Source: Pseudomonas sp. GM79 (GTDB lineage: Bacteria > Pseudomonadota > Gammaproteobacteria > Pseudomonadales > Pseudomonadaceae). From it: 64,000 nt of DNA. Of the stretch, positions 1 through 64,000 are shown piece by piece. Position 1 is the stretch's first letter, and every line of letters begins with the position of its first letter. Made by a program: the position numbers and the translations under genes. Below the pieces are notes generated by a model. The model searched no databases. It saw only the letters and a program-made list of their open reading frames with translations, and was not told where the DNA came from. The stretch spans positions 1-64,000 of the forward strand of contig NZ_AKJE01000066.1 of the NCBI RefSeq assembly GCF_000282495.1, given 5' to 3'.

Positions 1-26
1 AGGCTCGGCAGCTGCTACAGCAGGCA

Positions 27-54
27 ATAAAAAGCCCGACATCATCATCGGGCT
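27..54 (-). terminator. Terminator-like hairpin read on the minus strand
   Basis: A 7-bp stem (AGCCCGA/TCGGGCT) with an 8-nt loop is preceded on the plus strand by AATAAAAA, so on the minus strand the stem is followed by a T-rich tract. No convincing minus-strand gene lies to its right. The 81-codon minus-strand frame over 95-340 starts with TTG and has no family features. The hairpin may serve a transcript ending from either side of the window edge. Confidence 0.4.
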
Positions 55-337
55 GAGGTTGGCCAGGCAGGCCGGTAATTCTGTGTGGCTGATCTTACGC
101 TGGGCATTCGTCAAAGCGTTCAAATTTTTTCTTCAGGGTCCCGCCAGCGTAGCTTGTTAAACACAGGCTGCCGGTAATTAGGGCGACTTTTCTAACGATT
201 GATTCTATGAATGGCCTCACATGCATGAGCGTGTTGCAGGGCTTCGTGGTACGGAAGTGACCGGAAAGTCGCGTTTCAACCAGTATTTTGGGCGATTGAC
301 AATTGCCGGAAATTCCGTGAAGGTGACATACCCAAAT

Positions 338-351
338 CAAACGGGCGTATG
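338..351. promoter_or_regulatory. Possible PsrA operator upstream of fadB
   Basis: The 14-mer CAAAC-GGGC-GTATG differs at one position from the PsrA consensus (G/C)AAAC-N4-GTTT(G/C). A second CGTTTG half-site follows at 359-364. PsrA is known to control fadBA in P. aeruginosa, and psrA itself lies in this window. The rest of 1-513 holds no gene I can support. Confidence 0.4.
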
Positions 352-513
352 AATTGAGCGTTTGTATTACAGATCGCTCCTACAGAATCCCGACTATCGC
401 GTCGGCGGGTGTGCCGGGTGAATTGGCGTAGCATCGACGATAAACGTCCTTGCCGAGCCAGTCGCCTGCGTCCGACGTGTACTGTTCAGCTTCCATATCG
501 TGGAGATCAGTTG

Positions 514-2661
514 ATGATTTACGAAGGTAAAGCCATCACGGTTAAGGCTCTTGAAAGTGGCATCGTCGAATTGAAATTCGACCTCAAGGGTGAGTCCGTC
601 AACAAGTTCAACCGTCTTACCCTGAACGAACTGCGTCAGGCCGTAGACACCATCAAGGCAGATGCTTCGATCAAGGGTGTGATCGTCAGCAGTGGCAAGG
701 ACGTATTCATCGTCGGCGCCGACATCACCGAATTCGTCGACAACTTCAAGCTGCCGGATGCAGAGCTTGTCGCTGGTAACCTCGAAGCCAACAAGATTTT
801 CAGCGATTTCGAAGACCTCAACGTCCCGACTGTCGCCGCTATCAATGGCATCGCACTGGGTGGCGGTCTGGAGATGTGCCTGGCGGCAGATTTCCGCGTC
901 ATGGCCAATACCGCCAAAATCGGTCTGCCGGAAGTCAAGCTGGGCATCTACCCAGGCTTCGGCGGTACTGTGCGTTTGCCGCGCATCATCGGTGCCGACA
1001 ACGCTATCGAGTGGATTGCCGCCGGTAAGGAAAACCGCGCTGAAGACGCGTTGAAAGTCGGTGCTGTCGACGCCGTGGTCGCTCCGGAGAAATTGCAGGA
1101 AGCGGCTCTGAACCTGCTCAAGGGCGCCATCTCTGGCGAATTTGACTACAAGGCCAAGCGTCAGCCGAAGCTCGAAAAGCTCAAGCTCAACGCCATCGAA
1201 CAAATGATGTCGTTCGAAACCGCCAAAGGTTTCGTGGCCGGTCAAGCAGGCCCGAACTATCCGGCACCGGTCGAAGCGATCAAGACCATCCAGAAAGCCG
1301 CGAACTTCGGTCGCGACAAGGCACTGGAAGTCGAAGCCGCCGGTTTCGTCAAACTGGCCAAGACCTCTGCCGCGCAGAGCTTGATCGGTCTGTTCCTGAA
1401 CGATCAGGAGCTAAAGAAAAAGGCCAAGGCCTACGACGAAATCGCCAAAGACGTGAAGCAGGCCGCCGTATTGGGCGCCGGCATCATGGGTGGCGGTATC
1501 GCTTATCAGTCGGCCTCCAAAGGTACGCCGATCCTGATGAAAGACATCAACGAGCACGGCATCGAGCAAGGTCTGGCCGAAGCCGCCAAGCTGCTGGTGG
1601 GCCGCGTTGATAAAGGTCGCATGACGCCGGCGAAAATGGCCGAAGTGCTCAATGGCATTCGTCCGACCCTGTCCTACGGCGATTTCGGTCACGTCGACCT
1701 GGTCGTCGAAGCCGTTGTCGAGAACCCGAAGGTCAAGCAAGCCGTTCTGGCCGAAGTTGAAGACAAGGTCAAAGAGGACACTATCCTCGCGTCCAACACT
1801 TCGACCATTTCCATCACCTTGCTGGCCAAAGCCCTCAAGCGTCCGGAAAACTTCGTCGGCATGCATTTCTTCAACCCGGTACACATGATGCCGCTGGTTG
1901 AAGTGATCCGTGGCGAGAAGTCCAGCGAAGTGGCCGTTGCCACCACCGTTGCCTACGCCAAGAAAATGGGCAAGAACCCGATCGTCGTCAATGACTGCCC
2001 GGGCTTCCTGGTCAACCGCGTACTGTTCCCGTACTTCGGCGGTTTCGCCAAACTGGTCAGCGCCGGCGTGGACTTCGTCCGCATCGACAAGGTCATGGAA
2101 AAATTCGGCTGGCCGATGGGCCCGGCCTACCTGATGGACGTGGTCGGCATCGACACCGGTCACCACGGTCGTGACGTTATGGCTGAAGGCTTCCCGGATC
2201 GCATGAAAGACGATCGCCGTTCGGCCGTCGACGTGCTCTATGAAGCCAAGCGCCTGGGCCAGAAGAATGGCAAAGGCTTCTACGCCTATGAGACCGACAA
2301 GCGCGGCAAGCAGAAGAAAGTCGCCGATCCTTCGGTACTGGAAGTGCTCAAGCCAATCGTGTTCGAACAGCGCGAAGTCACTGACGAAGACATCATCAAC
2401 TGGATGATGATCCCGCTGTGCCTGGAAACCGTGCGTTGCCTGGAAGACGGCATCGTCGAAACCGCCGCCGAAGCCGACATGGGCCTGGTCTACGGTATTG
2501 GTTTCCCTCCATTCCGTGGCGGTGCGCTGCGCTACATCGATTCGATCGGTGTTGCAGAGTTCGTTGCCCTGGCTGACCAGTACGCTGATTTGGGCGCGCT
2601 GTACCACCCGACCGCGAAGCTGCGTGCAATGGCCAAAAACGGCCAGAGCTTCTTCGGTTAA
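514..2661 (+). CDS. fadB: Fatty acid oxidation complex subunit alpha (FadB)
   Basis: This is the multifunctional alpha subunit of the beta-oxidation complex, acting as enoyl-CoA hydratase, delta3-cis-delta2-trans isomerase, 3-hydroxybutyryl-CoA epimerase and L-3-hydroxyacyl-CoA dehydrogenase. The 715 residues fit the family. The N-terminal crotonase domain (about 1-190) shows the oxyanion-hole stretch GIALGGGLE and the two expected catalytic glutamates, E120 and E140. From about residue 310 an NAD-binding Rossmann fold ([14 protein letters not shown]) and the dehydrogenase motif [13 protein letters not shown] follow. The ATG at 514 is chosen because GGAG lies just upstream and the protein then begins like known FadB; an in-frame GTG at 409 would add 35 unrelated residues. 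fadA follows after 30 nt, so the two are one operon. A near-consensus PsrA site lies upstream, which fits induction by long-chain fatty acids. Confidence 0.97.
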
Positions 2662-2685
2662 GCGCCCACACTAGAGCGAGAGTGA

Positions 2686-3867
<1,182 letters not shown>

Positions 3868-3885
3868 GCGTTTCGCTGATGGAAG

Positions 3886-3911
3886 CCGGGGCCAAGTGCC
3901 CCGGTTTTTGT
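3886..3911 (+). terminator. Terminator of fadBA
   Basis: A 7-bp GC stem (CCGGGGC/GCCCCGG) with a 5-nt loop is followed by TTTTTGTTTTT, a typical rho-independent terminator 19 nt after the fadA stop. Confidence 0.85.
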
Positions 3912-3965
3912 TTTTCCGGATTTATTTTGTTTTTATTTTGAAAAAATTTCAGTGAGGGCCAAACC

Positions 3966-4202
3966 ATGCCGATACAACCTGGGCTCTACGAACATTACAA
4001 AGGTCCGCAGTATCGTGTATTCGCTGTTGCGCGGCATTCGGAAACCGAAGAGGAAGTGGTCTTCTACCAAGCCCTGTATGGCGATTACGGCTTTTGGGTG
4101 CGTCCCTTGAGCATGTTCCTGGAGTCGGTCGAGGTTGACGGCGAACAGGTGCCACGCTTTGCTTTGGTGCAAGCCGAACCGAGCGTTTTTCCGCAGCCAT
4201 AA
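3966..4202 (+). CDS. DUF1653 domain protein
   Basis: A 78-residue protein whose N-terminal stretch (PGLYEHYKGPQYRVFAVARHSE, here only noted by position 5-26) carries the G-x-Y-x-H-Y-K-G signature of DUF1653, followed by EEVVFYQALYG and FWVRPLSMFLE. This single-domain family of small cytosolic proteins has no established biochemical role. The ATG at 3966 has GAGGG 8 nt upstream. It sits between fadA and topA, the same position as in P. aeruginosa (PA3012, from memory), but the terminator after fadA makes it a separate unit. Family call is confident; function is unknown. Confidence 0.85.
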   Translation: MPIQPGLYEHYKGPQYRVFAVARHSETEEEVVFYQALYGDYGFWVRPLSMFLESVEVDGEQVPRFALVQAEPSVFPQP

Positions 4203-4316
4203 GGGGAGTGCGCGCAGAACCCTGCGCTTGACCTCACCTTGTAGCCACTATATATAGCGGTGCCGCGTCAGGCGCCAACCGCCTTTCACTTCTAGAATTC
4301 AGGAATTTTCTGATCC

Positions 4317-6944
4317 ATGGGCAAATCGCTGGTCATTGTGGAATCCCCGGCTAAGGCCAAGACCATCAACAAGTATCTGGGTAACCAATACGTGGTGAAG
4401 TCGAGTATCGGCCATATCCGAGACCTGCCCACCAGCGGTTCGGCTAGCGCCAGCAAAGAGCCTGCCGCCAAGCGCGGCAAGGCCGCCGCAGGTGAAGGTC
4501 CGGTGCTCACGCCGAAAGAGAAAGCGCGCAAGCAGCTGGTCTCGCGCATGGGGGTCGATCCCGATCATGGCTGGAAAGCCAAGTACGAGATTCTCCCGGG
4601 CAAGGAAAAAGTCATCGAAGAGCTGCGCCGGCTCGCCAAAGATGCTGACACCATCTATCTCGCAACCGACTTGGATCGCGAGGGGGAAGCCATTGCCTGG
4701 CACCTGCGCGAAGCCATCGGTGGGGACGACAGCCGCTACAAGCGCGTGGTGTTCAACGAAATCACCAAGAAGGCCATCCAGGAAGCCTTCTCTAAGCCGG
4801 GCGAGCTGGACATCGATCGAGTAAACGCCCAGCAAGCGCGTCGCTTCCTCGACCGCGTGGTGGGTTACATGGTTTCGCCGCTGCTGTGGGCCAAGGTCGC
4901 CCGTGGCCTGTCCGCCGGTCGCGTGCAATCGGTTGCCGTGAAGCTGGTGGTCGAGCGTGAGCGTGAAATTCGCGCGTTCAACCCGGAAGAGTACTGGGAA
5001 GTCCACGCTGACCTCGGCACCGCCAAGGGCGCGACCGTGCGTTTCGACGTAGCCCGCGAGAAAGGCGAAGCCTTCAAGCCGCTCAACGAAGCCCAGGCCA
5101 TGGCCGCGCTGGAAAAGCTCAAGGCTTCCAGCTACAGCATCGTCAAGCGCGAAGACAAACCGACCAGCAGCAAGCCGTCGGCACCGTTCATCACTTCCAC
5201 CCTGCAGCAGGCCGCGAGTAACCGCCTGGGCTTTGGTGTGAAGAAAACCATGATGATGGCCCAGCGCTTGTACGAAGCCGGCTACATCACGTATATGCGT
5301 ACCGACTCCACCAACCTCTCGGCCGATGCCGTGACGATGGCGCGTACTTATATTGAAGGCGAGTTCGGCAAGAAGTACCTGCCGGAAAACCCGAACGTCT
5401 ACAGCAGCAAGGAAGGCGCACAAGAGGCTCACGAAGCGATTCGTCCGTCTGACGCCAATACCGAGCCAAGCAAGCTATCGGGCATGGAACGTGATGCAGA
5501 ACGGCTCTACGAGCTGATCTGGCGCCAGTTCCTCGCTTGCCAGATGCTGCCGGCGCAATACCTGTCGACCACGGTCACCGTCGGTGCCGGCGACTTCGAG
5601 TTGCGTGCCAAGGGCCGCATCCTGAAGTTTGACGGTTACACCCGCGTCATGCCGCAAATTGCCAAGCCTGGCGATGATGATGTGCTGCCGGACATGGCCC
5701 AGGGCGACGCGATGAAGCTGATCAAGCTTGATCCGACCCAGCACTTCACCAAGCCACCAGCGCGTTACTCGGAAGCGAGCCTGGTTAAAGAAATGGAAAA
5801 GCGCGGCATCGGTCGTCCTTCGACCTATGCCGCGATCATTTCGACCATCCAGGATCGCGGCTACGTGGCGCTGCACAACCGTCGTTTCTATTCGGAAAAG
5901 ATGGGCGACATCGTCACCGAGCGTCTGGCCGAGAGCTTCTCCAATCTCATGGACTACGGCTTCACCGCCGGCATGGAAGAGAACCTCGATGACGTGGCCC
6001 AGGGCGAACGCGACTGGAAAAACGTGCTCGACGAGTTCTATGGCGACTTCAAGAAGAAACTCGAAGTAGCCGAAAGTCCCGAAGGCGGCATGCGCGCCAA
6101 CCAGCCGGTGATGACTGATATTCCGTGCGTGTTGTGCGGTCGTCCGATGCAGATCCGTACTGCTTCGACGGGCGTGTTCCTCGGTTGTTCGGGCTACAGC
6201 CTGCCACCGAAAGAGCGCTGCAAAGCCACCGTCAACCTGGTACCGGGCGATGAAATCGCCGCGGACGACGAGGGTGAGTCCGAATCGCTGGTCCTGCGTG
6301 GCAAGCATCGCTGCCCGATCTGCAGCACGGCCATGGACGCTTACCTGCTCGACGAGAAGCGCAAGCTGCACATCTGCGGTAACAACCCTGATTGCTCTGG
6401 CTACGAAATCGAAGAGGGCACCTATCGCATCAAAGGCTATGAAGGTCCGAGCCTGGAGTGCGACAAGTGCGGCAGCGAGATGCAGCTCAAGACCGGTCGT
6501 TTCGGTAAGTTCTTCGGTTGCACCAACGCCACCTGCAAGAACACTCGCAAGCTGCTGAAGAGCGGTGACGCGGCGCCGCCGAAGATGGACCCGGTGAAGA
6601 TGCCTGAGCTCAAATGCGAAAAGGTCAACGACACCTACATCCTTCGCGACGGTGCTTCCGGCCTGTTCCTGGCGGCCAGCCAGTTCCCGAAAAACCGCGA
6701 GACCCGTGCTCCATTGGTCATGGAGATCGTGCCGCACAAGGATGAGATCGATCCGAAGTACCATTTCCTCTGCGAAGCGCCGAAGAAAGATCCGGACGGC
6801 CTTCCTTCGGTAATTCGTTACAGCCGCAAGACCAAAGAGCAATACGTGCAGACTGAGGTTGACGGTAAACCGACTGGCTGGAAGGCGTATTACGACGGCG
6901 GCAAGTGGACGGTTGAAGACAAGCGTCCATCAGCCAAGGCTTAA
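4317..6944 (+). CDS. topA: DNA topoisomerase I
   Basis: Type IA topoisomerase that relaxes negative supercoils by a transient single-strand break. The 875 residues begin with the Toprim strand [14 protein letters not shown]. The acidic metal site [11 protein letters not shown] follows near residue 120, and the active-site tyrosine lies in ITYMRTDS (Y326). Three C-terminal Cys4 zinc ribbons are visible, with pairs CVLC...C, CPIC...C and CDKC...C, as in E. coli TopA. An inserted Ala/Lys-rich stretch (about residues 40-62) is longer than in E. coli and is common in Pseudomonas. The ATG at 4317 follows a short leader with TATATATA around 4249. A hairpin terminator follows the stop directly, so it is probably monocistronic. 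Confidence 0.97.
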
Positions 6945-6956
6945 AAGGCTGTACGC

Positions 6957-7004
6957 AAAAGGCCGCATGACAACCCACGGGTTTTCATGCGGCCTTTTGT
7001 TTTG
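6957..7004 (+). terminator. Terminator of topA
   Basis: A 14-bp perfect inverted repeat (AAAAGGCCGCATGA and its complement) with a 14-nt loop ends in TTTTGTTTTG. It begins 13 nt after the topA stop. Confidence 0.85.
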
Positions 7005-7082
7005 GGCTTGCGGGAAGCTCAGGTGATCCACGACACTGTCTGACCTGCGTGAAGCAATTATTTCGTTGTGGAGGCTGCCGTC

Positions 7083-7607
7083 ATGGCCCACGAACTCTAT
7101 ACCCGTACCAACCAGAAGATTTATTTCGCCGGCCTGTCGCTGGAAGCGCTTGCCAAAGCCGAAGAGGGGCGGGCGATGAACTCCCTCGCGCTGATTCAGG
7201 CCGGGCGTGAATCGGCGTTGTTTCACCTGTACGGTGCGCTGTTGGGACTGTGCCATGAAATCGCCGGTTTCTATCGCCTGCCTCAGGCCAATGCGCCGCG
7301 GGCAGAGATGCTGCTGACCCGCGAAGTGCTCGAAACCATCGCTATTCCGGAAATGGCCGAGATGGTCGAGCTGGCCCAAAACCCTGAAACCTGGCTGGCC
7401 AAATTGCTGTCGGCTCATGCCGCACTGTTCCAGCCGCCTCGCGCTCCGCACAAGCCCAAGGGTGATGTGACGCAGCCGCTAATCCAGGCTGTTAATCTGG
7501 ATGAAGAAGAGGCGCCGGAAGAGCTGAGTCGGGAAGAGCTGGAGAGCTGGCGTCAGAACCTTAAAGGTCTGGCGATTCGGTTTCGCGAAGGGTTGAACGA
7601 GTGCTGA
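7083..7607 (+). CDS. DUF6586 family protein, unknown function
   Basis: A 174-residue, largely helical protein without a signal peptide, membrane segment or recognisable catalytic motif. The N-terminal half (AHELYTRTNQKIYFAGLSLE) and the acidic C-terminal part (NLDEEEAPEELSREELESW) resemble a Pseudomonas-restricted family found between topA and sulA-lexA (PA3010 position in PAO1, from memory). The ATG at 7083 is preferred over the in-frame start at 7068 because the protein then begins MAHELYTRTN; the ribosome site is weak. It is separated from topA by a terminator and from the next small gene by about 140 nt. I cannot assign a function. Confidence 0.75.
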   Translation: MAHELYTRTNQKIYFAGLSLEALAKAEEGRAMNSLALIQAGRESALFHLYGALLGLCHEIAGFYRLPQANAPRAEMLLTREVLETIAIPEMAEMVELAQNPETWLAKLLSAHAALFQPPRAPHKPKGDVTQPLIQAVNLDEEEAPEELSREELESWRQNLKGLAIRFREGLNEC

Positions 7608-7714
7608 AAGATTGAGTGTTTAGGGACGGGTCCGCTCAAGGAAGAGTGATGTCAGAAATTTCTCTTCGTGATGGCATTTGGTCAAGATCCCGAGCGAAGC
7701 TTGGCTGATGCCTA

Positions 7715-7720
7715 TATAAT
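7715..7720 (+). promoter_or_regulatory. Likely -10 element for the small gene at 7749
   Basis: A perfect TATAAT (CCTATATAATCCCC) lies 28 nt before the ATG at 7749. No good -35 is seen at 16-18 nt, so this would be a promoter with a weak -35 or one aided by an activator. Confidence 0.4.
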
Positions 7721-7748
7721 CCCCGCCTTTCGTGGAGAACAGACCTTT

Positions 7749-7982
7749 ATGCCAACGTCCTTTCTAGAAATTGTCGAGTTACCAGACGGCCGAATCGAGC
7801 TGCGCAGGGCTGAGGACGAGGGTTCTCTGGTTACTTTGGATTTCTCCGAGGATGCCAAGGTTTTCCTGCAAGGCCAGCATGTGGAAGTCGCCAAGGCGAT
7901 GTTGAGTGTCGGTGTTCAGATGGCAGGACGCCTGGTGGAAGGCGAATTTGATAAGGAAGAGGGGCCACGGGTTCTTCATTGA
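7749..7982 (+). CDS. Small conserved Pseudomonas protein, unknown function
   Basis: A 77-residue protein beginning MPTSFLEIVELPDGRIELRR, rich in acidic residues (DEGSLVTLDFSEDAKVFL), with no Cys, membrane segment or signal peptide. The pattern of alternating hydrophobics suggests a small beta-alpha fold. Position (between the DUF6586 gene and convergent sulA) matches PA3009 of PAO1 from memory. The ATG at 7749 is chosen because a GTGGAGAACAG ribosome site precedes it and a TATAAT lies upstream; an in-frame ATG at 7668 would start before that promoter. It is convergent with sulA, with only about 90 nt between their ends. No function can be given. Confidence 0.75.
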   Translation: MPTSFLEIVELPDGRIELRRAEDEGSLVTLDFSEDAKVFLQGQHVEVAKAMLSVGVQMAGRLVEGEFDKEEGPRVLH

Positions 7983-8075
7983 TCCCGCCTGTCGGATTCT
8001 TCGAATACCTCTACAGATCGGCTTCTCTATCCTTGGAGAAGCCCCGCGCTGTTCAGCGCGCACAGTGTGTGTCAG

Positions 8076-8549
8076 TTAACCCAGTCGAATATTCAGACTT
8101 TGCGCATCCCCGATACGGGCAGCGCTGATCAACTGTTGCCGCGACGTTGTGCTCAGCGGGTTAAGCCAGCTGACGACCGTATGGCTGCGGCCAAGTCGCA
8201 AGGCTTCGCAGGTCAACTGCTGAGCGCTCTGCGTACCGCGCGGTTGCAGGAGCAGAATGCGTTCACGGTTCAGGCCGGCGTCCCGTAACCAGGCTTGTGT
8301 CAGGCTGGCGGGTGGGGCGATGAGTGTCAGCCAGCGTGCATCCTGATCCTGACTCAGTTCCCTGAGGATCGGTGCCAAAAGGTTCAGGCAGTTCCCGGCC
8401 GCGCCGCGCAGTGACAGCTCGCTGAAGACTTCGGGCTCGGCGCTCCAGGGCGATTCGACTACGTCCTTCAGGATCGGCGCCAATGGCTGCGCCATGAACG
8501 CCTCGAACAACGGCAATTGGGCTTGCTGTGAAGTATGTGGGAACTGCAT
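8076..8549 (-). CDS. sulA: SOS-induced cell division inhibitor SulA
   Basis: SulA blocks FtsZ polymerisation during the SOS response, giving time for repair before septation. The 157 residues contain the conserved central block WLTLIAPPASLTQAWLRDAG and the following LLLQPRG, typical of SulA/RecA-like folds in Pseudomonas. It begins 10 nt after the lexA stop on the same strand, so it forms a lexA-sulA operon under the two LexA boxes at 9179-9213. E. coli sulA has its own promoter and box instead. The C-terminus (WLNPLSTTSRQQLISAA) fits the family. The call is confident from order and sequence. Confidence 0.92.
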   Translation of the reverse strand: MQFPHTSQQAQLPLFEAFMAQPLAPILKDVVESPWSAEPEVFSELSLRGAAGNCLNLLAPILRELSQDQDARWLTLIAPPASLTQAWLRDAGLNRERILLLQPRGTQSAQQLTCEALRLGRSHTVVSWLNPLSTTSRQQLISAARIGDAQSLNIRLG

Positions 8550-8559
8550 AAAGCCTCCT

Positions 8560-9168
8560 TTAGCGGCGAATCACGCCAACACTCAAGCCTTCGATGACCA
8601 GTTCCTGATCTTTCAGGTTGACTTCGATAGGGGCGAATTCAGGGTTTTCGGCAATCAACCAGACCTTGCTGCCGTCGCGCTTGAAGCGCTTGACGGTCAC
8701 TTCGTCACCGATTCGCGCCACAACGATCTGGCCGTTGCGGGCTTCGCGGGTGGTATGGACGGCCAGCAGGTCACCGTCAAAAATGCCGACGTCCTTCATG
8801 CTCATGCCATGGACCCGCAGCAGATAGTCAGCGCGGGGATGGAAGAACGAGGGGTTGATGTTGCAGGATTCCTCGATGTGCTGCTGGGCGAGGATCGGCG
8901 CACCGGCAGCCACCCGGCCAATGATCGGCAAGCTGGACTCGTCGGCCTTGGCTTCGAAGCCTGGGATGCGGATGCCGCGGGAGGCGCCCGGGGTCATCTC
9001 GATCGCCCCCTTGCGAGCCAGCGCCTTGAGGTGTTCTTCCGCCGCATTGGGCGACTTGAAACCCAGTTCCTGAGCGATTTCCGCGCGGGTCGGCGGGTAG
9101 CCGTTGTCTTCAAGGCAACGTTTGATGAAGGCCAGAATCTCTGCTTGGCGTGGCGTCAGCTTTAGCAT
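8560..9168 (-). CDS. lexA: LexA repressor
   Basis: LexA is the SOS repressor, which self-cleaves when stimulated by RecA filaments. The 202 residues show the N-terminal winged helix-turn-helix ([19 protein letters not shown] to about residue 65), the A88-G89 cleavage bond in RVAAGAP, the catalytic S123 (HGMSMKDVG) and K160 ([10 protein letters not shown]). All residues needed for autocleavage are intact. Two LexA boxes lie 10-45 nt upstream of the ATG, so it represses itself and co-transcribed sulA. It is divergent from psrA with a 229-nt shared intergenic region. Confidence 0.98.
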
Positions 9169-9178
9169 ATTGATCGCT

Positions 9179-9194
9179 CTGTCTTTTTATACAG
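9179..9194. promoter_or_regulatory. LexA box 1
   Basis: CTG-TCTTTTTATA-CAG fits the gamma-proteobacterial CTG-N10-CAG SOS box and lies 10 nt upstream of the lexA start. Confidence 0.85.
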
Positions 9195-9197
9195 TGA

Positions 9198-9213
9198 CTG
9201 GGATTATATACAG
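9198..9213. promoter_or_regulatory. LexA box 2
   Basis: CTG-GGATTATATA-CAG is a second CTG-N10-CAG box, centred 19 nt from the first. Two tandem boxes before lexA allow tight autoregulation. Confidence 0.85.
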
Positions 9214-9338
9214 TGAACCGGTCTTGGCAATGCCCCTTTTTTCGCCGGGCGCTGGACGGTCATTTTGCTCGCTGATTGATGCGCTGCTGTTGTATGGTTA
9301 AATAGCTGACCGACCATTCCCAAAACGAACCACCAGGC

Positions 9339-9367
9339 TTGACAAGGCCAGGGCTGAAACGTATGTT
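9339..9367 (+). promoter_or_regulatory. Putative sigma70 promoter of psrA
   Basis: A perfect -35 TTGACA (9339-9344), a 17-nt spacer and TATGTT (9362-9367) precede the psrA ATG by about 30 nt. The -10 lies inside the first PsrA operator, which would give direct repression by steric block. Confidence 0.65.
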
Positions 9368-9382
9368 TCAAACAAGTGTTTG
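9356..9382. promoter_or_regulatory. Two overlapping PsrA operators
   Basis: GAAAC-GTAT-GTTTC (9356-9369) and CAAAC-AAGT-GTTTG (9369-9382) share one base. Both match the published PsrA motif (G/C)AAAC-N2-4-GTTT(G/C). They cover the -10 and initial transcribed region of psrA, which implies autoregulation released by long-chain fatty acids. Confidence 0.75.
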
Positions 9383-9397
9383 TCAGGCGGAGTAGTC

Positions 9398-10105
9398 ATG
9401 GCCCAGTCGGAAACCGTTGAACGCATTCTCGATGCTGCCGAGCAGTTGTTCGCGGAAAAAGGTTTTGCTGAAACCTCATTGCGTCTGATCACCAGCAAGG
9501 CCGGTGTCAATCTGGCGGCGGTGAATTATCACTTCGGCTCGAAGAAGGCGCTGATCCAGGCGGTCTTCTCGCGTTTTCTCGGGCCATTCTGCCTCAGTCT
9601 CGATAAAGAGCTGGAGCGCCGTCAGGCCAAGCCCGAGAACAAGCCGACCCTTGAAGAGTTGCTGGAGATTCTGGTCGAGCAAGCTCTGGTGGTGCAGCCA
9701 CGCAGCGGCAACGACCTGTCCATCTTCATGCGTTTGCTTGGGCTGGCGTTCAGTCAGAGCCAAGGGCACTTGCGTCGTTATCTGGAAGATATGTACGGCA
9801 AGGTGTTCCGCCGCTACATGATGCTGGTCAACGAGGCCGCGCCGCGCATTCCCCCGATCGAACTGTTCTGGCGTGTGCACTTCATGCTGGGTGCCGCGGC
9901 GTTCAGCATGTCGGGGATCAAGGCCTTGCGTGCGATTGCCGAGACCGACTTCGGCGTCAACACTTCCATCGAACAAGTGATGCGTCTGATGGTGCCGTTC
10001 CTGGCTGCTGGCATGCGGGCCGAAACCGGCGTCACCGACACAGCCATGGCCACCGCGCAGTTGCGTCCGCGCAGCAAATCGGCCCCGGTCGCCGCCAAGG
10101 TTTAA
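9398..10105 (+). CDS. psrA: TetR-family regulator PsrA
   Basis: PsrA is a TetR-type regulator that senses long-chain fatty acids. It represses itself and beta-oxidation genes and activates rpoS in pseudomonads. The 235 residues start with a TetR helix-turn-helix (VERILDAAEQLFAEKGFAETSLRLI, residues about 6-30, then NLAAVNYHFGSKKALIQAVF), followed by an all-helical ligand domain. The ATG at 9398 follows GGCGGAGTAGTC and lies downstream of the promoter; the in-frame TTG at 9380 falls inside the operator. Its own operators overlap the promoter, and a near-consensus site sits before fadB. Neighbours lexA (divergent) and nagZ (downstream) match PA3005-PA3007 order from memory. Confidence 0.93.
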   Translation: MAQSETVERILDAAEQLFAEKGFAETSLRLITSKAGVNLAAVNYHFGSKKALIQAVFSRFLGPFCLSLDKELERRQAKPENKPTLEELLEILVEQALVVQPRSGNDLSIFMRLLGLAFSQSQGHLRRYLEDMYGKVFRRYMMLVNEAAPRIPPIELFWRVHFMLGAAAFSMSGIKALRAIAETDFGVNTSIEQVMRLMVPFLAAGMRAETGVTDTAMATAQLRPRSKSAPVAAKV

Positions 10106-10153
10106 CCGCACACGGGTGGGCGCGGCAGCTGACATCCGCTAAGCTAGCCGCCC

Positions 10154-10267
10154 ATGCCGACTCTCGTTCTGAACCCGCTCCTCATTGAAATCGCCGACCC
10201 GCCGGGCACAGCCCATGGCGGCGAATTCGTGCGAGCCGGGTTTATCGTAATCAAGGAATCTCTATGA
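10154..10267 (+). CDS. Possible 37-codon ORF coupled to nagZ
   Basis: An open frame of 37 codons (MPTLVLNPLLIEIADPPG...) starts at 10154 and ends in CTATGA, so its stop overlaps the nagZ ATG by 4 nt (ATGA). Such overlap often means translational coupling. There is no clear ribosome site before the ATG, and the peptide has no recognised domain. It could be a leader peptide, a small protein or chance. Confidence 0.3.
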   Translation: MPTLVLNPLLIEIADPPGTAHGGEFVRAGFIVIKESL

Positions 10268-11274
10268 CTGCTGGCCTGCAAGGCTCGTTGATGGTGGACG
10301 TCGCCGGTACCTGGCTGACGGCCGAAGATCGCCAATTGTTGCGCCAGCCCGAAGTGGGCGGCCTGATCATTTTTGCCCGCAACATCGAACATCCGCGTCA
10401 GGTGCGCGAATTGAGCGCTTCGATCCGCGCCATTCGTCCCGATCTGCTGCTGGCGGTGGATCAAGAGGGCGGTCGGGTTCAACGGCTTCGTCAGGGCTTC
10501 GTGCGGTTGCCAGCCATGCGCGCCATCGCCGATAACCCGAATGCCGAAGACCTGGCCGAGCAGTGTGGCTGGATCATGGCGACCGAAGTGCTCGCGGTCG
10601 GTCTCGACCTGAGCTTCGCCCCCGTGCTGGACCTGGATTACCAGCGCAGTGCGGTGGTTGGCACTCGTTCGTTCGAAGGTGATCCCGAGCGTGCAGCCTT
10701 GCTCGCCGGTGCATTTATTCGTGGCATGAATAGCGCGGGAATGGCCGCCACCGGCAAGCATTTCCCGGGTCATGGCTGGGCCGAAGCCGATTCCCACGTC
10801 GCGATTCCCAACGATGAGCGCAGCCTCGACGAAATCCGCGCCAACGATCTTGTGCCGTTTGCGCGATTGAGCAAACAACTGGCTGCCGTCATGCCAGCCC
10901 ACGTTATTTATCCACAAGTCGATTCCCAGCCTGCAGGTTTCTCCCGTCGCTGGTTGCAGGACATCCTGCGCGGCGAGCTGCAGTTCGATGGGGTGATCTT
11001 CAGTGATGACCTGTCGATGGCCGGTGCTCACGTGGTTGGCGATGCTGCCAGTCGCATCGAAGCGGCATTGACCGCCGGTTGTGACATGGGCCTGGTGTGC
11101 AACGATCGCGCAGCTGCCGAGCTGGCCTTGAGCGCCGCCCAGCGTTTGAAGGTCAAACCTTCGGCGCGTATTGCGCGGATGCGCGGGCAGGCGTACGCCA
11201 GCACCGAATACCGTCAAGACCCGCGCTGGCTAGCGGCCATCGGCGCGCTCAGAGAAGCTCAGTTGATTGATTAA
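10264..11274 (+). CDS. nagZ: Beta-N-acetylglucosaminidase NagZ
   Basis: A cytosolic glycoside hydrolase family 3 enzyme that removes GlcNAc from anhydromuropeptides in cell-wall recycling. In pseudomonads its product (anhydroMurNAc-peptide) signals AmpR-dependent beta-lactamase induction. The 336 residues are the single-domain short form. The GH3/NagZ motif KHFPGH lies at 165-170, the catalytic His of the flexible loop is H178 (ADSHVAIP), and the nucleophile region FSDDLSMAG has D248. The start follows AAGGAATCTCT. The next gene begins 12 nt downstream, so the pair is co-transcribed. Confidence 0.96.
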   Translation: MTAGLQGSLMVDVAGTWLTAEDRQLLRQPEVGGLIIFARNIEHPRQVRELSASIRAIRPDLLLAVDQEGGRVQRLRQGFVRLPAMRAIADNPNAEDLAEQCGWIMATEVLAVGLDLSFAPVLDLDYQRSAVVGTRSFEGDPERAALLAGAFIRGMNSAGMAATGKHFPGHGWAEADSHVAIPNDERSLDEIRANDLVPFARLSKQLAAVMPAHVIYPQVDSQPAGFSRRWLQDILRGELQFDGVIFSDDLSMAGAHVVGDAASRIEAALTAGCDMGLVCNDRAAAELALSAAQRLKVKPSARIARMRGQAYASTEYRQDPRWLAAIGALREAQLID

Positions 11275-12024
<750 letters not shown>

Positions 12025-12049
12025 TCGATCGTTAAACCGAACGGACCCC

Positions 12050-12138
12050 TTCGCGGGCAAGCCTCGCTCCTACGGATTTGGGTCGTTCGCCGACAATGCG
12101 AACGACTCAAGTCTGTAGGAGCGAGGCTTGCCCGCGAA
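12050..12138. repeat. REPIN (GTAGGAGCGAGGCTTGCCCGCGAA type)
   Basis: Two REP arms in inverted order (12050-12073 and 12115-12138) are exact 24-nt complements separated by 41 nt. It fills the space between the convergent thioinosine phosphorylase and SNF2 helicase genes. Confidence 0.9.
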
Positions 12139-12157
12139 AGCGATCTACAGATCGACG

Positions 12158-14848
12158 CTACTTATCAATTTTCTCCGGCAACGGCGCAAACAACGCCTCG
12201 ATATCATCGCTCTGCAACTTCCAGTCTCCGGTTTTGCGCCCATCCAGCACGCCTGCGGCAAGATCGGATTTTTCCTTCTGCAGATGCTGAATTTTCTCTT
12301 CCACCGTGCCCCTGGCAATCATCTTGTAGACGAATACCGGCTTCTCCTGACCAATGCGATACGCACGATCAGTCGCCTGATTTTCCGTCGCCGGGTTCCA
12401 CCAGGGATCGTAGTGAATCACCGTATCGGCTTCGGTCAGGTTCAGCCCCACACCGCCGGCCTTCAAGCTGATCAGAAAGATCTGACGTTTGCCGCTCTGG
12501 AATTCCTTCACTGGCGTGCGTCGGTCGCGGGTCTGGCCGGTCAGGATCGCATACGCCACGTCACGTTTTTTCAGCTCATCCTCGATCAACGACAGCATTG
12601 AAGTGAACTGCGAAAACAGCAGAATCCGCCGACCTTCTTCGAACAACTCTTCAAGCATTTCCATCAGGCTATCAAGCTTGCCGGAGGTACTGCCGCGCGC
12701 GGGCAGGGCGGCATCGTTGACCAGGCGTAAATCGCAGCACACCTGACGCAGCTTCAGCAGGGCCTCAAGAATGATGATCTGGCTGCGCGCCACGCCTTTG
12801 CGAGTGATCTCGTCGCGGACTTTCTTGTCCATGGCCAGGCGCATGGTTTCGTATACGTCGCGCTGGGCTTCGTTGAGTTCGACCCAATGGATGATCTCGG
12901 TTTTCGGCGGCAGTTCGGTGGCCACCTGTTCCTTGGTTCTGCGCAGCAGGAACGGTTTTATCCGACCGTTGAGGTGCTGGAGTCTTACGTCGCTGGCACG
13001 CTTTTCTATCGGTACGCGGTAATCGCGGTTGAAGCTTTTCACGTCACCGAGCCAGCCGGGCAGCAGGAAGTGGAACAGCGACCACAGCTCACCGAGGTGA
13101 TTTTCCAGTGGCGTGCCACTCAGGCACAGGCGCTGGCGAGCATTCAGCTCGCGGGCGGCGTGGGCGGCCTTGCTGTTGGGGTTCTTGATGTACTGTGCTT
13201 CATCCAGCACCAATACGTGCAACGGCTGCGCGGCGAGGCGTTCGACGTCCTTGGGCAGCAGCGCATAAGTGGTCAGAATCAGGTCGTAGTCGGCCAGATC
13301 GCCGAAGTGCTTCTTGCGACTGGCGCCGTACAGCGCCAGCACTTTGAGCTGAGGCGTGAAATGCGCGGCTTCGTCGAGCCAGTTGGGGATCAGGCTGGTG
13401 GGCATGACTACCATGCACGGCCGATCGAGGCGCCCGGCATTCTTCTCGCTGAGAATGTGCGCCAGGGTCTGTAGGGTTTTGCCCAGGCCCATGTCGTCCG
13501 CGAGAATCCCGCCGACTTCCAGTTGCCGCAACGACTGCATCCAGCTCAGGCCTTCCAGCTGATACGGGCGCAAGGTGGCATTCAACCCTTCGGGTGCCAC
13601 CGCGGTGTGGTCTTTGATGTCACGCAGGCGCTGGGCAAAGGTGCGGATCTGCTCGCCACCTTCCCAGAGCAGCGGCAGGCCTTCCAGCGGATTCAGGCGC
13701 GTGGCGTCGGCCTTGCTCAGGCGCAGCGTGGTTTCACCGGGCTCTTGCAGGTAAAACTCGCCGAGAGTGGCCAGCACCGGTTTCAAGCGGCCGAAGGGCA
13801 GGGCGACCTGCAGCGGGCCTTGGTCGGTGCTGCGGCGCTGCGGGATGTTCACCAGAATCAATTCGTCGTCGCGGCGTCGGGCGAGGCGTTCCGGGTTGAG
13901 AAGCTCGGTATGGGAGCGCATCAGGTTTAACAGGATCGGCAACAGGCTCAGCCGTTCGCCGTTGACGATGATCCCCAATTCCAGGTCGAACCAGTCGCGC
14001 TCCGGTGCCTGCTCGACGGTGGCGTACCAGTCTTCAACTGCGGTCAGGTCGAAGCCGAAGTCCTCGTCGATCTGCAACTCCCACCCTTGGGTGCGCAGCT
14101 TCGGCAGCTCGTTGAGGGTGAAAGTCAGCCAGGCGCTGTCGTTGACCATCTCGTAGAGTTCGCCGGCACTTTCGGGCAAGGCCTTGCTTTGTCGGGTGGC
14201 GATCTTGAAACCGAGGATTCGCAGCTGTTCCCTGTAGGCCTGTTCGACTTCCGGGTGACGTTTTATCCGCAGCGTCTGCGTCTCCTGGCGGATCAGGATG
14301 TCAGTGTTTTTCTGTCCGCTGACGTATTCATCCAGATAGCTGAAGGACAGCGCCGCGCGATGCTGGATGTAACGCTGCATCTTGCCGTTGCGTGGTTCAA
14401 AGGCACTGAACTCGATACTTGCCAGCCACAGGCGCGGCACCGGTTGCACGTTGTCCACCAACACTTGCGGCGGCGCTTTCGGGCTACGGTTTTCCAGTAC
14501 GGCCTGAAGTTTTTCCAGCAGTTCGGCGTCTTTGGCAGCCGCTGGGTAGGCGAGGGTTTCCTGCACTTGCAGCAACACCGCCGCGCAATGTTTGCAGTTG
14601 CTATGAACCGGGCAGGTGCACGTGGCGTCGATCATCAGCAAGGTGCCTTTGGCCGACTCCCGCAGGCGAATGGTCTGACGGTAAACGTTGCCGCCAGAGC
14701 CTTCGCAACTGGCGGTGATGGTGGCGTCGCCGACTTCGACGATCCTGACGCGGTTTTCCAGCGCGTAGCGGCGGCCACGCTCCAGGCTTTGTTCCTTGAA
14801 TCGGCTGACCCAGGATGTTGCCAGGGGTTTGCTCAGGGTCGGGGGCAC
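12158..14848 (-). CDS. SNF2/HepA-family DEAD/DEAH-type helicase with SWIM zinc finger
   Basis: An 896-residue SNF2-type ATPase. The N-terminal region carries a SWIM zinc-binding motif (CTCPVHSNCKH, about residues 78-88). A helicase core follows from about residue 430: Walker A ADDMGLGKTLQTL, Walker B LVLDEAQYIKN, motif III LCLSGTPLEN, and the C-terminal motifs ILLFSQFTSML, SLKAGGVGLNL and ATDRAYRIGQ. Such proteins remodel protein-DNA or RNA polymerase complexes; the actual substrate of this subgroup is unknown. The start is GTG at 14848, 5 nt after csiV, so it is the last gene of an mfd-csiV-helicase unit. Co-transcription with the transcription-repair coupling factor hints at a role at stalled polymerases, which is inference. 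Confidence 0.88.
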   Translation of the reverse strand: MPPTLSKPLATSWVSRFKEQSLERGRRYALENRVRIVEVGDATITASCEGSGGNVYRQTIRLRESAKGTLLMIDATCTCPVHSNCKHCAAVLLQVQETLAYPAAAKDAELLEKLQAVLENRSPKAPPQVLVDNVQPVPRLWLASIEFSAFEPRNGKMQRYIQHRAALSFSYLDEYVSGQKNTDILIRQETQTLRIKRHPEVEQAYREQLRILGFKIATRQSKALPESAGELYEMVNDSAWLTFTLNELPKLRTQGWELQIDEDFGFDLTAVEDWYATVEQAPERDWFDLELGIIVNGERLSLLPILLNLMRSHTELLNPERLARRRDDELILVNIPQRRSTDQGPLQVALPFGRLKPVLATLGEFYLQEPGETTLRLSKADATRLNPLEGLPLLWEGGEQIRTFAQRLRDIKDHTAVAPEGLNATLRPYQLEGLSWMQSLRQLEVGGILADDMGLGKTLQTLAHILSEKNAGRLDRPCMVVMPTSLIPNWLDEAAHFTPQLKVLALYGASRKKHFGDLADYDLILTTYALLPKDVERLAAQPLHVLVLDEAQYIKNPNSKAAHAARELNARQRLCLSGTPLENHLGELWSLFHFLLPGWLGDVKSFNRDYRVPIEKRASDVRLQHLNGRIKPFLLRRTKEQVATELPPKTEIIHWVELNEAQRDVYETMRLAMDKKVRDEITRKGVARSQIIILEALLKLRQVCCDLRLVNDAALPARGSTSGKLDSLMEMLEELFEEGRRILLFSQFTSMLSLIEDELKKRDVAYAILTGQTRDRRTPVKEFQSGKRQIFLISLKAGGVGLNLTEADTVIHYDPWWNPATENQATDRAYRIGQEKPVFVYKMIARGTVEEKIQHLQKEKSDLAAGVLDGRKTGDWKLQSDDIEALFAPLPEKIDK

Positions 14849-14853
14849 GTCAA

Positions 14854-15429
14854 TTAGTCCGGAACGACTTCTGGAGCTTCCCGTGGCGCGGGCGCTGTGA
14901 GCGAGGTGATCTTGATCAGCAGGCCCAGGTGGCCGTTGTCGAGGAAGTTCAACTGGCCGTTCTTGGTGTGGCTTTCCTGCTTCAGGTGTTCGCTGGCGGT
15001 GACCAGGCCGTTGGCGTCAATCTGATTGACCCAGAAGTCGGCGTCGACGTCGGTGAAGCGCCCCAGTTTCAGGCTCAGAGTGCCTTCGATCGGGAACTGG
15101 CCAAACTGTTCCTTGCCCTCGCTGATCGCCACTTTGCTGGCTTCTTCACCCAGGTTCTGTTGCCAGGCCTTGTGCAACAGCACCGTGTATTCGTTGCTGG
15201 CAGTGAGTTTTTCCACTTCGGGATTAAGGCTCGGTGTGCGAAAGCTGTCGGGGCTGATGCGTTGGGCGCCGGCATCCCAGTCTTCCGGCGCGGCGCGGCT
15301 GACGATGGCGGGCACGGCGTTTTGCCGCACCAGAATCATTTCAACCTGATACAGATCATCGGCAAACGCCGTCGAGGCGAACGGCGAAAACAACGATATC
15401 AACAAGGTCAGTGAGCGAAACAGGCGCAT
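14854..15429 (-). CDS. CsiV family periplasmic protein
   Basis: A 191-residue protein with an N-terminal signal peptide (MRLFRSLTLLISLFSPFAST-AFA, cleavage after about residue 23). The mature part starts DDLYQVEMILVRQ, the typical opening of the CsiV/DUF family (YqhV-like peptidoglycan-associated proteins first described in Vibrio as activators of LpoA-PBP1a). The middle stretch SLKLGRFTDVDADFWV is also characteristic. It starts 10 nt after the mfd stop and ends 5 nt before the helicase. The same mfd-next position exists in PAO1 (PA3003, from memory). The role in Pseudomonas peptidoglycan synthesis is presumed, not shown. Confidence 0.75.
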   Translation of the reverse strand: MRLFRSLTLLISLFSPFASTAFADDLYQVEMILVRQNAVPAIVSRAAPEDWDAGAQRISPDSFRTPSLNPEVEKLTASNEYTVLLHKAWQQNLGEEASKVAISEGKEQFGQFPIEGTLSLKLGRFTDVDADFWVNQIDANGLVTASEHLKQESHTKNGQLNFLDNGHLGLLIKITSLTAPAPREAPEVVPD

Positions 15430-15439
15430 GCGGCGTCCT

Positions 15440-18400
15440 TCAAGCAGTGGTCGGAATGAGGCGCTCGAATAGCGCCTCTACAGTATTAAAACGTTCTTCC
15501 GGGCGCTCCATCGGTACCTGGAATTTGAACATCGTGGCGCCTTCGAATTTGTAGCGTTTGGGCTGGCTCTGGATCAGTTTGATCAGCGTCAGCGGGTCGA
15601 CCGGAGTCTGGGTCGCGAACTCGATACGACCGCCTTGGGGGCCACCGTCGACTTTCTTGATGCCCAGCTGTTCGGCCTGCAATTTCAACGCCGTGATTCG
15701 CACCAGGTTTTTGGTCGGCTCCGGCAGCAGGCCGAAACGGTCGATCATCTCCACTTGCAGGTCCTTGAGGCCTTCCTCATCGGTGGCCGAGGCAATGCGT
15801 TTGTAGAGAATCAGTCGCGCGTGAACATCCGGCAGATAGTCCTCGGGGATCAGCGCCGGTACACGCAGATTGACTTCCGGACCGCCGCCCAGCGGTTGGT
15901 CGAGGTTCGGCTGTTCGCCCTTGCGGATCGACTTCACCGCGCGCTCGAGCATTTCCATGTACAGCGTGAAACCGACGGCCTGGATCTGCCCGCTCTGCCC
16001 ATCGCCCAACAGTTCGCCAGCACCACGGATCTCCAGGTCATTGGTCGCGAGCACGAAGCCCGCGCCGAGGTCTTGGGTGTTGGCAATCGCTTCCAGGCGC
16101 TTTTCTGCGTCGGGAGTGATCTGCTGGCGCGGCGGTGTCAGCAGGTAAGCATACGCCTGGTGGTGGCTGCGACCGACCCGGCCGCGCAATTGGTGCAACT
16201 GCGCCAGGCCGAACTTGTCGGCACGCTCGATGATGATGGTGTTGGCGCTCGGCACGTCGATGCCGGTCTCGATGATGGTCGAGGCGATCAGCACGTTGAA
16301 GCGCTTGTGGTAGAAGTCGCTCATCACTTGTTCGAGATCGCGTTCACGCATCTGCCCGTGGCCGATACCGATCCGTGCTTCCGGCACCAGTTCGGCGAGG
16401 TCGGCGGCGCATTTCTCGATGGTCTTCACGTCGTTGTGCAGGTAGTAGACCTGGCCGCCGCGCAGCAACTCGCGGAGCAGGGCTTCCTTGACCGTGCTCT
16501 TGTTCTGCTCCATGACGAAGGTACGCACCGACAGGCGACGAGCCGGCGGCGTGGCGATGATTGACAGGTCGCGCATGCCCGATACCGCCATGTTCAACGT
16601 GCGCGGAATTGGCGTGGCGGTTAGCGTCAGGATGTCGACTTCACTGCGCAGCGCCTTGAGCTGTTCTTTCTGACGGACACCGAAACGGTGCTCTTCGTCG
16701 ATGATCACCAGCCCGAGGTTTTTGATCTTCACGTCGTCTTGCAGCAGCTTGTGTGTGCCGATGACGATGTCGATCTTGCCTTCGGCCAGGTCCGCGACCG
16801 CGGCGTTGACTTCCTTGGCCGACTTGAAGCGGCTCATCACTTCCACGCTCACCGGCCAGTCGGCGAAGCGGTCGCGGAAGCTGTTGTAGTGTTGCTGGGC
16901 GAGCAGGGTGGTCGGCACCAGAATCGCCACCTGACGACCGCCATGTACCGCGATGAACGCCGCGCGCATCGCCACTTCGGTCTTGCCGAAACCGACGTCG
17001 CCGCAGACCAGGCGATCCATCGGTTTTGGGGCGAGCATGTCGGCGCGCACCGCTTCGATGGTGGTTTGCTGGTCCGGGGTTTCTTCGAACGGGAAACCGG
17101 CGCTGAAGGTCGCGTAATCGGCTTTCGGGTCGGCGAAGGCATAACCTTCGCGAGCGGCGCGGCGGGCATAGATGTCGAGCAACTCGGCGGCCACATCGCG
17201 CACCTGTTCGGCGGCTTTGCGCTTGGCTTTCTGCCAGGTCTCGGAGCCGAGGCGGTGCAGCGGCGCCAGGGCATCGTCGCTGCCGGTGTAGCGGGCGATC
17301 AAGTGCAGGTTGGCTACCGGGACGTACAGCTTGGCGTTCTCGGCATATTCAAGGGTCAGGAATTCGGCGGCTTGATTGTCGATTTCCAGGATCGTCAGCC
17401 CCAGATAGCGGCCGACACCATGATCGATGTGCACCACCGGCGCGCCTTCGCGTAGTTCGGTGAGGTTTTTGATCACTGCATCGTTGTTGGCGTCAGCGCG
17501 TTTCTCGCGACGGCGACGCTGCATCACGCGCTGACCGAACAACGGGCTTTCAGCAACCAGGGCCAGGGCTGGATCGTCCAGCAACAGACCTTCGTCGAGC
17601 GGTGCGATGGTGATCGCCAAGCGCTCCTTGCTGGCGACAAAGTCTGGCCAGCTGTCGACGGTTTTCGGCCGCAGCTTCAGGCGTTCCAGCAATTCCAGCA
17701 GCACTTCACGACGGCCCGCGGACTCGGCGGTAAACAGCACGCGGCCGGGGAATTCGTCGAGGAAACCGGCCAGCGCCGCCAACGGCTGAGTGGCCTTGGC
17801 TTCGATGGCCAGGTTCGGCAGTGGCTGAGCCGGGAAGCGTTCGCGACCGACACCGGTTTCCACGTCCTGTTGACTGGCAACCACACGAGGCCAGCTCTTC
17901 AGGCGGGCAAAGCAATCTTCCACGGGCAAGAACAGCTCGGCCGGTGGCAACAAAGGACGGGATGGGTCGACGCGGCGCTCTTCGTAACGATTACGCACGT
18001 CGTTCCAGAAATTCTCCGCCGCCTGTTCGATGCCCGGCAAAGAGAACACTTGCGTGTCCTGAGGCAGGTAATCGAACAGGGTGGAGGTTTCGTCGAAGAA
18101 CAACGGCAAGTAGTACTCGATACCTGCCGGTGTAATCCCGCTGCTCAAATCCTGAAAGATCGGGCAGCGACGGAAGTCGACATCGAAGCGCTCGCGAAAG
18201 CGCGCCTTGAAACGGGTGACCGCGTCCTTTTGCAGCGGGAACTCCCGCGCCGGCAGCAGGCGAACAGTGTCCACCTTGTCGATTGAGCGCTGGTTTTCCG
18301 GATCGAAGGTACGCAGGGTTTCGATTTCGTCGTCGAACAGATCGATGCGGAAGGGCAGTTTGCTGCCCATCGGGAACAGATCGATCAGCGAGCCGCGCAC

Positions 18401-18889
18401 GGTGAATTCGCCGTGCTCATAAACTGTATCGACGTAACGATAGCCGCTGGCTTCAAGCCGGGTGCGCATTTGCTCGACGTCGAGTTTCTGGCCGACGTCC
18501 AGCACCAGGCTGCTGCCCAGCAAAAATTTGGTCGGCGCCAGGCGGTGCAGGGCCGTGGTGATCGGCACGACCAGCACGCCATGCTCCAGCTCCGGCAACC
18601 GATAAAGGCTGGAGATGCGCTGAGAGATGATGTCCTGATGTGGCGAGAACAGATCGTAGGGCAGGGTTTCCCAGTCGGGGAAATGCAGAACAGGCAAATC
18701 CGGGGCGAAGAAACTCAGCTCCTGTTCCAGCCGTTCGGCACTCTGGCTGTCGGCGGTCAGTAGCAGGGTAAAGCGCTTGGCAGCGCTGGCGGCCTCGGCA
18801 ATGGCCAGGCTCAGGGCGGCACCGGGCAGGTTGCCCCAGTGCTGTTTACCTGCCGCGGCAGGGAGAAGCGGTAGACGCAGAACGGGCAC
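15440..18889 (-). CDS. mfd: Transcription-repair coupling factor Mfd
   Basis: Mfd removes RNA polymerase stalled at DNA lesions and recruits UvrA. The 1149 residues equal the usual length. The N-terminal UvrB-homology module (FFAPDLPVLHFPDWETLPYD), the polymerase-interaction domain (VVHIDHGVGRYLGL), a RecG-like translocase with Walker A CGDVGFGKTEVAMRAA, DEEH box IIDEEHRFGV, and the TRG and C-terminal autoinhibitory domains are in order. The start is GTG at 18889 with a poor ribosome site. An alternative internal start would truncate the UvrB-like module. It is divergent from gap and leads the mfd-csiV-helicase run. Confidence 0.97.
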   Translation of the reverse strand: MPVLRLPLLPAAAGKQHWGNLPGAALSLAIAEAASAAKRFTLLLTADSQSAERLEQELSFFAPDLPVLHFPDWETLPYDLFSPHQDIISQRISSLYRLPELEHGVLVVPITTALHRLAPTKFLLGSSLVLDVGQKLDVEQMRTRLEASGYRYVDTVYEHGEFTVRGSLIDLFPMGSKLPFRIDLFDDEIETLRTFDPENQRSIDKVDTVRLLPAREFPLQKDAVTRFKARFRERFDVDFRRCPIFQDLSSGITPAGIEYYLPLFFDETSTLFDYLPQDTQVFSLPGIEQAAENFWNDVRNRYEERRVDPSRPLLPPAELFLPVEDCFARLKSWPRVVASQQDVETGVGRERFPAQPLPNLAIEAKATQPLAALAGFLDEFPGRVLFTAESAGRREVLLELLERLKLRPKTVDSWPDFVASKERLAITIAPLDEGLLLDDPALALVAESPLFGQRVMQRRRREKRADANNDAVIKNLTELREGAPVVHIDHGVGRYLGLTILEIDNQAAEFLTLEYAENAKLYVPVANLHLIARYTGSDDALAPLHRLGSETWQKAKRKAAEQVRDVAAELLDIYARRAAREGYAFADPKADYATFSAGFPFEETPDQQTTIEAVRADMLAPKPMDRLVCGDVGFGKTEVAMRAAFIAVHGGRQVAILVPTTLLAQQHYNSFRDRFADWPVSVEVMSRFKSAKEVNAAVADLAEGKIDIVIGTHKLLQDDVKIKNLGLVIIDEEHRFGVRQKEQLKALRSEVDILTLTATPIPRTLNMAVSGMRDLSIIATPPARRLSVRTFVMEQNKSTVKEALLRELLRGGQVYYLHNDVKTIEKCAADLAELVPEARIGIGHGQMRERDLEQVMSDFYHKRFNVLIASTIIETGIDVPSANTIIIERADKFGLAQLHQLRGRVGRSHHQAYAYLLTPPRQQITPDAEKRLEAIANTQDLGAGFVLATNDLEIRGAGELLGDGQSGQIQAVGFTLYMEMLERAVKSIRKGEQPNLDQPLGGGPEVNLRVPALIPEDYLPDVHARLILYKRIASATDEEGLKDLQVEMIDRFGLLPEPTKNLVRITALKLQAEQLGIKKVDGGPQGGRIEFATQTPVDPLTLIKLIQSQPKRYKFEGATMFKFQVPMERPEERFNTVEALFERLIPTTA

Positions 18890-19190
18890 GGAAGGTTGAG
18901 CTCCAAGCGTTGCGACAAAGTCGACAATTGTAACGGCCTCAGGTGCCGGCTGTCAGTTGCAGACTGTGTCTATATGCACAAGCTGGGTGAAATGTAGTGG
19001 TAATGACAAAAACTGGCGGTTTGACACTGAAAATGTAGTGCCAAAACCGCTCAGTGTTACGGAGGGTTACGGACACGCCAACGTTGTCGTCGGAAAATTG
19101 ACTGTGCTGAAAGCCCCGGATTTACTGGGCTGGCGCGGGGCGTAATTTTTTTGAACAGGATTTTGTTACCGCTTGTGCGACAGGCGCGCA
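18890..19190. other. Non-coding divergent region between mfd and gap with repeats
   Basis: I see no credible gene here. Two direct repeats, TGAAATGTAGTG (18988-18999) and TGAAAATGTAGTG (19028-19040), lie about 41 bp apart, roughly four helical turns. A GCGGTTT/AAACCGC inverted pair brackets the second copy. These could be operators for mfd or gap. Confidence 0.5.
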
Positions 19191-19219
19191 TTGCTACGGG
19201 AGGCACTCGGCGGCATAAT
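19191..19219 (+). promoter_or_regulatory. Putative sigma70 promoter of gap
   Basis: TTGCTA (19191-19196), a 17-nt spacer and CATAAT (19214-19219) lie 39 nt upstream of the GTG start of gap. Confidence 0.55.
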
Positions 19220-19258
19220 GTAGCCCCTTTTTTCTGCCCCTACATGTGGAAGGTTACC

Positions 19259-20707
19259 GTGACTCAGAAGCCCGACCAGTGTCTTGGTGAATGGATCGAC
19301 CGTGAAGCACTCGCAGAAGCGATGATTCCGCTTATCGGTCAGCTCTACCGCAATAACAACGTGGTGAGCTCGATCTATGGCCGCAGTCTGATCAACCAGT
19401 CTGTCATCGCGATTCTCAAAGCTCACCGCTTTGCTCGCCATCGCCAGTCCGATGACAGCGAATTGTCCGTCCACGAAACATTCCCTCTGCTCAAGGCAAT
19501 GAGCGAGCTCAAGCTCGGCGCTGCTTCGGTAGATCTGGGCAAGCTGGCTGTCAAATTCAAAGCCGAAGGTAATGGCCGTACCGCCGAAGCGTTCGTCCGT
19601 GACGAGCTGGCCGATGTGGTCGGCAAGCAGAATGGTTCCGGCCGTACCGGCACCGACGTTGTCCTGTATGGCTTCGGTCGTATCGGTCGTCTGCTGGCGC
19701 GCATCCTGATCGAGAAAACCGGTGGTGGCGACGGCCTGCGTCTGCGCGCCATCGTTGTCCGCAAGGGCGCCGAGAACGATCTGGTCAAGCGTGCCAGCCT
19801 GCTGCGTCGCGACTCGGTGCATGGTTCGTTCAATGGCACCATCACCATTGATGAAGCCAATAACACCATCACCGCCAACGGCAACCTGATCCAGGTTATC
19901 TACGCGAAGAACCCGACTGAAGTGGACTACACCCAGTACGGCATCAAAAACGCGCTGCTGGTGGACAACACCGGTGTATGGCGTGACGCCGACGGCCTGG
20001 GCCAGCACCTGTCCTGCCCGGGTATCGACCGCGTTGTTCTGACCGCGCCTGGCAAAGGCAAGCTGAAGAACATCGTTCACGGCATCAACCACGGTGAAAT
20101 CACCGCTGACGACAAGATCGTGTCCGCCGCTTCCTGCACCACCAACGCCATCGTGCCGGTGCTGAAAGCTGTGAATGACAAGTTCGGCATCATCAACGGT
20201 CACGTCGAAACTGTTCACTCGTACACCAACGACCAGAACCTGATCGACAACTTCCACAAGGGTGATCGCCGTGGTCGTAGCGCCGCGCTGAACATGGTTA
20301 TCACCGAGACTGGTGCTGCCACCGCTGCTGCCAAGGCGCTGCCTGAACTGGCCGGCAAGCTGACCGGTAACGCGATCCGTGTTCCGACGCCGAACGTGTC
20401 GATGGCCATTCTCAACCTGAACCTTGAGAAAGCCGCCACCCGTGAAGAGATGAACGAGTACCTGCGCTACATGGCGCTGCACTCCGATCTGCACAAGCAA
20501 ATCGACTACGTCAATTCGCAGGAAGTGGTTTCCACCGACTTCGTTGGCTCGCGCCACGCAGGTGTTGTGGACGCTGAAGCGACCATCGTTCAGGACAACC
20601 GCGTTGTTCTGTACGTCTGGTACGACAACGAGTTCGGTTACAGCTGCCAGGTGGTTCGCGTGATGGAAGACATGGCCGGTGTAAACCCGCCAGCATTCCC
20701 GCGCTAA
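19259..20707 (+). CDS. Glyceraldehyde-3-phosphate dehydrogenase, long form
   Basis: An NAD(P)-dependent GAPDH of 482 residues, about 150 longer than classical GAPDH. The Rossmann motif VLYGFGRIGRLLARI begins only near residue 135, so about 130 residues of helical N-terminal extension (GEWIDREALAEAMIPLIGQLY) precede the catalytic core. The nucleophile C293 lies in SAASCTTNAIVP, and the C-terminal YDNEFGYSCQVVR is normal. The GTG at 19259 is chosen because GGAAGG lies 5 nt upstream and the protein then starts like PA3001 (from memory); ATG 19244 would add five residues with no ribosome site. Pseudomonads have several GAPDH paralogues and this form is usually thought to act in gluconeogenesis. 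It is monocistronic, with a promoter at 19191 and a terminator at 20726. Confidence 0.93.
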   Translation: MTQKPDQCLGEWIDREALAEAMIPLIGQLYRNNNVVSSIYGRSLINQSVIAILKAHRFARHRQSDDSELSVHETFPLLKAMSELKLGAASVDLGKLAVKFKAEGNGRTAEAFVRDELADVVGKQNGSGRTGTDVVLYGFGRIGRLLARILIEKTGGGDGLRLRAIVVRKGAENDLVKRASLLRRDSVHGSFNGTITIDEANNTITANGNLIQVIYAKNPTEVDYTQYGIKNALLVDNTGVWRDADGLGQHLSCPGIDRVVLTAPGKGKLKNIVHGINHGEITADDKIVSAASCTTNAIVPVLKAVNDKFGIINGHVETVHSYTNDQNLIDNFHKGDRRGRSAALNMVITETGAATAAAKALPELAGKLTGNAIRVPTPNVSMAILNLNLEKAATREEMNEYLRYMALHSDLHKQIDYVNSQEVVSTDFVGSRHAGVVDAEATIVQDNRVVLYVWYDNEFGYSCQVVRVMEDMAGVNPPAFPR

Positions 20708-20725
20708 GCCTTAGCCGCACATGAA

Positions 20726-20755
20726 AACGCCCCGACTTTGGTCGGGGCGTTTTTG
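20726..20755 (+). terminator. Terminator of gap
   Basis: An 11-bp stem (AACGCCCCGAC/GTCGGGGCGTT) with a TTTG loop is followed by TTTG TTTG. A strong rho-independent terminator 18 nt after the stop. Confidence 0.9.
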
Positions 20756-20770
20756 TTTGTGGGTGATCCG

Positions 20771-20841
20771 GTAGGAGCAAGGCTTGCCCGCGAAGGCGAT
20801 TTGCCTGGCACATTGCTTTCGCGGGCAAGCCTCGCTTCTAC
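20771..20841. repeat. REPIN (GTAGGAGC-AGGCTTGCCCGCGAA type)
   Basis: The left arm GTAGGAGCAAGGCTTGCCCG and its imperfect complement ending at 20841 flank a 23-nt spacer. It lies exactly where the nqrABCDEF operon occurs in PAO1 (from memory). Confidence 0.85.
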
Positions 20842-20891
20842 AAGGGGTGCATAATGGCCAGTCTTGGCGTGGTTTCAAGGAGGGGCTGGGT

Positions 20892-21908
20892 TTGTTGACA
20901 TGGCGATGGTGCAGTGTTGTTGTCCTGATAGGCGCCTTGACCGGCTGCGGCAATAGCGATTCGATGGAGAGTTTCAGCGGCCCGACCATGGGCAGCAGCT
21001 ATTCGATCAAGTACGTGCGCCGTGCCCATCTTCCCGCTCCGGCAGAAGTCCGCATCCAGGTTGAAAAAATCCTCGCTGAAGTCGATCAGCAACTGTCGAC
21101 CTATCGCAGCGACTCCGACATTGAACGCTTCAATAATTTGCCCGCTAACCACTGTCAGACAATGCCCGCGCCAATCCTCGAACTGGTCCGCGTCGGCGAG
21201 CGACTGTCTTCGCTAAGTGAAGGCTCCTTCGACCTGACGGTGGAGCCGCTGCTCAACCTCTGGGGATTCGGGCCGCAAGCGCGAGAGGAAAAAGTGCCGA
21301 GTGCCGAGGCGCTCGCCGAGGTGCAGCAACGCGTCGGCCACAACCATTTGCGCATCGACGGTGATCAGTTGTGCAAGGACGTGGCAATCGAGCTCGACTT
21401 CAACAGCATCGCGGCCGGTTACGCGGTCGATACGATTGCCGCGAAACTCGAAGCAATGGGTATCCACAGTTACCTGACTGAAGTCACTGGCGAGCTAAAG
21501 GCCGCCGGCAAAAAACTCGATGGCTCGCCTTGGCGCATCGCCCTGGAAGAACCCCGAGACGATCAGCAAGTCGTGCAAAAAATCATCGCCATCGACGGCT
21601 ATGGTGTGTCCACCTCCGGTGACTACCGTAATTATTTCGAGCAGGGTGGCCAGCGCTATTCCCACACCTTCGATGCCCGTACCGGTGCACCCGTCCTGCA
21701 CACCCTGGCGTCAGTCACAGTTATTCATCCTTCAGCGTTAATGGCCGATGGTCTATCGACGCTGTTGCTGATTCTCGGTCCTGAACGGGGGTGGGACTAT
21801 GCCGAAACCCATGACATTGGTGCATTCTTTGTGATTCGTGCCGATACAGGTTTTGTCACCCGCACCAATCAGGCTTTTGAGCGCCTGGTGGGTGAGAAAA
21901 CCAAGTGA
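20892..21908 (+). CDS. apbE: FAD:protein FMN transferase (ApbE), lipoprotein
   Basis: ApbE covalently attaches FMN to Thr/Ser of target proteins such as NqrB, NqrC and RnfG. The 338 residues start at TTG 20892, which has AAGGAGG 8 nt upstream. The signal ends in the lipobox LTGC, so it is a periplasmic lipoprotein. Family motifs are present: FSGPTMGSSYSIKY, the ELDFNSIAAGYAVD flavin site, VTGELKAAGK, STSGDYRNYFE and YSHTFDARTGAP, then ALMADGLSTLL near the end. In PAO1 this gene closes the nqr operon (PA2993, from memory), but here nqrA-F are absent and it follows gap directly after a REPIN. No nqrM-like small gene is found in 21909-22114 either. It may serve RNF or other flavoproteins coded elsewhere. 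Confidence 0.93.
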   Translation: MLTWRWCSVVVLIGALTGCGNSDSMESFSGPTMGSSYSIKYVRRAHLPAPAEVRIQVEKILAEVDQQLSTYRSDSDIERFNNLPANHCQTMPAPILELVRVGERLSSLSEGSFDLTVEPLLNLWGFGPQAREEKVPSAEALAEVQQRVGHNHLRIDGDQLCKDVAIELDFNSIAAGYAVDTIAAKLEAMGIHSYLTEVTGELKAAGKKLDGSPWRIALEEPRDDQQVVQKIIAIDGYGVSTSGDYRNYFEQGGQRYSHTFDARTGAPVLHTLASVTVIHPSALMADGLSTLLLILGPERGWDYAETHDIGAFFVIRADTGFVTRTNQAFERLVGEKTK

Positions 21909-22114
21909 TTGCGGCATCAAAAGTGTTTTTGATGGCGTTGTAGTGCAGGCAAAACTAGCCTACGACGCGACCAAGGGTTAATGTGCCCGGCGTTGACGCT
22001 TCTATAGACTGTGTCCGGGTTCTGCACTGGCCCCAAATTGTTCCTTCACGCCGCAGATCGGCGTGATTTAGCCGCAGGTGCCGAGGGCGCCGCGGCCTGT
22101 TCTGAGGAGTATGC

Positions 22115-23509
22115 ATGGCTGTCTACAACTACGACGTGGTGGTGTTGGGTTCCGGCCCGGCGGGAGAAGGCGCGGCAATGAATGCCGCCAAGGCAGGGCG
22201 CAAGGTGGCGATGGTCGATAGTCGTCGCCAGGTCGGCGGCAACTGCACCCACCTGGGCACCATCCCGTCCAAGGCTTTGCGTCACTCGGTCCGGCAGATC
22301 ATGCAGTTCAACACCAACCCGATGTTCCGGGCGATTGGTGAGCCGCGCTGGTTCTCGTTCCCGGACGTTTTGAAAAGCGCCGAAAAAGTCATCTCCAAAC
22401 AAGTCGCCTCGCGCACCGGCTACTACGCCCGTAACCGTGTCGACGTGTTCTTCGGCACCGGCAGCTTCGCTGACGAGCAAACCATCGAAGTGGTCTGCGC
22501 CAACGGCGTGGTTGAAAAACTGGTGGCCAAGCACATCATCATCGCCACCGGTTCGCGCCCTTATCGCCCGGCGGACATCGATTTCCATCACCCGCGCATC
22601 TACGATAGCGACACCATCCTCAGCCTCGGTCACACCCCGCGCAAGCTCATCGTTTACGGCGCTGGCGTGATTGGTTGCGAATACGCATCGATCTTCAGTG
22701 GTCTGGGTGTGCTGGTCGAGCTGGTGGACAACCGCGGTCAGTTGCTGAGCTTCCTCGACTCGGAAATTTCCCAGGCCCTGAGCTATCACTTCAGCAACAA
22801 CAACATCACGGTTCGCCACAACGAAGACTACGACCGCGTCGAAGGCGTGGACAACGGTGTGATCCTGCACCTCAAGTCCGGCAAGAAGATCAAGGCCGAT
22901 GCCTTGCTCTGGTGTAACGGCCGTACCGGCAACACCGATCAACTGGGTCTGGAAAATATCGGCGTGAAGGTCAACAGCCGTGGCCAGATCGAAGTCGACG
23001 AAAACTACCGCACCTGCGTACCGAATATTTATGGTGCCGGTGACGTGATCGGTTGGCCGAGCCTGGCCAGTGCCGCCCACGACCAGGGCCGTTCGGCCGC
23101 TGGCAGTATTGTCGACAATGGCAGCTGGCGCTTCGTCAACGACGTGCCAACCGGCATCTACACCATTCCGGAGATCAGCTCGATCGGCAAGAACGAGCAG
23201 GAGCTGACTCAGGCCAAGGTGCCGTATGAAGTGGGCAAGGCGTTCTTCAAGGGCATGGCGCGTGCGCAGATCGCTGGCGAGCCGCAAGGCATGCTGAAGA
23301 TCCTGTTCCACCGCGATACCCTGGAAGTGCTGGGCGTTCACTGCTTCGGTTATCAGGCGTCGGAGATCGTGCACATCGGTCAGGCGATCATGAGCCAGCC
23401 GGGCGAACAGAACACCCTGAAGTACTTCGTCAACACGACGTTCAACTACCCGACCATGGCTGAAGCCTATCGGGTAGCGGCGTACGACGGCCTCAACCGG
23501 CTTTTTTGA
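22115..23509 (+). CDS. sthA: Soluble pyridine nucleotide transhydrogenase
   Basis: A cytosolic FAD enzyme exchanging hydride between NADPH and NAD+, balancing the NADPH made by the Entner-Doudoroff/pentose cycle of pseudomonads. The 464 residues show the FAD motif [19 protein letters not shown]. The disulfide reductase site is altered to [12 protein letters not shown]44 is kept and the second Cys is T49, the hallmark of Sth compared with lipoamide dehydrogenase. The NAD(P) motif [15 protein letters not shown] and the C-terminal interface [12 protein letters not shown] follow. The start has GAGGAGTATGC. The 200 nt before it hold no gene that I can support. It is followed by a convergent phosphodiesterase gene. 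Confidence 0.97.
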
Positions 23510-23551
23510 GCGGCTCCGGCCGGTGGCCTGAGCCGGCCGGGGAGACCGATT

Positions 23552-24274
23552 TCAGCAATTCTCGAGCGTGGCAGTGGCCAAACCGGGAAAGTCTGTAATC
23601 AGGCTGTCAACGCCGAAGTCGGCGAGTCTGCGCATCAGCGCGGGCTCGTTGACTGTCCACACCGACACATGCAGCCCTTGACGCTGCGCCTTCTGCAGGC
23701 GCTCCGGCGTACACAGGGTCCAGTTCAGTGCCAGAATCTCACAGCCATAGTTTTGCGCGACCTTCAACGGGTCGAGCCAGGCGTACTCGGCCACCAAACC
23801 GCGAGACACGTCCGGCACCAGGTCCAGCGCGGCTTTCAACACTTCGCGTGAACTTGACGTAATCGTGATCTTGTCCCGCATACCGAAACGCTGCGCCATT
23901 TCGCGAATCGCCAGCACGGTGGTCGCGGCGCGGGTGCGTGAAGCGCTTTTGACTTCCAGTTGCCAGTGATCGAAATCACATTTCTCGAACAATTCTTCCA
24001 GCGTTGGAATCGGGCAGGGTTTGATCCAGCCCGGGCCGCCCTTGCGCGCATCGTAGGTCACCAGTTCCGCGGCGGTATGTTCGACTACTTTGCCGCGACG
24101 CTCGGTGGTGCGTTTGAGAGTCGGGTCATGGATCACCATCAACTCGCCATCCTTGGACAGGTGCAAGTCCAGTTCGCAACGGCGTACGCCGTGCTTGAGG
24201 CATTCCTGAAAGCTGGTCAGGGTGTTTTCCGGTGCTTCGCCCTTGGCGCCGCGATGGCCGTAAATAAGGGTCAC
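23552..24274 (-). CDS. Glycerophosphodiester phosphodiesterase (cytosolic type)
   Basis: A GDPD of 240 residues without a signal peptide, hence the UgpQ-like cytosolic class. It hydrolyses glycerophosphodiesters to glycerol-3-phosphate and an alcohol. Metal and catalytic residues are visible: H7-R8 in YGHRGAKGEAPENT, ELDLHLSKDGELMVIHD near residue 35-50, and the late W-Q-L-E-V-K motif HWQLEVKSAS. The C-terminal VDSLITDFPG is typical. It starts 14 nt after the PilZ gene, so the two form a small operon, a pairing I recall from PAO1 (PA2989-PA2990). A functional link to c-di-GMP is not evident. Confidence 0.9.
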   Translation of the reverse strand: MTLIYGHRGAKGEAPENTLTSFQECLKHGVRRCELDLHLSKDGELMVIHDPTLKRTTERRGKVVEHTAAELVTYDARKGGPGWIKPCPIPTLEELFEKCDFDHWQLEVKSASRTRAATTVLAIREMAQRFGMRDKITITSSSREVLKAALDLVPDVSRGLVAEYAWLDPLKVAQNYGCEILALNWTLCTPERLQKAQRQGLHVSVWTVNEPALMRRLADFGVDSLITDFPGLATATLENC

Positions 24275-24288
24275 GGTTCTTCCTTAAA

Positions 24289-24870
24289 TTAAATGCCTGA
24301 TTCGTTTTGTTCGCGGGCCAGGCGTCGTTCTTGTGCCTGTCGCTGCAAGATGTAACGGGCCAGCAATTGTCGCTGGGCATCGGACAGGTATTCGAACTCG
24401 GTGCCGACATCGTAGCCTTCGCCCTTGCGGTCGCAATGGGTGACGCGGGCTCGCAGCAACAGGCCAAGGGCTTGCGGCATCAGCACCAGTTTCACCGACA
24501 GGTGAGCGCCAGTGGCGATGGGCGTCGGATGCTGGAAGTCGATACCTCCTTCGGAGAGGATGACCGGCTGCGGTTCGCCGATCTGTCCGAGCACAGTCAG
24601 GGCGACCACCTGGCTTAGCAGGTCGATGCGTTTGTTCTGGGATTTCAGGAACGCGGCGATGGTCCGGTCGCGTTCGCTGATTTGTCGCAACAGGTGTTGC
24701 GACTCGAATTCGCTCAGGTGCAGTTCGCTGAGCAGGTTGAATAGAGGGGAAGCATCCTGCAACACTTCCTGGCCTGCGGCTTCGGGAGCAGACAGGGGCC
24801 GAATTTCCAGTGCGATCGCGTCCTCGATACGGTAGTATTCGCGGCGATCTTCTTCATCTAATGTCGACAT
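24289..24870 (-). CDS. PilZ domain protein
   Basis: A 193-residue protein whose N-terminal region (RREYYRIEDAIALEI) has the RxxxR half of the PilZ c-di-GMP signature (R10 and R14 approximately). The second half, normally (D/N)xSxxG, reads VILSEGGIDF, so Ser and Gly are kept but the acidic/Asn position is Ile. The C-terminus matches the PilZ beta-barrel (LSVKLVLMPQ, YDVGTEFEYLS). A helical insertion near residues 50-110 (LLSELHLSEFESQHLLRQI) separates the two motifs. It is transcribed ahead of the phosphodiesterase and divergently from lolC. It may bind c-di-GMP weakly or not at all. Confidence 0.8.
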   Translation of the reverse strand: MSTLDEEDRREYYRIEDAIALEIRPLSAPEAAGQEVLQDASPLFNLLSELHLSEFESQHLLRQISERDRTIAAFLKSQNKRIDLLSQVVALTVLGQIGEPQPVILSEGGIDFQHPTPIATGAHLSVKLVLMPQALGLLLRARVTHCDRKGEGYDVGTEFEYLSDAQRQLLARYILQRQAQERRLAREQNESGI

Positions 24871-24964
24871 GGCGAACCCATGGTAGCGGCGGTGGTCTGA
24901 GTGTAAAGCTGGTTATCGACCCCCGCCACAAGGACGTTCCTTTTCCCTCCGAACAAGCCCCGAC

Positions 24965-26215
24965 ATGTTCAGACCTCTCTTCGTATTTATTGGCACGCGT
25001 TATACCCGTGCAAAGCGTCGCAATCATTTTGTGTCATTCATTTCCCTGACCTCAATGATCGGACTCGCCCTCGGCGTGGTCGTGATGATCGTTGTGCTGT
25101 CGGTCATGAACGGCTTCGATCATGAGATGCGCACCCGCGTGCTGGGCATGGTGCCCCACGCGACCATCGAGTCCGGTGAGCCGATCAGCGACTGGCAAAG
25201 CCTGGCCGCCAAGGTCAAGCAGAACCCGCAGGTGGCGGCGGTTGCGCCCTTCGTCCAGATGCAGGGCCTGCTGACCAACAACGGCAAGGTCTCCAAGGTG
25301 CTGCTCAATGCCATCGACCCGGTGCAGGAACGGCAGGTGTCGATCATTGATAACTTCATGCAGCAGGGCAAACTCGATGACCTGGCGCCGGGCAGTTTCG
25401 GCATCGTCATCGGCGACAAGGCCGCGGCCAAGCTCGGCGTGGCGGTCGGCGACAAACTGACGTTTGTCGCGCCGGAAGTCACCGTGACCCCGGCCGGGAT
25501 GTTCCCGCGCATGAAACGCTTTACCGTGGTCGGCATCTTTCATGTCGGCGCCGGTGAGATCGACGGCTATCTGGGCATCACCAATTTGCAGGATCTGGCG
25601 AAGCTGCACCGCTGGAAGCCGGATCAGGTCCAGGGCTTGCGCTTGAAGTTCGACGATCTGTTCCAGGCACCACGCATGGCGTGGACCATCGCTCAGCAAC
25701 TCGGCGAAGACACGTATTACGCCCGCGACTGGACCCGCACCCACGGCAATCTGTATCAAGCGATCCGCATGGAAAAAGCCATGATCGGCCTGCTGTTGCT
25801 GCTGATCGTCGCCGTGGCGGCGTTCAATATCATTTCCACGCTGGTGATGGTGGTGAACGACAAGAAGGGCGACATCGCGATCCTGCGCACCCTCGGCTCT
25901 ACGCCAGGGCAGATCATGGCGATCTTCATGGTTCAGGGTACGGTCATTGGCGTGGTCGGTACGCTGATCGGCGCGGTGGTCGGGATCTTCGCCGCGCTGA
26001 ACGTCAGCGCCGCAATCTCGGCCCTTGAAGGGCTGATCGGCCACAAATTCCTGAACGCCGACGTGTATTTCATTGATTACCTGCCGTCGCAAGTGCAAAG
26101 CCAGGACGTGTTGATGGTCTGCGCCGCCGCGTTGGTTCTGAGTTTCCTCGCCACCCTGTATCCAGCCTGGCGTGCCGCGCGCACCCAGCCTGCGGAGGCG
26201 CTACGTTATGAGTGA
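24965..26215 (+). CDS. lolC: Lipoprotein-releasing ABC transporter permease (LolC type)
   Basis: An inner-membrane subunit of LolCDE, which extracts outer-membrane lipoproteins and hands them to LolA. The 416 residues have one N-terminal membrane helix ([20 protein letters not shown]), a large periplasmic domain (about 50-265) and three C-terminal helices ([53 protein letters not shown]), the MacB-fold arrangement. It begins [13 protein letters not shown] and its stop overlaps the lolD start by 8 nt. A homologous permease (lolE) follows lolD. Which copy is LolC and which LolE is assigned by order, not by experiment. Confidence 0.93.
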
Positions 26216-26906
26216 GTCGGGCATGAGTGATAAAGCAATCTTGAGCTGCCGCAACCTGGGCAAATCCTACGTGGAAGGCCCGGAATCGGTAGAGGTTCTG
26301 GCCGGTCTGCAACTGGAGTTGCACCCTGGTGAGCGAGTGGCGATCGTCGGTACCTCGGGTTCGGGCAAAAGTACCTTGCTCAACCTGCTGGGCGGCCTCG
26401 ATACGCCGACCAAGGGCAGCGTCTGGCTGGCCGGTGAAGAGCTCTCGGCGCTGAACGAAAAGGCCCGTGGCCTGCTGCGCAATCGGTCGCTGGGTTTCGT
26501 TTACCAGTTCCACCACTTGCTGCCTGAGTTCACCGCGCTGGAAAACGTCTGCATGCCGTTGCTGATCGGTAAAACCGCGATCCCTGAAGCACGTCAGCGT
26601 GCGACGGCGTTGCTGGAGCGGGTAGGGCTGGGCCATCGTCTGGAGCACAAACCTGCGGAATTGTCCGGTGGAGAACGCCAGCGTGTGGCCATTGCCCGTG
26701 CCCTGGTGAATAAGCCAGGCCTGGTGATGCTCGACGAGCCGACCGGCAACCTCGACTCCCACACCGCCCAGGGCATTCAGGATTTGATGCTGGAACTCAG
26801 CACCTCGATGCGCACCGCGTTCCTGGTGGTGACCCACGACATGAACCTGGCCCGCCAGATGGATCGCGTCCTGCATTTGCAGGAAGGTTACCTGACACCC
26901 ATCTGA
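26208..26906 (+). CDS. lolD: Lipoprotein-releasing ABC transporter ATPase LolD
   Basis: The cytosolic ATPase powering LolCDE. The 232 residues contain Walker [10 protein letters not shown] (48-56), the Q-loop [12 protein letters not shown], signature [15 protein letters not shown], Walker [13 protein letters not shown] and the H-loop VVTHDMN, all intact. The start at 26208 overlaps the lolC stop (ATGAGTGA) with GGAGG 9 nt upstream. A second in-frame ATG at 26223 gives MSDKAIL, the form I recall in PAO1, and may be used. It is followed by a terminator-like hairpin before lolE. Confidence 0.95.
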
Positions 26907-26915
26907 TTGACCGAA

Positions 26916-26954
26916 ACCCGGCGTACTGAACAGTACGTCGGGTCTTTTATTTTT
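26916..26954 (+). terminator. Hairpin with T-tract between lolD and lolE
   Basis: A 12-bp stem (ACCCGGCGTACT/AGTACGTCGGGT, one G-T pair) with a GAAC loop is followed by CTTTTATTTTTAT. It looks like an intrinsic terminator 9 nt after lolD yet precedes the functionally linked lolE. It could be an attenuator or partial terminator. Confidence 0.75.
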
Positions 26955-26970
26955 ATACGGTGCCCAGCGA

Positions 26971-28215
26971 ATGTTCAGACCGTTATCGATCTTTATCGGC
27001 GCGCGCTATACCCGCGCCAAGCGCCGCAATCGCTTTGTTTCCTTCATCTCGATGACCTCGATGATTGGCCTCGCCCTGGGCGTGTTGGCGATGATCGTGG
27101 TGTTGTCGGTAATGAACGGCTTCCAGCGCGAAATGAGCTCGCGCATCCTCGGCATGGTGCCCCACGCGACCATCGTCGGCGTGAACCCGATCGACGATTG
27201 GCAGCCGGTGGCCGCCGCGGCGATGAAAAATCCTGAAGTGACGGCGGCGGTGCCGTTCACCGAGATGGAAGGCATGCTGTCCTACAAGGGCACGATGCAG
27301 CCGATCCAGGTCAGCGGTGTCGACCCGGCGCTGGAAGGCAAGGTGTCGATCGTTGCCAAGCACATTGTTCAGGGGCGTCTCGACGCCTTGAAGCCGGGCG
27401 AGTTTGGCGTGGTGATCGGTGAGATCACCGCAAGACGCTTTCGCTTGAACGTCGGCGACAAGATCACCCTGATCGTGCCGGAAATCAGCACCGCACCGGG
27501 CGGGATTACCCCGCGCATGCAACGACTGAACGTGGTGGGCGTGTTCAAGGTTGGCGCCGAGCTGGATGGCTCCATGGCGCTGATCCACGTCGCCGATGCC
27601 GCGCAGATGCAACACTGGCAGCCGAATCAGGTGCAAAGCGTGCGCCTTGCGGTGAAGGATCTGTACGCCGCGCCGCAAGTGTCGAGCGACATCGCGACAG
27701 GCCTGGGCGCTGCCTACAAGGCTGACGACTGGACCCACACCCAGGGCAGTCTGTTCAGCGCGATGAAGATGGAAAAAACCATGATCGGACTGCTGTTGCT
27801 GATGATCGTCGCGGTGGCGGCGTTCAATATCATTGCGACCCTGATCATGGTGGTGAACGACAAGGGCGCGGACATCGCGATCCTGCGCACCATCGGCGCG
27901 ACACCTCGGCAGATCATGGCGATCTTCATGGTGCAGGGCACGGTGATCGGGGTTGTCGGCACCTTGATTGGCGGCGTACTGGGCGTGATCGCAGCGCTGA
28001 ACGTCAGTGAACTGGTGGGCTGGATGGAGCGGGTCAGCGGGCAACACATCTTCAGTTCCGACGTGTACTTTGTCAGTAACTTGCCTTCGGAACTGCAGGG
28101 CGCGGATGTGTTGTTGATCTGTTCCGCCGGTTTCATCATGAGCTTTTTGGCGACGGTGTATCCGGCTTGGCGGGCGGCGAAAGTGGAGCCGGCCACGGCG
28201 TTGCGGTATTCGTAA
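26971..28215 (+). CDS. lolE: Lipoprotein-releasing ABC transporter permease (LolE type)
   Basis: The second permease of LolCDE, 414 residues, a clear paralogue of the upstream lolC product: both start MFRPL and share [23 protein letters not shown], the GMVPHATI stretch and the C-terminal TLIGxxxGxxAALNVS helices. Membrane topology is the same one-plus-three pattern with a periplasmic domain. The ribosome site before the ATG at 26971 is weak (GGTGCCCAGCGA), and a terminator-like hairpin lies upstream, so expression may be set below lolCD. Translation may begin only from read-through transcripts. The paralogy presumably reflects an old duplication in the family, as in E. coli LolC/LolE. Confidence 0.92.
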   Translation: MFRPLSIFIGARYTRAKRRNRFVSFISMTSMIGLALGVLAMIVVLSVMNGFQREMSSRILGMVPHATIVGVNPIDDWQPVAAAAMKNPEVTAAVPFTEMEGMLSYKGTMQPIQVSGVDPALEGKVSIVAKHIVQGRLDALKPGEFGVVIGEITARRFRLNVGDKITLIVPEISTAPGGITPRMQRLNVVGVFKVGAELDGSMALIHVADAAQMQHWQPNQVQSVRLAVKDLYAAPQVSSDIATGLGAAYKADDWTHTQGSLFSAMKMEKTMIGLLLLMIVAVAAFNIIATLIMVVNDKGADIAILRTIGATPRQIMAIFMVQGTVIGVVGTLIGGVLGVIAALNVSELVGWMERVSGQHIFSSDVYFVSNLPSELQGADVLLICSAGFIMSFLATVYPAWRAAKVEPATALRYS

Positions 28216-28229
28216 GTCATTCCATCGTT

Positions 28230-28253
28230 TTTGCGGGCAAGCCTCGTTCTTAC
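28230..28253. repeat. Single REP arm
   Basis: TTTGCGGGCAAGCCTCGTTCTTAC resembles one arm of the GTAGGAGCGAGGCTTGCCCGCGAA family without a partner nearby. It lies between convergent lolE and trhP. Confidence 0.6.
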
Positions 28254-28265
28254 AGGGGCTTGTCG

Positions 28266-29603
28266 CTAACTCAAGCTGACATCGCGCATTAACAACCCAA
28301 AGCGCAAATCCACCGCGTCCGGTATTGGTAAATACACCGTGTGCCCATCCCCCGGCGCCACTTCAATGGCCTCGCCTTTGACGTTCTGCAACTGATGCAA
28401 GTCGAAGTGGAAATTACCCTTGGGCGTCATCAGTTCCATGTGATCGCCCAGACCAAAGCGATTCTTTACCCGCACCTCGGCCAGCCGATCCCGGCGTTCG
28501 CCAGTTAGCTCGCCCACGAACTGCTGACGCTCTGAAACCGAGCTGCCGTTCTGGTAATTCTGATATTCGTCATGCACATGTCGACGCAGAAAACCTTCGG
28601 TATAGCCACGTTGGGCCAGGGATTCCAGGTCGGTCATCAAGCTGCGATCAAACGCTCGGCCAGCCACCGCATCATCGATTGCGCGGCGATACACCTGGGT
28701 GGTGCGCGCGCAATAGAAGTGCGATTTGGTCCGGCCTTCGATCTTCAATGAATGCACGCCCATCTGCGTCAGGCGCTCGACATGCTGCACGGCGCGCAGG
28801 TCCTTGGCGTTCATGATGTAGGTGCCGTGTTCATCCTCGAATGCCGGCATCAGTTCGTCAGGGCGATTGGCTTCTTGTAGCAGGAACACTTGATCGGTCG
28901 GCGCGCCGATGCCCAGGGTCGGTTCGGGACGGAACTGCTGAACGATTTCGCCCAGCTGATTTTCGCTGGCCGGTGTCGCCGAGTATTTCCAGCGACAGGC
29001 GTTGGTGCAACTGCCCTGATTGGCGTCGCGCTTGTTCATATAGCCCGACAACAGACAGCGCCCGGAATAGGCCATGCACAACGCGCCGTGGACGAACACT
29101 TCCAGCTCCATCGCCGGGACCTGCTGGCGGATTTCTGCGATCTCTTCCAGCGACAGTTCGCGGGACAGGATGATCCGGCTCAAGCCCTGTTGCTGCCAGA
29201 ACTCGACGCTGGCCCAGTTCACCGTGTTGGCCTGCACTGACAAGTGGATCGGCATCTGCGGGAAGTGCCGGCGCACCAGCATGATCAGGCCCGGGTCGGA
29301 CATGATCAGCGCGTCCGGCGCCATGGCGATCACCGGTTCCAGGTCTTTCAAGAATGTTTTGAGCTTGGCGTTGTGCGGGGCGATGTTCACCACCACATAG
29401 AAACGCTTGCCCTGGGCCTGGGCCTCGGCGATGCCGAGCGCGAGGTTGGCGTGATCGAATTCGTTGTTGCGCACCCGCAGGCTGTAGCGCGGCTGGCCGG
29501 CGTACACCGCGTCGGCGCCATAGGCGAAGGCATAACGCATGTTTTTCAGGGTGCCGGCGGGGGCGAGCAGTTCCGGGGGCGTGAGCGTTATGGTGCTGGT
29601 CAT
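28266..29603 (-). CDS. trhP: Peptidase U32 family, tRNA hydroxylation protein TrhP (YegQ)
   Basis: A 445-residue U32 family protein. E. coli YegQ/TrhP is needed for prephenate-dependent 5-hydroxylation of wobble uridine (ho5U) in tRNAs, despite the peptidase name. Recognisable blocks are ELLAPAGTLKNMRYAFAYGA, the U32 signature around ELEVFVHGALCMAYSGRCLLS, and the cysteine cluster that continues as NQGSCTNACRW, which probably binds an iron-sulfur cluster. The short C-terminal RNA-binding-like domain (VRVKNRFGLGDHMELMTPKG) marks the TrhP/RlhA group. The ATG at 29603 is chosen since MTSTITLTPPELLAPAG is the usual opening; an in-frame start at 29630 is less likely. It stands alone, convergent with lolE. 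Confidence 0.88.
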   Translation of the reverse strand: MTSTITLTPPELLAPAGTLKNMRYAFAYGADAVYAGQPRYSLRVRNNEFDHANLALGIAEAQAQGKRFYVVVNIAPHNAKLKTFLKDLEPVIAMAPDALIMSDPGLIMLVRRHFPQMPIHLSVQANTVNWASVEFWQQQGLSRIILSRELSLEEIAEIRQQVPAMELEVFVHGALCMAYSGRCLLSGYMNKRDANQGSCTNACRWKYSATPASENQLGEIVQQFRPEPTLGIGAPTDQVFLLQEANRPDELMPAFEDEHGTYIMNAKDLRAVQHVERLTQMGVHSLKIEGRTKSHFYCARTTQVYRRAIDDAVAGRAFDRSLMTDLESLAQRGYTEGFLRRHVHDEYQNYQNGSSVSERQQFVGELTGERRDRLAEVRVKNRFGLGDHMELMTPKGNFHFDLHQLQNVKGEAIEVAPGDGHTVYLPIPDAVDLRFGLLMRDVSLS

Positions 29604-29765
29604 GGCAGTGTCGATCGCAAAAGCCGGCAAGGGTAAGCGGCTTGCCCGCGGGGTTTATTGATCTGGATCTATGCTTGATGAAAAACGGATGGCACTCGCG
29701 CGAGCCGTGGCGGACTAAACATCAAGACGCGCGTTGGCGCCCCTGTGCACTGACATGGATTGGAC

Positions 29766-30827
29766 ATGAACGAAACGAAGCTGCAAAACACCTCGCTGAT
29801 GGTCTTGCTGACGCTGGTGAGCATCGCCTTCATCTGGATTCTGCTGCCGTTTTACGGCGCGGTGTTCTGGGCAGTCATTCTCGGTATTCTGTTTGCGCCG
29901 TTGCAGCATCAGCTGCAACGCAAGTTCGGCTGGCCCCGCAATCTCACGGCCCTGTGCACCTTGATTCTCTGTGTGCTGATCGCGATCTTGCCGGTGATCA
30001 CCATCAGTACCTTGCTGGTTCAAGAAGGCGCGGCGCTCTACAACAGAATCGAAAGCGGTGAATTGGACATTGCCGGGTATGTGTCGCAGTTCAAGCAAAG
30101 CCTGCCGCCGTACATTCAGTACTTGCTTGATCGTTTCGGCATGGGCGAGCTGAGCGGGCTACGGGAAAAAATCATCAAGAGCACGATGCAAGGCAGCCAG
30201 TTTGTCGCGACCAAGGCGTTCAGTTTTGGGCAGGGGACTTTTCAATTCGTGGTGAGTTTTTTCGTCATGCTGTACTTGCTGTTTTTCTTCCTGCGAGACG
30301 GGTCCGAACTGGCGCGCAAAGTACGCGCGGCGATACCCCTGGAAGATACCCAGAAGCGCCGTTTGCAACTCAAGTTCAATCGCGTGGTGCGGGCCACGGT
30401 GAAGGGCAACGTGGTGGTGGCGATCACGCAAGGGGCATTGGGTGGTTTTATTTTCTGGTTTCTGGACATCCCGAGCGTGCTGCTCTGGGCGGTGTTGATG
30501 GCGTTTCTGTCGCTGTTGCCGGCGGTGGGCGCGGGGATCGTCTGGATACCGGTGGCGGCATATTTCCTGTTCAGCGGAGCGATGTGGCAGGCCACGGTGC
30601 TCATCTTGTTCGGCGTGTTCGTGATCGGCCTGGTGGACAACGTTCTGCGACCGATCCTGGTGGGCAAGGACACTAAAATGCCGGACTACCTGATCCTCAT
30701 CTCGACCCTGGGTGGCCTGGCGCTTTTTGGCCTGAACGGTTTTGTCATCGGGCCGTTGATCGCGGCGTTGTTCGTGTCGAGCTGGGCGATTTTCATCGAT
30801 TCCAAGCCCAAGGTTCAGCTGCCTTAA
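29766..30827 (+). CDS. AI-2E family transporter (PerM-like permease)
   Basis: A 353-residue membrane protein of the AI-2E/PerM family with about seven to eight helices (SLMVLLTLVSIAFIWILLPFY at the start; paired helices near 60-80, 150-170, 205-300). Between helices 2 and 3 is the long soluble segment (ESGELDIAGYVSQFKQSLPPYIQ). The family motif near the C-terminus (GLVDNVLRPILVGKDTKMPDY, partly quoted) is present. Members are linked to AI-2 export or Na+/H+ antiport, and the substrate here is unknown. The ATG at 29766 is used; a TTG six nt earlier is possible. It overlaps by 4 nt the end of a convergent small gene. Confidence 0.85.
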   Translation: MNETKLQNTSLMVLLTLVSIAFIWILLPFYGAVFWAVILGILFAPLQHQLQRKFGWPRNLTALCTLILCVLIAILPVITISTLLVQEGAALYNRIESGELDIAGYVSQFKQSLPPYIQYLLDRFGMGELSGLREKIIKSTMQGSQFVATKAFSFGQGTFQFVVSFFVMLYLLFFFLRDGSELARKVRAAIPLEDTQKRRLQLKFNRVVRATVKGNVVVAITQGALGGFIFWFLDIPSVLLWAVLMAFLSLLPAVGAGIVWIPVAAYFLFSGAMWQATVLILFGVFVIGLVDNVLRPILVGKDTKMPDYLILISTLGGLALFGLNGFVIGPLIAALFVSSWAIFIDSKPKVQLP

Positions 30828-31006
30828 GCGCTGAGCTGGCCTGAGTCGATACGTTGCGACAGGGCTTGGGCGGCGGGAAGCGAGGTGAGCGGGCCGCTGA
30901 TCGGTTCGCCGTCCTGCACCAGATACCAACAGGCAAGCAATCCTCGCGCTCTGAGTTGTGCGGGAACGGCGCTGCCGATAACGGACATGATCTGAATCTG
31001 GGCCAT
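30824..31006 (-). CDS. Small Pseudomonas protein, unknown function
   Basis: A 60-residue protein (MAQIQIMSVIGSAVPAQLR...) with a strong ribosome site, TGGAGG 5 nt before the ATG at 31006. The sequence WYLVQDGEPISGPLTSLPAAQAL has the look of a small beta-hairpin/helix domain that occurs in short proteins of this genus. It overlaps the 3' end of the convergent AI-2E gene by 4 nt. No signal peptide, membrane segment or metal motif is seen. Function unknown. Confidence 0.65.
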   Translation of the reverse strand: MAQIQIMSVIGSAVPAQLRARGLLACWYLVQDGEPISGPLTSLPAAQALSQRIDSGQLSA

Positions 31007-31106
31007 AAGTACCTCCATTAATCTATGGAGCTACCTTACGGATCGGACGCTTGAACGGACAATCAACGCTTTCGATAGTCGTCATTGATGCCAATGAGTT
31101 CTGCGG

Positions 31107-31301
31107 TCAATCCACCACTAGATCGAGCATATGCACCACTTCCTGCTCATTGAGCAGGCCTTTGCGCACCAGGTTTTCTGCCAGCAGCGAAAGAAATTTT
31201 GCGCTGCGATGGCCTTCCAGGTGTTTGAGTTCGGTCAGTGCGTTGTACACCTTGCCGGAAGTGCACAAGCCGACAATGCGATGCGGGTTTTGTGTGGGCA
31301 T
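31107..31301 (-). CDS. Small conserved protein, unknown function
   Basis: A 64-residue, mostly helical protein (MPTQNPHRIVGLCTSGKVYN...) with an AAGGACGACC-type ribosome site. The body (ALTELKHLEGHRSAKFLSLL then ENLVRKGLLNEQEVVHML) looks like a short helical bundle with one N-terminal Cys. Codon usage is like the surrounding genes. It sits about 100 nt upstream of the preceding small gene on the same strand and could be co-transcribed. I recognise no named domain. Confidence 0.65.
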   Translation of the reverse strand: MPTQNPHRIVGLCTSGKVYNALTELKHLEGHRSAKFLSLLAENLVRKGLLNEQEVVHMLDLVVD

Positions 31302-31453
31302 GAAGGTCGTCCTTGTTTTTATCAACCTGTTGTTTACGGACAGATCCAAGCTTGCGGATCGGACATGACATAAATATGACCAACTTTACCTGCCGGTACT
31401 GTCCCGACAGCGACCTTGACGAGATTTATTCAGACTTCGTCCGGCCAGTGGTC

Positions 31454-31485
31454 ACAAAAAAGGCCCCGCTTTTAAAGCGGGGCCT
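31454..31485 (-). terminator. Terminator of the PVYV-repeat protein gene
   Basis: A perfect 12-bp stem (AGGCCCCGCTTT/AAAGCGGGGCCT, 1-nt centre) is preceded on the plus strand by CACAAAAAA, giving stem plus U-tract on the minus strand 10 nt after the gene at 31496. Confidence 0.9.
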
Positions 31486-31495
31486 GATGAACGTG

Positions 31496-31870
31496 TTACC
31501 AGCGGTCGCCACGATAATAACCATGGGGAGGGCCGTAATAGCCGCGTGGTGGACCATACCCGCGTGGCGGACCGTAATAGATCGGTGCCGGGCGGTAGTA
31601 CATCGGTTGTTGAACATAGACCGGCGCCGGTTGGTAATAAACAGGCGGTGGCTGCACGTACACCGGTTGTGGCTGAACGTAGACCGGTTGCTCCACATAC
31701 ACTGGACGGTCGCGGCTGATTATTGCTGAGCCAATGATTGCCGAGCCGACGATCGCACCAAACACAGCCGGACCTTCCCAGCCGCCATGACCATGACCAC
31801 CTGCTTCTGCCTGCCCTGCGATAGCAAGAGCACCGATCAGCAAGGCTACTGTGGGAATTTTACGGATCAT
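31496..31870 (-). CDS. Exported Pro/Tyr-rich repeat protein
   Basis: A 124-residue protein with a signal peptide (cleavage after about residue 23, GQAEA). The mature protein begins GGHGHGG and has a short Gly/Ala/Ile stretch (GAIVGSAIIGSAIIS) like a glycine-zipper hairpin. The second half is made of (P)VYVQ/QPxPVYYQP repeats and ends in YGPPRGYYGPP-type repeats with Arg and Trp at the tail. Such low-complexity, tyrosine-rich tails occur in envelope proteins of many gamma-proteobacteria, with no known activity. The gene has its own terminator at 31454. A structural or adhesive envelope role is a guess. Confidence 0.75.
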   Translation of the reverse strand: MIRKIPTVALLIGALAIAGQAEAGGHGHGGWEGPAVFGAIVGSAIIGSAIISRDRPVYVEQPVYVQPQPVYVQPPPVYYQPAPVYVQQPMYYRPAPIYYGPPRGYGPPRGYYGPPHGYYRGDRW

Positions 31871-32108
31871 GATAAGTCCTCGTTCTTCGACCCGGCGCTC
31901 GCGTCTGCAATAGACACAAGTTGTCGCGGGGATACTTCTAAGACAGCATTTTTTTGAAAATCAGCACAGCCGTTGGGTAAATTTTGTGTAAGGTCTGTAC
32001 CGGCTTCTTTACGGCTGTGTGCCAAGTGCAGACTGGCTTTTATGATCAATCAGAACCGGTGAAGTGGCTAATCCCGTCCATCCGAAAGTGCTATTGAAGG
32101 AGATTCCA

Positions 32109-32927
32109 ATGCAGATGAACCCCAACAGAGACACTCAGCTGTGCATGTCGCTCTCGGGGCGCCCCGGCAATTTCGGCCTGCGGTTTCATAACCATCTGTA
32201 CGAACAACTGGGCCTGAATTTTTACTACAAAGCCTTCAGCAGCCAGGACTTGCCGGGCGCCGTGGGCGGCATCCGCGCCTTGGGCATCCGGGGGTGCGGG
32301 GTGTCGATGCCGTTCAAGGAAGCTTGTATTGCGTTGGTCGATGAGCTGGATGCATCGGCTGAGGCCATCCAATCGATCAACACTATCGTCAACACCAACG
32401 GTCACCTCAAGGCCTACAACACCGATTACATTGCCATCGCCCAGTTGCTTGAAACCCATCAGGTGCCCAAGGATTCGACCTTTGCCCTGCGTGGCAGTGG
32501 CGGCATGGCCAAGGCTGTGGCCAGTGCCTTGCGCGATGGCGGCTACAAAAACGGCCTGATCGTGGCTCGTAACGAGCGTGCCGGACGTGCCTTGGCTGAA
32601 TCGTTGGGTTATCACTGGCAGGCGGAGTTGGGCGCTCAACGCCCACAGATGCTGATCAACGTCACGCCCATCGGCATGACCGGCGGGCCGGAGGCCGATC
32701 AACTGGCGTTTGAGCCTGACGCTATCGCTGCGGCGGAAACTGTCTTCGATGTGGTGGCGATCCCCTCGGAAACACCGCTGATCGTGCGCGGTCGTGCCGA
32801 AGGCAAGCGGGTGATCACCGGGCTGGAAGTGATTGCGATCCAGGCACTGGAACAGTTCGTGTTGTACACCGGCGTGCGGCCGACCGATGAGCAGTTCCAG
32901 CAAGCCGTGGCGTTTGCCCGCAGCTGA
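32109..32927 (+). CDS. Shikimate 5-dehydrogenase-like protein (HI0607/SdhL type)
   Basis: A 272-residue member of the shikimate dehydrogenase superfamily. The catalytic K70 (GVSMPFKEAC) and D106 (YNTDYIAI) are present. The opening CMSLSGRPGNFGLRFHN and the NAD(P) motif LRGSGGMAKAVASA are those of the HI0607-like branch, which has low shikimate activity in H. influenzae. It is thus probably not the housekeeping AroE. The ATG at 32109 follows GAAGGAGATTCCA; an earlier in-frame GTG at about 32064 has no ribosome site. It stands alone, followed by REPINs. Its physiological substrate is unknown. Confidence 0.85.
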   Translation: MQMNPNRDTQLCMSLSGRPGNFGLRFHNHLYEQLGLNFYYKAFSSQDLPGAVGGIRALGIRGCGVSMPFKEACIALVDELDASAEAIQSINTIVNTNGHLKAYNTDYIAIAQLLETHQVPKDSTFALRGSGGMAKAVASALRDGGYKNGLIVARNERAGRALAESLGYHWQAELGAQRPQMLINVTPIGMTGGPEADQLAFEPDAIAAAETVFDVVAIPSETPLIVRGRAEGKRVITGLEVIAIQALEQFVLYTGVRPTDEQFQQAVAFARS

Positions 32928-32961
32928 TCATTCCCAAATATTCGTTGGATGTCCCGGCCCT

Positions 32962-33045
32962 TTCGCGAGCAAGCCCGCTCCCACACTTGACCGCATTAGT
33001 CTGAATCAAATTGGTCGCCTGTGGGAGCGGGCTTGCTCGCGAAGG
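32962..33045. repeat. REPIN (GTGGGAGCGGGCTTGCTCGCGAA type)
   Basis: Inverted arms at 32962-32985 and 33020-33045, nearly exact complements, with a 34-nt spacer, downstream of the SdhL-type gene. Confidence 0.9.
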
Positions 33046-33104
33046 TGGAGTCACATCCTGCCGCAATGCGACTGGCGGATCGCTGCCCGAGGATCAGCGC
33101 TGAA

Positions 33105-33129
33105 CCTGTGGGAGCGAGCCTGCTCGCAA
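33105..33129. repeat. Single degenerate REP arm
   Basis: CCTGTGGGAGCGAGCCTGCTCGCAA resembles a GTGGGAGCGGGCTTGCTCGCGAA arm with three changes. It follows the REPIN at 32962. Confidence 0.6.
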
Positions 33130-33243
33130 TTGCCGCGGCCCGGTCTCCTGCCAATCCCCATTCCCTTGCCCGCGAATATCCCCGCCTATACTGGCCACCA
33201 GCAAGCGAAGACTTGCTTTCCAGCCACCGTGACCGAGGTTTTC

Positions 33244-33762
33244 ATGCATCCCGCCATTCTCAACCTGGATCAGGCCGAACTTTTACCGCTGCCCGAAGAG
33301 TTTGCTCCCACTGGAGACGCTGCCGGCCGCTATCAGCAACGCCTGGCCCGCATCGGCCAGCAACTGGGCGCGCAAAAGCTGGGTTATCGGTTGTATGCCC
33401 TTGAGCCAGGCATGCGTGGCAGTCCTTTTCATAACCATCGGGTCAATGAGGAGATGTTCTACATCGTGGCCGGGGAGGGGGAGATTCGCCTGGGTGCCGA
33501 ACGCTTTCCGATCCGCGCTGGTGATGTGATTGCCTGCCCGGCGGGTGGTCCTGAAGCCGCGCACCAGATCATCAACACCAGCAACGGCGAATTGCGCTAT
33601 CTGGCGGTCAGCAGTCAGCAATCACCGGACATTTGCGAATACCCGGATTCCGGCAAATACGTGGTGATGGACGACTTCAAGGTCGATGCCCAGGGCAATG
33701 CTTCAGGCTTCGTCGCCGTCGCCAGGCAGGCCGATGGCGTGGATTATTGGGATGGGGAGTAG
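33244..33762 (+). CDS. Cupin domain protein
   Basis: A 172-residue single-cupin protein. Motif 1 is complete, HNHRVNEEMFYIVAGEGEIRLG (His, His, Glu metal ligands, residues about 60-67), and motif 2 is GDVIACPAGGPEAAHQIIN with the fourth His. It therefore likely binds a divalent metal. Upstream residues form a helical cap (LLPLPEEFAP, YQQRLARIGQQL). Cupins of this layout occur as isomerases, dioxygenases and storage proteins, so the reaction is not assignable. The ATG at 33244 lies after CCGAGGTTTTC. REP elements lie on both sides. Confidence 0.85.
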   Translation: MHPAILNLDQAELLPLPEEFAPTGDAAGRYQQRLARIGQQLGAQKLGYRLYALEPGMRGSPFHNHRVNEEMFYIVAGEGEIRLGAERFPIRAGDVIACPAGGPEAAHQIINTSNGELRYLAVSSQQSPDICEYPDSGKYVVMDDFKVDAQGNASGFVAVARQADGVDYWDGE

Positions 33763-33816
33763 CCTCATCGGTGGGAGCAGCTGTATTAATTACTCTTGTG
33801 ATCACTGAAGATCCAA

Positions 33817-33906
33817 TGTGGGAGCGGGCTTGCTCGCGAAAGCGGTCTGTCAGTCATATTGATGCAAGATATGCCGCCGCCTTCGCGAGCAAGCCCGCTC
33901 CCACAT
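33817..33906. repeat. REPIN (GTGGGAGCGGGCTTGCTCGCGAA type)
   Basis: Two inverted 25-nt arms separated by about 40 nt lie between the convergent cupin and yceH genes. Confidence 0.9.
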
Positions 33907-33925
33907 TCAGAATGTCGCGACCAGT

Positions 33926-34573
33926 CTATTCGAGGCGTGCCAAGCGCTCTTCCAGCGCCGCAATCCGCGCTTCAAGCTCTTCGATTCGCTCAACCGACAC
34001 ACCACCACTGGCGCCACGCTCCACAGGATTTTGCCGGGCAGCCAGGATCACTTCGATATCCGCCGGATCGCCCAGTGCATGCATGTAACGGTCTTCGCGC
34101 TGGCCGGCCTGGCGCGGGATCAACAGCGCCAGACCCCTGGCGATCAAGCGCTCCAGTTGATGCACCACCTGCTCGGCATCTTCGAAGTCATGCATGCGGC
34201 CGCTGCGGGTCAGCAGTTCGTTGACCGTCTGCGGGCCGCGCAGAAATAACAGCCCCGTCAGAATCACCTGCGCCGGCACCAGTTCCAGCGCCTTGTCGAC
34301 CCGATGTTCCCAACGGTCAGCACGGCTGCCCATTACCAGTCGGGTGAAACCACGACCTTCCAGAACGCGCAGGCTCTGGCCGACCTGGCCCTGGCTGAGG
34401 TTCATTACCGGTTCGCGGCTGGTTTTCTGGTTGCAGGCAATCACCAGCGCATTAAGCGTCAGCGGATAGGTTTCCGGGCTGGTGGCCTGTTTCTCGATCA
34501 ACGAGCCCAGAATGCGGATTTCCGTGCTGTTGAGCCGCGGTTCGTCGGAGGTCGTTTCTTGCTCAGTGCTCAT
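33926..34573 (-). CDS. YceH family protein (DUF480)
   Basis: A 215-residue protein of the DUF480/YceH family, built of two winged-helix domains. Characteristic stretches are [20 protein letters not shown] at the N-terminus, [18 protein letters not shown], and [19 protein letters not shown] in the second domain. The C-terminus forms a short coiled coil ([22 protein letters not shown], heptad-like). YceH may bind DNA, but no target is known. The ATG at 34573 is followed by an acidic start ([10 protein letters not shown]). Single gene, upstream of a divergent DUF1993 gene. Confidence 0.88.
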
Positions 34574-34713
34574 CGCGCTTTTCCCTATGCAGTCGAAGCA
34601 TGCAGTCGAAGCCGCCTAGCCTAATCCTTGCAGGATAAAAGACAAGCCGCAGGGCGGTCGGGCATGGCTATAATCGCTCCACGTTTTTACTCCTGTCACC
34701 ACACGAGACCATC

Positions 34714-35223
34714 ATGACTATTTCCCTGTACGCCGCTTCCGTTCCGGTTTTCCAGCAAATGCTCAATGCCCTGAGCAACAACCTGAGCAAGGCCGAAGCC
34801 CACGCTACCGCGAAAAACATCGACCCGAACGCGTTCCTGCAAGCCCGTCTGTACCCGGACATGTTCCCGCTGGTGCGTCAGGTGCAGATCGCTGTTGATT
34901 TCGCCAAAGGCGTTTCGGCGCGTCTGGCTGAAGTCGAACTGCCGAAATATGACGACACCGAAACCACCTTCGCCGAACTGCAAGCGTTGATCGCCAAGGT
35001 CCTGGCTTTCATCGGCGAGATCAAACCCGAGCAGATCGACGGCAAGGAAGGCATCGAGATCGTTACCCGTCCAGGCACGCCTAAAGAGAAGCGCTTCACT
35101 GGCCAGGCTTACCTGCTGAGCTATGGTTTGCCGCAGTTCTTCTTCCACGTGACCACCGCTTACGCACTGCTGCGTCACAACGGCGTGGAAGTGGGCAAGC
35201 GCGATTACATGGGCGCGTTCTAA
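34714..35223 (+). CDS. DUF1993 family protein
   Basis: A 169-residue protein of DUF1993, a four-helix-bundle DinB-like fold. The start MTISLYAASVPVFQQMLNAL and the FPLVRQVQIAVDFAKG block are characteristic, and the C-terminal FFFHVTTAYALLRHNGVEVG shows the bundle's last helix with an H that could belong to the DinB metal site. The family has no known activity. The gene has a clear promoter gap, an in-frame ATG, and a strong terminator at 35237. It is probably monocistronic. Confidence 0.88.
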   Translation: MTISLYAASVPVFQQMLNALSNNLSKAEAHATAKNIDPNAFLQARLYPDMFPLVRQVQIAVDFAKGVSARLAEVELPKYDDTETTFAELQALIAKVLAFIGEIKPEQIDGKEGIEIVTRPGTPKEKRFTGQAYLLSYGLPQFFFHVTTAYALLRHNGVEVGKRDYMGAF

Positions 35224-35236
35224 ACCGCCCAGATAC

Positions 35237-35275
35237 AAAAAAGCCCGCCAAGGTGTAAGCCTTGGCGGGCTTTTT
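35237..35275 (+). terminator. Terminator of the DUF1993 gene
   Basis: AGCCCGCCAAGG and its exact complement CCTTGGCGGGCT, flanked by A6 and TTTTT, form a bidirectional-looking terminator 14 nt after the stop. Confidence 0.9.
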
Positions 35276-35287
35276 CATTTTGCCTTC

Positions 35288-35431
35288 TGTAGGAGCCAGG
35301 CTTGCCGCGGAACCTGTGGGAGCGGGCTTGCTCGCGAAGACGGAGTGTTAGCCGACATCATCGTTGCCTGATACACCGCTTTCGCGAGCAAGCCCGCTCC
35401 CACATTTCGCCGGCAAGCCTGGCTCCTACAG
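35288..35431. repeat. Nested REPINs: one family inserted in the spacer of another
   Basis: Outer arms TGTAGGAGCCAGGCTTGCCG (35288-35307) and their complement near 35408-35431 belong to the GTAGGAGC family. Between them sits a complete REPIN of the GTGGGAGCGGGCTTGCTCGCGAA family (35313-35405). The order left-outer, inner pair, right-outer indicates that the inner element went into the spacer of the outer one. Confidence 0.85.
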
Positions 35432-35438
35432 GTGCGTT

Positions 35439-36671
35439 TTACGCCAAACGCTGCGCCTTCAGCTCTTCACGCTGGCACGCCGCCGCGGTGAACAGCACGT
35501 CGGTGGAGGAGTTCAGCGCGGTTTCCGCCGAGTCCTGCAACACACCGATGATGAAGCCGACTGCCACCACCTGCATGGCGATTTCGCTCGGGATGCCGAA
35601 CAGGCTGCACGCCAGTGGAATCAGCAACAGCGAACCGCCGGCCACGCCCGAGGCGCCACAGGCGCAGATCGCCGCGACAATGCTGAGCAGGATGGCTGTC
35701 GGAATGTCCACGGCGATGCCCAGGGTATGCACGGCGGCCAGGGTCAACACGGTGATGGTGATCGCAGCGCCGGCCATGTTAATGGTGGCGCCGAGCGGGA
35801 TCGACACCGAGTAAGTGTCTTCGTGCAGGCCCAGGCGCTTGCTCAACTCCAGGTTGACCGGAATATTCGCCGCCGAACTACGGGTGAAGAAGGCGGTGAT
35901 GCCGCTCTCGCGCAGGCAGGTGAGTACCAGCGGATACGGGTTGCGACGCAGCTTCCAGAACACAATGGCCGGGTTCATCACCAGCGCCACGAACAGCATG
36001 CAGCCCAACAACACAGCCAGCAGATGCATGTAACCGATCAAGGCACCGAAACCGGAGGTGGCGAGGGTCGAGGCCACCAGGCCGAAGATCCCCAATGGCG
36101 CAAAGCGAATCACCAGACGCACGATCAAGGTCACGCCATTGGAGAGATCGCCCAGTACTTCGCGCGTCGTCTCGCCGGCATGGCGAATCGCAACGCCCAT
36201 GCCGATCGCCCAAGCCAGAATGCCGATGAAGTTGGCGTTCATCAGCGCACTGACCGGGTTGTCGACCACACTGAGCAACAGACTCTGCAACACTTCGCTG
36301 ATGCCACCCGGTGCGGTCACTGCTACGTCTTGGGTCGACAGCACCAGGCTCGACGGAAACAGCGTACTGGCGATCACCGCCACCACGGCCGCCGCGAAGG
36401 TGCCCAGCAGGTACAGAAACAGAATCGGCCGGATGTGGGTTTCCTGGCCGTGCTTATGGTTGGCAATCGAAGCCATGACCAGCACGAACACCAGAATCGG
36501 CGCGACAGCCTTGAGCGCCGAGACGAACACTTTGCCGATGAAGGCGGTGGACTTGGCCAACTCAGGCGCGAACAGCGCCAGGGTAATCCCGGCGATCAGG
36601 CCGATGATGATTTGCGTGACCAGGCTGCTGTGTTTCAGGCGTTGCAAGAGAGAAGGGGATGAAGCGGTCAT
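35439..36671 (-). CDS. sstT: Serine/threonine:Na+ symporter SstT
   Basis: A 410-residue dicarboxylate/amino acid:cation symporter (DAACS) with about eight helices and two re-entrant hairpins. Diagnostic stretches are the serine-rich hairpin [14 protein letters not shown] and the [16 protein letters not shown] motif (Na+ and substrate site), followed by [16 protein letters not shown]. These match SstT rather than GltP or DctA. The ATG at 36671 is used because [18 protein letters not shown] is the normal start; an earlier in-frame start would add 23 non-family residues. It is divergent from the MFS gene with a 335-nt spacer, in which I see no gene or clear operator. Confidence 0.93.
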
Positions 36672-37006
36672 AACGGCATCTCTGATTTTATTAGGGTGCA
36701 GGGTTCCTTGGCTCATGCAGCAAAAAGCCGGGCAGGCCACATGGAGGGAACCGAAAGGGTCGCTACATCAATGCCAGTGAATGGCCGATGAGCAAAGTGT
36801 AAGTACCGCAGGGGCGCGGACTTTATCACAGCGTAGCCGTGATCCTTCAGACCTGTGACGATCTGCCACCCGATTGCTCAACGCGATTTGCAGGTTCGTG
36901 CAACCTCGTCCGGAAACACTCTGTTAAGCTTCGCCATCCTCATTTTCAAGTTCTGCCAGTGAGCCTTCGGGCTGTCGCTGGTGTCGTCGTTTTCCTGGAG
37001 TTCTGC

Positions 37007-38161
37007 ATGCTGTTGCCCATTCTTCTGTTGTCCGCCGCCGGTTTTACGGTGCTGACCACGGAATTCATCATCGTCGGGCTGTTGCCGGCAATCGCCCGTG
37101 ATCTGGACGTCAGCATCCCTCAAGCGGGTTTGCTGGTGACCCTGTTCGCCTTTACCGTGGCCGCTTTCGGGCCGTTCCTGACCGCCTACTTTGCAAGGTT
37201 TGAACGGCGCAAACTGTTTATCAGCGTACTGATCATGTTCGGCCTGGCCAACACGCTGGCGGCACTGGCGCCGAACATCGGGGTGATGGCCGTTGCGCGA
37301 TTGATTCCGGCGTTGGGGCTGCCGGTGTTCTGGGCATTGGCCAGTGAAACTGCAGTGGACATCGTCGGGCCGGACTACGCCGGGCGGGCCATCGCCAAGA
37401 TCGGTTTCGGCATTGTCTGCGCCACGGTGTTCGGTATTCCGGTGGGTACGCTGATTTCCGATGCGTTCGGCTGGCGCAGTGCTTTCGGCATTCTGGCGGT
37501 GATCGCGTTTGCCAAGGCGTTGCTGCTGTTTATCTACCTGCCGAAAACCAACCTGCACCAGCATCAGGTGAGTTTTCGCTCGCAGTTCAAAATTCTGCGC
37601 AGCCCGTTGATGCTGGGGCATGTGCTGTTATCGATCCTGGTGTTCAGTGGCATGTTCACCGCGTACACCTACCTGGCGGACATTCTTGAGCGGCTGGCCG
37701 GTTTCGACGGCACGGTGGTCGGCTGGTGCCTGATGGGCTTCGGTGCGGTCGGCTTGATCGGCAATTCGCTGGGCGGCCGTGCGGTGGATCGGCATCCGCT
37801 TATTGCTTCAGTGACGTTCTGTGCCTTCATGATCGCTGGCATGGTGGCCTTGGTGCCGAACATTCATTCGCCGCTGGGTCTGGCGGCTGCGATGGGGATT
37901 TGGGGCGTGACTCAGGCCGCGCTGTTCCTGGTCAGCCACGTGCGCCTGATGAAGGCTGCCCCTGAAGCGCCGGCCTTTGCTGCGTCGTTGAACATTGCCG
38001 GGGCCAATCTCGGGATCGGTCTGGGCGCGATGGTCGGTGGGCGAGTGATCGACAGTGTTGGCCTGGGCGGCCTGGGTTTCGCGGCGGCCGGTTTTATCCT
38101 GGTCTCGATCCTGTTGGCGATGGCGCTGATGACCTTCAAACCTCGCGAAATCTGCGCCTGA
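37007..38161 (+). CDS. Major facilitator superfamily transporter (DHA1-like)
   Basis: A 384-residue, 12-helix MFS protein. The first helix (LLPILLLSAAGFTVLTTEFI) and the motif FARFERRKL after helix 2 (variant of the A motif) indicate the DHA1 drug/arabinose-efflux class (AraJ/YdhP type). The helix 4-5 region (GFGIVCATVFGIPVGTLISD) carries the class C-like G-P-G pattern in a relaxed form. It probably exports a small molecule or sugar; substrate unknown. The ATG at 37007 follows CCTGGAGTTCTGC. It is convergent with nhaR (3 nt between stops) and divergent from sstT. Confidence 0.85.
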   Translation: MLLPILLLSAAGFTVLTTEFIIVGLLPAIARDLDVSIPQAGLLVTLFAFTVAAFGPFLTAYFARFERRKLFISVLIMFGLANTLAALAPNIGVMAVARLIPALGLPVFWALASETAVDIVGPDYAGRAIAKIGFGIVCATVFGIPVGTLISDAFGWRSAFGILAVIAFAKALLLFIYLPKTNLHQHQVSFRSQFKILRSPLMLGHVLLSILVFSGMFTAYTYLADILERLAGFDGTVVGWCLMGFGAVGLIGNSLGGRAVDRHPLIASVTFCAFMIAGMVALVPNIHSPLGLAAAMGIWGVTQAALFLVSHVRLMKAAPEAPAFAASLNIAGANLGIGLGAMVGGRVIDSVGLGGLGFAAAGFILVSILLAMALMTFKPREICA

Positions 38162-38164
38162 CAC

Positions 38165-39064
38165 TCACATCGCGGTGAACAACTCGCGTCGGGCACCTTC
38201 GGTAATCGCGACAATGCCCGGGTGCTTGATCTTGCGTTCCACCGAGATGGCGTAGAACGACTCGCTCACCGCATCGGTCTGGCCGATCAGTTCCACGCCA
38301 CATTGGCGTTTCACTTCGTCGGCAATCACGCTCGGGCCGATGAATATCCCGCTGCCGGATTGGCCGAAGGCCTGCATCAAGGCGCTGTCGTCGAACTCGC
38401 CGACGATCTGCGGCTGGATCTGCTGTTCGGCAAACCAGCGTTGCAAGCGACTGCGCACTACGGTTTCCGGCCCTGGAATCAACAGCGGGGCGCCGTGCAG
38501 GCTGCGCGGGAAGTCCTGGCCATACCGCGCCGCCAATTCTGCGGTGGCGAAGAAGCTGATGCCGCATTCGCCGAGTTTCTGGCTGTAACCCTTGATGTCC
38601 AGATGCGAGGGCATCGGGCTGTCGGAAATCACCAGATCAAGGCGCTGAATCGCCAGGTCGGCAAGCAAGCGTTCCAGTTTGTCTTCGCGACAGGTGATAC
38701 GCAGGGGCTCGCTCAACTCCATGGTTGGCGCAATCAGGCGATAAACGATGGATTTGGGGACTACGTCGGCGACGCCCACCCGAAACAGAATCTGCTGCTC
38801 ATTGGGCTGCGCCCGCAGCATCAACTCGAGCTCGCCACCGAGTTGAAACATCTGCTCGGCGTAAGGAAGCGTCTGACGTCCGGCTTCGGTAAGTTCCAGC
38901 TGCCGGCCGACCCGGCGAAACAACTCGATGCCATAGGTTTGCTCGAGCAGGGAAATCTGCCCGCTGATGGTCTGTGGCGTCAGGTTCAATTGCTCACAAG
39001 CGCGCACGATGCTGCCGGTCTTGGCCACCACCCAGAAATAATGCAGCTGCCGATAATTCAACAT
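38165..39064 (-). CDS. nhaR: LysR-family transcriptional activator NhaR
   Basis: A 299-residue LysR regulator. The N-terminal helix-turn-helix reads LHYFWVVAKTGSIVRACEQL then NLTPQTISGQISLLE, which is diagnostic of the NhaR subgroup. In E. coli NhaR responds to Na+ and activates nhaA. No nhaA is near it here, so the target is elsewhere, or could be the adjacent divergent lipoprotein or terC genes. The effector domain (LFRVGVADVVPKSIVYRLI) is complete. Its stop is 3 nt from the convergent MFS gene's stop. Confidence 0.88.
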   Translation of the reverse strand: MLNYRQLHYFWVVAKTGSIVRACEQLNLTPQTISGQISLLEQTYGIELFRRVGRQLELTEAGRQTLPYAEQMFQLGGELELMLRAQPNEQQILFRVGVADVVPKSIVYRLIAPTMELSEPLRITCREDKLERLLADLAIQRLDLVISDSPMPSHLDIKGYSQKLGECGISFFATAELAARYGQDFPRSLHGAPLLIPGPETVVRSRLQRWFAEQQIQPQIVGEFDDSALMQAFGQSGSGIFIGPSVIADEVKRQCGVELIGQTDAVSESFYAISVERKIKHPGIVAITEGARRELFTAM

Positions 39065-39245
39065 GTTGGTGAAATCCCGTTGTTCACATCATCCGTAAGG
39101 CATACGCCATACGCTGTCTGGATTCGTTAAAACCGAAGTATAGCCGCTGAAAATACGAATTTTCCTGAAGTATTTGCTTCCTTAGAATGCCTCGCTATCG
39201 ACGGATCGCCTTTTCGGTTCTGTCTGTTCTATCGAGGAAAGCATC

Positions 39246-39488
39246 ATGAAGCTTAAAACCACGGCACTGCTGATTGCGTCTTTACTGGTGTTGGCCGGTT
39301 GCGACCAGGCCGAGAAAAGCGCTCAGCAATTGATGGGCAAGGCCGCCGAAACCGCCAAACAGGCGATTGACGATACCCACAAAGCCGCCGAGCAAGCGTT
39401 GAGCGATGCCACTGGCGGCTTGATCAGCAAGAAAGAGCAACCGGCCAAAGAGACGGACAAATCCGAATCTTCGTCCCAGGAAATCTAA
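39246..39488 (+). CDS. Small alanine-rich lipoprotein
   Basis: An 80-residue lipoprotein. The signal MKLKTTALLIASLLVLAGC has the lipobox LAGC, and D after the Cys suggests possible inner-membrane retention by the E. coli +2 rule (which is less strict in Pseudomonas). The mature part is a charged, Ala-rich helix with heptad spacing (AEKSAQQLMGKAAETAKQAI) that resembles entericidin/Lpp-like or LEA-like coiled-coil proteins, and it ends in a disordered Ser/Glu tail. It is followed after 28 nt by terC on the same strand. Function unknown. Confidence 0.8.
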   Translation: MKLKTTALLIASLLVLAGCDQAEKSAQQLMGKAAETAKQAIDDTHKAAEQALSDATGGLISKKEQPAKETDKSESSSQEI

Positions 39489-39516
39489 ACCGTCTACAAC
39501 GAGTCAGGACTGACCC

Positions 39517-40266
39517 ATGGAATACCTTTTAGAACTTGCTGCAAGCCCCACTGCCTGGGTCGCCCTGGCCACGCTGGTGGTGATGGAAATCGTGCTCGGC
39601 ATCGATAACCTGATCTTCATCTCGATCCTTACCAACAAGCTGCCCGAACAGCATCGCCAGAAAGCGCGACGTATCGGTATCGGCATGGCGTTGATCCTGC
39701 GCCTGGCGCTGTTGAGCACCATCGCGTTCATCGTCCAGTTGACGGAGCCGGTGATCGATATTCTCGGCCATGCGTTCTCCTGGAAGGACATGATCCTGAT
39801 TGCCGGTGGCCTGTTCCTGTTGTGGAAGGCGACCACCGAGATCCACCACAGCATGGACCCGGCGCCGGATGATCCGACCTCGGCCACCTCGACCGTGACC
39901 CTGGGTTTTGCTGCTGCGATCGGTCAGATCCTGATGCTGGACATGGTGTTCTCCATCGACAGCATCATTACCGCCGTCGGCATGACCGAGCATTTGCCGA
40001 TCATGATCATCGCGGTGGTGGTGTCGGTACTGGTGATGTTGCTGGCCGCTGACCCTCTGGCCAAGTTCATCAACGACAACCCGACGGTGGTGATGCTGGC
40101 ACTGGGCTTCCTGATCATGATCGGCATGACGCTGATCGCCGAAGGTTTTGGCGCCCACGTACCGAAAGGCTACGTCTACGCGGCCATGGCGTTCTCGGCC
40201 ACGATCGAAGGCCTGAACATGCTGTCGCGTCGGGCCAGGCAGAAGCGCATCGCCGCTCAAGCGTAA
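39517..40266 (+). CDS. TerC family membrane protein
   Basis: A 249-residue integral membrane protein of the TerC/Alx family, with seven predicted helices. The two inverted-repeat acidic motifs [18 protein letters not shown] and [17 protein letters not shown] contain the conserved Asp/Asn thought to handle metal (Mn2+ export in Alx/MntP-like members). No C-terminal CBS or CorC domain is present. The start has a CAGGACTGACCC spacer. It lies 28 nt after the small lipoprotein, so they may be one transcript. Tellurite resistance is only the historical family name. Metal homeostasis is the likelier role. Confidence 0.88.
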
Positions 40267-40280
40267 CCTGCGTTAAACGA

Positions 40281-40314
40281 AGCGGCCGCCTGAACTCGAA
40301 AGAGTCCAGGCGGC
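40281..40314 (+). terminator. Hairpin after terC without T-tract
   Basis: GGCCGCCTG and its complement CAGGCGGCC enclose a loop with an inner ACTC/GAGT pairing. It is not followed by Ts. It may stabilise the terC mRNA end rather than terminate. Confidence 0.4.
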
Positions 40315-40340
40315 CAATGCCTGTCAGTTAAGGCGCGGAA

Positions 40341-40447
40341 CCTGTGGGAGCGGGCTTGCTCGCGAAAGCGGTGTTTCAGACGGCATCAATATTGACTGTC
40401 CCGCCGTCTTCGCGAGCAAGTCGAATCGTCGCACCGCCGCTCCCACC
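40341..40447. repeat. Chimeric REPIN
   Basis: The left arm is a normal CCTGTGGGAGCGGGCTTGCTCGCGAA (40341-40366). The right arm begins CTTCGCGAGCAAG but is interrupted by TCGAATCGTCGCACCGC before CGCTCCCACC. The inserted 17 nt resemble another repeat family, seen at 48820 as TCGGATCGCCGCACCGC. Confidence 0.75.
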
Positions 40448-40466
40448 TGGATTGTGCTTGACTCAC

Positions 40467-40637
40467 TCAGTGCGCGGTGGCGGGGTGTGCAGCGGCTTTA
40501 TCGGTTTTCGCCACAGGTGCCGATTGAACCGGGTGGTGATGGTGCCGGCGGGTAATACGCAAAACGCCCCACAGCATGGCGGTGGCCACGGCCAGCCAGC
40601 CGGAGATCAACATTACAATGGTCATTGTCAGGCTCAT
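40467..40637 (-). CDS. Small membrane protein
   Basis: A 56-residue protein with one N-terminal membrane helix (SLTMTIVMLISGWLAVATAM then LWGVL) and a basic, His-rich tail (RITRRHHHHPVQ) ending in Ala/Pro/Lys. A strong GAGGAGG ribosome site precedes the ATG at 40637. The His4 run could bind metal but this is not shown. No family assignment. It is divergent from the C39-like gene. Confidence 0.65.
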   Translation of the reverse strand: MSLTMTIVMLISGWLAVATAMLWGVLRITRRHHHHPVQSAPVAKTDKAAAHPATAH

Positions 40638-40862
40638 CAGTGCCTCCTCTTTGCCCTGCATCGGGCGCACACTCGTCCTTGGTAAATGACAGTCTAGCCG
40701 CTGCTGTATTTCAGGCTATTGACCAAAGGTCGCCTGTCACCAACCAGTTCGCTCTATCGAATGCAATCAACTGCCGGTTAAGGCTATACCGCTGTCGCGC
40801 GGCATCCTATGATCGACGGCCAAGCCGGCTGTGCGATTGCCTGGCGTCTGAACAAGAGAGTG

Positions 40863-41537
40863 ATGATGGTGCGGGTATTTTCTCGAATTCGATCTTTGGT
40901 GCTGATCGTTGGCTGCGTTGCCGGCCTGGCTGGCTGTGCGGGGAGCGTGGCGCCTGAGATCAAGCGTCTGCCGGAGCGGGTCGAACTCAGCGGTACGTTC
41001 TACCGTGGGCAAAGTTATCAAAGCGGGCCTCAGGTGCTGGCTAGTCTGCTGTCCCAGCAGGGCATCGTGATAACCCCAGGGTTGCTCGACAAACCTCTGC
41101 ATTTGCCGGGTGCCGAAGATCGGTTGCAGCAGAATATGCAGAACCTTGCCCGTGAGTACGGGATGGTGGTCTACCCCCTCGACAAAAATTTGCCGGCGCT
41201 GCTGACCCAGGTCGCCGCCGGTTATCCGGTGATGGTGCGCTTCACGGAAGGCTCGGCGTTCTGGGCGGAGCCGCGATACGCCATTCTCGCCGGTTACAAC
41301 CGTCAGAAGCAGACCGTGCTGCTGCGCGCCGGGATGGATCGTCGGTTGCTGATGGGGTTCAGCGCCTTTGAATCAGCATTCGAGAATGCCGGCGGTTGGG
41401 CCGTATTGATCCAGAAGCCGGACCAGATTCCAGCCAATGTCGATCAGTCGCGCTGGCTGAAAGCGGCGAGCGATCTTGCCCAGTCAGGTCAGGAACAGGC
41501 GGCAGCCCGGGCGAAGAAGGCGCTGACCGCGCAGTAA
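40863..41537 (+). CDS. C39-like lipoprotein lacking the catalytic triad
   Basis: A 224-residue lipoprotein: signal peptide with lipobox LAGC (C25). The body aligns by eye with the bacterial peptidase C39-like family (PF13529-type), which normally reads YQCGPxALA...HYAVVVGYD. Here the nucleophile Cys is S54 (SYQSGPQVLASLL), the His is R138 (AEPRYAILAGYN) and the Asp is N146. All three triad positions are thus altered while the surrounding fold motifs persist (LLTQVAAGYPVMVRF, the late GGWAVLIQKP). It is therefore probably a non-catalytic binding protein at the outer membrane or periplasmic face. A Q/A-rich helical tail (SGQEQAAARAKKAL) follows. The start could be the ATG three nt later. Confidence 0.75.
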   Translation: MMVRVFSRIRSLVLIVGCVAGLAGCAGSVAPEIKRLPERVELSGTFYRGQSYQSGPQVLASLLSQQGIVITPGLLDKPLHLPGAEDRLQQNMQNLAREYGMVVYPLDKNLPALLTQVAAGYPVMVRFTEGSAFWAEPRYAILAGYNRQKQTVLLRAGMDRRLLMGFSAFESAFENAGGWAVLIQKPDQIPANVDQSRWLKAASDLAQSGQEQAAARAKKALTAQ

Positions 41538-41631
41538 GTTTCCACTCGTCATCAGCATGGCACCGCCACGCTATGCTGAAGTCTCAAGTAGAGGGCCCGG
41601 TTTTTTCCGGGACCATGAACAGGAGGCGTCC

Positions 41632-41850
41632 ATGGCACAGTCCAATACCCCCACCGGCCCACACTCGTCTGAGCATTCGTCTGATAATGAGTTGGGGTTC
41701 GACCCCGATTCTCCAGACCTCGCCGATCCTCAGGTCGACCCCATCGGGCCCGCCAAGGCGCCCAGGGATATCAAACCGGGTGAGGAGGGCAAGAAGGCAC
41801 CCGCGAAGCCTTACGACCCACTCGGTAATCTGAAACCCAAGTCTCAGTGA
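41632..41850 (+). CDS. Small disordered acidic/proline-rich protein
   Basis: A 72-residue protein with a strong CAGGAGGCGTC ribosome site. The composition is Asp/Pro/Lys-rich with no aromatic core (DPDSPDLADPQVDPIGPAKA), so it is predicted to be disordered. No signal peptide or domain. It ends 7 nt before a second similar small gene, with which it would be co-transcribed. Low-complexity proteins of this kind are sometimes stress induced in pseudomonads, but I cannot assign a role. Confidence 0.65.
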   Translation: MAQSNTPTGPHSSEHSSDNELGFDPDSPDLADPQVDPIGPAKAPRDIKPGEEGKKAPAKPYDPLGNLKPKSQ

Positions 41851-41857
41851 GGTGCGT

Positions 41858-42082
41858 ATGTCTACCGATTCGAGCTTTGACGACAAACGTCCAGACCCTC
41901 CAGAAAGTGTTCCGACAACCCCTGAAGCGGACCTGGACCCGGTGATGGATCCGGACAGCCCGTTAAGGGATCCCTTGGCCAGGCCGACAGTGGTGCCGAC
42001 CAAGCATCCACAGGGCTGGAGAGACCCGAGTGCCGGGGATGGCATTCCGGATGACGATCAGATGCCGTTGCCCAATGATTGA
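41858..42082 (+). CDS. Second small disordered acidic/proline-rich protein
   Basis: A 74-residue protein (MSTDSSFDDKRPDPPESVPT...) again dominated by Asp and Pro, with one GW near the end. It shares the DPDSPL/DPxxP style of its upstream neighbour, suggesting related origin or function. The GAGGTGCG before the ATG is a fair ribosome site; a GTG 6 nt earlier is possible. A bidirectional terminator follows at 42092. Confidence 0.6.
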   Translation: MSTDSSFDDKRPDPPESVPTTPEADLDPVMDPDSPLRDPLARPTVVPTKHPQGWRDPSAGDGIPDDDQMPLPND

Positions 42083-42091
42083 TGCTGGACG

Positions 42092-42120
42092 AAAAAAGCC
42101 CCGAATATTCGGGGCTTTCA
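42092..42120. terminator. Bidirectional terminator between the small acidic genes and pbpG
   Basis: A 24-nt perfect palindrome centred at 42106 (AAAGCCCCGAAT and its complement) is preceded by extra As and followed by TTTCATTT. It serves the plus-strand acidic genes and the minus-strand pbpG. Confidence 0.85.
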
Positions 42121-42135
42121 TTTACCGGCTCGACC

Positions 42136-43074
42136 TTATTTCGATGCTTCAACCACACCGCTCTGGCGATGCTTGAGGTTCTTGTCGGACTTGTATTGCA
42201 GGGCGACGGAGGGCACGTTGGCGCTCTTACCGGTTTCGACCCAGCTGCGAATCCGGCTGGCATCGGCAAAGTGCGTGTACTTGCCGAAAGCATCGAGAAT
42301 CACCAGCGCCATCGGCCGATCTGACATGTGGGTCACCAGCACCAGGCAGTGACCGGCCGCGTTGGTAAAGCCGGTTTTGGTCAGTTTGATGTCCCAGTTA
42401 GGCTTGTTGACCAAATGGTCGGTGTTGCGGAAACCCAAGCTGTAGTTGGGTTTGCGGAACGAAACGGTTTTTTCCTTGGTGGTGCTCAATTGAGTCAATA
42501 GTGGGTGCTTGTGTGCAGCGATCAGCAGTTTGCTCAAATCGCGGGCGGTGGACACATTGCGAGGAGAGAGGCCCGTCGGTTCGACAAAGTGGGTGCTGGT
42601 CATTCCCAGCGCTTTGGCTTTGGCGTTCATGGCGGCAATGAACGCGACATAGCCGCCCGGATAGTGATGGGCCAGACTCGCAGCGGCACGGTTTTCCGAC
42701 GACATCAGGGCAATCAGCAGCATTTCCCGGCGAGGCAATTCGCTTTTGAGTTTGACTCGGGAAAACACGCCTTTCATTTCCGGGGTGTCGCTGATGTTGA
42801 CGGAAAGGTATTCGTCCATGTTTTGCCGGGCTTCTACCACCACCAGGCCAGTCATCAGTTTGCTGACGGATGCGATTGGCACTACGACGTCAGGGTTGCT
42901 GGCATAGATCACTTTGTTGGTTTGCATATCCATCAGCAAGACACTGCCGGAAGCGATCTTCAGTTGTGAAGTGTCTCGGGGTGCGGCAGTGGTTTCTGCG
43001 GCGTTGATCGTTGGCGTGGTGAAAGTCCCTGTGAATGCAAAAAACAGGCTCAGGATTGAAAGACGGATTTTCAC
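42136..43074 (-). CDS. pbpG: D-alanyl-D-alanine endopeptidase PbpG (PBP7-like)
   Basis: A periplasmic low-molecular-weight penicillin-binding protein that cleaves D-Ala-mDAP cross-links in peptidoglycan. The 312 residues have a signal peptide (first about 25 residues, cleaved near NAA-ETT). The serine-peptidase motifs are in order: SVSK (69-72), SEN (126-128) and KTG (233-235). The loop ESRNAA-like part ([17 protein letters not shown]) fits PBP7 rather than the DD-carboxypeptidase DacA. Its 3' end faces a palindromic terminator. It is probably monocistronic. Confidence 0.93.
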
Positions 43075-43254
43075 GCTGGCGGACTCATAAAGGGTGGATA
43101 TACCGTTTTGTAACGGGCTGTTTCTTTAAAAAGCGACGCATTTTAGGAGTATGGCTGAAGAACTGTCGATGGTTGTTCGATGTTCAGATGAAATGCCTGG
43201 GCACCTGATAAAAACGGGCTTTTCCGGCGGATGGTCGAGCTTTTTTCTGCAGGC

Positions 43255-43285
43255 AAAAAGAACCCCGCGACTGGCGGGGTTCTTT
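43255..43285. terminator. Bidirectional terminator downstream of folD
   Basis: AAAGAACCCCGC and GCGGGGTTCTTT form a 12-bp stem with a 5-nt loop, 27 nt beyond the folD stop on the minus strand, with an A5 run giving a U-tract. Confidence 0.85.
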
Positions 43286-43311
43286 ATGCGGCGTTGCAAG
43301 CCAGCGTGAAC

Positions 43312-44166
43312 TCAGCCGTGCAGTGTTTCCGCGGCGTACAGCGTGTTTTCCAGCAGGCAGGCGCGAGTCATCGGGCCAACGCCACCCGGTACCGGTGTGA
43401 TCCAGCCGGCGCGGGGCAGGGCGGTTTCATAGATCACGTCACCGACCAGCTTGCCATCTTCCTGGCGATTGATGCCGACGTCGATCACGATCGCGCCTTC
43501 CTTGATCCACTCACCTTTGACCAGGCCCGGCTTACCGGCGGCAACCACCACCAGGTCGGCGCGACCGACATGGTCCGCCAGATCTTTGGTGAAGCGGTGG
43601 GTAACGGTCACGGTGCAACCGGCCAGCAGCAGTTCCATTGCCATCGGACGGCCAACAATGTTGGAAGCCCCGACAATGATCGCATCCATCCCGTTTAGCT
43701 TGGCGCCGGTGCTTTCCAGCAGCGCCATGATGCCTTTGGGTGTGCACGGACGCAGCAGCGGGATACGCTGGGCCAGGCGGCCGACGTTATAAGGGTGGAA
43801 ACCGTCGACATCCTTGTCAGGACGAATGCGCTCCAGCAATTTGGAGGCGTCCAGATGTTTAGGTAAAGGCAGTTGAAGCAGAACGCCGTCAATCGCCGGG
43901 TCATCGTTCAGGCGATCGATCAGATCGGTCAGTGCTTCTTGAGTGGTTTCGGCAGGCAGGTCATAGGCTTGCGAAAGGAAGCCGACCTCTTCACAGTCTT
44001 TACGCTTGTGCGAGACATAAACCTGAGAGGCAGGATCGCTGCCGACCAGGATCACCGCGAGGCCGGGTGTGCGCAGGCCTTGCTGGCGACGCTCGGCGAC
44101 TCGTTTGGCGATCTGCTGGCGCAGGCTGGCGGCGATCGATTTGCCGTCGATTAGTTGTGCAGTCAT
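43312..44166 (-). CDS. folD: Methylenetetrahydrofolate dehydrogenase/cyclohydrolase FolD
   Basis: A bifunctional cytosolic enzyme interconverting 5,10-methylene-THF, methenyl-THF and 10-formyl-THF. The 284 residues show the conserved [13 protein letters not shown] with the catalytic lysine, the substrate segment [13 protein letters not shown] and the NADP site [18 protein letters not shown]-terminal [16 protein letters not shown] is standard. It is a single gene, divergent from the tRNA cluster, with the spacer mainly occupied by the tRNA promoter. Confidence 0.96.
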
Positions 44167-44297
44167 TGCGCGTGATTAACCATCGAGAGGGGAAAAAAAG
44201 AGAGCGCATTCTCGCATGTCATGAGGTGAGGGCAAAGGCGCTTGGTCTGCAAATTCCCCTAACTCCTTTAATTAAATGAATTTTTTTTAAAAAGGAT

Positions 44298-44326
44298 TTG
44301 ACGACCTCTGGGGGGCTCTATACTAT
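44298..44326 (+). promoter_or_regulatory. Promoter of the tRNA Arg-His-Leu-His cluster
   Basis: TTGACG (44298-44303), a 17-nt spacer with GGGGGGCTC, and TACTAT (44321-44326, overlapping an alternative TATACT at 44319) lie about 115 nt upstream of tRNA-Arg. The leader region 44330-44441 holds no gene. Confidence 0.55.
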
Positions 44327-44441
44327 TCGTCGCACTTGTCGGGCACAGCCTAGCACTGGTTGAGAAGGTCGAGCGGAGTTACGCTTCCGCAAGGCTGAAA
44401 AGCACTTAGTTTGTAGTCCTTCAAGGGTACAGATTAACAAG

Positions 44442-44518
44442 GCGCCCGTAGCTCAGCTGGATAGAGCATCCGCCTTCTAAGCGGATGGTCGCAGGTTCGA
44501 GTCCTGCCGGGTGCGCCA
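44442..44518 (+). tRNA. tRNA-Arg (anticodon TCT)
   Basis: A 77-nt cloverleaf: acceptor GCGCCCG/CGGGTGC, anticodon loop CTTCTAA between TCCGC and GCGGA, TTCGAGT T-loop and encoded CCA. First of a cluster. Confidence 0.96.
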
Positions 44519-44545
44519 TTAGGCAACTTTGGCACAAGTAGCGCG

Positions 44546-44664
44546 ATATGGTGGGCGTAGCTCAGTTGGTAGAGCACGGGATTGTGACTCCCGTTGTCGT
44601 GGGTTCGATCCCCATCGTCCACCCCATATTTCGAAAGGCGCCAGATTAACAGTCTGGCGCCTTT
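44546..44664 (+). repeat. tRNA-His/hairpin unit, copy 1 of a direct duplication
   Basis: About 119 nt containing ATATG, tRNA-His, CATATTTCGAAAGGCGCCAG and the hairpin recur at 44842-44961, with one extra T in the second loop. The hairpin here is followed by GCTTTAAC, not a T-run. Confidence 0.9.
44551..44626 (+). tRNA. tRNA-His (anticodon GTG), copy 1
   Basis: A 76-nt cloverleaf, GTGGGCG/CGTCCAC acceptor, anticodon GTG in ATTGTGACT, encoded CCA. The base before it is G, which fits the extra G-1 of tRNA-His opposite C73. Confidence 0.96.
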
Positions 44665-44683
44665 GCTTTAACAGCTTCAATCC

Positions 44684-44768
44684 GCGGATGTGGTGGAATT
44701 GGTAGACACACTGGATTTAGGTTCCAGCGCCGCGAGGCGTAAGAGTTCGAGTCTCTTCATCCGCACCA
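44684..44768 (+). tRNA. tRNA-Leu (anticodon TAG)
   Basis: An 85-nt class II cloverleaf with a long variable arm (GCGCCGCGAGGCGT). Acceptor GCGGATG/CATCCGC, anticodon loop TTTAGGT between CTGGA and TCCAG, encoded CCA. Confidence 0.96.
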
Positions 44769-44841
44769 AATAAAGCTTCACTCTTGCCGCTTGGCTTGGT
44801 TGGGGCTCAACAAAGAAGTTGTTTGGCTTCTTTGTCACGCA

Positions 44842-44961
44842 ATATGGTGGGCGTAGCTCAGTTGGTAGAGCACGGGATTGTGACTCCCGTTGTCGTGGGT
44901 TCGATCCCCATCGTCCACCCCATATTTCGAAAGGCGCCAGATTTAACAGTCTGGCGCCTTT
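44842..44961 (+). repeat. tRNA-His/hairpin unit, copy 2 of a direct duplication
   Basis: Same content as 44546-44664, shifted by 296 nt. The hairpin copy here is followed by a run of six Ts. Confidence 0.9.
44847..44922 (+). tRNA. tRNA-His (anticodon GTG), copy 2
   Basis: Identical in sequence to the copy at 44551, including the preceding G-1 and the encoded CCA. Last tRNA of the cluster. Confidence 0.96.
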
Positions 44962-44965
44962 TTTG
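44930..44965 (+). terminator. Terminator of the tRNA cluster
   Basis: A 12-bp stem built on AAAGGCGCCAGA and its complement, followed by TTTTTT, ends the cluster. The equivalent hairpin at 44634-44664 lacks the T-run. Confidence 0.9.
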
Positions 44966-45322
44966 TTTCAGTTGTTTGAGTGTCGACGACTGCAGGTTGT
45001 GGGTCGCAGGGTCAGGTCGTTTCATCGTATTTATGTTTCTCGATGATGCACGATTTGTCCGCCGATCCCTTCGTGGGGTCGGCTGTCAGGGATGGATTGC
45101 CGATTCCTTCTATATATAGAAGGATGGGTGCAGAGCCTTGGCATGACTGGCTGTATTTGCTAACAGGGCGAGGCACAACCGTTTGTCCCCGCCTATAAAT
45201 TGCCTGCTGCTTTTTTACCCGTTTTCAGTAGGGTGACTTCTTGAGTTTGACCCACTAGAATGCATGCCCTTGATTCTGGGGTCGGAAACGGCCGGCTAAC
45301 GTCTGTGCAACGAGGAATATCC
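44966..45322. other. Long leader before tig with a 20-bp perfect palindrome
   Basis: No gene is supported in these 357 nt. At 45105-45124 lies the perfect 20-bp palindrome TCCTTCTATATATAGAAGGA. A TAGAAT at about 45256 may be the tig -10 element. The rest is moderately GC-rich without other recognisable signals. Confidence 0.5.
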
Positions 45323-46633
45323 ATGCAAGTTTCTGTTGAAAATACTACTGCTCTTGAGCGCCGCATGAGCGTCACCGTGCCGGCTGAGCGTATCGAGAGC
45401 CAGGTCAACAAGCGTCTGCAGCAGACCGCCCAAAAGGCCAAGATCGCTGGCTTCCGTCCAGGCAAAGTGCCAATGAGCGAAATCAAGCGCCGTTTCGGTG
45501 CTGACGCTCGCCAGGAAGCTGTAGGCGACGTAATCCAGTCTTCTTTCTACGAAGCTGTGGTTGAGCAGAAGCTGAACCCGGCTGGTCAGCCTTCGATCGA
45601 GCCTAAATCCCTGGAAGCAGGCAAGGACCTGGAATACGTAGCCGTATTCGAAGTGTTCCCGGAGTTCACCGTTGCCGGTTTCGAAGGTATCGCTGTCGAG
45701 CGCCTGAGCGCTGACGTGGCTGATGCCGATCTGGACAAGATGCTGGAAATCCTGCGCAAGCAGAACACTCGTTTCGAAGTCGCCGATCGCGCTGCTCAGA
45801 ACGAAGATCAACTGAACATCGATTTCGTCGGCAAGGTCGACGGTGAAGTGTTCGCTGGCGGTTCCGCCAAAGGCACCCAGCTGGTACTGGGTTCCGGTCG
45901 CATGATCCCTGGCTTCGAAGACGGTCTGGTCGGCGCTAAAGCCGGCGAAGAGCGCGTTCTGAACCTGACCTTCCCTGAGGACTATCAGAACCTCGACCTG
46001 GCAGGCAAAGCCGCTGAGTTCACCGTGACCGTGAACACCGTTTCCGAGCCTAAACTGCCAGAACTGACCGAAGAATTCTTCGCTCAATTCGGCATCAAGG
46101 AAACCGGTCTGGAAGGCTTCCGCACCGAAGTTCGCAAGAACATGGAGCGTGAACTGCGTCAGGCGATCAAATCCAAGGTCAAGAATCAGGTTATGGACGG
46201 TCTGCTGGCCACCAACCCGATCGAAGTACCAAAGGCTCTGCTGTCCAACGAAGTTGACCGTCTGCGCGTGCAGGCTGTTCAGCAGTTTGGTGGCAACATC
46301 AAGCCTGACCAGCTGCCGGCCGAGCTGTTCGAAGAGCAAGCCAAGCGCCGCGTTGTGCTGGGTCTGATCGTGGCTGAAGTGGTCAAGCAATTCGACCTCA
46401 AGCCTGACGAAGCCCGCGTTCGCGAGATGATTCAGGAGATGGCTTCGGCTTACCAGGAGCCTGAGCAGGTTGTGTCCTGGTACTACAAGAACGACCAGCA
46501 ACTGAACGAAGTTCGTTCGGTTGTGCTGGAAGAACAAGTTGTGGATACTGTTCTGCAGAAAGCTAGCGTGACCGACAAATCGGTCTCTTACGAAGAAGCT
46601 GTCAAGCCGGTAGAAGCTCCACAAGCCGACTGA
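45323..46633 (+). CDS. tig: Trigger factor, ribosome-associated chaperone
   Basis: A ribosome-bound peptidyl-prolyl isomerase and chaperone for nascent chains. The 436 residues show the ribosome-binding signature [17 protein letters not shown] (around residue 45-60), then the FKBP-like domain ([20 protein letters not shown]), and the helical C-terminal chaperone cradle. The ATG at 45323 has GAGGAATATCC. It leads the tig-clpP-clpX-lon-hupB-ppiD order known from PAO1. A hairpin without a T-tract separates it from clpP. Confidence 0.97.
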
Positions 46634-46659
46634 TCGTTTTTGCGGTAAGAAGCACACAC

Positions 46660-46687
46660 CATAAGCCAGCCTTCGTGCTGGCTTATG
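46660..46687 (+). other. Hairpin between tig and clpP
   Basis: CATAAGCCAGC and its complement GCTGGCTTATG form an 11-bp stem with a 6-nt loop and no T-run. It may protect or process the tig mRNA rather than terminate it. Confidence 0.5.
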
Positions 46688-46726
46688 CGTATTCAAGACA
46701 TAACTATTTGGGAGTGACTGCAGAGC

Positions 46727-47362
46727 ATGTTCCGTAATTCCTATATTCAGCAGAACTCTGATATCCAGGCCGCAGGCGGCCTGGTCCCGATGGTTGTCGA
46801 GCAGTCTGCTCGTGGCGAGCGCGCCTATGACATCTACTCGCGCCTTCTCAAGGAGCGAGTGATTTTTCTGGTTGGTCCGGTAGAGGACTACATGGCCAAC
46901 CTGATCTGTGCGCAACTGCTGTTCCTTGAAGCGGAAAACCCGGACAAGGACATCCATCTCTATATCAACTCCCCGGGCGGTTCGGTCACGGCGGGCATGT
47001 CGATCTATGACACCATGCAGTTCATCAAGCCAAACGTGTCGACCACTTGTATCGGTCAAGCGTGCAGCATGGGCGCGTTTCTTCTGACGGCCGGTGCCCA
47101 AGGCAAGCGTTACTGCCTGCCGAACTCGCGTGTGATGATTCACCAGCCACTGGGCGGTTTCCAGGGCCAGGCTTCGGATATCGAAATCCATGCCAAGGAA
47201 ATCCTCTTCATTCGTGAGCGTCTCAACACGCTGATGGCCAAGCATAGCGGGCGCACTCTTGAAGAAATCGAGCGCGATACCAACCGCGATAATTTCATGA
47301 GCGCTGAAGCCGCGCGTGAATACGGGTTGATCGATGAAGTGATCAACCAGCGCCCCGCTTAA
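46727..47362 (+). CDS. clpP: ATP-dependent Clp protease proteolytic subunit
   Basis: The serine peptidase chamber of ClpXP/ClpAP. The 211 residues hold the catalytic triad S114 ([11 protein letters not shown]), H139 (MIHQPLGG) and D188 ([10 protein letters not shown]), and the [10 protein letters not shown] oxyanion-strand motif. A short N-terminal propeptide ([18 protein letters not shown]) is expected to be cleaved before the LVPMVVEQS start. clpX follows 113 nt downstream in the same direction. Confidence 0.97.
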
Positions 47363-47407
47363 TAATAAGCAGCTCAAAATAGGGTTGGTCAGCTGGTCTG
47401 ATCACCG

Positions 47408-47427
47408 GCGGGCTTGAAAAAGCCCGC
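47408..47427 (+). other. Hairpin in the clpX leader
   Basis: GCGGGCTT-GAAA-AAGCCCGC forms a tight 8-bp GNRA-loop hairpin 48 nt before the clpX ATG, without a T-run. It could affect clpX mRNA stability or relative ClpP/ClpX levels. Confidence 0.45.
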
Positions 47428-47475
47428 AATAGCCTTCATCTTGTGTTGCAAGCCTATCGGATTTGGATCGAACGA

Positions 47476-48759
47476 ATGACTGACACCCGCAACGGCGAGG
47501 ACAACGGCAAGCTGCTCTATTGCTCCTTCTGTGGCAAAAGCCAGCATGAAGTACGCAAATTGATTGCCGGCCCCTCGGTCTTTATCTGCGACGAGTGCGT
47601 CGACCTGTGCAATGACATCATCCGTGAGGAGGTGCAGGAAGCCCAGGCCGAAAGCAGCGCGCATAAATTGCCTTCGCCTAAAGAAATCAGCGGCATCCTT
47701 GATCAGTACGTGATTGGTCAGGAACGTGCGAAAAAGGTTCTGGCCGTAGCGGTGTACAACCACTACAAGCGTTTGAACCAGCGTGACAAAAAGAATGACG
47801 ACGTCGAACTCGGCAAAAGCAACATCTTGCTGATCGGCCCGACAGGCTCGGGTAAAACCCTGCTTGCCGAAACACTGGCCCGCTTGCTGAACGTTCCGTT
47901 CACCATCGCCGACGCAACCACCCTCACCGAGGCGGGTTATGTAGGTGAAGATGTCGAGAACATCATTCAGAAGCTGCTGCAGAAGTGCGATTACGATGTA
48001 GAAAAAGCCCAGATGGGTATCGTCTACATCGATGAGATCGACAAGATCTCGCGCAAGTCTGACAACCCGTCGATCACCCGGGACGTTTCCGGTGAAGGCG
48101 TGCAGCAGGCCCTGCTCAAGTTGATCGAAGGTACGGTCGCTTCCGTTCCGCCTCAAGGTGGTCGCAAGCATCCGCAGCAGGAATTCCTTCAGGTCGACAC
48201 CCGTAACATCCTGTTCATCTGCGGTGGTGCGTTCTCCGGTCTGGAAAAGGTTATTCAAAACCGTTCCACCAAGGGCGGCATTGGTTTCAACGCGGAAGTG
48301 CGCAGCAAGGAAGAAGGCAAGAAAGTCGGTGAATCCCTGCGTGAAGTCGAGCCTGACGATCTGGTCAAGTTCGGTCTGATCCCGGAATTCGTCGGTCGTC
48401 TGCCGGTACTTGCCACGCTGGACGAGCTTGATGAGGCTGCGTTGATGCAGATTCTCACCGAGCCGAAAAATGCTCTGACCAAGCAGTATGCCAAGCTGTT
48501 CGAGATGGAAGGCGTGGACCTGGAATTCCGGGCTGACGCGCTGAAATCGGTCGCCAAACGTGCCCTGGAACGCAAAACCGGTGCCCGTGGACTGCGCTCG
48601 ATTCTCGAAGGTGTATTGCTCGACACTATGTATGAAATCCCCTCGCAGTCCGAGGTGAGTAAAGTAGTGATCGATGAAAGCGTTATAGAAGGTAAGTCCA
48701 AGCCACTGTATATCTACGAAAACAGTGAGCCGGCTGCCAAGGCAGCGCCAGACGCCTAA
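47476..48759 (+). CDS. clpX: ATP-dependent Clp protease ATP-binding subunit ClpX
   Basis: The AAA+ unfoldase partner of ClpP. The 427 residues start with the Cys4 zinc domain ([14 protein letters not shown] and CDECVDLC), then Walker A GPTGSGKT (121-128), Walker [11 protein letters not shown], the IGF-type ClpP-contact region near [11 protein letters not shown], and the sensor-2 stretch [12 protein letters not shown]. The ATG at 47476 starts [12 protein letters not shown] as in other pseudomonads; upstream in-frame start 47443 lacks a ribosome site. A terminator follows at 48782. Confidence 0.97.
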
Positions 48760-48781
48760 GCGTCACACTGCTGAAATAAAG

Positions 48782-48803
48782 AAGGGGCCTTCGGGCCCCT
48801 TTG
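48782..48803 (+). terminator. Terminator of clpX
   Basis: AAGGGGCC-TTCG-GGCCCCTT with a stable UUCG-type tetraloop and a short T-run lies 22 nt after the stop. Confidence 0.85.
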
Positions 48804-48806
48804 CTA

Positions 48807-48852
48807 TTGTGGGAGCTGGCTTGTCGGATCGCCGCACCGCTGCGAAGGCAGC
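48807..48852. repeat. Hybrid REP-like element
   Basis: TTGTGGGAGCTGGCTTGTCG continues into GATCGCCGCACCGCTGCGAAGGCAGC, a second repeat motif common near P. fluorescens REPs. No inverted partner is found nearby. Confidence 0.6.
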
Positions 48853-48935
48853 ATGACATCCGACCTTTTTGGATGTATCCGGACCCATGCAGGCGCTACC
48901 GTAAGCGGCGATCTTTAAAGTGGTTTTTTTATCCG

Positions 48936-48964
48936 CTTGTTTTTTTTGAAAACAGCCCCCATCT
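48936..48964 (+). promoter_or_regulatory. Putative heat-shock (sigma32) promoter of lon
   Basis: CTTGTTT (48936-48942), a 14-nt spacer and CCCCATCT (48957-48964) fit the sigma32 consensus CTTGAAA-N13-15-CCCCATNT, most strongly at the -10. It lies about 60 nt before the lon ATG. Confidence 0.65.
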
Positions 48965-49022
48965 TGGTTTCAAGCTTACTTCCATCTGTTTACGGCCTTA
49001 TGGCCGCCGTAGAGGCGAAATC

Positions 49023-51419
49023 ATGAAGACAACCATCGAATTGCCTCTCCTGCCATTGCGTGATGTCGTGGTTTATCCGCACATGGTTATCCCGCTGTTC
49101 GTGGGGCGCGAGAAATCCATCGAAGCCCTCGAGGCAGCGATGACGGGCGACAAGCAGATCCTTCTGCTGGCTCAGCGAAATCCTGCTGACGACGATCCCG
49201 GTGAAGAAGCACTTTATCGCGTAGGCACCATCGCTACCGTTCTGCAGCTGCTCAAGCTGCCTGACGGCACGGTCAAGGTTCTTGTCGAAGGCGAGCAGCG
49301 GGGCGCCGTGGAGCGCTTCAGCGAAGTCGACGGCCACTGCCGTGCCGAAGTTTCGCTGATCGACGAAGTCGACGCGCCTGAGCGCGAGTCGGAAGTGTTT
49401 GTTCGCAGCCTGCTGGCTCAATTCGAACAATATGTGCAGCTGGGCAAGAAAGTCCCCGCTGAAGTCCTGTCGTCGCTTAACAGCATCGACGAGCCAGGCC
49501 GCTTGGTCGATACCATGGCCGCGCACATGGCCCTGAAAATCGAGCAGAAGCAGGAAATCCTCGAAATCATCGATTTGTCGGCCCGGGTCGAGCACGTTCT
49601 GGCGTTGCTGGATGCCGAGATCGATCTGCTGCAAGTCGAAAAACGCATTCGCGGCCGCGTTAAAAAGCAAATGGAGCGCAGCCAGCGCGAGTACTACCTG
49701 AATGAGCAGATGAAGGCCATTCAGAAAGAACTGGGCGACAGCGACGAAGGCCACAACGAAATCGAAGAGCTGAAGAAGCGTATCGACGCCGCCGGTCTGC
49801 CGAAAGACGCGTTGGCCAAGGCTCAGGCCGAACTGAACAAGCTCAAGCAAATGTCGCCAATGTCCGCGGAAGCGACGGTGGTGCGTTCGTATATCGACTG
49901 GCTGGTTCAAGTGCCGTGGAAGGCCCAGAGCAAGGTGCGTCTGGACCTCGCTCGTGCCGAAGATATTCTCGACGCCGACCACTATGGTCTGGAAGAAGTC
50001 AAAGAGCGGATCCTCGAATACCTCGCCGTGCAGAAGCGCGTGAAGAAGATTCGTGGTCCGGTGCTGTGCCTGGTCGGTCCTCCCGGGGTGGGTAAAACCT
50101 CTCTGGCGGAGTCGATCGCTCACGCCACCAACCGCAAATTCGTGCGCATGGCCCTCGGTGGTGTGCGCGATGAGGCGGAAATTCGTGGTCATCGCCGGAC
50201 TTATATCGGTTCGATGCCAGGAAGATTGATTCAAAAAATGACAAAGGTGGGCGTCCGCAACCCGCTGTTCCTGCTCGATGAAATCGACAAAATGGGCAGC
50301 GACATGCGTGGCGATCCGGCGTCGGCGTTGCTGGAAGTGCTCGATCCCGAGCAGAACCACAACTTCAACGATCACTATCTGGAAGTCGATTACGACCTGT
50401 CCGATGTGATGTTCCTTTGCACCTCCAACTCCATGAACATTCCGCCGGCGCTGCTGGACCGGATGGAAGTGATTCGTCTGCCGGGTTACACCGAAGACGA
50501 GAAGATCAACATCGCTGTCAAATATCTTTCGCCGAAGCAGATTACGGCCAACGGACTGAAGAAAGGCGAGCTGGAATTCGACGCCGAAGCGATTCGCGAC
50601 ATCATCCGCTACTACACCCGCGAAGCCGGTGTACGTGGGCTGGAGCGCCAGATTGCCAAGGTTTGCCGCAAGGCGGTCAAAGAGCATGCGATGGAAAAAC
50701 GCTTCTCGGTGAAGGTCACTGCCGACATGCTCGAGCACTTCCTGGGCGTGCGTAAATTCCGCTACGGTCTGGCTGAGTCGCAGGATCAGATCGGTCAGGT
50801 CACAGGCTTGGCGTGGACTCAGGTGGGTGGCGAATTGCTGACCATCGAAGCCGCGGTCGTCCCGGGTAAAGGCCAGTTGATCAAAACCGGTTCTCTGGGT
50901 GACGTGATGGTCGAATCGATCACCGCAGCCCTGACCGTTGTCCGCAGCCGTGCGAAGAGCCTGGGGATTCCTCTGGACTTCCACGAGAAGCGCGACACCC
51001 ACATCCATATGCCGGAAGGGGCAACGCCGAAAGATGGCCCTAGCGCCGGTGTAGGCATGTGCACGGCCCTGGTGTCAGCATTGACTGGCATTCCTGTACG
51101 CGCAGATGTTGCCATGACCGGCGAAATCACCTTGCGTGGTCAGGTGTTGGCGATTGGTGGTTTGAAAGAAAAACTGCTGGCTGCTCACCGTGGTGGAATC
51201 AAGACGGTGATCATTCCTGAAGAGAACGTACGCGATCTGAAGGAAATTCCTGACAATATCAAGCAAGATCTACAGATTAAACCAGTTAAATGGATTGACG
51301 AGGTCCTGCAAATTGCGCTGCAATACGCGCCGGAGCCCTTGCCGGATGTGGTTCCGGAGATCGTTGCAAAGGATGAAAAACGCGAGACTGACTCTAAGGA
51401 AAGAATTAGCACGCATTAG
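49023..51419 (+). CDS. lon: ATP-dependent protease La (Lon)
   Basis: A cytosolic AAA+ serine protease that degrades misfolded and regulatory proteins. The 798 residues show the substrate-binding N-domain (LPLLPLRDVVVYPHMVIPLF), Walker A GPPGVGKTS near residue 352, Walker B FLLDEIDKMGSD, and the Lon protease Ser-Lys dyad, with Ser near 674 (PKDGPSAGVGM) and Lys about 43 residues later (GLKEKLLAAHRGG). The ATG at 49023 follows GTAGAGGCGAAATC; an in-frame longer start at 48801 lies upstream of the promoter. The heat-shock promoter at 48936 would raise Lon under stress. hupB follows after 149 nt with its own promoter. Confidence 0.97.
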   Translation: MKTTIELPLLPLRDVVVYPHMVIPLFVGREKSIEALEAAMTGDKQILLLAQRNPADDDPGEEALYRVGTIATVLQLLKLPDGTVKVLVEGEQRGAVERFSEVDGHCRAEVSLIDEVDAPERESEVFVRSLLAQFEQYVQLGKKVPAEVLSSLNSIDEPGRLVDTMAAHMALKIEQKQEILEIIDLSARVEHVLALLDAEIDLLQVEKRIRGRVKKQMERSQREYYLNEQMKAIQKELGDSDEGHNEIEELKKRIDAAGLPKDALAKAQAELNKLKQMSPMSAEATVVRSYIDWLVQVPWKAQSKVRLDLARAEDILDADHYGLEEVKERILEYLAVQKRVKKIRGPVLCLVGPPGVGKTSLAESIAHATNRKFVRMALGGVRDEAEIRGHRRTYIGSMPGRLIQKMTKVGVRNPLFLLDEIDKMGSDMRGDPASALLEVLDPEQNHNFNDHYLEVDYDLSDVMFLCTSNSMNIPPALLDRMEVIRLPGYTEDEKINIAVKYLSPKQITANGLKKGELEFDAEAIRDIIRYYTREAGVRGLERQIAKVCRKAVKEHAMEKRFSVKVTADMLEHFLGVRKFRYGLAESQDQIGQVTGLAWTQVGGELLTIEAAVVPGKGQLIKTGSLGDVMVESITAALTVVRSRAKSLGIPLDFHEKRDTHIHMPEGATPKDGPSAGVGMCTALVSALTGIPVRADVAMTGEITLRGQVLAIGGLKEKLLAAHRGGIKTVIIPEENVRDLKEIPDNIKQDLQIKPVKWIDEVLQIALQYAPEPLPDVVPEIVAKDEKRETDSKERISTH

Positions 51420-51442
51420 TACGCATTTGCCTGGGGGGCTTG

Positions 51443-51472
51443 TTGACAGTTTTTTAGAGCCCTTGTTATAAA
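51443..51472 (+). promoter_or_regulatory. Promoter of hupB
   Basis: TTGACA (51443-51448), 18-nt spacer, TATAAA (51467-51472). A near-consensus sigma70 promoter about 97 nt before the ATG. Confidence 0.7.
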
Positions 51473-51568
51473 GCGGCTCTTAAGTGTCTGTAGGCCATTC
51501 AGCACTCGTTTTTTTGCTTTTACCAAAAAACTTAGAATCAAACTCAAATAGATATAAGGGGACTTAGA

Positions 51569-51841
51569 GTGAACAAGTCGGAACTGATTGATGCTATCGC
51601 TGCATCCGCTGATATCCCGAAAGCTGCTGCTGGCCGTGCGCTGGACGCTGTAATCGAATCCGTCACTGGCGCTCTCAAGGCTGGTGACTCTGTTGTTCTG
51701 GTTGGTTTCGGTACCTTCTCCGTAACCGATCGTCCAGCTCGCATCGGTCGTAACCCACAGACCGGTAAGACGCTGGAAATCGCCGCTGCCAAAAAGCCAG
51801 GTTTCAAAGCCGGTAAAGCACTGAAAGAAGCTGTCAACTAA
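51569..51841 (+). CDS. hupB: HU family DNA-binding protein, beta subunit
   Basis: A nucleoid-associated protein that bends and compacts DNA. The 90 residues are the full HU length, with [20 protein letters not shown] at the N-terminus and the HU signature [21 protein letters not shown] forming the DNA-embracing arms (partly quoted; about residues 46-66). The start is GTG at 51569 following AAGGGGACTTAGA, as often seen for hupB. Its own strong promoter is at 51443. A tRNA-Asp follows on the same strand. Confidence 0.96.
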
Positions 51842-51894
51842 GTTCGATTCAGGTTTTTGCCTATCCGGGTCGGGGTCATTCCTGACTTGGCAGC

Positions 51895-51971
51895 GGAGCG
51901 GTAGTTCAGTCGGTTAGAATACCGGCCTGTCACGCCGGGGGTCGCGGGTTCGAGTCCCGTCCGCTCCGCCA
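51895..51971 (+). tRNA. tRNA-Asp (anticodon GTC)
   Basis: A 77-nt cloverleaf: acceptor GGAGCGG/CCGCTCC, anticodon loop CTGTCAC, T-loop TTCGAGT, encoded CCA. It sits between hupB and ppiD as in PAO1. Confidence 0.96.
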
Positions 51972-51979
51972 GTTACGAG

Positions 51980-52007
51980 AAGGCGCATCCTCGGATGCGC
52001 CTTTCTT
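51980..52007 (+). terminator. Terminator after tRNA-Asp
   Basis: AAGGCGCATC and GATGCGCCTT pair around CTCG, followed by TCTT. It ends the tRNA transcript before ppiD. Confidence 0.75.
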
Positions 52008-52073
52008 CTATCCGGATTCTACCCACGCTCCACGGTTGCCTAATTTTGAAGTTCAACCGTTTCTGGGGGACGC

Positions 52074-53945
52074 ATGCTGCAGAATATCAGGGACAATTCA
52101 CAAGGCTGGATTGCCAAGACCATTATCGGGATCATCGTTGTACTGATGGCTTTCACCGGTATCGAGGCCATTTTCCAGGCGACGACCAACAGCCAGGATG
52201 CGGCCAAGGTCAATGGTGAAGAAATCAGTCAAAACGAGCTGAACCAGGCGGTTGATATGCAACGCCGTCAGCTCATGCAACAGCTTGGCAAGGATTTCGA
52301 TGCTTCCTTGCTCGACGAAAAAATGCTGCGCGAATCGGCCCTCAAAGGCCTGATCGATCGCAAACTGCTGCTGCAAGGCGCAGAAAAATCGAAATTCGCT
52401 TTCTCCGAAGCGGCTTTGGATCAGGTGATCCTGCAAACGCCTGAATTCCAGGTGGAAGGCAAATTCAACCCCGATCGCTTCGATCAGGTGATCCGTCAAC
52501 TGGGCTATAGCCGTCTGCAATTTCGCCAGATGCTGGCTCAGGAAATGCTGATCGGTCAGCTACGTGCTGGCTTGGCTGGTAGCGGCTTTGTCACCGATGC
52601 ACAGGTTCTGGCCTTCGCCCGTCTGGAAAAACAGACCCGCGATTTCGCCACCTTGAACGTCAAGGCAGATCCAGCGGCGGTGAAACTGACTGACGACGAA
52701 GTCAAAGCCTACTACGACGAACACGCCAAGGAATTCATGACGCCGGATCAGGTGGTCATCGACTACCTCGAATTGAAGAAGGCGTCCTTCTTTGATCAGG
52801 TCAGCGTCAAGGACGAAGACTTGCAAGCGGCGTATCAGAAAGAAACCGCGAACCTGTCCGAGCAACGCCGGGCTGCGCATATTCTGGTCGAAGTGAACGA
52901 TAAGGTGACCGAGGCGCAAGCCAAGGCCAAAATCGAAGAAGTGCAGGCGCGTCTGGCCAAAGGCGAGAAATTCGAGGCTCTGGCCAAGGAGTTCTCCCAG
53001 GATCCAGGCTCGGCGAACAACGGCGGTGACCTCGGTTATGCAGGTCCAGGCGTCTACGATCCAGCGTTTGAAAAAGCCCTGTATTCGTTGGCCAAGGATC
53101 AGGTTTCTGAGCCGGTTCGCACTGACTTCGGTTTCCACCTGATCAAGCTGCTGGGCGTTGAAGCCCCTGAAGTGCCGACGTTTGCCAGCCTGAAAGACAA
53201 GCTGACCCGCGAGCTGAAAACCCAGCAGGTCGAGCAGCGTTTCGTCGAGGCGACCAAGCAATTGGAAGACTCGTCGTTCGAAGCCTCCGATCTGGCCCAG
53301 CCAGCACAAGACCTGAAGCTGACTGTCCAGACGTCCGCGCCATTCGGCCGGGAAGGTGGCGAAGGTATTGCGGCCAATCGTGCCGTAGTGACCGCTGCGT
53401 TCAGTCCTGAAGTGCTGGATGAGGGTGCCAACAGCACCGCCATCGAGCTGGACCCGGAAACCGTGATCGTGCTGCGCGCCAAGGAACACCGCAAGCCTGA
53501 GCAACTGCCGCTGGAAAGCGTGGCTGCCAGCATCCGTGCGCAGCTGACCAAGGAGCATGCCAGTGCTGCCGCCAAGACCAAGGCGGATCAACTGATCGTC
53601 AGCCTGCGCGATGGCAAGACTGCACTGGACCAGGCGATCGATGGCCAGAACTGGAAAGTGACTCAAGCTGCGACGCGTGCTCAGGAAGGGGTCGACCCAA
53701 CCGTGCTGCAAGCACTGTTCCGTATGCCCAAGCCGGTTGCCAAAGACAAGCCGACCTTCAGCAGCGTGACCCTGGCCGATGGTAGCCTGGTGATCGTGCG
53801 TCTGAGCGGCGTGAACGAAGCTGCGGCGCCGACCGAAGAAGAGAAGGTTCAGTACCGTCGCTTCCTCGCCTCGCGCATTGGCCAGCAAGACTTCGCGGCT
53901 TACCGCAAGCTGTTGGAGAGCGAGGCTGAGATCAAGCGTTTCTGA
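52074..53945 (+). CDS. ppiD: Periplasmic folding chaperone PpiD (parvulin-type PPIase)
   Basis: A membrane-anchored periplasmic chaperone helping proteins that leave the Sec translocon. The 623 residues begin with a short cytosolic tail and one membrane helix (IIGIIVVLMAFTGIEAIF). A SurA-like N-domain (LNQAVDMQRRQLMQQLGKDF) follows, then the parvulin domain near residues 265-355 (AAHILVE...GGDLGYAGPGVYDPAFEKAL, LGFHLIKL-like end). The prolyl isomerase residues are only partly conserved in PpiD, which fits a mainly chaperone role. The start has GGGGGACGC. The terminator is at 53975. Confidence 0.93.
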   Translation: MLQNIRDNSQGWIAKTIIGIIVVLMAFTGIEAIFQATTNSQDAAKVNGEEISQNELNQAVDMQRRQLMQQLGKDFDASLLDEKMLRESALKGLIDRKLLLQGAEKSKFAFSEAALDQVILQTPEFQVEGKFNPDRFDQVIRQLGYSRLQFRQMLAQEMLIGQLRAGLAGSGFVTDAQVLAFARLEKQTRDFATLNVKADPAAVKLTDDEVKAYYDEHAKEFMTPDQVVIDYLELKKASFFDQVSVKDEDLQAAYQKETANLSEQRRAAHILVEVNDKVTEAQAKAKIEEVQARLAKGEKFEALAKEFSQDPGSANNGGDLGYAGPGVYDPAFEKALYSLAKDQVSEPVRTDFGFHLIKLLGVEAPEVPTFASLKDKLTRELKTQQVEQRFVEATKQLEDSSFEASDLAQPAQDLKLTVQTSAPFGREGGEGIAANRAVVTAAFSPEVLDEGANSTAIELDPETVIVLRAKEHRKPEQLPLESVAASIRAQLTKEHASAAAKTKADQLIVSLRDGKTALDQAIDGQNWKVTQAATRAQEGVDPTVLQALFRMPKPVAKDKPTFSSVTLADGSLVIVRLSGVNEAAAPTEEEKVQYRRFLASRIGQQDFAAYRKLLESEAEIKRF

Positions 53946-53974
53946 TGCTTGACTGAGCTTTGCGTGACACAAGG

Positions 53975-54002
53975 ACCCCGGCCGAAAGGCTGGGGTTTTT
54001 TA
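53975..54002 (+). terminator. Terminator of ppiD
   Basis: ACCCCGGCC-GAAA-GGCTGGGGT (one G-T) followed by TTTTTTAT, 30 nt after the stop. Confidence 0.88.
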
Positions 54003-54174
54003 TGGGTGAAACAAAAATGGCATGAGCTACCCGTCGCCTGCTTATTTACCGCGCGACTTTTTCCTGTCAATGACAGTCAGTAGACTTGTAACTGTTTCAA
54101 GACACTAAACGGTGCGACGCTAAGCATCGATCTGTTGCACAATACGCCCCGAACCGTTTTCCTCAGGATGTTCA

Positions 54175-55023
54175 ATGTTTAGATCAATTCCCATGCATGT
54201 TGTCGGACTGGCCTTGGTGCTGGTCGCCGCTGCCGGTTGTTCGTCGAAGAAGGCCGCCATCTATGAGCATGAGAACTTCGACGACTCAGGAACGTTTTCG
54301 CGCAGCTACCCGGTGACCGATGCGCAGACCTGCGAAGCAGCCCGTCGGGCTTTGCTCAGCCAGGGTTACATCATCACCAGCGCCGATCCGAAGCTGGTCA
54401 GTGGTCACAAGAGCTTCCAGCAGACTGGCGAGACCCACATGGAGATCAGCTTCAACGTGGTCTGTGCCGATGACGGCAGCGAAGGGCATCACGCGACCAT
54501 GTTCGCCAATGCGCTGCAGGACCGTTATGCGCTGAAGAAGACCAATAACTCCGCCAGCCTCGGTGTTGGTGTGTTGGGCTCGGTATCGATGCCAATCGGC
54601 TCGTCCGACGACTCGATGGTCAAGGTCGCCAGTGAAACCGTGTCCTCGGCCAAGTTCTACGAGCGTTTCTTTGCCCTGGTCGAGTTGTTCCTTCCGCCGG
54701 AAGCGAAGAAGGCGGCACACATTACCGAGAAGCCGAAGACTGATCTGGGTGTGCCCGAAGCCAAGGCTGCGCCGGCTCAGTTGGCGCCGACTTCGACCCC
54801 GGCGGCAGAACCTGCGCCTGCTCCAGCGCCGGTAGCTGCACCAACCGAAACCGCTCCTGCTGCTTCAGAGCCTGTTGTGCCACCTGCCGAAACAGCGCCG
54901 ATTACCCCGGCGCAGAGCAGCGAGCCGAGTTCGTCCACCGAAACAGTATCTCCACCGGCGGATTCAAGCACCATGCCGGCACCGACCGAGCCAATTACGG
55001 CCATGCCTGTCTCCGGCCAGTAA
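54175..55023 (+). CDS. DUF2242 lipoprotein with a proline/alanine-rich tail
   Basis: A 282-residue lipoprotein. The signal ends with the lipobox AAGC (C22) followed by SSKK. The globular DUF2242 domain spans about residues 30-180 (FDDSGTFSRSYPVTDAQTCE...ALLSQGYIITSADPKLVSG), a compact beta-rich domain of unknown role. The last 90 residues are a disordered Pro/Ala/Thr/Glu tail (APTSTPAAEPAPAPAPVAA), perhaps a spacer through the peptidoglycan. It stands between ppiD (terminated) and a tiny gene. Family function is not established. Confidence 0.85.
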   Translation: MFRSIPMHVVGLALVLVAAAGCSSKKAAIYEHENFDDSGTFSRSYPVTDAQTCEAARRALLSQGYIITSADPKLVSGHKSFQQTGETHMEISFNVVCADDGSEGHHATMFANALQDRYALKKTNNSASLGVGVLGSVSMPIGSSDDSMVKVASETVSSAKFYERFFALVELFLPPEAKKAAHITEKPKTDLGVPEAKAAPAQLAPTSTPAAEPAPAPAPVAAPTETAPAASEPVVPPAETAPITPAQSSEPSSSTETVSPPADSSTMPAPTEPITAMPVSGQ

Positions 55024-55281
55024 TTGGCCAATGTCATGGGATCGGGTCAGACGACTCCGATCCCGTAACACCTTCCAAGATTGATCCACATCAAATCGAG
55101 CTGTATTCCTACAGCTCGTATCGAAAAAAACCTGTGATAAATTCCTGACCACCTGCTACGTTTTATTCAGTAGCGATGGAGTGTAATGCCCGCGTCATTT
55201 TTCTTTCATGCGGGCACTTTATGCTCAGGGTGCTGGTCATTTATTCAGACGATTTTTTCAACAAGCGATGGGGGTTTAATA

Positions 55282-55368
55282 ATGGACGATTATCAAGAAG
55301 AACTGCTCGAGTATCAGGCGTTTGAACTGGACCCGCTGGAACCGGCCGAAGACGCTACCGAGCTTTAG
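55282..55368 (+). CDS. 28-residue acidic peptide
   Basis: An ATG at 55282 preceded by GATGGGGGTTTAATA opens a 28-codon frame, very acidic (DDYQEELLEYQAFELDPLE, then AEDATEL). Eleven of 28 residues are Asp or Glu, and it is predicted to form one amphipathic helix. It fills an otherwise empty stretch between a DUF2242 lipoprotein gene and an AraC regulator. I think short peptides of this sequence recur in Pseudomonas but cannot confirm it. Role unknown. Confidence 0.5.
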   Translation: MDDYQEELLEYQAFELDPLEPAEDATEL

Positions 55369-55409
55369 GGGGGCGCCGCGGGGAAACTTATTGAGAGCGC
55401 CCCCTAACC

Positions 55410-56450
55410 TTACGCGGATTGGCGATGACTGCGGCGAAACTCGCCGGGGGTCTGGCCGTTCCAGCGTTTGAACGCCCGTTGAAAGGCTTCGGCTGAGGCA
55501 AAACCCAGCAGGTAGGCGATTTCCCCAAACGCCAGTTCAGTGTCGCGGATGTAGGTCATGGCGAGGTCGCGGCGTGTGTCGTTGAGAATTGCACGAAACT
55601 GCGTGCCTTCCTCGGCGAGTTTGCGACGCAAGGTCCAGGTTGGCAGCTTCAGGCGTGCCGCCACTTCTTCCAGGTCGGGTTCCCGACCACCATTGAGCAA
55701 CGGCCCCAGTAACTGAGTGATGCGTTCACGCAGGCTGCGGGTGCGTGTCAGTTGCTCCAGTTCCCGTTCACACAGTTGCAGCAGGAGCCGCCAGGTGCTC
55801 GGGCAGTGTTGCGGGTTGCGCTGGGCGAGGCTCTCCAGGCTCAGGCGCAGTTGATTCTGTTCGGCGCCAAACTGAATCGGACAATCCCCCAGCACGGCGT
55901 AGGCCTCACGGTAATCCGGCGCCTGGAATTCGATCTCGATCCGTTCGGCGCGTAGCGGGGCAGGGCTTACGCTGGACAATTGCTGCAACCAGCCGGCGAT
56001 GATGGAATCCACCACGAAGCGGTTGTAGGCATTGTAGGGACTGATCGAATAGAACCGCAGCCAAGCGCCTTGGGCGTCTTCATGAAAGCTCGATTGGCCG
56101 CGATAGTTGGAGCCATACAGCGCTTCAAAGCGAATCAGGCAGCGCGCCGCTTCCCGCACGGTGGGGGCCTGGGCGGCGGTGACTCCGGCCAGGCCTGCCT
56201 GGCTCAGACGGCTGAGCTGGCCCATGCGCAAACCCAGTGCCGGGTCGTCAGTCAGTTGAATGGCCCCGTGACCCAGGCGCATGTAGCGCGGGATCGAGAG
56301 GCGGGCGCCGGCCTCGGCCAGTCGCGCGGCGTCGAGGCCGTACTGTTCGAGCAGCGGTTGTGGGTCCAGGCCATGGCTGCGCACGGCGTCGGCCAGGCTA
56401 TGGACGAAGCCCACCGACAAATCCCCGAGGCGCATCGGCTGCGGTTTCAT
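55410..56450 (-). CDS. AraC family transcriptional regulator
   Basis: A 346-residue regulator of the AraC/XylS family with an N-terminal arabinose-binding-like (Arabinose_bd/DUF) domain (GFVHSLADAVRSHGLDPQPLL) and a C-terminal double helix-turn-helix (LEEVAARLKLPTWTLRRKLA, then IAYLLGFASAEAFQRAFKRW). This layout is that of the OruR/ArgR-like group. It starts 5 nt after the nitrilase-like gene's stop on the same strand, so it is co-transcribed with it. In PAO1 an AraC gene, a nitrilase-like gene and fadH1 occur in the same order (PA3094-PA3092, from memory), which suggests that it regulates the trio. The effector is unknown. Confidence 0.88.
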   Translation of the reverse strand: MKPQPMRLGDLSVGFVHSLADAVRSHGLDPQPLLEQYGLDAARLAEAGARLSIPRYMRLGHGAIQLTDDPALGLRMGQLSRLSQAGLAGVTAAQAPTVREAARCLIRFEALYGSNYRGQSSFHEDAQGAWLRFYSISPYNAYNRFVVDSIIAGWLQQLSSVSPAPLRAERIEIEFQAPDYREAYAVLGDCPIQFGAEQNQLRLSLESLAQRNPQHCPSTWRLLLQLCERELEQLTRTRSLRERITQLLGPLLNGGREPDLEEVAARLKLPTWTLRRKLAEEGTQFRAILNDTRRDLAMTYIRDTELAFGEIAYLLGFASAEAFQRAFKRWNGQTPGEFRRSHRQSA

Positions 56451-56454
56451 CGGC

Positions 56455-57585
56455 TTACAGCCAGAGGTTCAGCAAACGCGCGCCCCGGGCATCGCCGTCG
56501 GCGAATTGTTGCCCGTTGCTGCTGAGGAAGCTTTGACCGGCGCTGCTCTTGTCCCAGAACTGACCGCGCAGGAACACGCTCATGCCGGCGATGGCCTGGC
56601 TGCCGGACGGTTGGGCAATCAGCGTCAACCGATGCCAAGCCTGACCTTCACTGAGTTCGCCAGCCTTGAGACTAACAGAGCTCGGCGTGGACTGGCCTTT
56701 GTAGCCGCGCCACGGTTGATCCCAAGACCCACGCCCGACGACGAACGCCGGGACCGCCACCAGTTGCGCGCCTTGATCGTCGAGTTTGCGATAGTTTTCC
56801 GGATACCAACTGTCGCTGCCGATCAACACGCCCAAGCGTCCGGCCGGTGTGTCGACGACGTTGACCGTGTGTTCGGAATTGGCATCGACGGTGTCGTGAC
56901 CAGCGAAAGTCGGGTGCATTTGCCGCTGCGGCTGGCCGATCGGCAAACCGTCGCGACCGAACACTACGCTGCTGTTGTACAGGGCACCGCGGCCAATCTT
57001 CAGGGTGCCATCGCTGACACTCGGCTCGGGCAACACGATGGAACCCGCCACCAGAGTGATGTGGAATTCTTTCGCCAAGCCGCCGAACAGCGCCTGGTAA
57101 CTCTTGGCCATTTTCTTGGCTTTCATCCGCAAGTGCGCGTCGTCGAGACGATTGCCGCCCTCGGCGCTGATCAGGGCGCGGATGAACTGCAACGGGTTGC
57201 TCACCGCCAGCCAGTTCATAGCCTCCTTGAGGGTGGTGGCCTGGTACAACTCGTCTTTCTCGCCGCTGACCATCAGCCAGGTGCCGATATGTTCAGGCAG
57301 TACGACGATGGTCTTTTCATTCAGCAGGCCTTGGTCCTGAGCCTTCTGCAAATAAGCCGCGAGCTTGCGGTGCAGGCGTTCGGGGCTTTGATAGTCGGTG
57401 GGGAACAGCTCGGGCTGGATACCCAGCAGATTGCCGCGATCGGCGGGAGTGCCCTGATCGACCGCGAGACTGATGCGCAAGTCCGACAGGTAATGACCCA
57501 CCGGACGGTCCGCGGCCCACATGGCGTAGGTCGTGAGGGCGGCGATCAACGCCATGGAGAAAGTCAGGTACAAAAGTTTGCGCAT
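56455..57585 (-). CDS. Nitrilase-superfamily-like protein with altered catalytic residues
   Basis: A 376-residue protein with an N-terminal membrane helix or uncleaved signal (YLTFSMALIAALTTYAMWA). The rest follows the carbon-nitrogen hydrolase fold: TIVVLPEHIG with the expected Glu (E98), then GRDGLPIGQPQRQMHPT and GRLGVLIGSDSWYPENYR. Aligned by eye with the usual Glu-Lys-Cys triad, the Lys position is Q222 and the Cys position is G256. The core motifs around them are retained. So it is probably non-catalytic, perhaps a sensor or adaptor. It lies upstream of, and nearly touching, the AraC gene, and divergent from fadH. Alternative: the alignment is shifted and another residue serves, which structure prediction could test. 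Confidence 0.75.
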   Translation of the reverse strand: MRKLLYLTFSMALIAALTTYAMWAADRPVGHYLSDLRISLAVDQGTPADRGNLLGIQPELFPTDYQSPERLHRKLAAYLQKAQDQGLLNEKTIVVLPEHIGTWLMVSGEKDELYQATTLKEAMNWLAVSNPLQFIRALISAEGGNRLDDAHLRMKAKKMAKSYQALFGGLAKEFHITLVAGSIVLPEPSVSDGTLKIGRGALYNSSVVFGRDGLPIGQPQRQMHPTFAGHDTVDANSEHTVNVVDTPAGRLGVLIGSDSWYPENYRKLDDQGAQLVAVPAFVVGRGSWDQPWRGYKGQSTPSSVSLKAGELSEGQAWHRLTLIAQPSGSQAIAGMSVFLRGQFWDKSSAGQSFLSSNGQQFADGDARGARLLNLWL

Positions 57586-59833
<2,248 letters not shown>

Positions 59834-59845
59834 TACGCATAACTC

Positions 59846-59978
59846 TGTGGCGAGGGAGCTTGCTCCCGCTGGAGGCCGAAGGACTCCCTCTATCAGCGAT
59901 GATGTAGTGTCAGGTTAATCAACGTCGCTGATTCTGTGGCTGCTGCGCAGCCAAGCGGGAGCAAGCTCCCTCGCCACA
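59846..59978. repeat. REPIN of a third family (GTGGCGAGGGAGCTTGCTCCCGCT)
   Basis: Arms TGTGGCGAGGGAGCTTGCTCCCGCT at 59846-59870 and the exact complement at 59954-59978 are 83 nt apart. A different family from the others in the window, lying between fadH and the D-cysteine desulfhydrase gene. Confidence 0.9.
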
Positions 59979-60022
59979 AGTCTGCTGCTAAGATACCGGC
60001 TCTTTACCCCGAGCCGGCATCA

Positions 60023-60949
60023 ATGCTTTCCCCTCCAACAGACTGGCTACCCCAAGCCCCCCTCGAACCCCTTCACCTCGACTGGCTCACCACTGCCGGC
60101 ATCGACGTCGCGATCCTGCGTCTGGACCAGATCGACCCGCTGATCAGCGGCAACAAGTGGTTCAAACTCATCGAACACCTCAAAGCCGCAGACCAGAGCG
60201 GCGCCCAAGGCATCATCAGTCTGGGTGGTGCCCATTCCAACCATCTCCATGCGCTGGCGGCGGCGGGCAAACGCTTCGGTTTCACCACCGTCGGCCTGCT
60301 GCGCGGGCATCCGCAAGACACCCCGACGGTAAAGGACTTGCAGGCGTTCGGCATGCACTTGCATTGGTTGGGTTATGGCGGTTATCGAGCGCGGCACGAG
60401 CCAGGCTTCTGGGTGTCATGGCGGGAGCAATACCCCGAGCTACATCCTGTACCGGAAGGTGGTGGCGGCTTGCCTGGGGCGAAGGGCTGCGGGCAATTGG
60501 TGACTCTGGCCTGCGAGCAATTGAGCGGTCTGGGCTGGAGCCACTACGACGGCTGGTGGCTGGCCTGCGGAACAGGTACCACTCTGGCCGGCCTGGTTCT
60601 GGCCGAGGCGGGCGAACATCCGGTGTATGGCGCGCTGGCGGTGCCTGACGATCATGGCGTGGCGCAGCAGGTCGAGATGATTGTGCAGGAAGCCGGACTG
60701 ATCGATCCCGCCTATGAACTGCTGGACGCCAGCCGTGGCGGTTTTGCCAAAGTCGATCCGCCGTTGCTTGCGTTCATCGAGCAGACCGAACAGGCCAGTG
60801 GCATTCCTCTCGAGCCGCTGTACACCGGCAAAGCGCTGCTGGCGCTCAAGCAACAAATCGAGGCGGGTAAGTTTGCCCGGGGCACGAGGCTGATCTTCAT
60901 CCATACCGGTGGCTTGCAGGGGCGTCGGGGTTTCAGTTCACAAACCTGA
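60023..60949 (+). CDS. D-cysteine desulfhydrase / ACC deaminase family PLP enzyme
   Basis: A PLP-dependent enzyme of the D-cysteine desulfhydrase/1-aminocyclopropane-1-carboxylate deaminase family, fold type II. The 308 residues show the PLP lysine K45 in SGNKWFKL, the GGAHSNHLHALAAAG phosphate/substrate loop, and GTGTTLAGL for the PLP phosphate. Strong YJF-type hallmarks of true ACC deaminase (long N-terminal, about 338 residues) are missing, so D-cysteine or a related D-amino acid is likelier. The ATG at 60023 is used; the upstream in-frame region (59936) overlaps a REPIN. Confidence 0.85.
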   Translation: MLSPPTDWLPQAPLEPLHLDWLTTAGIDVAILRLDQIDPLISGNKWFKLIEHLKAADQSGAQGIISLGGAHSNHLHALAAAGKRFGFTTVGLLRGHPQDTPTVKDLQAFGMHLHWLGYGGYRARHEPGFWVSWREQYPELHPVPEGGGGLPGAKGCGQLVTLACEQLSGLGWSHYDGWWLACGTGTTLAGLVLAEAGEHPVYGALAVPDDHGVAQQVEMIVQEAGLIDPAYELLDASRGGFAKVDPPLLAFIEQTEQASGIPLEPLYTGKALLALKQQIEAGKFARGTRLIFIHTGGLQGRRGFSSQT

Positions 60950-61003
60950 AGGGGCACATTGTACTTTTGTGGAGAGGGGCCAAGAAATTTGAGCGACGAT
61001 AAT

Positions 61004-61096
61004 CCTGTGGGAGCGTGGCTTGCCCGCGAAGAATGCACCGCGGTTTTCAGGTATTACGCGTCATCGTTCTTCGCGGGCAAGCCACGCTCCCACAGG
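61004..61096. repeat. REPIN (GTGGGAGCGTGGCTTGCCCGCGAA type)
   Basis: Two near-perfect inverted arms separated by about 40 nt lie between the convergent desulfhydrase and cytochrome b561 genes. Confidence 0.9.
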
Positions 61097-61119
61097 TTCT
61101 GCGTCTTGACTTACCGAAC

Positions 61120-61668
61120 TCAACCGCGCTTGGGCATCATCCGCAGCAGGGTGTTATCGCGCACCACATAGTGATGATAAAGCCCGGCCACGGCGTGCAG
61201 TCCGATCAGCCAATAGCCGATCGTCCCGCCGAGCACATGCCAGCCCTCAAGCTGCTTGGCCAGCGGTTTGTTCTCTTCGATCAGCAACGGCAGATCGAAG
61301 CCATAGAACATCACCTGATGCCCCTCGGCGCTGGTAATCAGCCAGCCCAGAATCGGCATGGTGATCATGAAAATATACAACGCCCAATGCATCAGTTTGG
61401 CGAGCAGGGTTTGCCAGCGAGGCGAGGCGGGAAAGATCTGCGGCGCCGGCCCCAGGCTGCGGGCGAACAGCCGCAGCCAGACCAGCACGAACACCGTCAA
61501 GCCGAGCATAAAGTGCGCCTCCTTGATCAGCGTCCGGCCGCCACTGCCTTTGGGGAATATCCCGCGCAATTCGATGCAGGCGTAAACCACGATTAGCAGT
61601 ACCAGCATCAACCAGTGCAGCGCGATTGATACGGTGCTGTAGCGTGATTCGGAATTCTTCCAGGGCAT
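61120..61668 (-). CDS. Cytochrome b561 family protein
   Basis: A 182-residue membrane cytochrome b561 (CybB type), four helices with paired heme-ligand histidines: STVSIALHWLMLVLLIVVY, KEAHFMLGLTVFVL, LMHWALYIFMITMPILGWL and WHVLGGTIGYWLIGLHAVAG. These proteins move electrons from quinol or superoxide. In E. coli CybB is a superoxide:ubiquinone oxidoreductase, so that role is possible here. The ATG at 61668 (MPWKNSESRYSTVSI) has GAGGAAACACC upstream; a GTG at 61683 is less likely. Single gene, convergent with the desulfhydrase. Confidence 0.9.
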   Translation of the reverse strand: MPWKNSESRYSTVSIALHWLMLVLLIVVYACIELRGIFPKGSGGRTLIKEAHFMLGLTVFVLVWLRLFARSLGPAPQIFPASPRWQTLLAKLMHWALYIFMITMPILGWLITSAEGHQVMFYGFDLPLLIEENKPLAKQLEGWHVLGGTIGYWLIGLHAVAGLYHHYVVRDNTLLRMMPKRG

Positions 61669-61800
61669 ATGGTGTTTCCTCACAGGTCTGGTCTGAAGTC
61701 ACCGTTCTTGTTCGACGGCGTGGGTTAACTGTAATCCTGTTTGGTGGGTTTGCCTGAGGCGAAGGGGCTGTTCAATGCTCTGAATCAAGTAATCGACCAC

Positions 61801-61840
61801 AAAAAAGCGCCAGTTCCGTTAAAGGAGCTGGCGCTTTTTT
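61801..61840. terminator. Bidirectional terminator between cytochrome b561 and phnX
   Basis: AAAAAAGCGCCAGTTCC and GGAGCTGGCGCTTTTTT pair around GTTAAA. It ends the minus-strand phnX transcript, 18 nt past its stop. Confidence 0.9.
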
Positions 61841-61858
61841 ATGAAACGAGAAGCGCAA

Positions 61859-62686
61859 TCAGTTGGTTTGCGGCATCTCGCCCTTGGCCAGGCGCTTGTT
61901 GATGTCGGCGATCACCTCGGGCAAGTCGGTGATGGTGTCGATCATGTAGTGCGGCCGCGAGCCTTCGAACATGGCGTGAATGCGCTTGCGTTCGCTGGCC
62001 AGTTTATCGCTGCTCAGGGCGCGATAGCCTTCGTAGTCCAGACCCAGCGCGTTGCCGGAGCAGATCAACGCCACGGTCCACATGCCGGCGCGGCGACCTT
62101 CGAGAATGCCCGGCACCGTGTCGTCGATCTTCACGCAGGCCGCGACGTCGTCGATGCCCAGGGCAATCACGTTGGCCAGTGCCTGAGCCGGCCATGGGCG
62201 GCCGTTGGGCACTTCGTCGGTGGCGACCACGTGGTCGGCGACGTAACCGTTTGTGGCGGCCAGTTCGACGACTTTGTCCATGACCTGTTTCGGGTAGCCG
62301 GAGCACGAACCGATCTTGATCCCTTGCTGGCGCAGGTTGGCGATGGTGTCCAGGGCGCCGGGAATCAGGGCCGAGTGTTCGGCGATTTTTTCGATCTGCA
62401 GCGGCATGAAGCGTTTGTAAATGGCGGTGACGTCATCGTCGGTCGGGGTGCGACCGAACACGTTGCGGTAACGCTCGGCGACTTGCGGCTGATCGCACAG
62501 GGTACGAATGTGGTCCCACTTGCCCATGCCCATCGGCCCGCGGGCTTCTTCGATGGACACCTGGACGTCGAACTCGGCGAAGGCTTCGACAAAAATCTGC
62601 GTCGGGGCGAAGGAACCGAAGTCGACGACAGTGCCGGCCCAGTCGAGGATGGCGGCTTGGAGTTTGGTTGGGTTGGTGTAGTTCAT
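61859..62686 (-). CDS. phnX: Phosphonoacetaldehyde hydrolase PhnX
   Basis: A HAD-superfamily enzyme splitting phosphonoacetaldehyde to acetaldehyde and phosphate, the second step of 2-aminoethylphosphonate (ciliatine) use. The 275 residues match the family length. The nucleophile D15 is in [15 protein letters not shown], the Schiff-base lysine K56 in [10 protein letters not shown], and the HAD motif [11 protein letters not shown] follows. The ATG at 62686 is preceded by AGGAATTTGCTCACC. It is downstream of phnW with a REPIN in between, so both enzymes of the pathway are present. No phn transporter or regulator is in the window. Confidence 0.95.
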
Positions 62687-62732
62687 GGTGAGCAAATTCC
62701 TGTGGCAACTGGCTAAGAGGGGAGCTGCTTTT

Positions 62733-62823
62733 GGTGGGAGCGGGCTTGCTCGCGAAGGCGGTGTGTCAGTCGACATCAATGTTGAATGTCAGTCCGCTTT
62801 CGCGAGCAAGCCCGCTCCCACAG
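62733..62823. repeat. REPIN inside the phnW-phnX transcript
   Basis: GGTGGGAGCGGGCTTGCTCGCGAA and its inverted partner near 62799-62823 lie in the 151-nt gap between phnW and phnX. When transcribed it would form a long hairpin between the two co-directional genes. Confidence 0.9.
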
Positions 62824-62837
62824 GGGATTGAGGTGAA

Positions 62838-63947
62838 TCAGATGTCGAGTACTTCCATCTCGCGCAGCACCTCGGCCACTGCCGCCACCGCCGCGTGCAT
62901 TTCGGCCTGGTTGACGTGGCCGATGCAGCCGACGCGGAAGGTTTCGACCTGGGTCAGTTTGCCGGGGTAGAGGATGAATCCCTTGGCCTTGACCCGTTCA
63001 TAGAATTCCTTGAACTGATAGCGCGGGTCTTTCGGCGCGTGGAAGGTGACGATGATCGGCGCCTGGATCGCGGCCGGAAGGAAGCTGCGCAGCCCCAGTT
63101 TGGCCATGTCATCGAGCAGCACCTGGCAGTTATTGGCGTAGCGCTGATGCCGTGCGGGCAAGCCGCCTTCTTCGTTGTATTGCAGCAGCGCTTCGTGCAG
63201 CGCCGCGACCACGTGGGTCGGCGGGGTGAAGCGCCATTGCCCGGTCTTGGCCATGTAGGTGTGCTGGTCGAACAAGTCCATCGCCAGTGAGTGCGAGTTA
63301 CCGGCGGCATTGGCCAGCGCTTCCTTGCGTGCGAAGACGAAGCCCATCCCCGGCACACCTTCCAGGCATTTGCCCGAGGCGGCGATCAGCGCATCGAACG
63401 GCACATCCTGGGCGTCGATAGGCAGGGCGCCAAACGAGCTCATGGCGTCGATGATCAGGCGTTTGCCGTGTTGCTCGATAACGTGGGCGATGTCCGCCAG
63501 CGGGTTGAGGATGCCGGTGCTGGTTTCGCAGTGAATCAACGCGACGTGGGTGATGCTGGCATCGGCCCGTAGCAGGCGGTCGACGTCGTCGGCGGTAGTT
63601 GGTTCGTCTTCGGCGGTTTCGAAGGTGCTGAATGAACGGCCGAGCACTTCGCAGATTTTCGCCAGGCGTTTGCCGTAGGCGCCGTTGATCAGCACCAGCA
63701 CTTTACCGTTCCGAGGCACCAGTGTGCCGATGGCCGCCTCGACCGCGAACGTGCCGCTGCCTTGTAACGGCACGCAGTGATGGCTGTCGCCGCCGTTGAT
63801 GATCGTTAGCAGTTGTTCGCAGAGGCTGGCGGTCAGTTGGTTGAAGCGGTCATCCCATGAGCCCCAGTCGACCATCATTGCCTGACGGGTGCGGCTCGAT
63901 GTGGTCAGTGGGCCAGGGGTGAGCAGGATGGGCTCGGCAGTACTCAT
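62838..63947 (-). CDS. phnW: 2-aminoethylphosphonate:pyruvate transaminase PhnW
   Basis: A PLP class V aminotransferase that transfers the amino group of 2-aminoethylphosphonate to pyruvate, giving phosphonoacetaldehyde and alanine. The 369 residues match the family. The start [17 protein letters not shown], the [11 protein letters not shown] loop and the PLP lysine K193 in [14 protein letters not shown] are all standard. The ATG at 63947 is chosen over an upstream in-frame start at 63992, which would add 15 unrelated residues. It is the first gene of the phnWX run on the minus strand. A regulator such as phnR may lie just beyond the window end. Confidence 0.95.
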
Positions 63948-64000
63948 TCTTGTGTCCTCGCAAAAGCTCAGTGGGATGAAGCTACGGGACATAAATTGCA

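Follow-up and report, generated by a model that had tools for sequence, protein, structure and literature searches.

nit of Pseudomonas sp. GM79, a predicted pseudoenzyme of the CN-hydrolase fold beside an AraC regulator gene and fadH

The gene nit lies in a stretch of 64,000 nucleotides of Pseudomonas sp. GM79 (the window) and is predicted to encode a former amidase of the CN-hydrolase fold that is anchored in the inner membrane, probably faces the periplasm and has been kept for non-catalytic binding or scaffolding. We give this reading a probability of roughly 0.55; such a role is the most likely one because the catalytic residues are gone, selection at the protein level remains and several residues in what was once the active-site loop are fixed. 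The ancestor would have been an amidase-type enzyme with a Glu-Lys-Glu-Cys site; Lys and Cys are missing in the lineage of the window, and the second Glu is missing in the window protein as well. The retained pocket (Q222, G256, D258, W260 and P262, fixed in close relatives) may bind a ligand or a partner without turnover. Translational coupling probably links the production of nit to that of the AraC regulator, and the AraC-fadH circuit does not seem to require nit. The features are listed in Table 1.

Table 1. Features of the nit locus, in positions of the window
Feature	Position	Strand	Basis or remark
AraC-family regulator gene (PF12625 + HTH_18)	55410..56450	-	Starts 4 nt after the nit stop; probably same operon
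nit, nitrilase-like pseudoenzyme gene (predicted)	56455..57585	-	ORF with ATG start, 376 aa; CN-hydrolase homologue
G256 codon, nucleophile Cys position	56818..56820	-	G in 116/116 close homologues
G229 codon, second-Glu position	56899..56901	-	E229 invariant in 11 full-triad homologues
Q222 codon, catalytic Lys position	56920..56922	-	Q in 116/116 close homologues
E98 codon, retained catalytic-type Glu	57292..57294	-	E in 196/220 aligned homologues
N-terminal hydrophobic anchor, about residues 4-22	57520..57576	-	Hydropathy; MRK precedes the stretch; N-in/C-out predicted
Conserved promoter element GATCAATAAGTTGTCAGTTACGGTCATTGAG upstream of fadH	57670..57700	+	Probable AraC operator (predicted)
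fadH, 2,4-dienoyl-CoA reductase type (Oxidored_FMN + Pyr_redox_2)	57782..59833	+	Divergent from nit; the ATG at 57794 is a possible true start

Fold, active-site positions and membrane anchor

The nit protein belongs to the CN-hydrolase homologous superfamily: the Pfam CN_hydrolase profile PF00795 matched it with 48.2 bits (curated cut-off, 23.2), and at E values of up to 1 the same profile matched 30 of 37 diverse members of the family. An AlphaFold2 model of the window protein, calculated with 42 near relatives, had a mean pLDDT of 46, and the pocket and the fold are assigned here from sequence. Searches of Pfam, NCBIfam and PADLOC assigned the family no function other than that of a CN hydrolase, and no NCBIfam equivalog cut-off was reached (best match, 31.2 bits versus 500).

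In a phmmer alignment to PDB entry 6mg6, the nit segments QRQMH and LIGSDSWYPE stood opposite YRKMH and MVCWDQWYPE, which places Q222 at the Lys position and G256 at the Cys position. With a profile of 11 homologues that have the full triad, the Lys, the second Glu and the Cys aligned with those of nitrilase 3wuy. E98 was assigned by the VVLPE motif and its invariance in these 11 proteins, not by structural alignment. The window protein retains the Glu of the Glu-Lys-Cys triad, and Q222 and G256 replace Lys and Cys; it contains no cysteine at all, and no Lys is found within 3 residues of position 222. The second conserved Glu is replaced as well, by G229 (Glu persists there in 45 of 116 close relatives). 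From the alignments and the absence of cysteine, nit is a CN-hydrolase homologue that lacks three of the four catalytic positions (Lys, second Glu and Cys). The window protein is predicted to be a pseudoenzyme, and hydrolysis by it would be absent. An earlier reading of the DNA letters alone (here, the sequence-only reading) had proposed that E98 is kept and that Q222 and G256 occupy the Lys and Cys positions, and this is confirmed.

Compared with amidases of the CN-hydrolase/nitrilase superfamily (N-carbamoylputrescine amidase, PDB 5h8i-5h8l; 6mg6), nit shows sequence homology that spans the Lys and Cys motifs and extends further, and it retains the Glu and the Cys-loop pattern D-x-W-Y-P. It differs from them by an extra N-terminal anchor and by having Q222, G229 and G256 where they have Lys, the second Glu and Cys. 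This anchor, which the sequence-only reading had also postulated, is predicted as a hydrophobic stretch with a 17-residue Kyte-Doolittle maximum of 1.65, a modest value within the range of 1.5 to 2.8 found in 15 homologues, and the topology is a prediction from hydropathy. A comparable N-terminal stretch is present in relatives from another class. Since the stretch comes after MRK, an N-in/C-out anchor with a periplasmic domain is predicted, and the nit domain is probably on the periplasmic side. If so, direct contact with cytosolic FadH or AraC would be impossible.

The apolipoprotein N-acyltransferase Lnt, a membrane protein with a multispan membrane domain, also has a nitrilase-type domain in the periplasm. 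Like that of Lnt, the CN-hydrolase domain of nit is predicted to be attached to the membrane, probably on the periplasmic side; unlike Lnt, nit has a single N-terminal hydrophobic stretch and has lost the triad. nit as an Lnt was rejected, with a TIGR00546 match of 12 bits versus a cut-off of 132.9.

Distribution, residue states and selection

Homologues of nit were found in 219 of 298 genomes of Pseudomonadaceae (E values of up to 1e-20), and the ORF is therefore not due to chance. A class-wide search (E values of up to 1e-10) yielded matches in Pseudomonadaceae only (2/369), and a phylum-wide profile search gave 20 matches in 398 genomes, of which 16 were from Pseudomonadaceae, 2 were weak generic nitrilases (G732 and G855) and 2 were full-length relatives (G944 and G967). 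No relative was found on plasmids with one full-triad protein as the query, and none was found in a search of viral contigs.

We aligned 220 proteins including that of the window; they came from two source collections, so that some species may be duplicated. The residues at positions 98, 222 and 256 were E-Q-G in 131 proteins, E-K-G in 25, E-K-C in 18, D-Q-S in 13, E-H-G in 6 and E-R-G in 6; another 12 states accounted for the remaining 21. Glu98 was missing in 24 proteins. Lengths ranged from 306 to the 380s of residues, and the short proteins had no Cys loop and had also lost some of the C-terminal half. Close homologues, those 70% or more identical to the window protein over residues 24 to 215, numbered 116. 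All of them were E-Q-G and 113 had no cysteine, and position 229 varied among them (Glu in 45, Gln in 45, Gly in 16 and others in 10). E98, D258, S259, W260 and P262 were invariant in 43 close relatives.

The full triad Glu-Lys-Cys was kept in 18 of the 220 proteins, each with exactly one cysteine, C256. araC lies behind nit in all 18, none of which is among the six loci without araC, so that the full triad occurs in orthologues at this very locus. Inactivity is thus not inherent in the family. The sequence-only reading had described nit as a conserved pseudoenzyme and had named full-triad orthologues elsewhere in the clade as evidence to the contrary. Such orthologues exist in the family, at the same locus, but not in the lineage of the window, where the description holds (E-Q-G in 116/116, with purifying selection). 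The full-triad proteins of Pseudomonadaceae, like the 11 full-triad proteins among the 17 relatives found in another class, share with nit the anchor, the motifs GNLLGIQP...DY and VVLPEHIGTWL and a C-terminal N-x-W-L. They differ from nit in combining E98 with K222 and the single C256, and the 11 aligned Pseudomonadaceae proteins also have E229.

A tree was calculated from residues 24 to 215 without column 98, with 107 rows comprising representatives and 15 of the 17 proteins from the other class; L220 and L222 were left off on account of their very long branches. Cys256 changed at least 9 times if direction is disregarded and was lost 11 times if it was never regained, counts that are approximate because 36 of the 103 inner branches had weak support. 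A recent single loss is seen in L155, which has Ser beside the Cys of L127 and L154.

Two side observations concern eroded members. In 15 short homologues (L192, L193, L203, L205 and 11 others) a Cys is found at position 257, one after the lost nucleophile, and the WYP segment is missing in those displayed. In genus g17 (L124, L196, L198 and L208) nit stayed, both araC and fadH are gone from its flanks, and E98 is changed to Asp.

Selection was measured on 300 pairs drawn from the same 51 loci for each gene; pairs with a dN of at least 0.5 (ungapped misregistration) or a dS of up to 0.1 were dropped. dN/dS was 0.102 for nit (278 pairs), 0.054 for araC (247 pairs) and 0.039 for fadH (300 pairs), and an out-of-frame control with nit shifted by one base gave 1.71 (150 pairs). 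nit is under purifying selection. Within the gene, residues 24 to 110 were the most constrained, with 0.05, and the Cys loop had 0.12 (400 pairs). In the 11 full-triad proteins (overall, 0.33) the Cys loop was the second most constrained of five regions (0.28), behind residues 24 to 110 (0.21); in E-Q-G proteins near the window it was the fourth (0.11). This hints mildly that the loop is still in use as an active site in proteins with a complete triad, with codon bias hampering the comparison of the groups. The codons of the eroded positions vary: among 125 proteins, Q222 was CAG in 95 and CAA in 30, and G256 was GGC in 116, GGT in 7, GGG in 1 and GGN in 1. As these proteins were chosen for their E-Q-G state, only the codon variation is informative; the codons change and the residues do not, and therefore the sites mutate while the residues are held.

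nit is dispensable: it was missing in 11 of the 103 sampled genomes of the window's genus, all of which have araC. Together with its dN/dS, the highest among the three genes, and with the several lineages that have lost the Cys loop and shrunk to about 306 to 345 aa, this would fit a slowly decaying amidase relic that is present mostly because its loss has yet to happen. Such decay is unlikely, if the least unlikely of the alternatives, given a dN/dS of only 0.10 overall and 0.05 at its lowest, the retention of Q222 and G256 in every close relative despite varying codons, and the lack of internal stops among the matches listed.

The invariance of E98, D258, S259, W260 and P262 could also mean that nit is still an enzyme, with altered chemistry carried by E98 and other residues of the pocket. 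This ranks behind decay and appears improbable, since three of the four catalytic positions are gone, no cysteine is left, and related lineages lose E98 too. S259 is not a replacement nucleophile, because it is nearly invariant in the 11 full-triad proteins as well.

Relatives in another class

A search with the full-triad profile detected full-length relatives in the same phylum in another class. These 17 proteins were E-K-E-C in 11 cases, E-K-E-G in 1 and Q-E-G preceded by Gly or Ala in 5, and from these eroded states the replacements of Lys by Gln and of Cys by Gly arose independently in that class. Each replacement is a single-base change in the genetic code, and mutational ease may therefore explain the parallel.

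In one family of the other class, the nit-type gene directly follows a gene for an MDR-type reductase in 15/15 loci (including L255:5998-8174, L256:5989-8147 and L260-L272), with the triad intact or eroded alike. The reductase was called by PF16884 and PF00107 in 2 loci and by at least 60% identity to one of these two in the rest. FadH is a double-bond reductase too, and reductase neighbours in both classes are suggestive of a shared unsaturated ligand. A double-bond reductase as a general neighbour was not confirmed: none was recognised among 10 ORFs around both loci of a second family of that class.

These relatives allow a wider reading, in which the job of the whole family is independent of catalysis. 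All members would be membrane-anchored periplasmic binders or scaffolds built on an amidase fold; Glu-Lys-Glu-Cys would have been discarded repeatedly (Lys to Gln and Cys to Gly in two classes) with the N-terminal half, the anchor and the C-terminal tail kept, and the neighbouring double-bond reductases would point to the shared unsaturated ligand. We consider this quite improbable; it is made less likely by the Cys loop, which proteins with a complete triad preserve comparatively better.

The locus and the fadH promoter element

The name fadH was assigned from the Oxidored_FMN and Pyr_redox_2 domain pair, which we take to denote this enzyme; the best NCBIfam match of the araC product was QhpR, below its cut-off. 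The neighbours of nit in the window are a divergent pair of an OYE-type 2,4-dienoyl-CoA reductase gene and its likely regulator. The arrangement claimed at the outset, with araC adjoining nit and fadH facing it, was found. Beyond the window, across the 219 nit loci, araC lies on the same strand, at -20 to +9 nt downstream of nit, in 213 (its start extrapolated from the alignment), and 6 fetched stretches are without araC. A divergent fadH lies no more than 600 nt away in 173 loci and at 999 and 1480 nt in 2; in 44 it is outside the stretch or absent, some of these stretches being short. The trio named in the sequence-only reading is common but not obligatory, with nit absent from 11/103 genomes of the genus. 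The tight coupling of nit and araC is real, and in the 213/213 loci that hold both genes it may reflect a functional link not captured here.

Matches to AraC (E values of up to 1e-75) were found in 274 of the 298 genomes: 213 genomes had both nit and AraC, 6 had nit only, 61 had AraC only and 18 had neither. The nit-only genomes (G010, G017, G033, G039, G044 and G056) are all without fadH as well (E values of up to 1e-100). Of the 61 AraC-only genomes, 11 belong to the window's genus and 50 to genera g5, g7 and g18, whose weaker AraC matches may come from a protein other than the orthologue. A search for fadH in 35 selected genomes (E values of up to 1e-100) detected it in 24 and not in 11; its presence agreed with that of AraC in 29/29 of those with an AraC result.

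Of the 11 genomes without nit in the window's genus, 8 had their locus fetched (all but G232, G261 and G281), and araC and fadH were direct divergent neighbours in 8/8. The family profile revealed no nit in these eight loci at E values of up to 1. In the four nit-only loci that were fetched (L124, L230, L231 and L232), araC and fadH are absent; a homologue of the window gene at 59936-60949 lies within about 1 to 2 kb, which marks the place as the same one.

The gap between nit and fadH contains an element with the consensus GATCAATAA-N-TTGTCA-N-TT-N4-TCATTGAG. Of 175 loci that contain both araC and fadH, 172 had its pattern at some place (exceptions, L126, L141 and L219), as did all eight nit-minus loci. 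The pattern was absent from the 4 nit-only loci, from 10 loci of the other class and from the 38 nit-araC loci where fadH was not found. fadH was at least 1 kb away from nit or on another contig in 15 checked genomes (about 140 kb away in G238), and the element was upstream of fadH in 15/15; 14 of these genomes lie behind the 38 loci, and the other is G282, with fadH at 1 kb. In the more distant genera g18, g5 and g7 it was upstream of fadH in 0/3. The genome of the window has one perfect site and two sites with two mismatches, and a reversed control gave none. The simplest reading is that the element would be the AraC operator of fadH, with nit outside that unit. That nit accompanies araC, fadH and the element wherever they occur was contradicted in 8/8 nit-minus loci; nit is separable from all three, and it is an optional third gene between the AraC-fadH divergent pair.

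Several observations concern the surroundings of the three genes. The nit-fadH gap (57586-57781) is a recurrent insertion place. In L068:1215-5796 an outer-membrane efflux gene adjoins nit. A DUF2242 gene with a lipobox-like N terminus (54175-55023) lies beside araC in the window and also near araC in many close relatives.

The sequence-only reading had proposed that nit, by sensing a ligand or acting as a protein partner, could control FadH or the AraC regulator, and through the latter fadH. The close nit-araC spacing in all 213 loci and the divergent fadH within 600 nt in 173 would be in keeping with this. The idea is nevertheless as improbable as a family-wide job: araC, fadH and the element persist without nit in all eight fetched loci, AraC matches occur without nit in 61/298 genomes (50 of them the weaker matches in g5, g7 and g18), six genomes have nit and neither araC nor fadH, and nit is predicted to be on the periplasmic side. 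Control of FadH or AraC is unsupported, and the eight nit-minus loci and six nit-only genomes make the locus explicable without it; when the genes are apart, the element tracks fadH (15/15) and not nit-araC (0/38). That the nit ORF acts chiefly in cis, its translation as a leader being coupled to the expression of araC, would account for the stop-to-start distances in the same 213 loci but is very improbable, given strong amino-acid-level selection that peaks at residues 24 to 110, far from the junction, and the survival of nit without araC in six genomes.

The trio may correspond to PA3092-PA3094 of Pseudomonas aeruginosa, as the sequence-only reading suggested. No open-access paper naming PA3093 was found, nor one describing a pseudoenzyme within the nitrilase superfamily or the carbon-nitrogen hydrolases. 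A published role for a nit-type gene was likewise not found in the open-access literature, the fadH papers being judged by title and the start of the abstract. PA3094, treated as a transcription factor, is reported to bind its predicted sites in EMSA and to activate lecA (PMC13086498), and a text search of the main text of that paper gave no mention of fadH. Passages of two other papers mention fadH1 expression and do not mention the nit gene (PMC12147183 and PMC6147739).

Non-catalytic binding or scaffolding by a probably periplasmic former amidase remains our preferred reading for nit. The AraC-operator-fadH unit, with its proposed target site, is set apart from nit as a gene merely travelling along. 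nit itself offers a natural series in one orthologous gene at one locus, from an intact site through loss of the Cys only to loss of the whole catalytic loop, and this series is a good test case for why bacteria retain enzymes that no longer catalyse.
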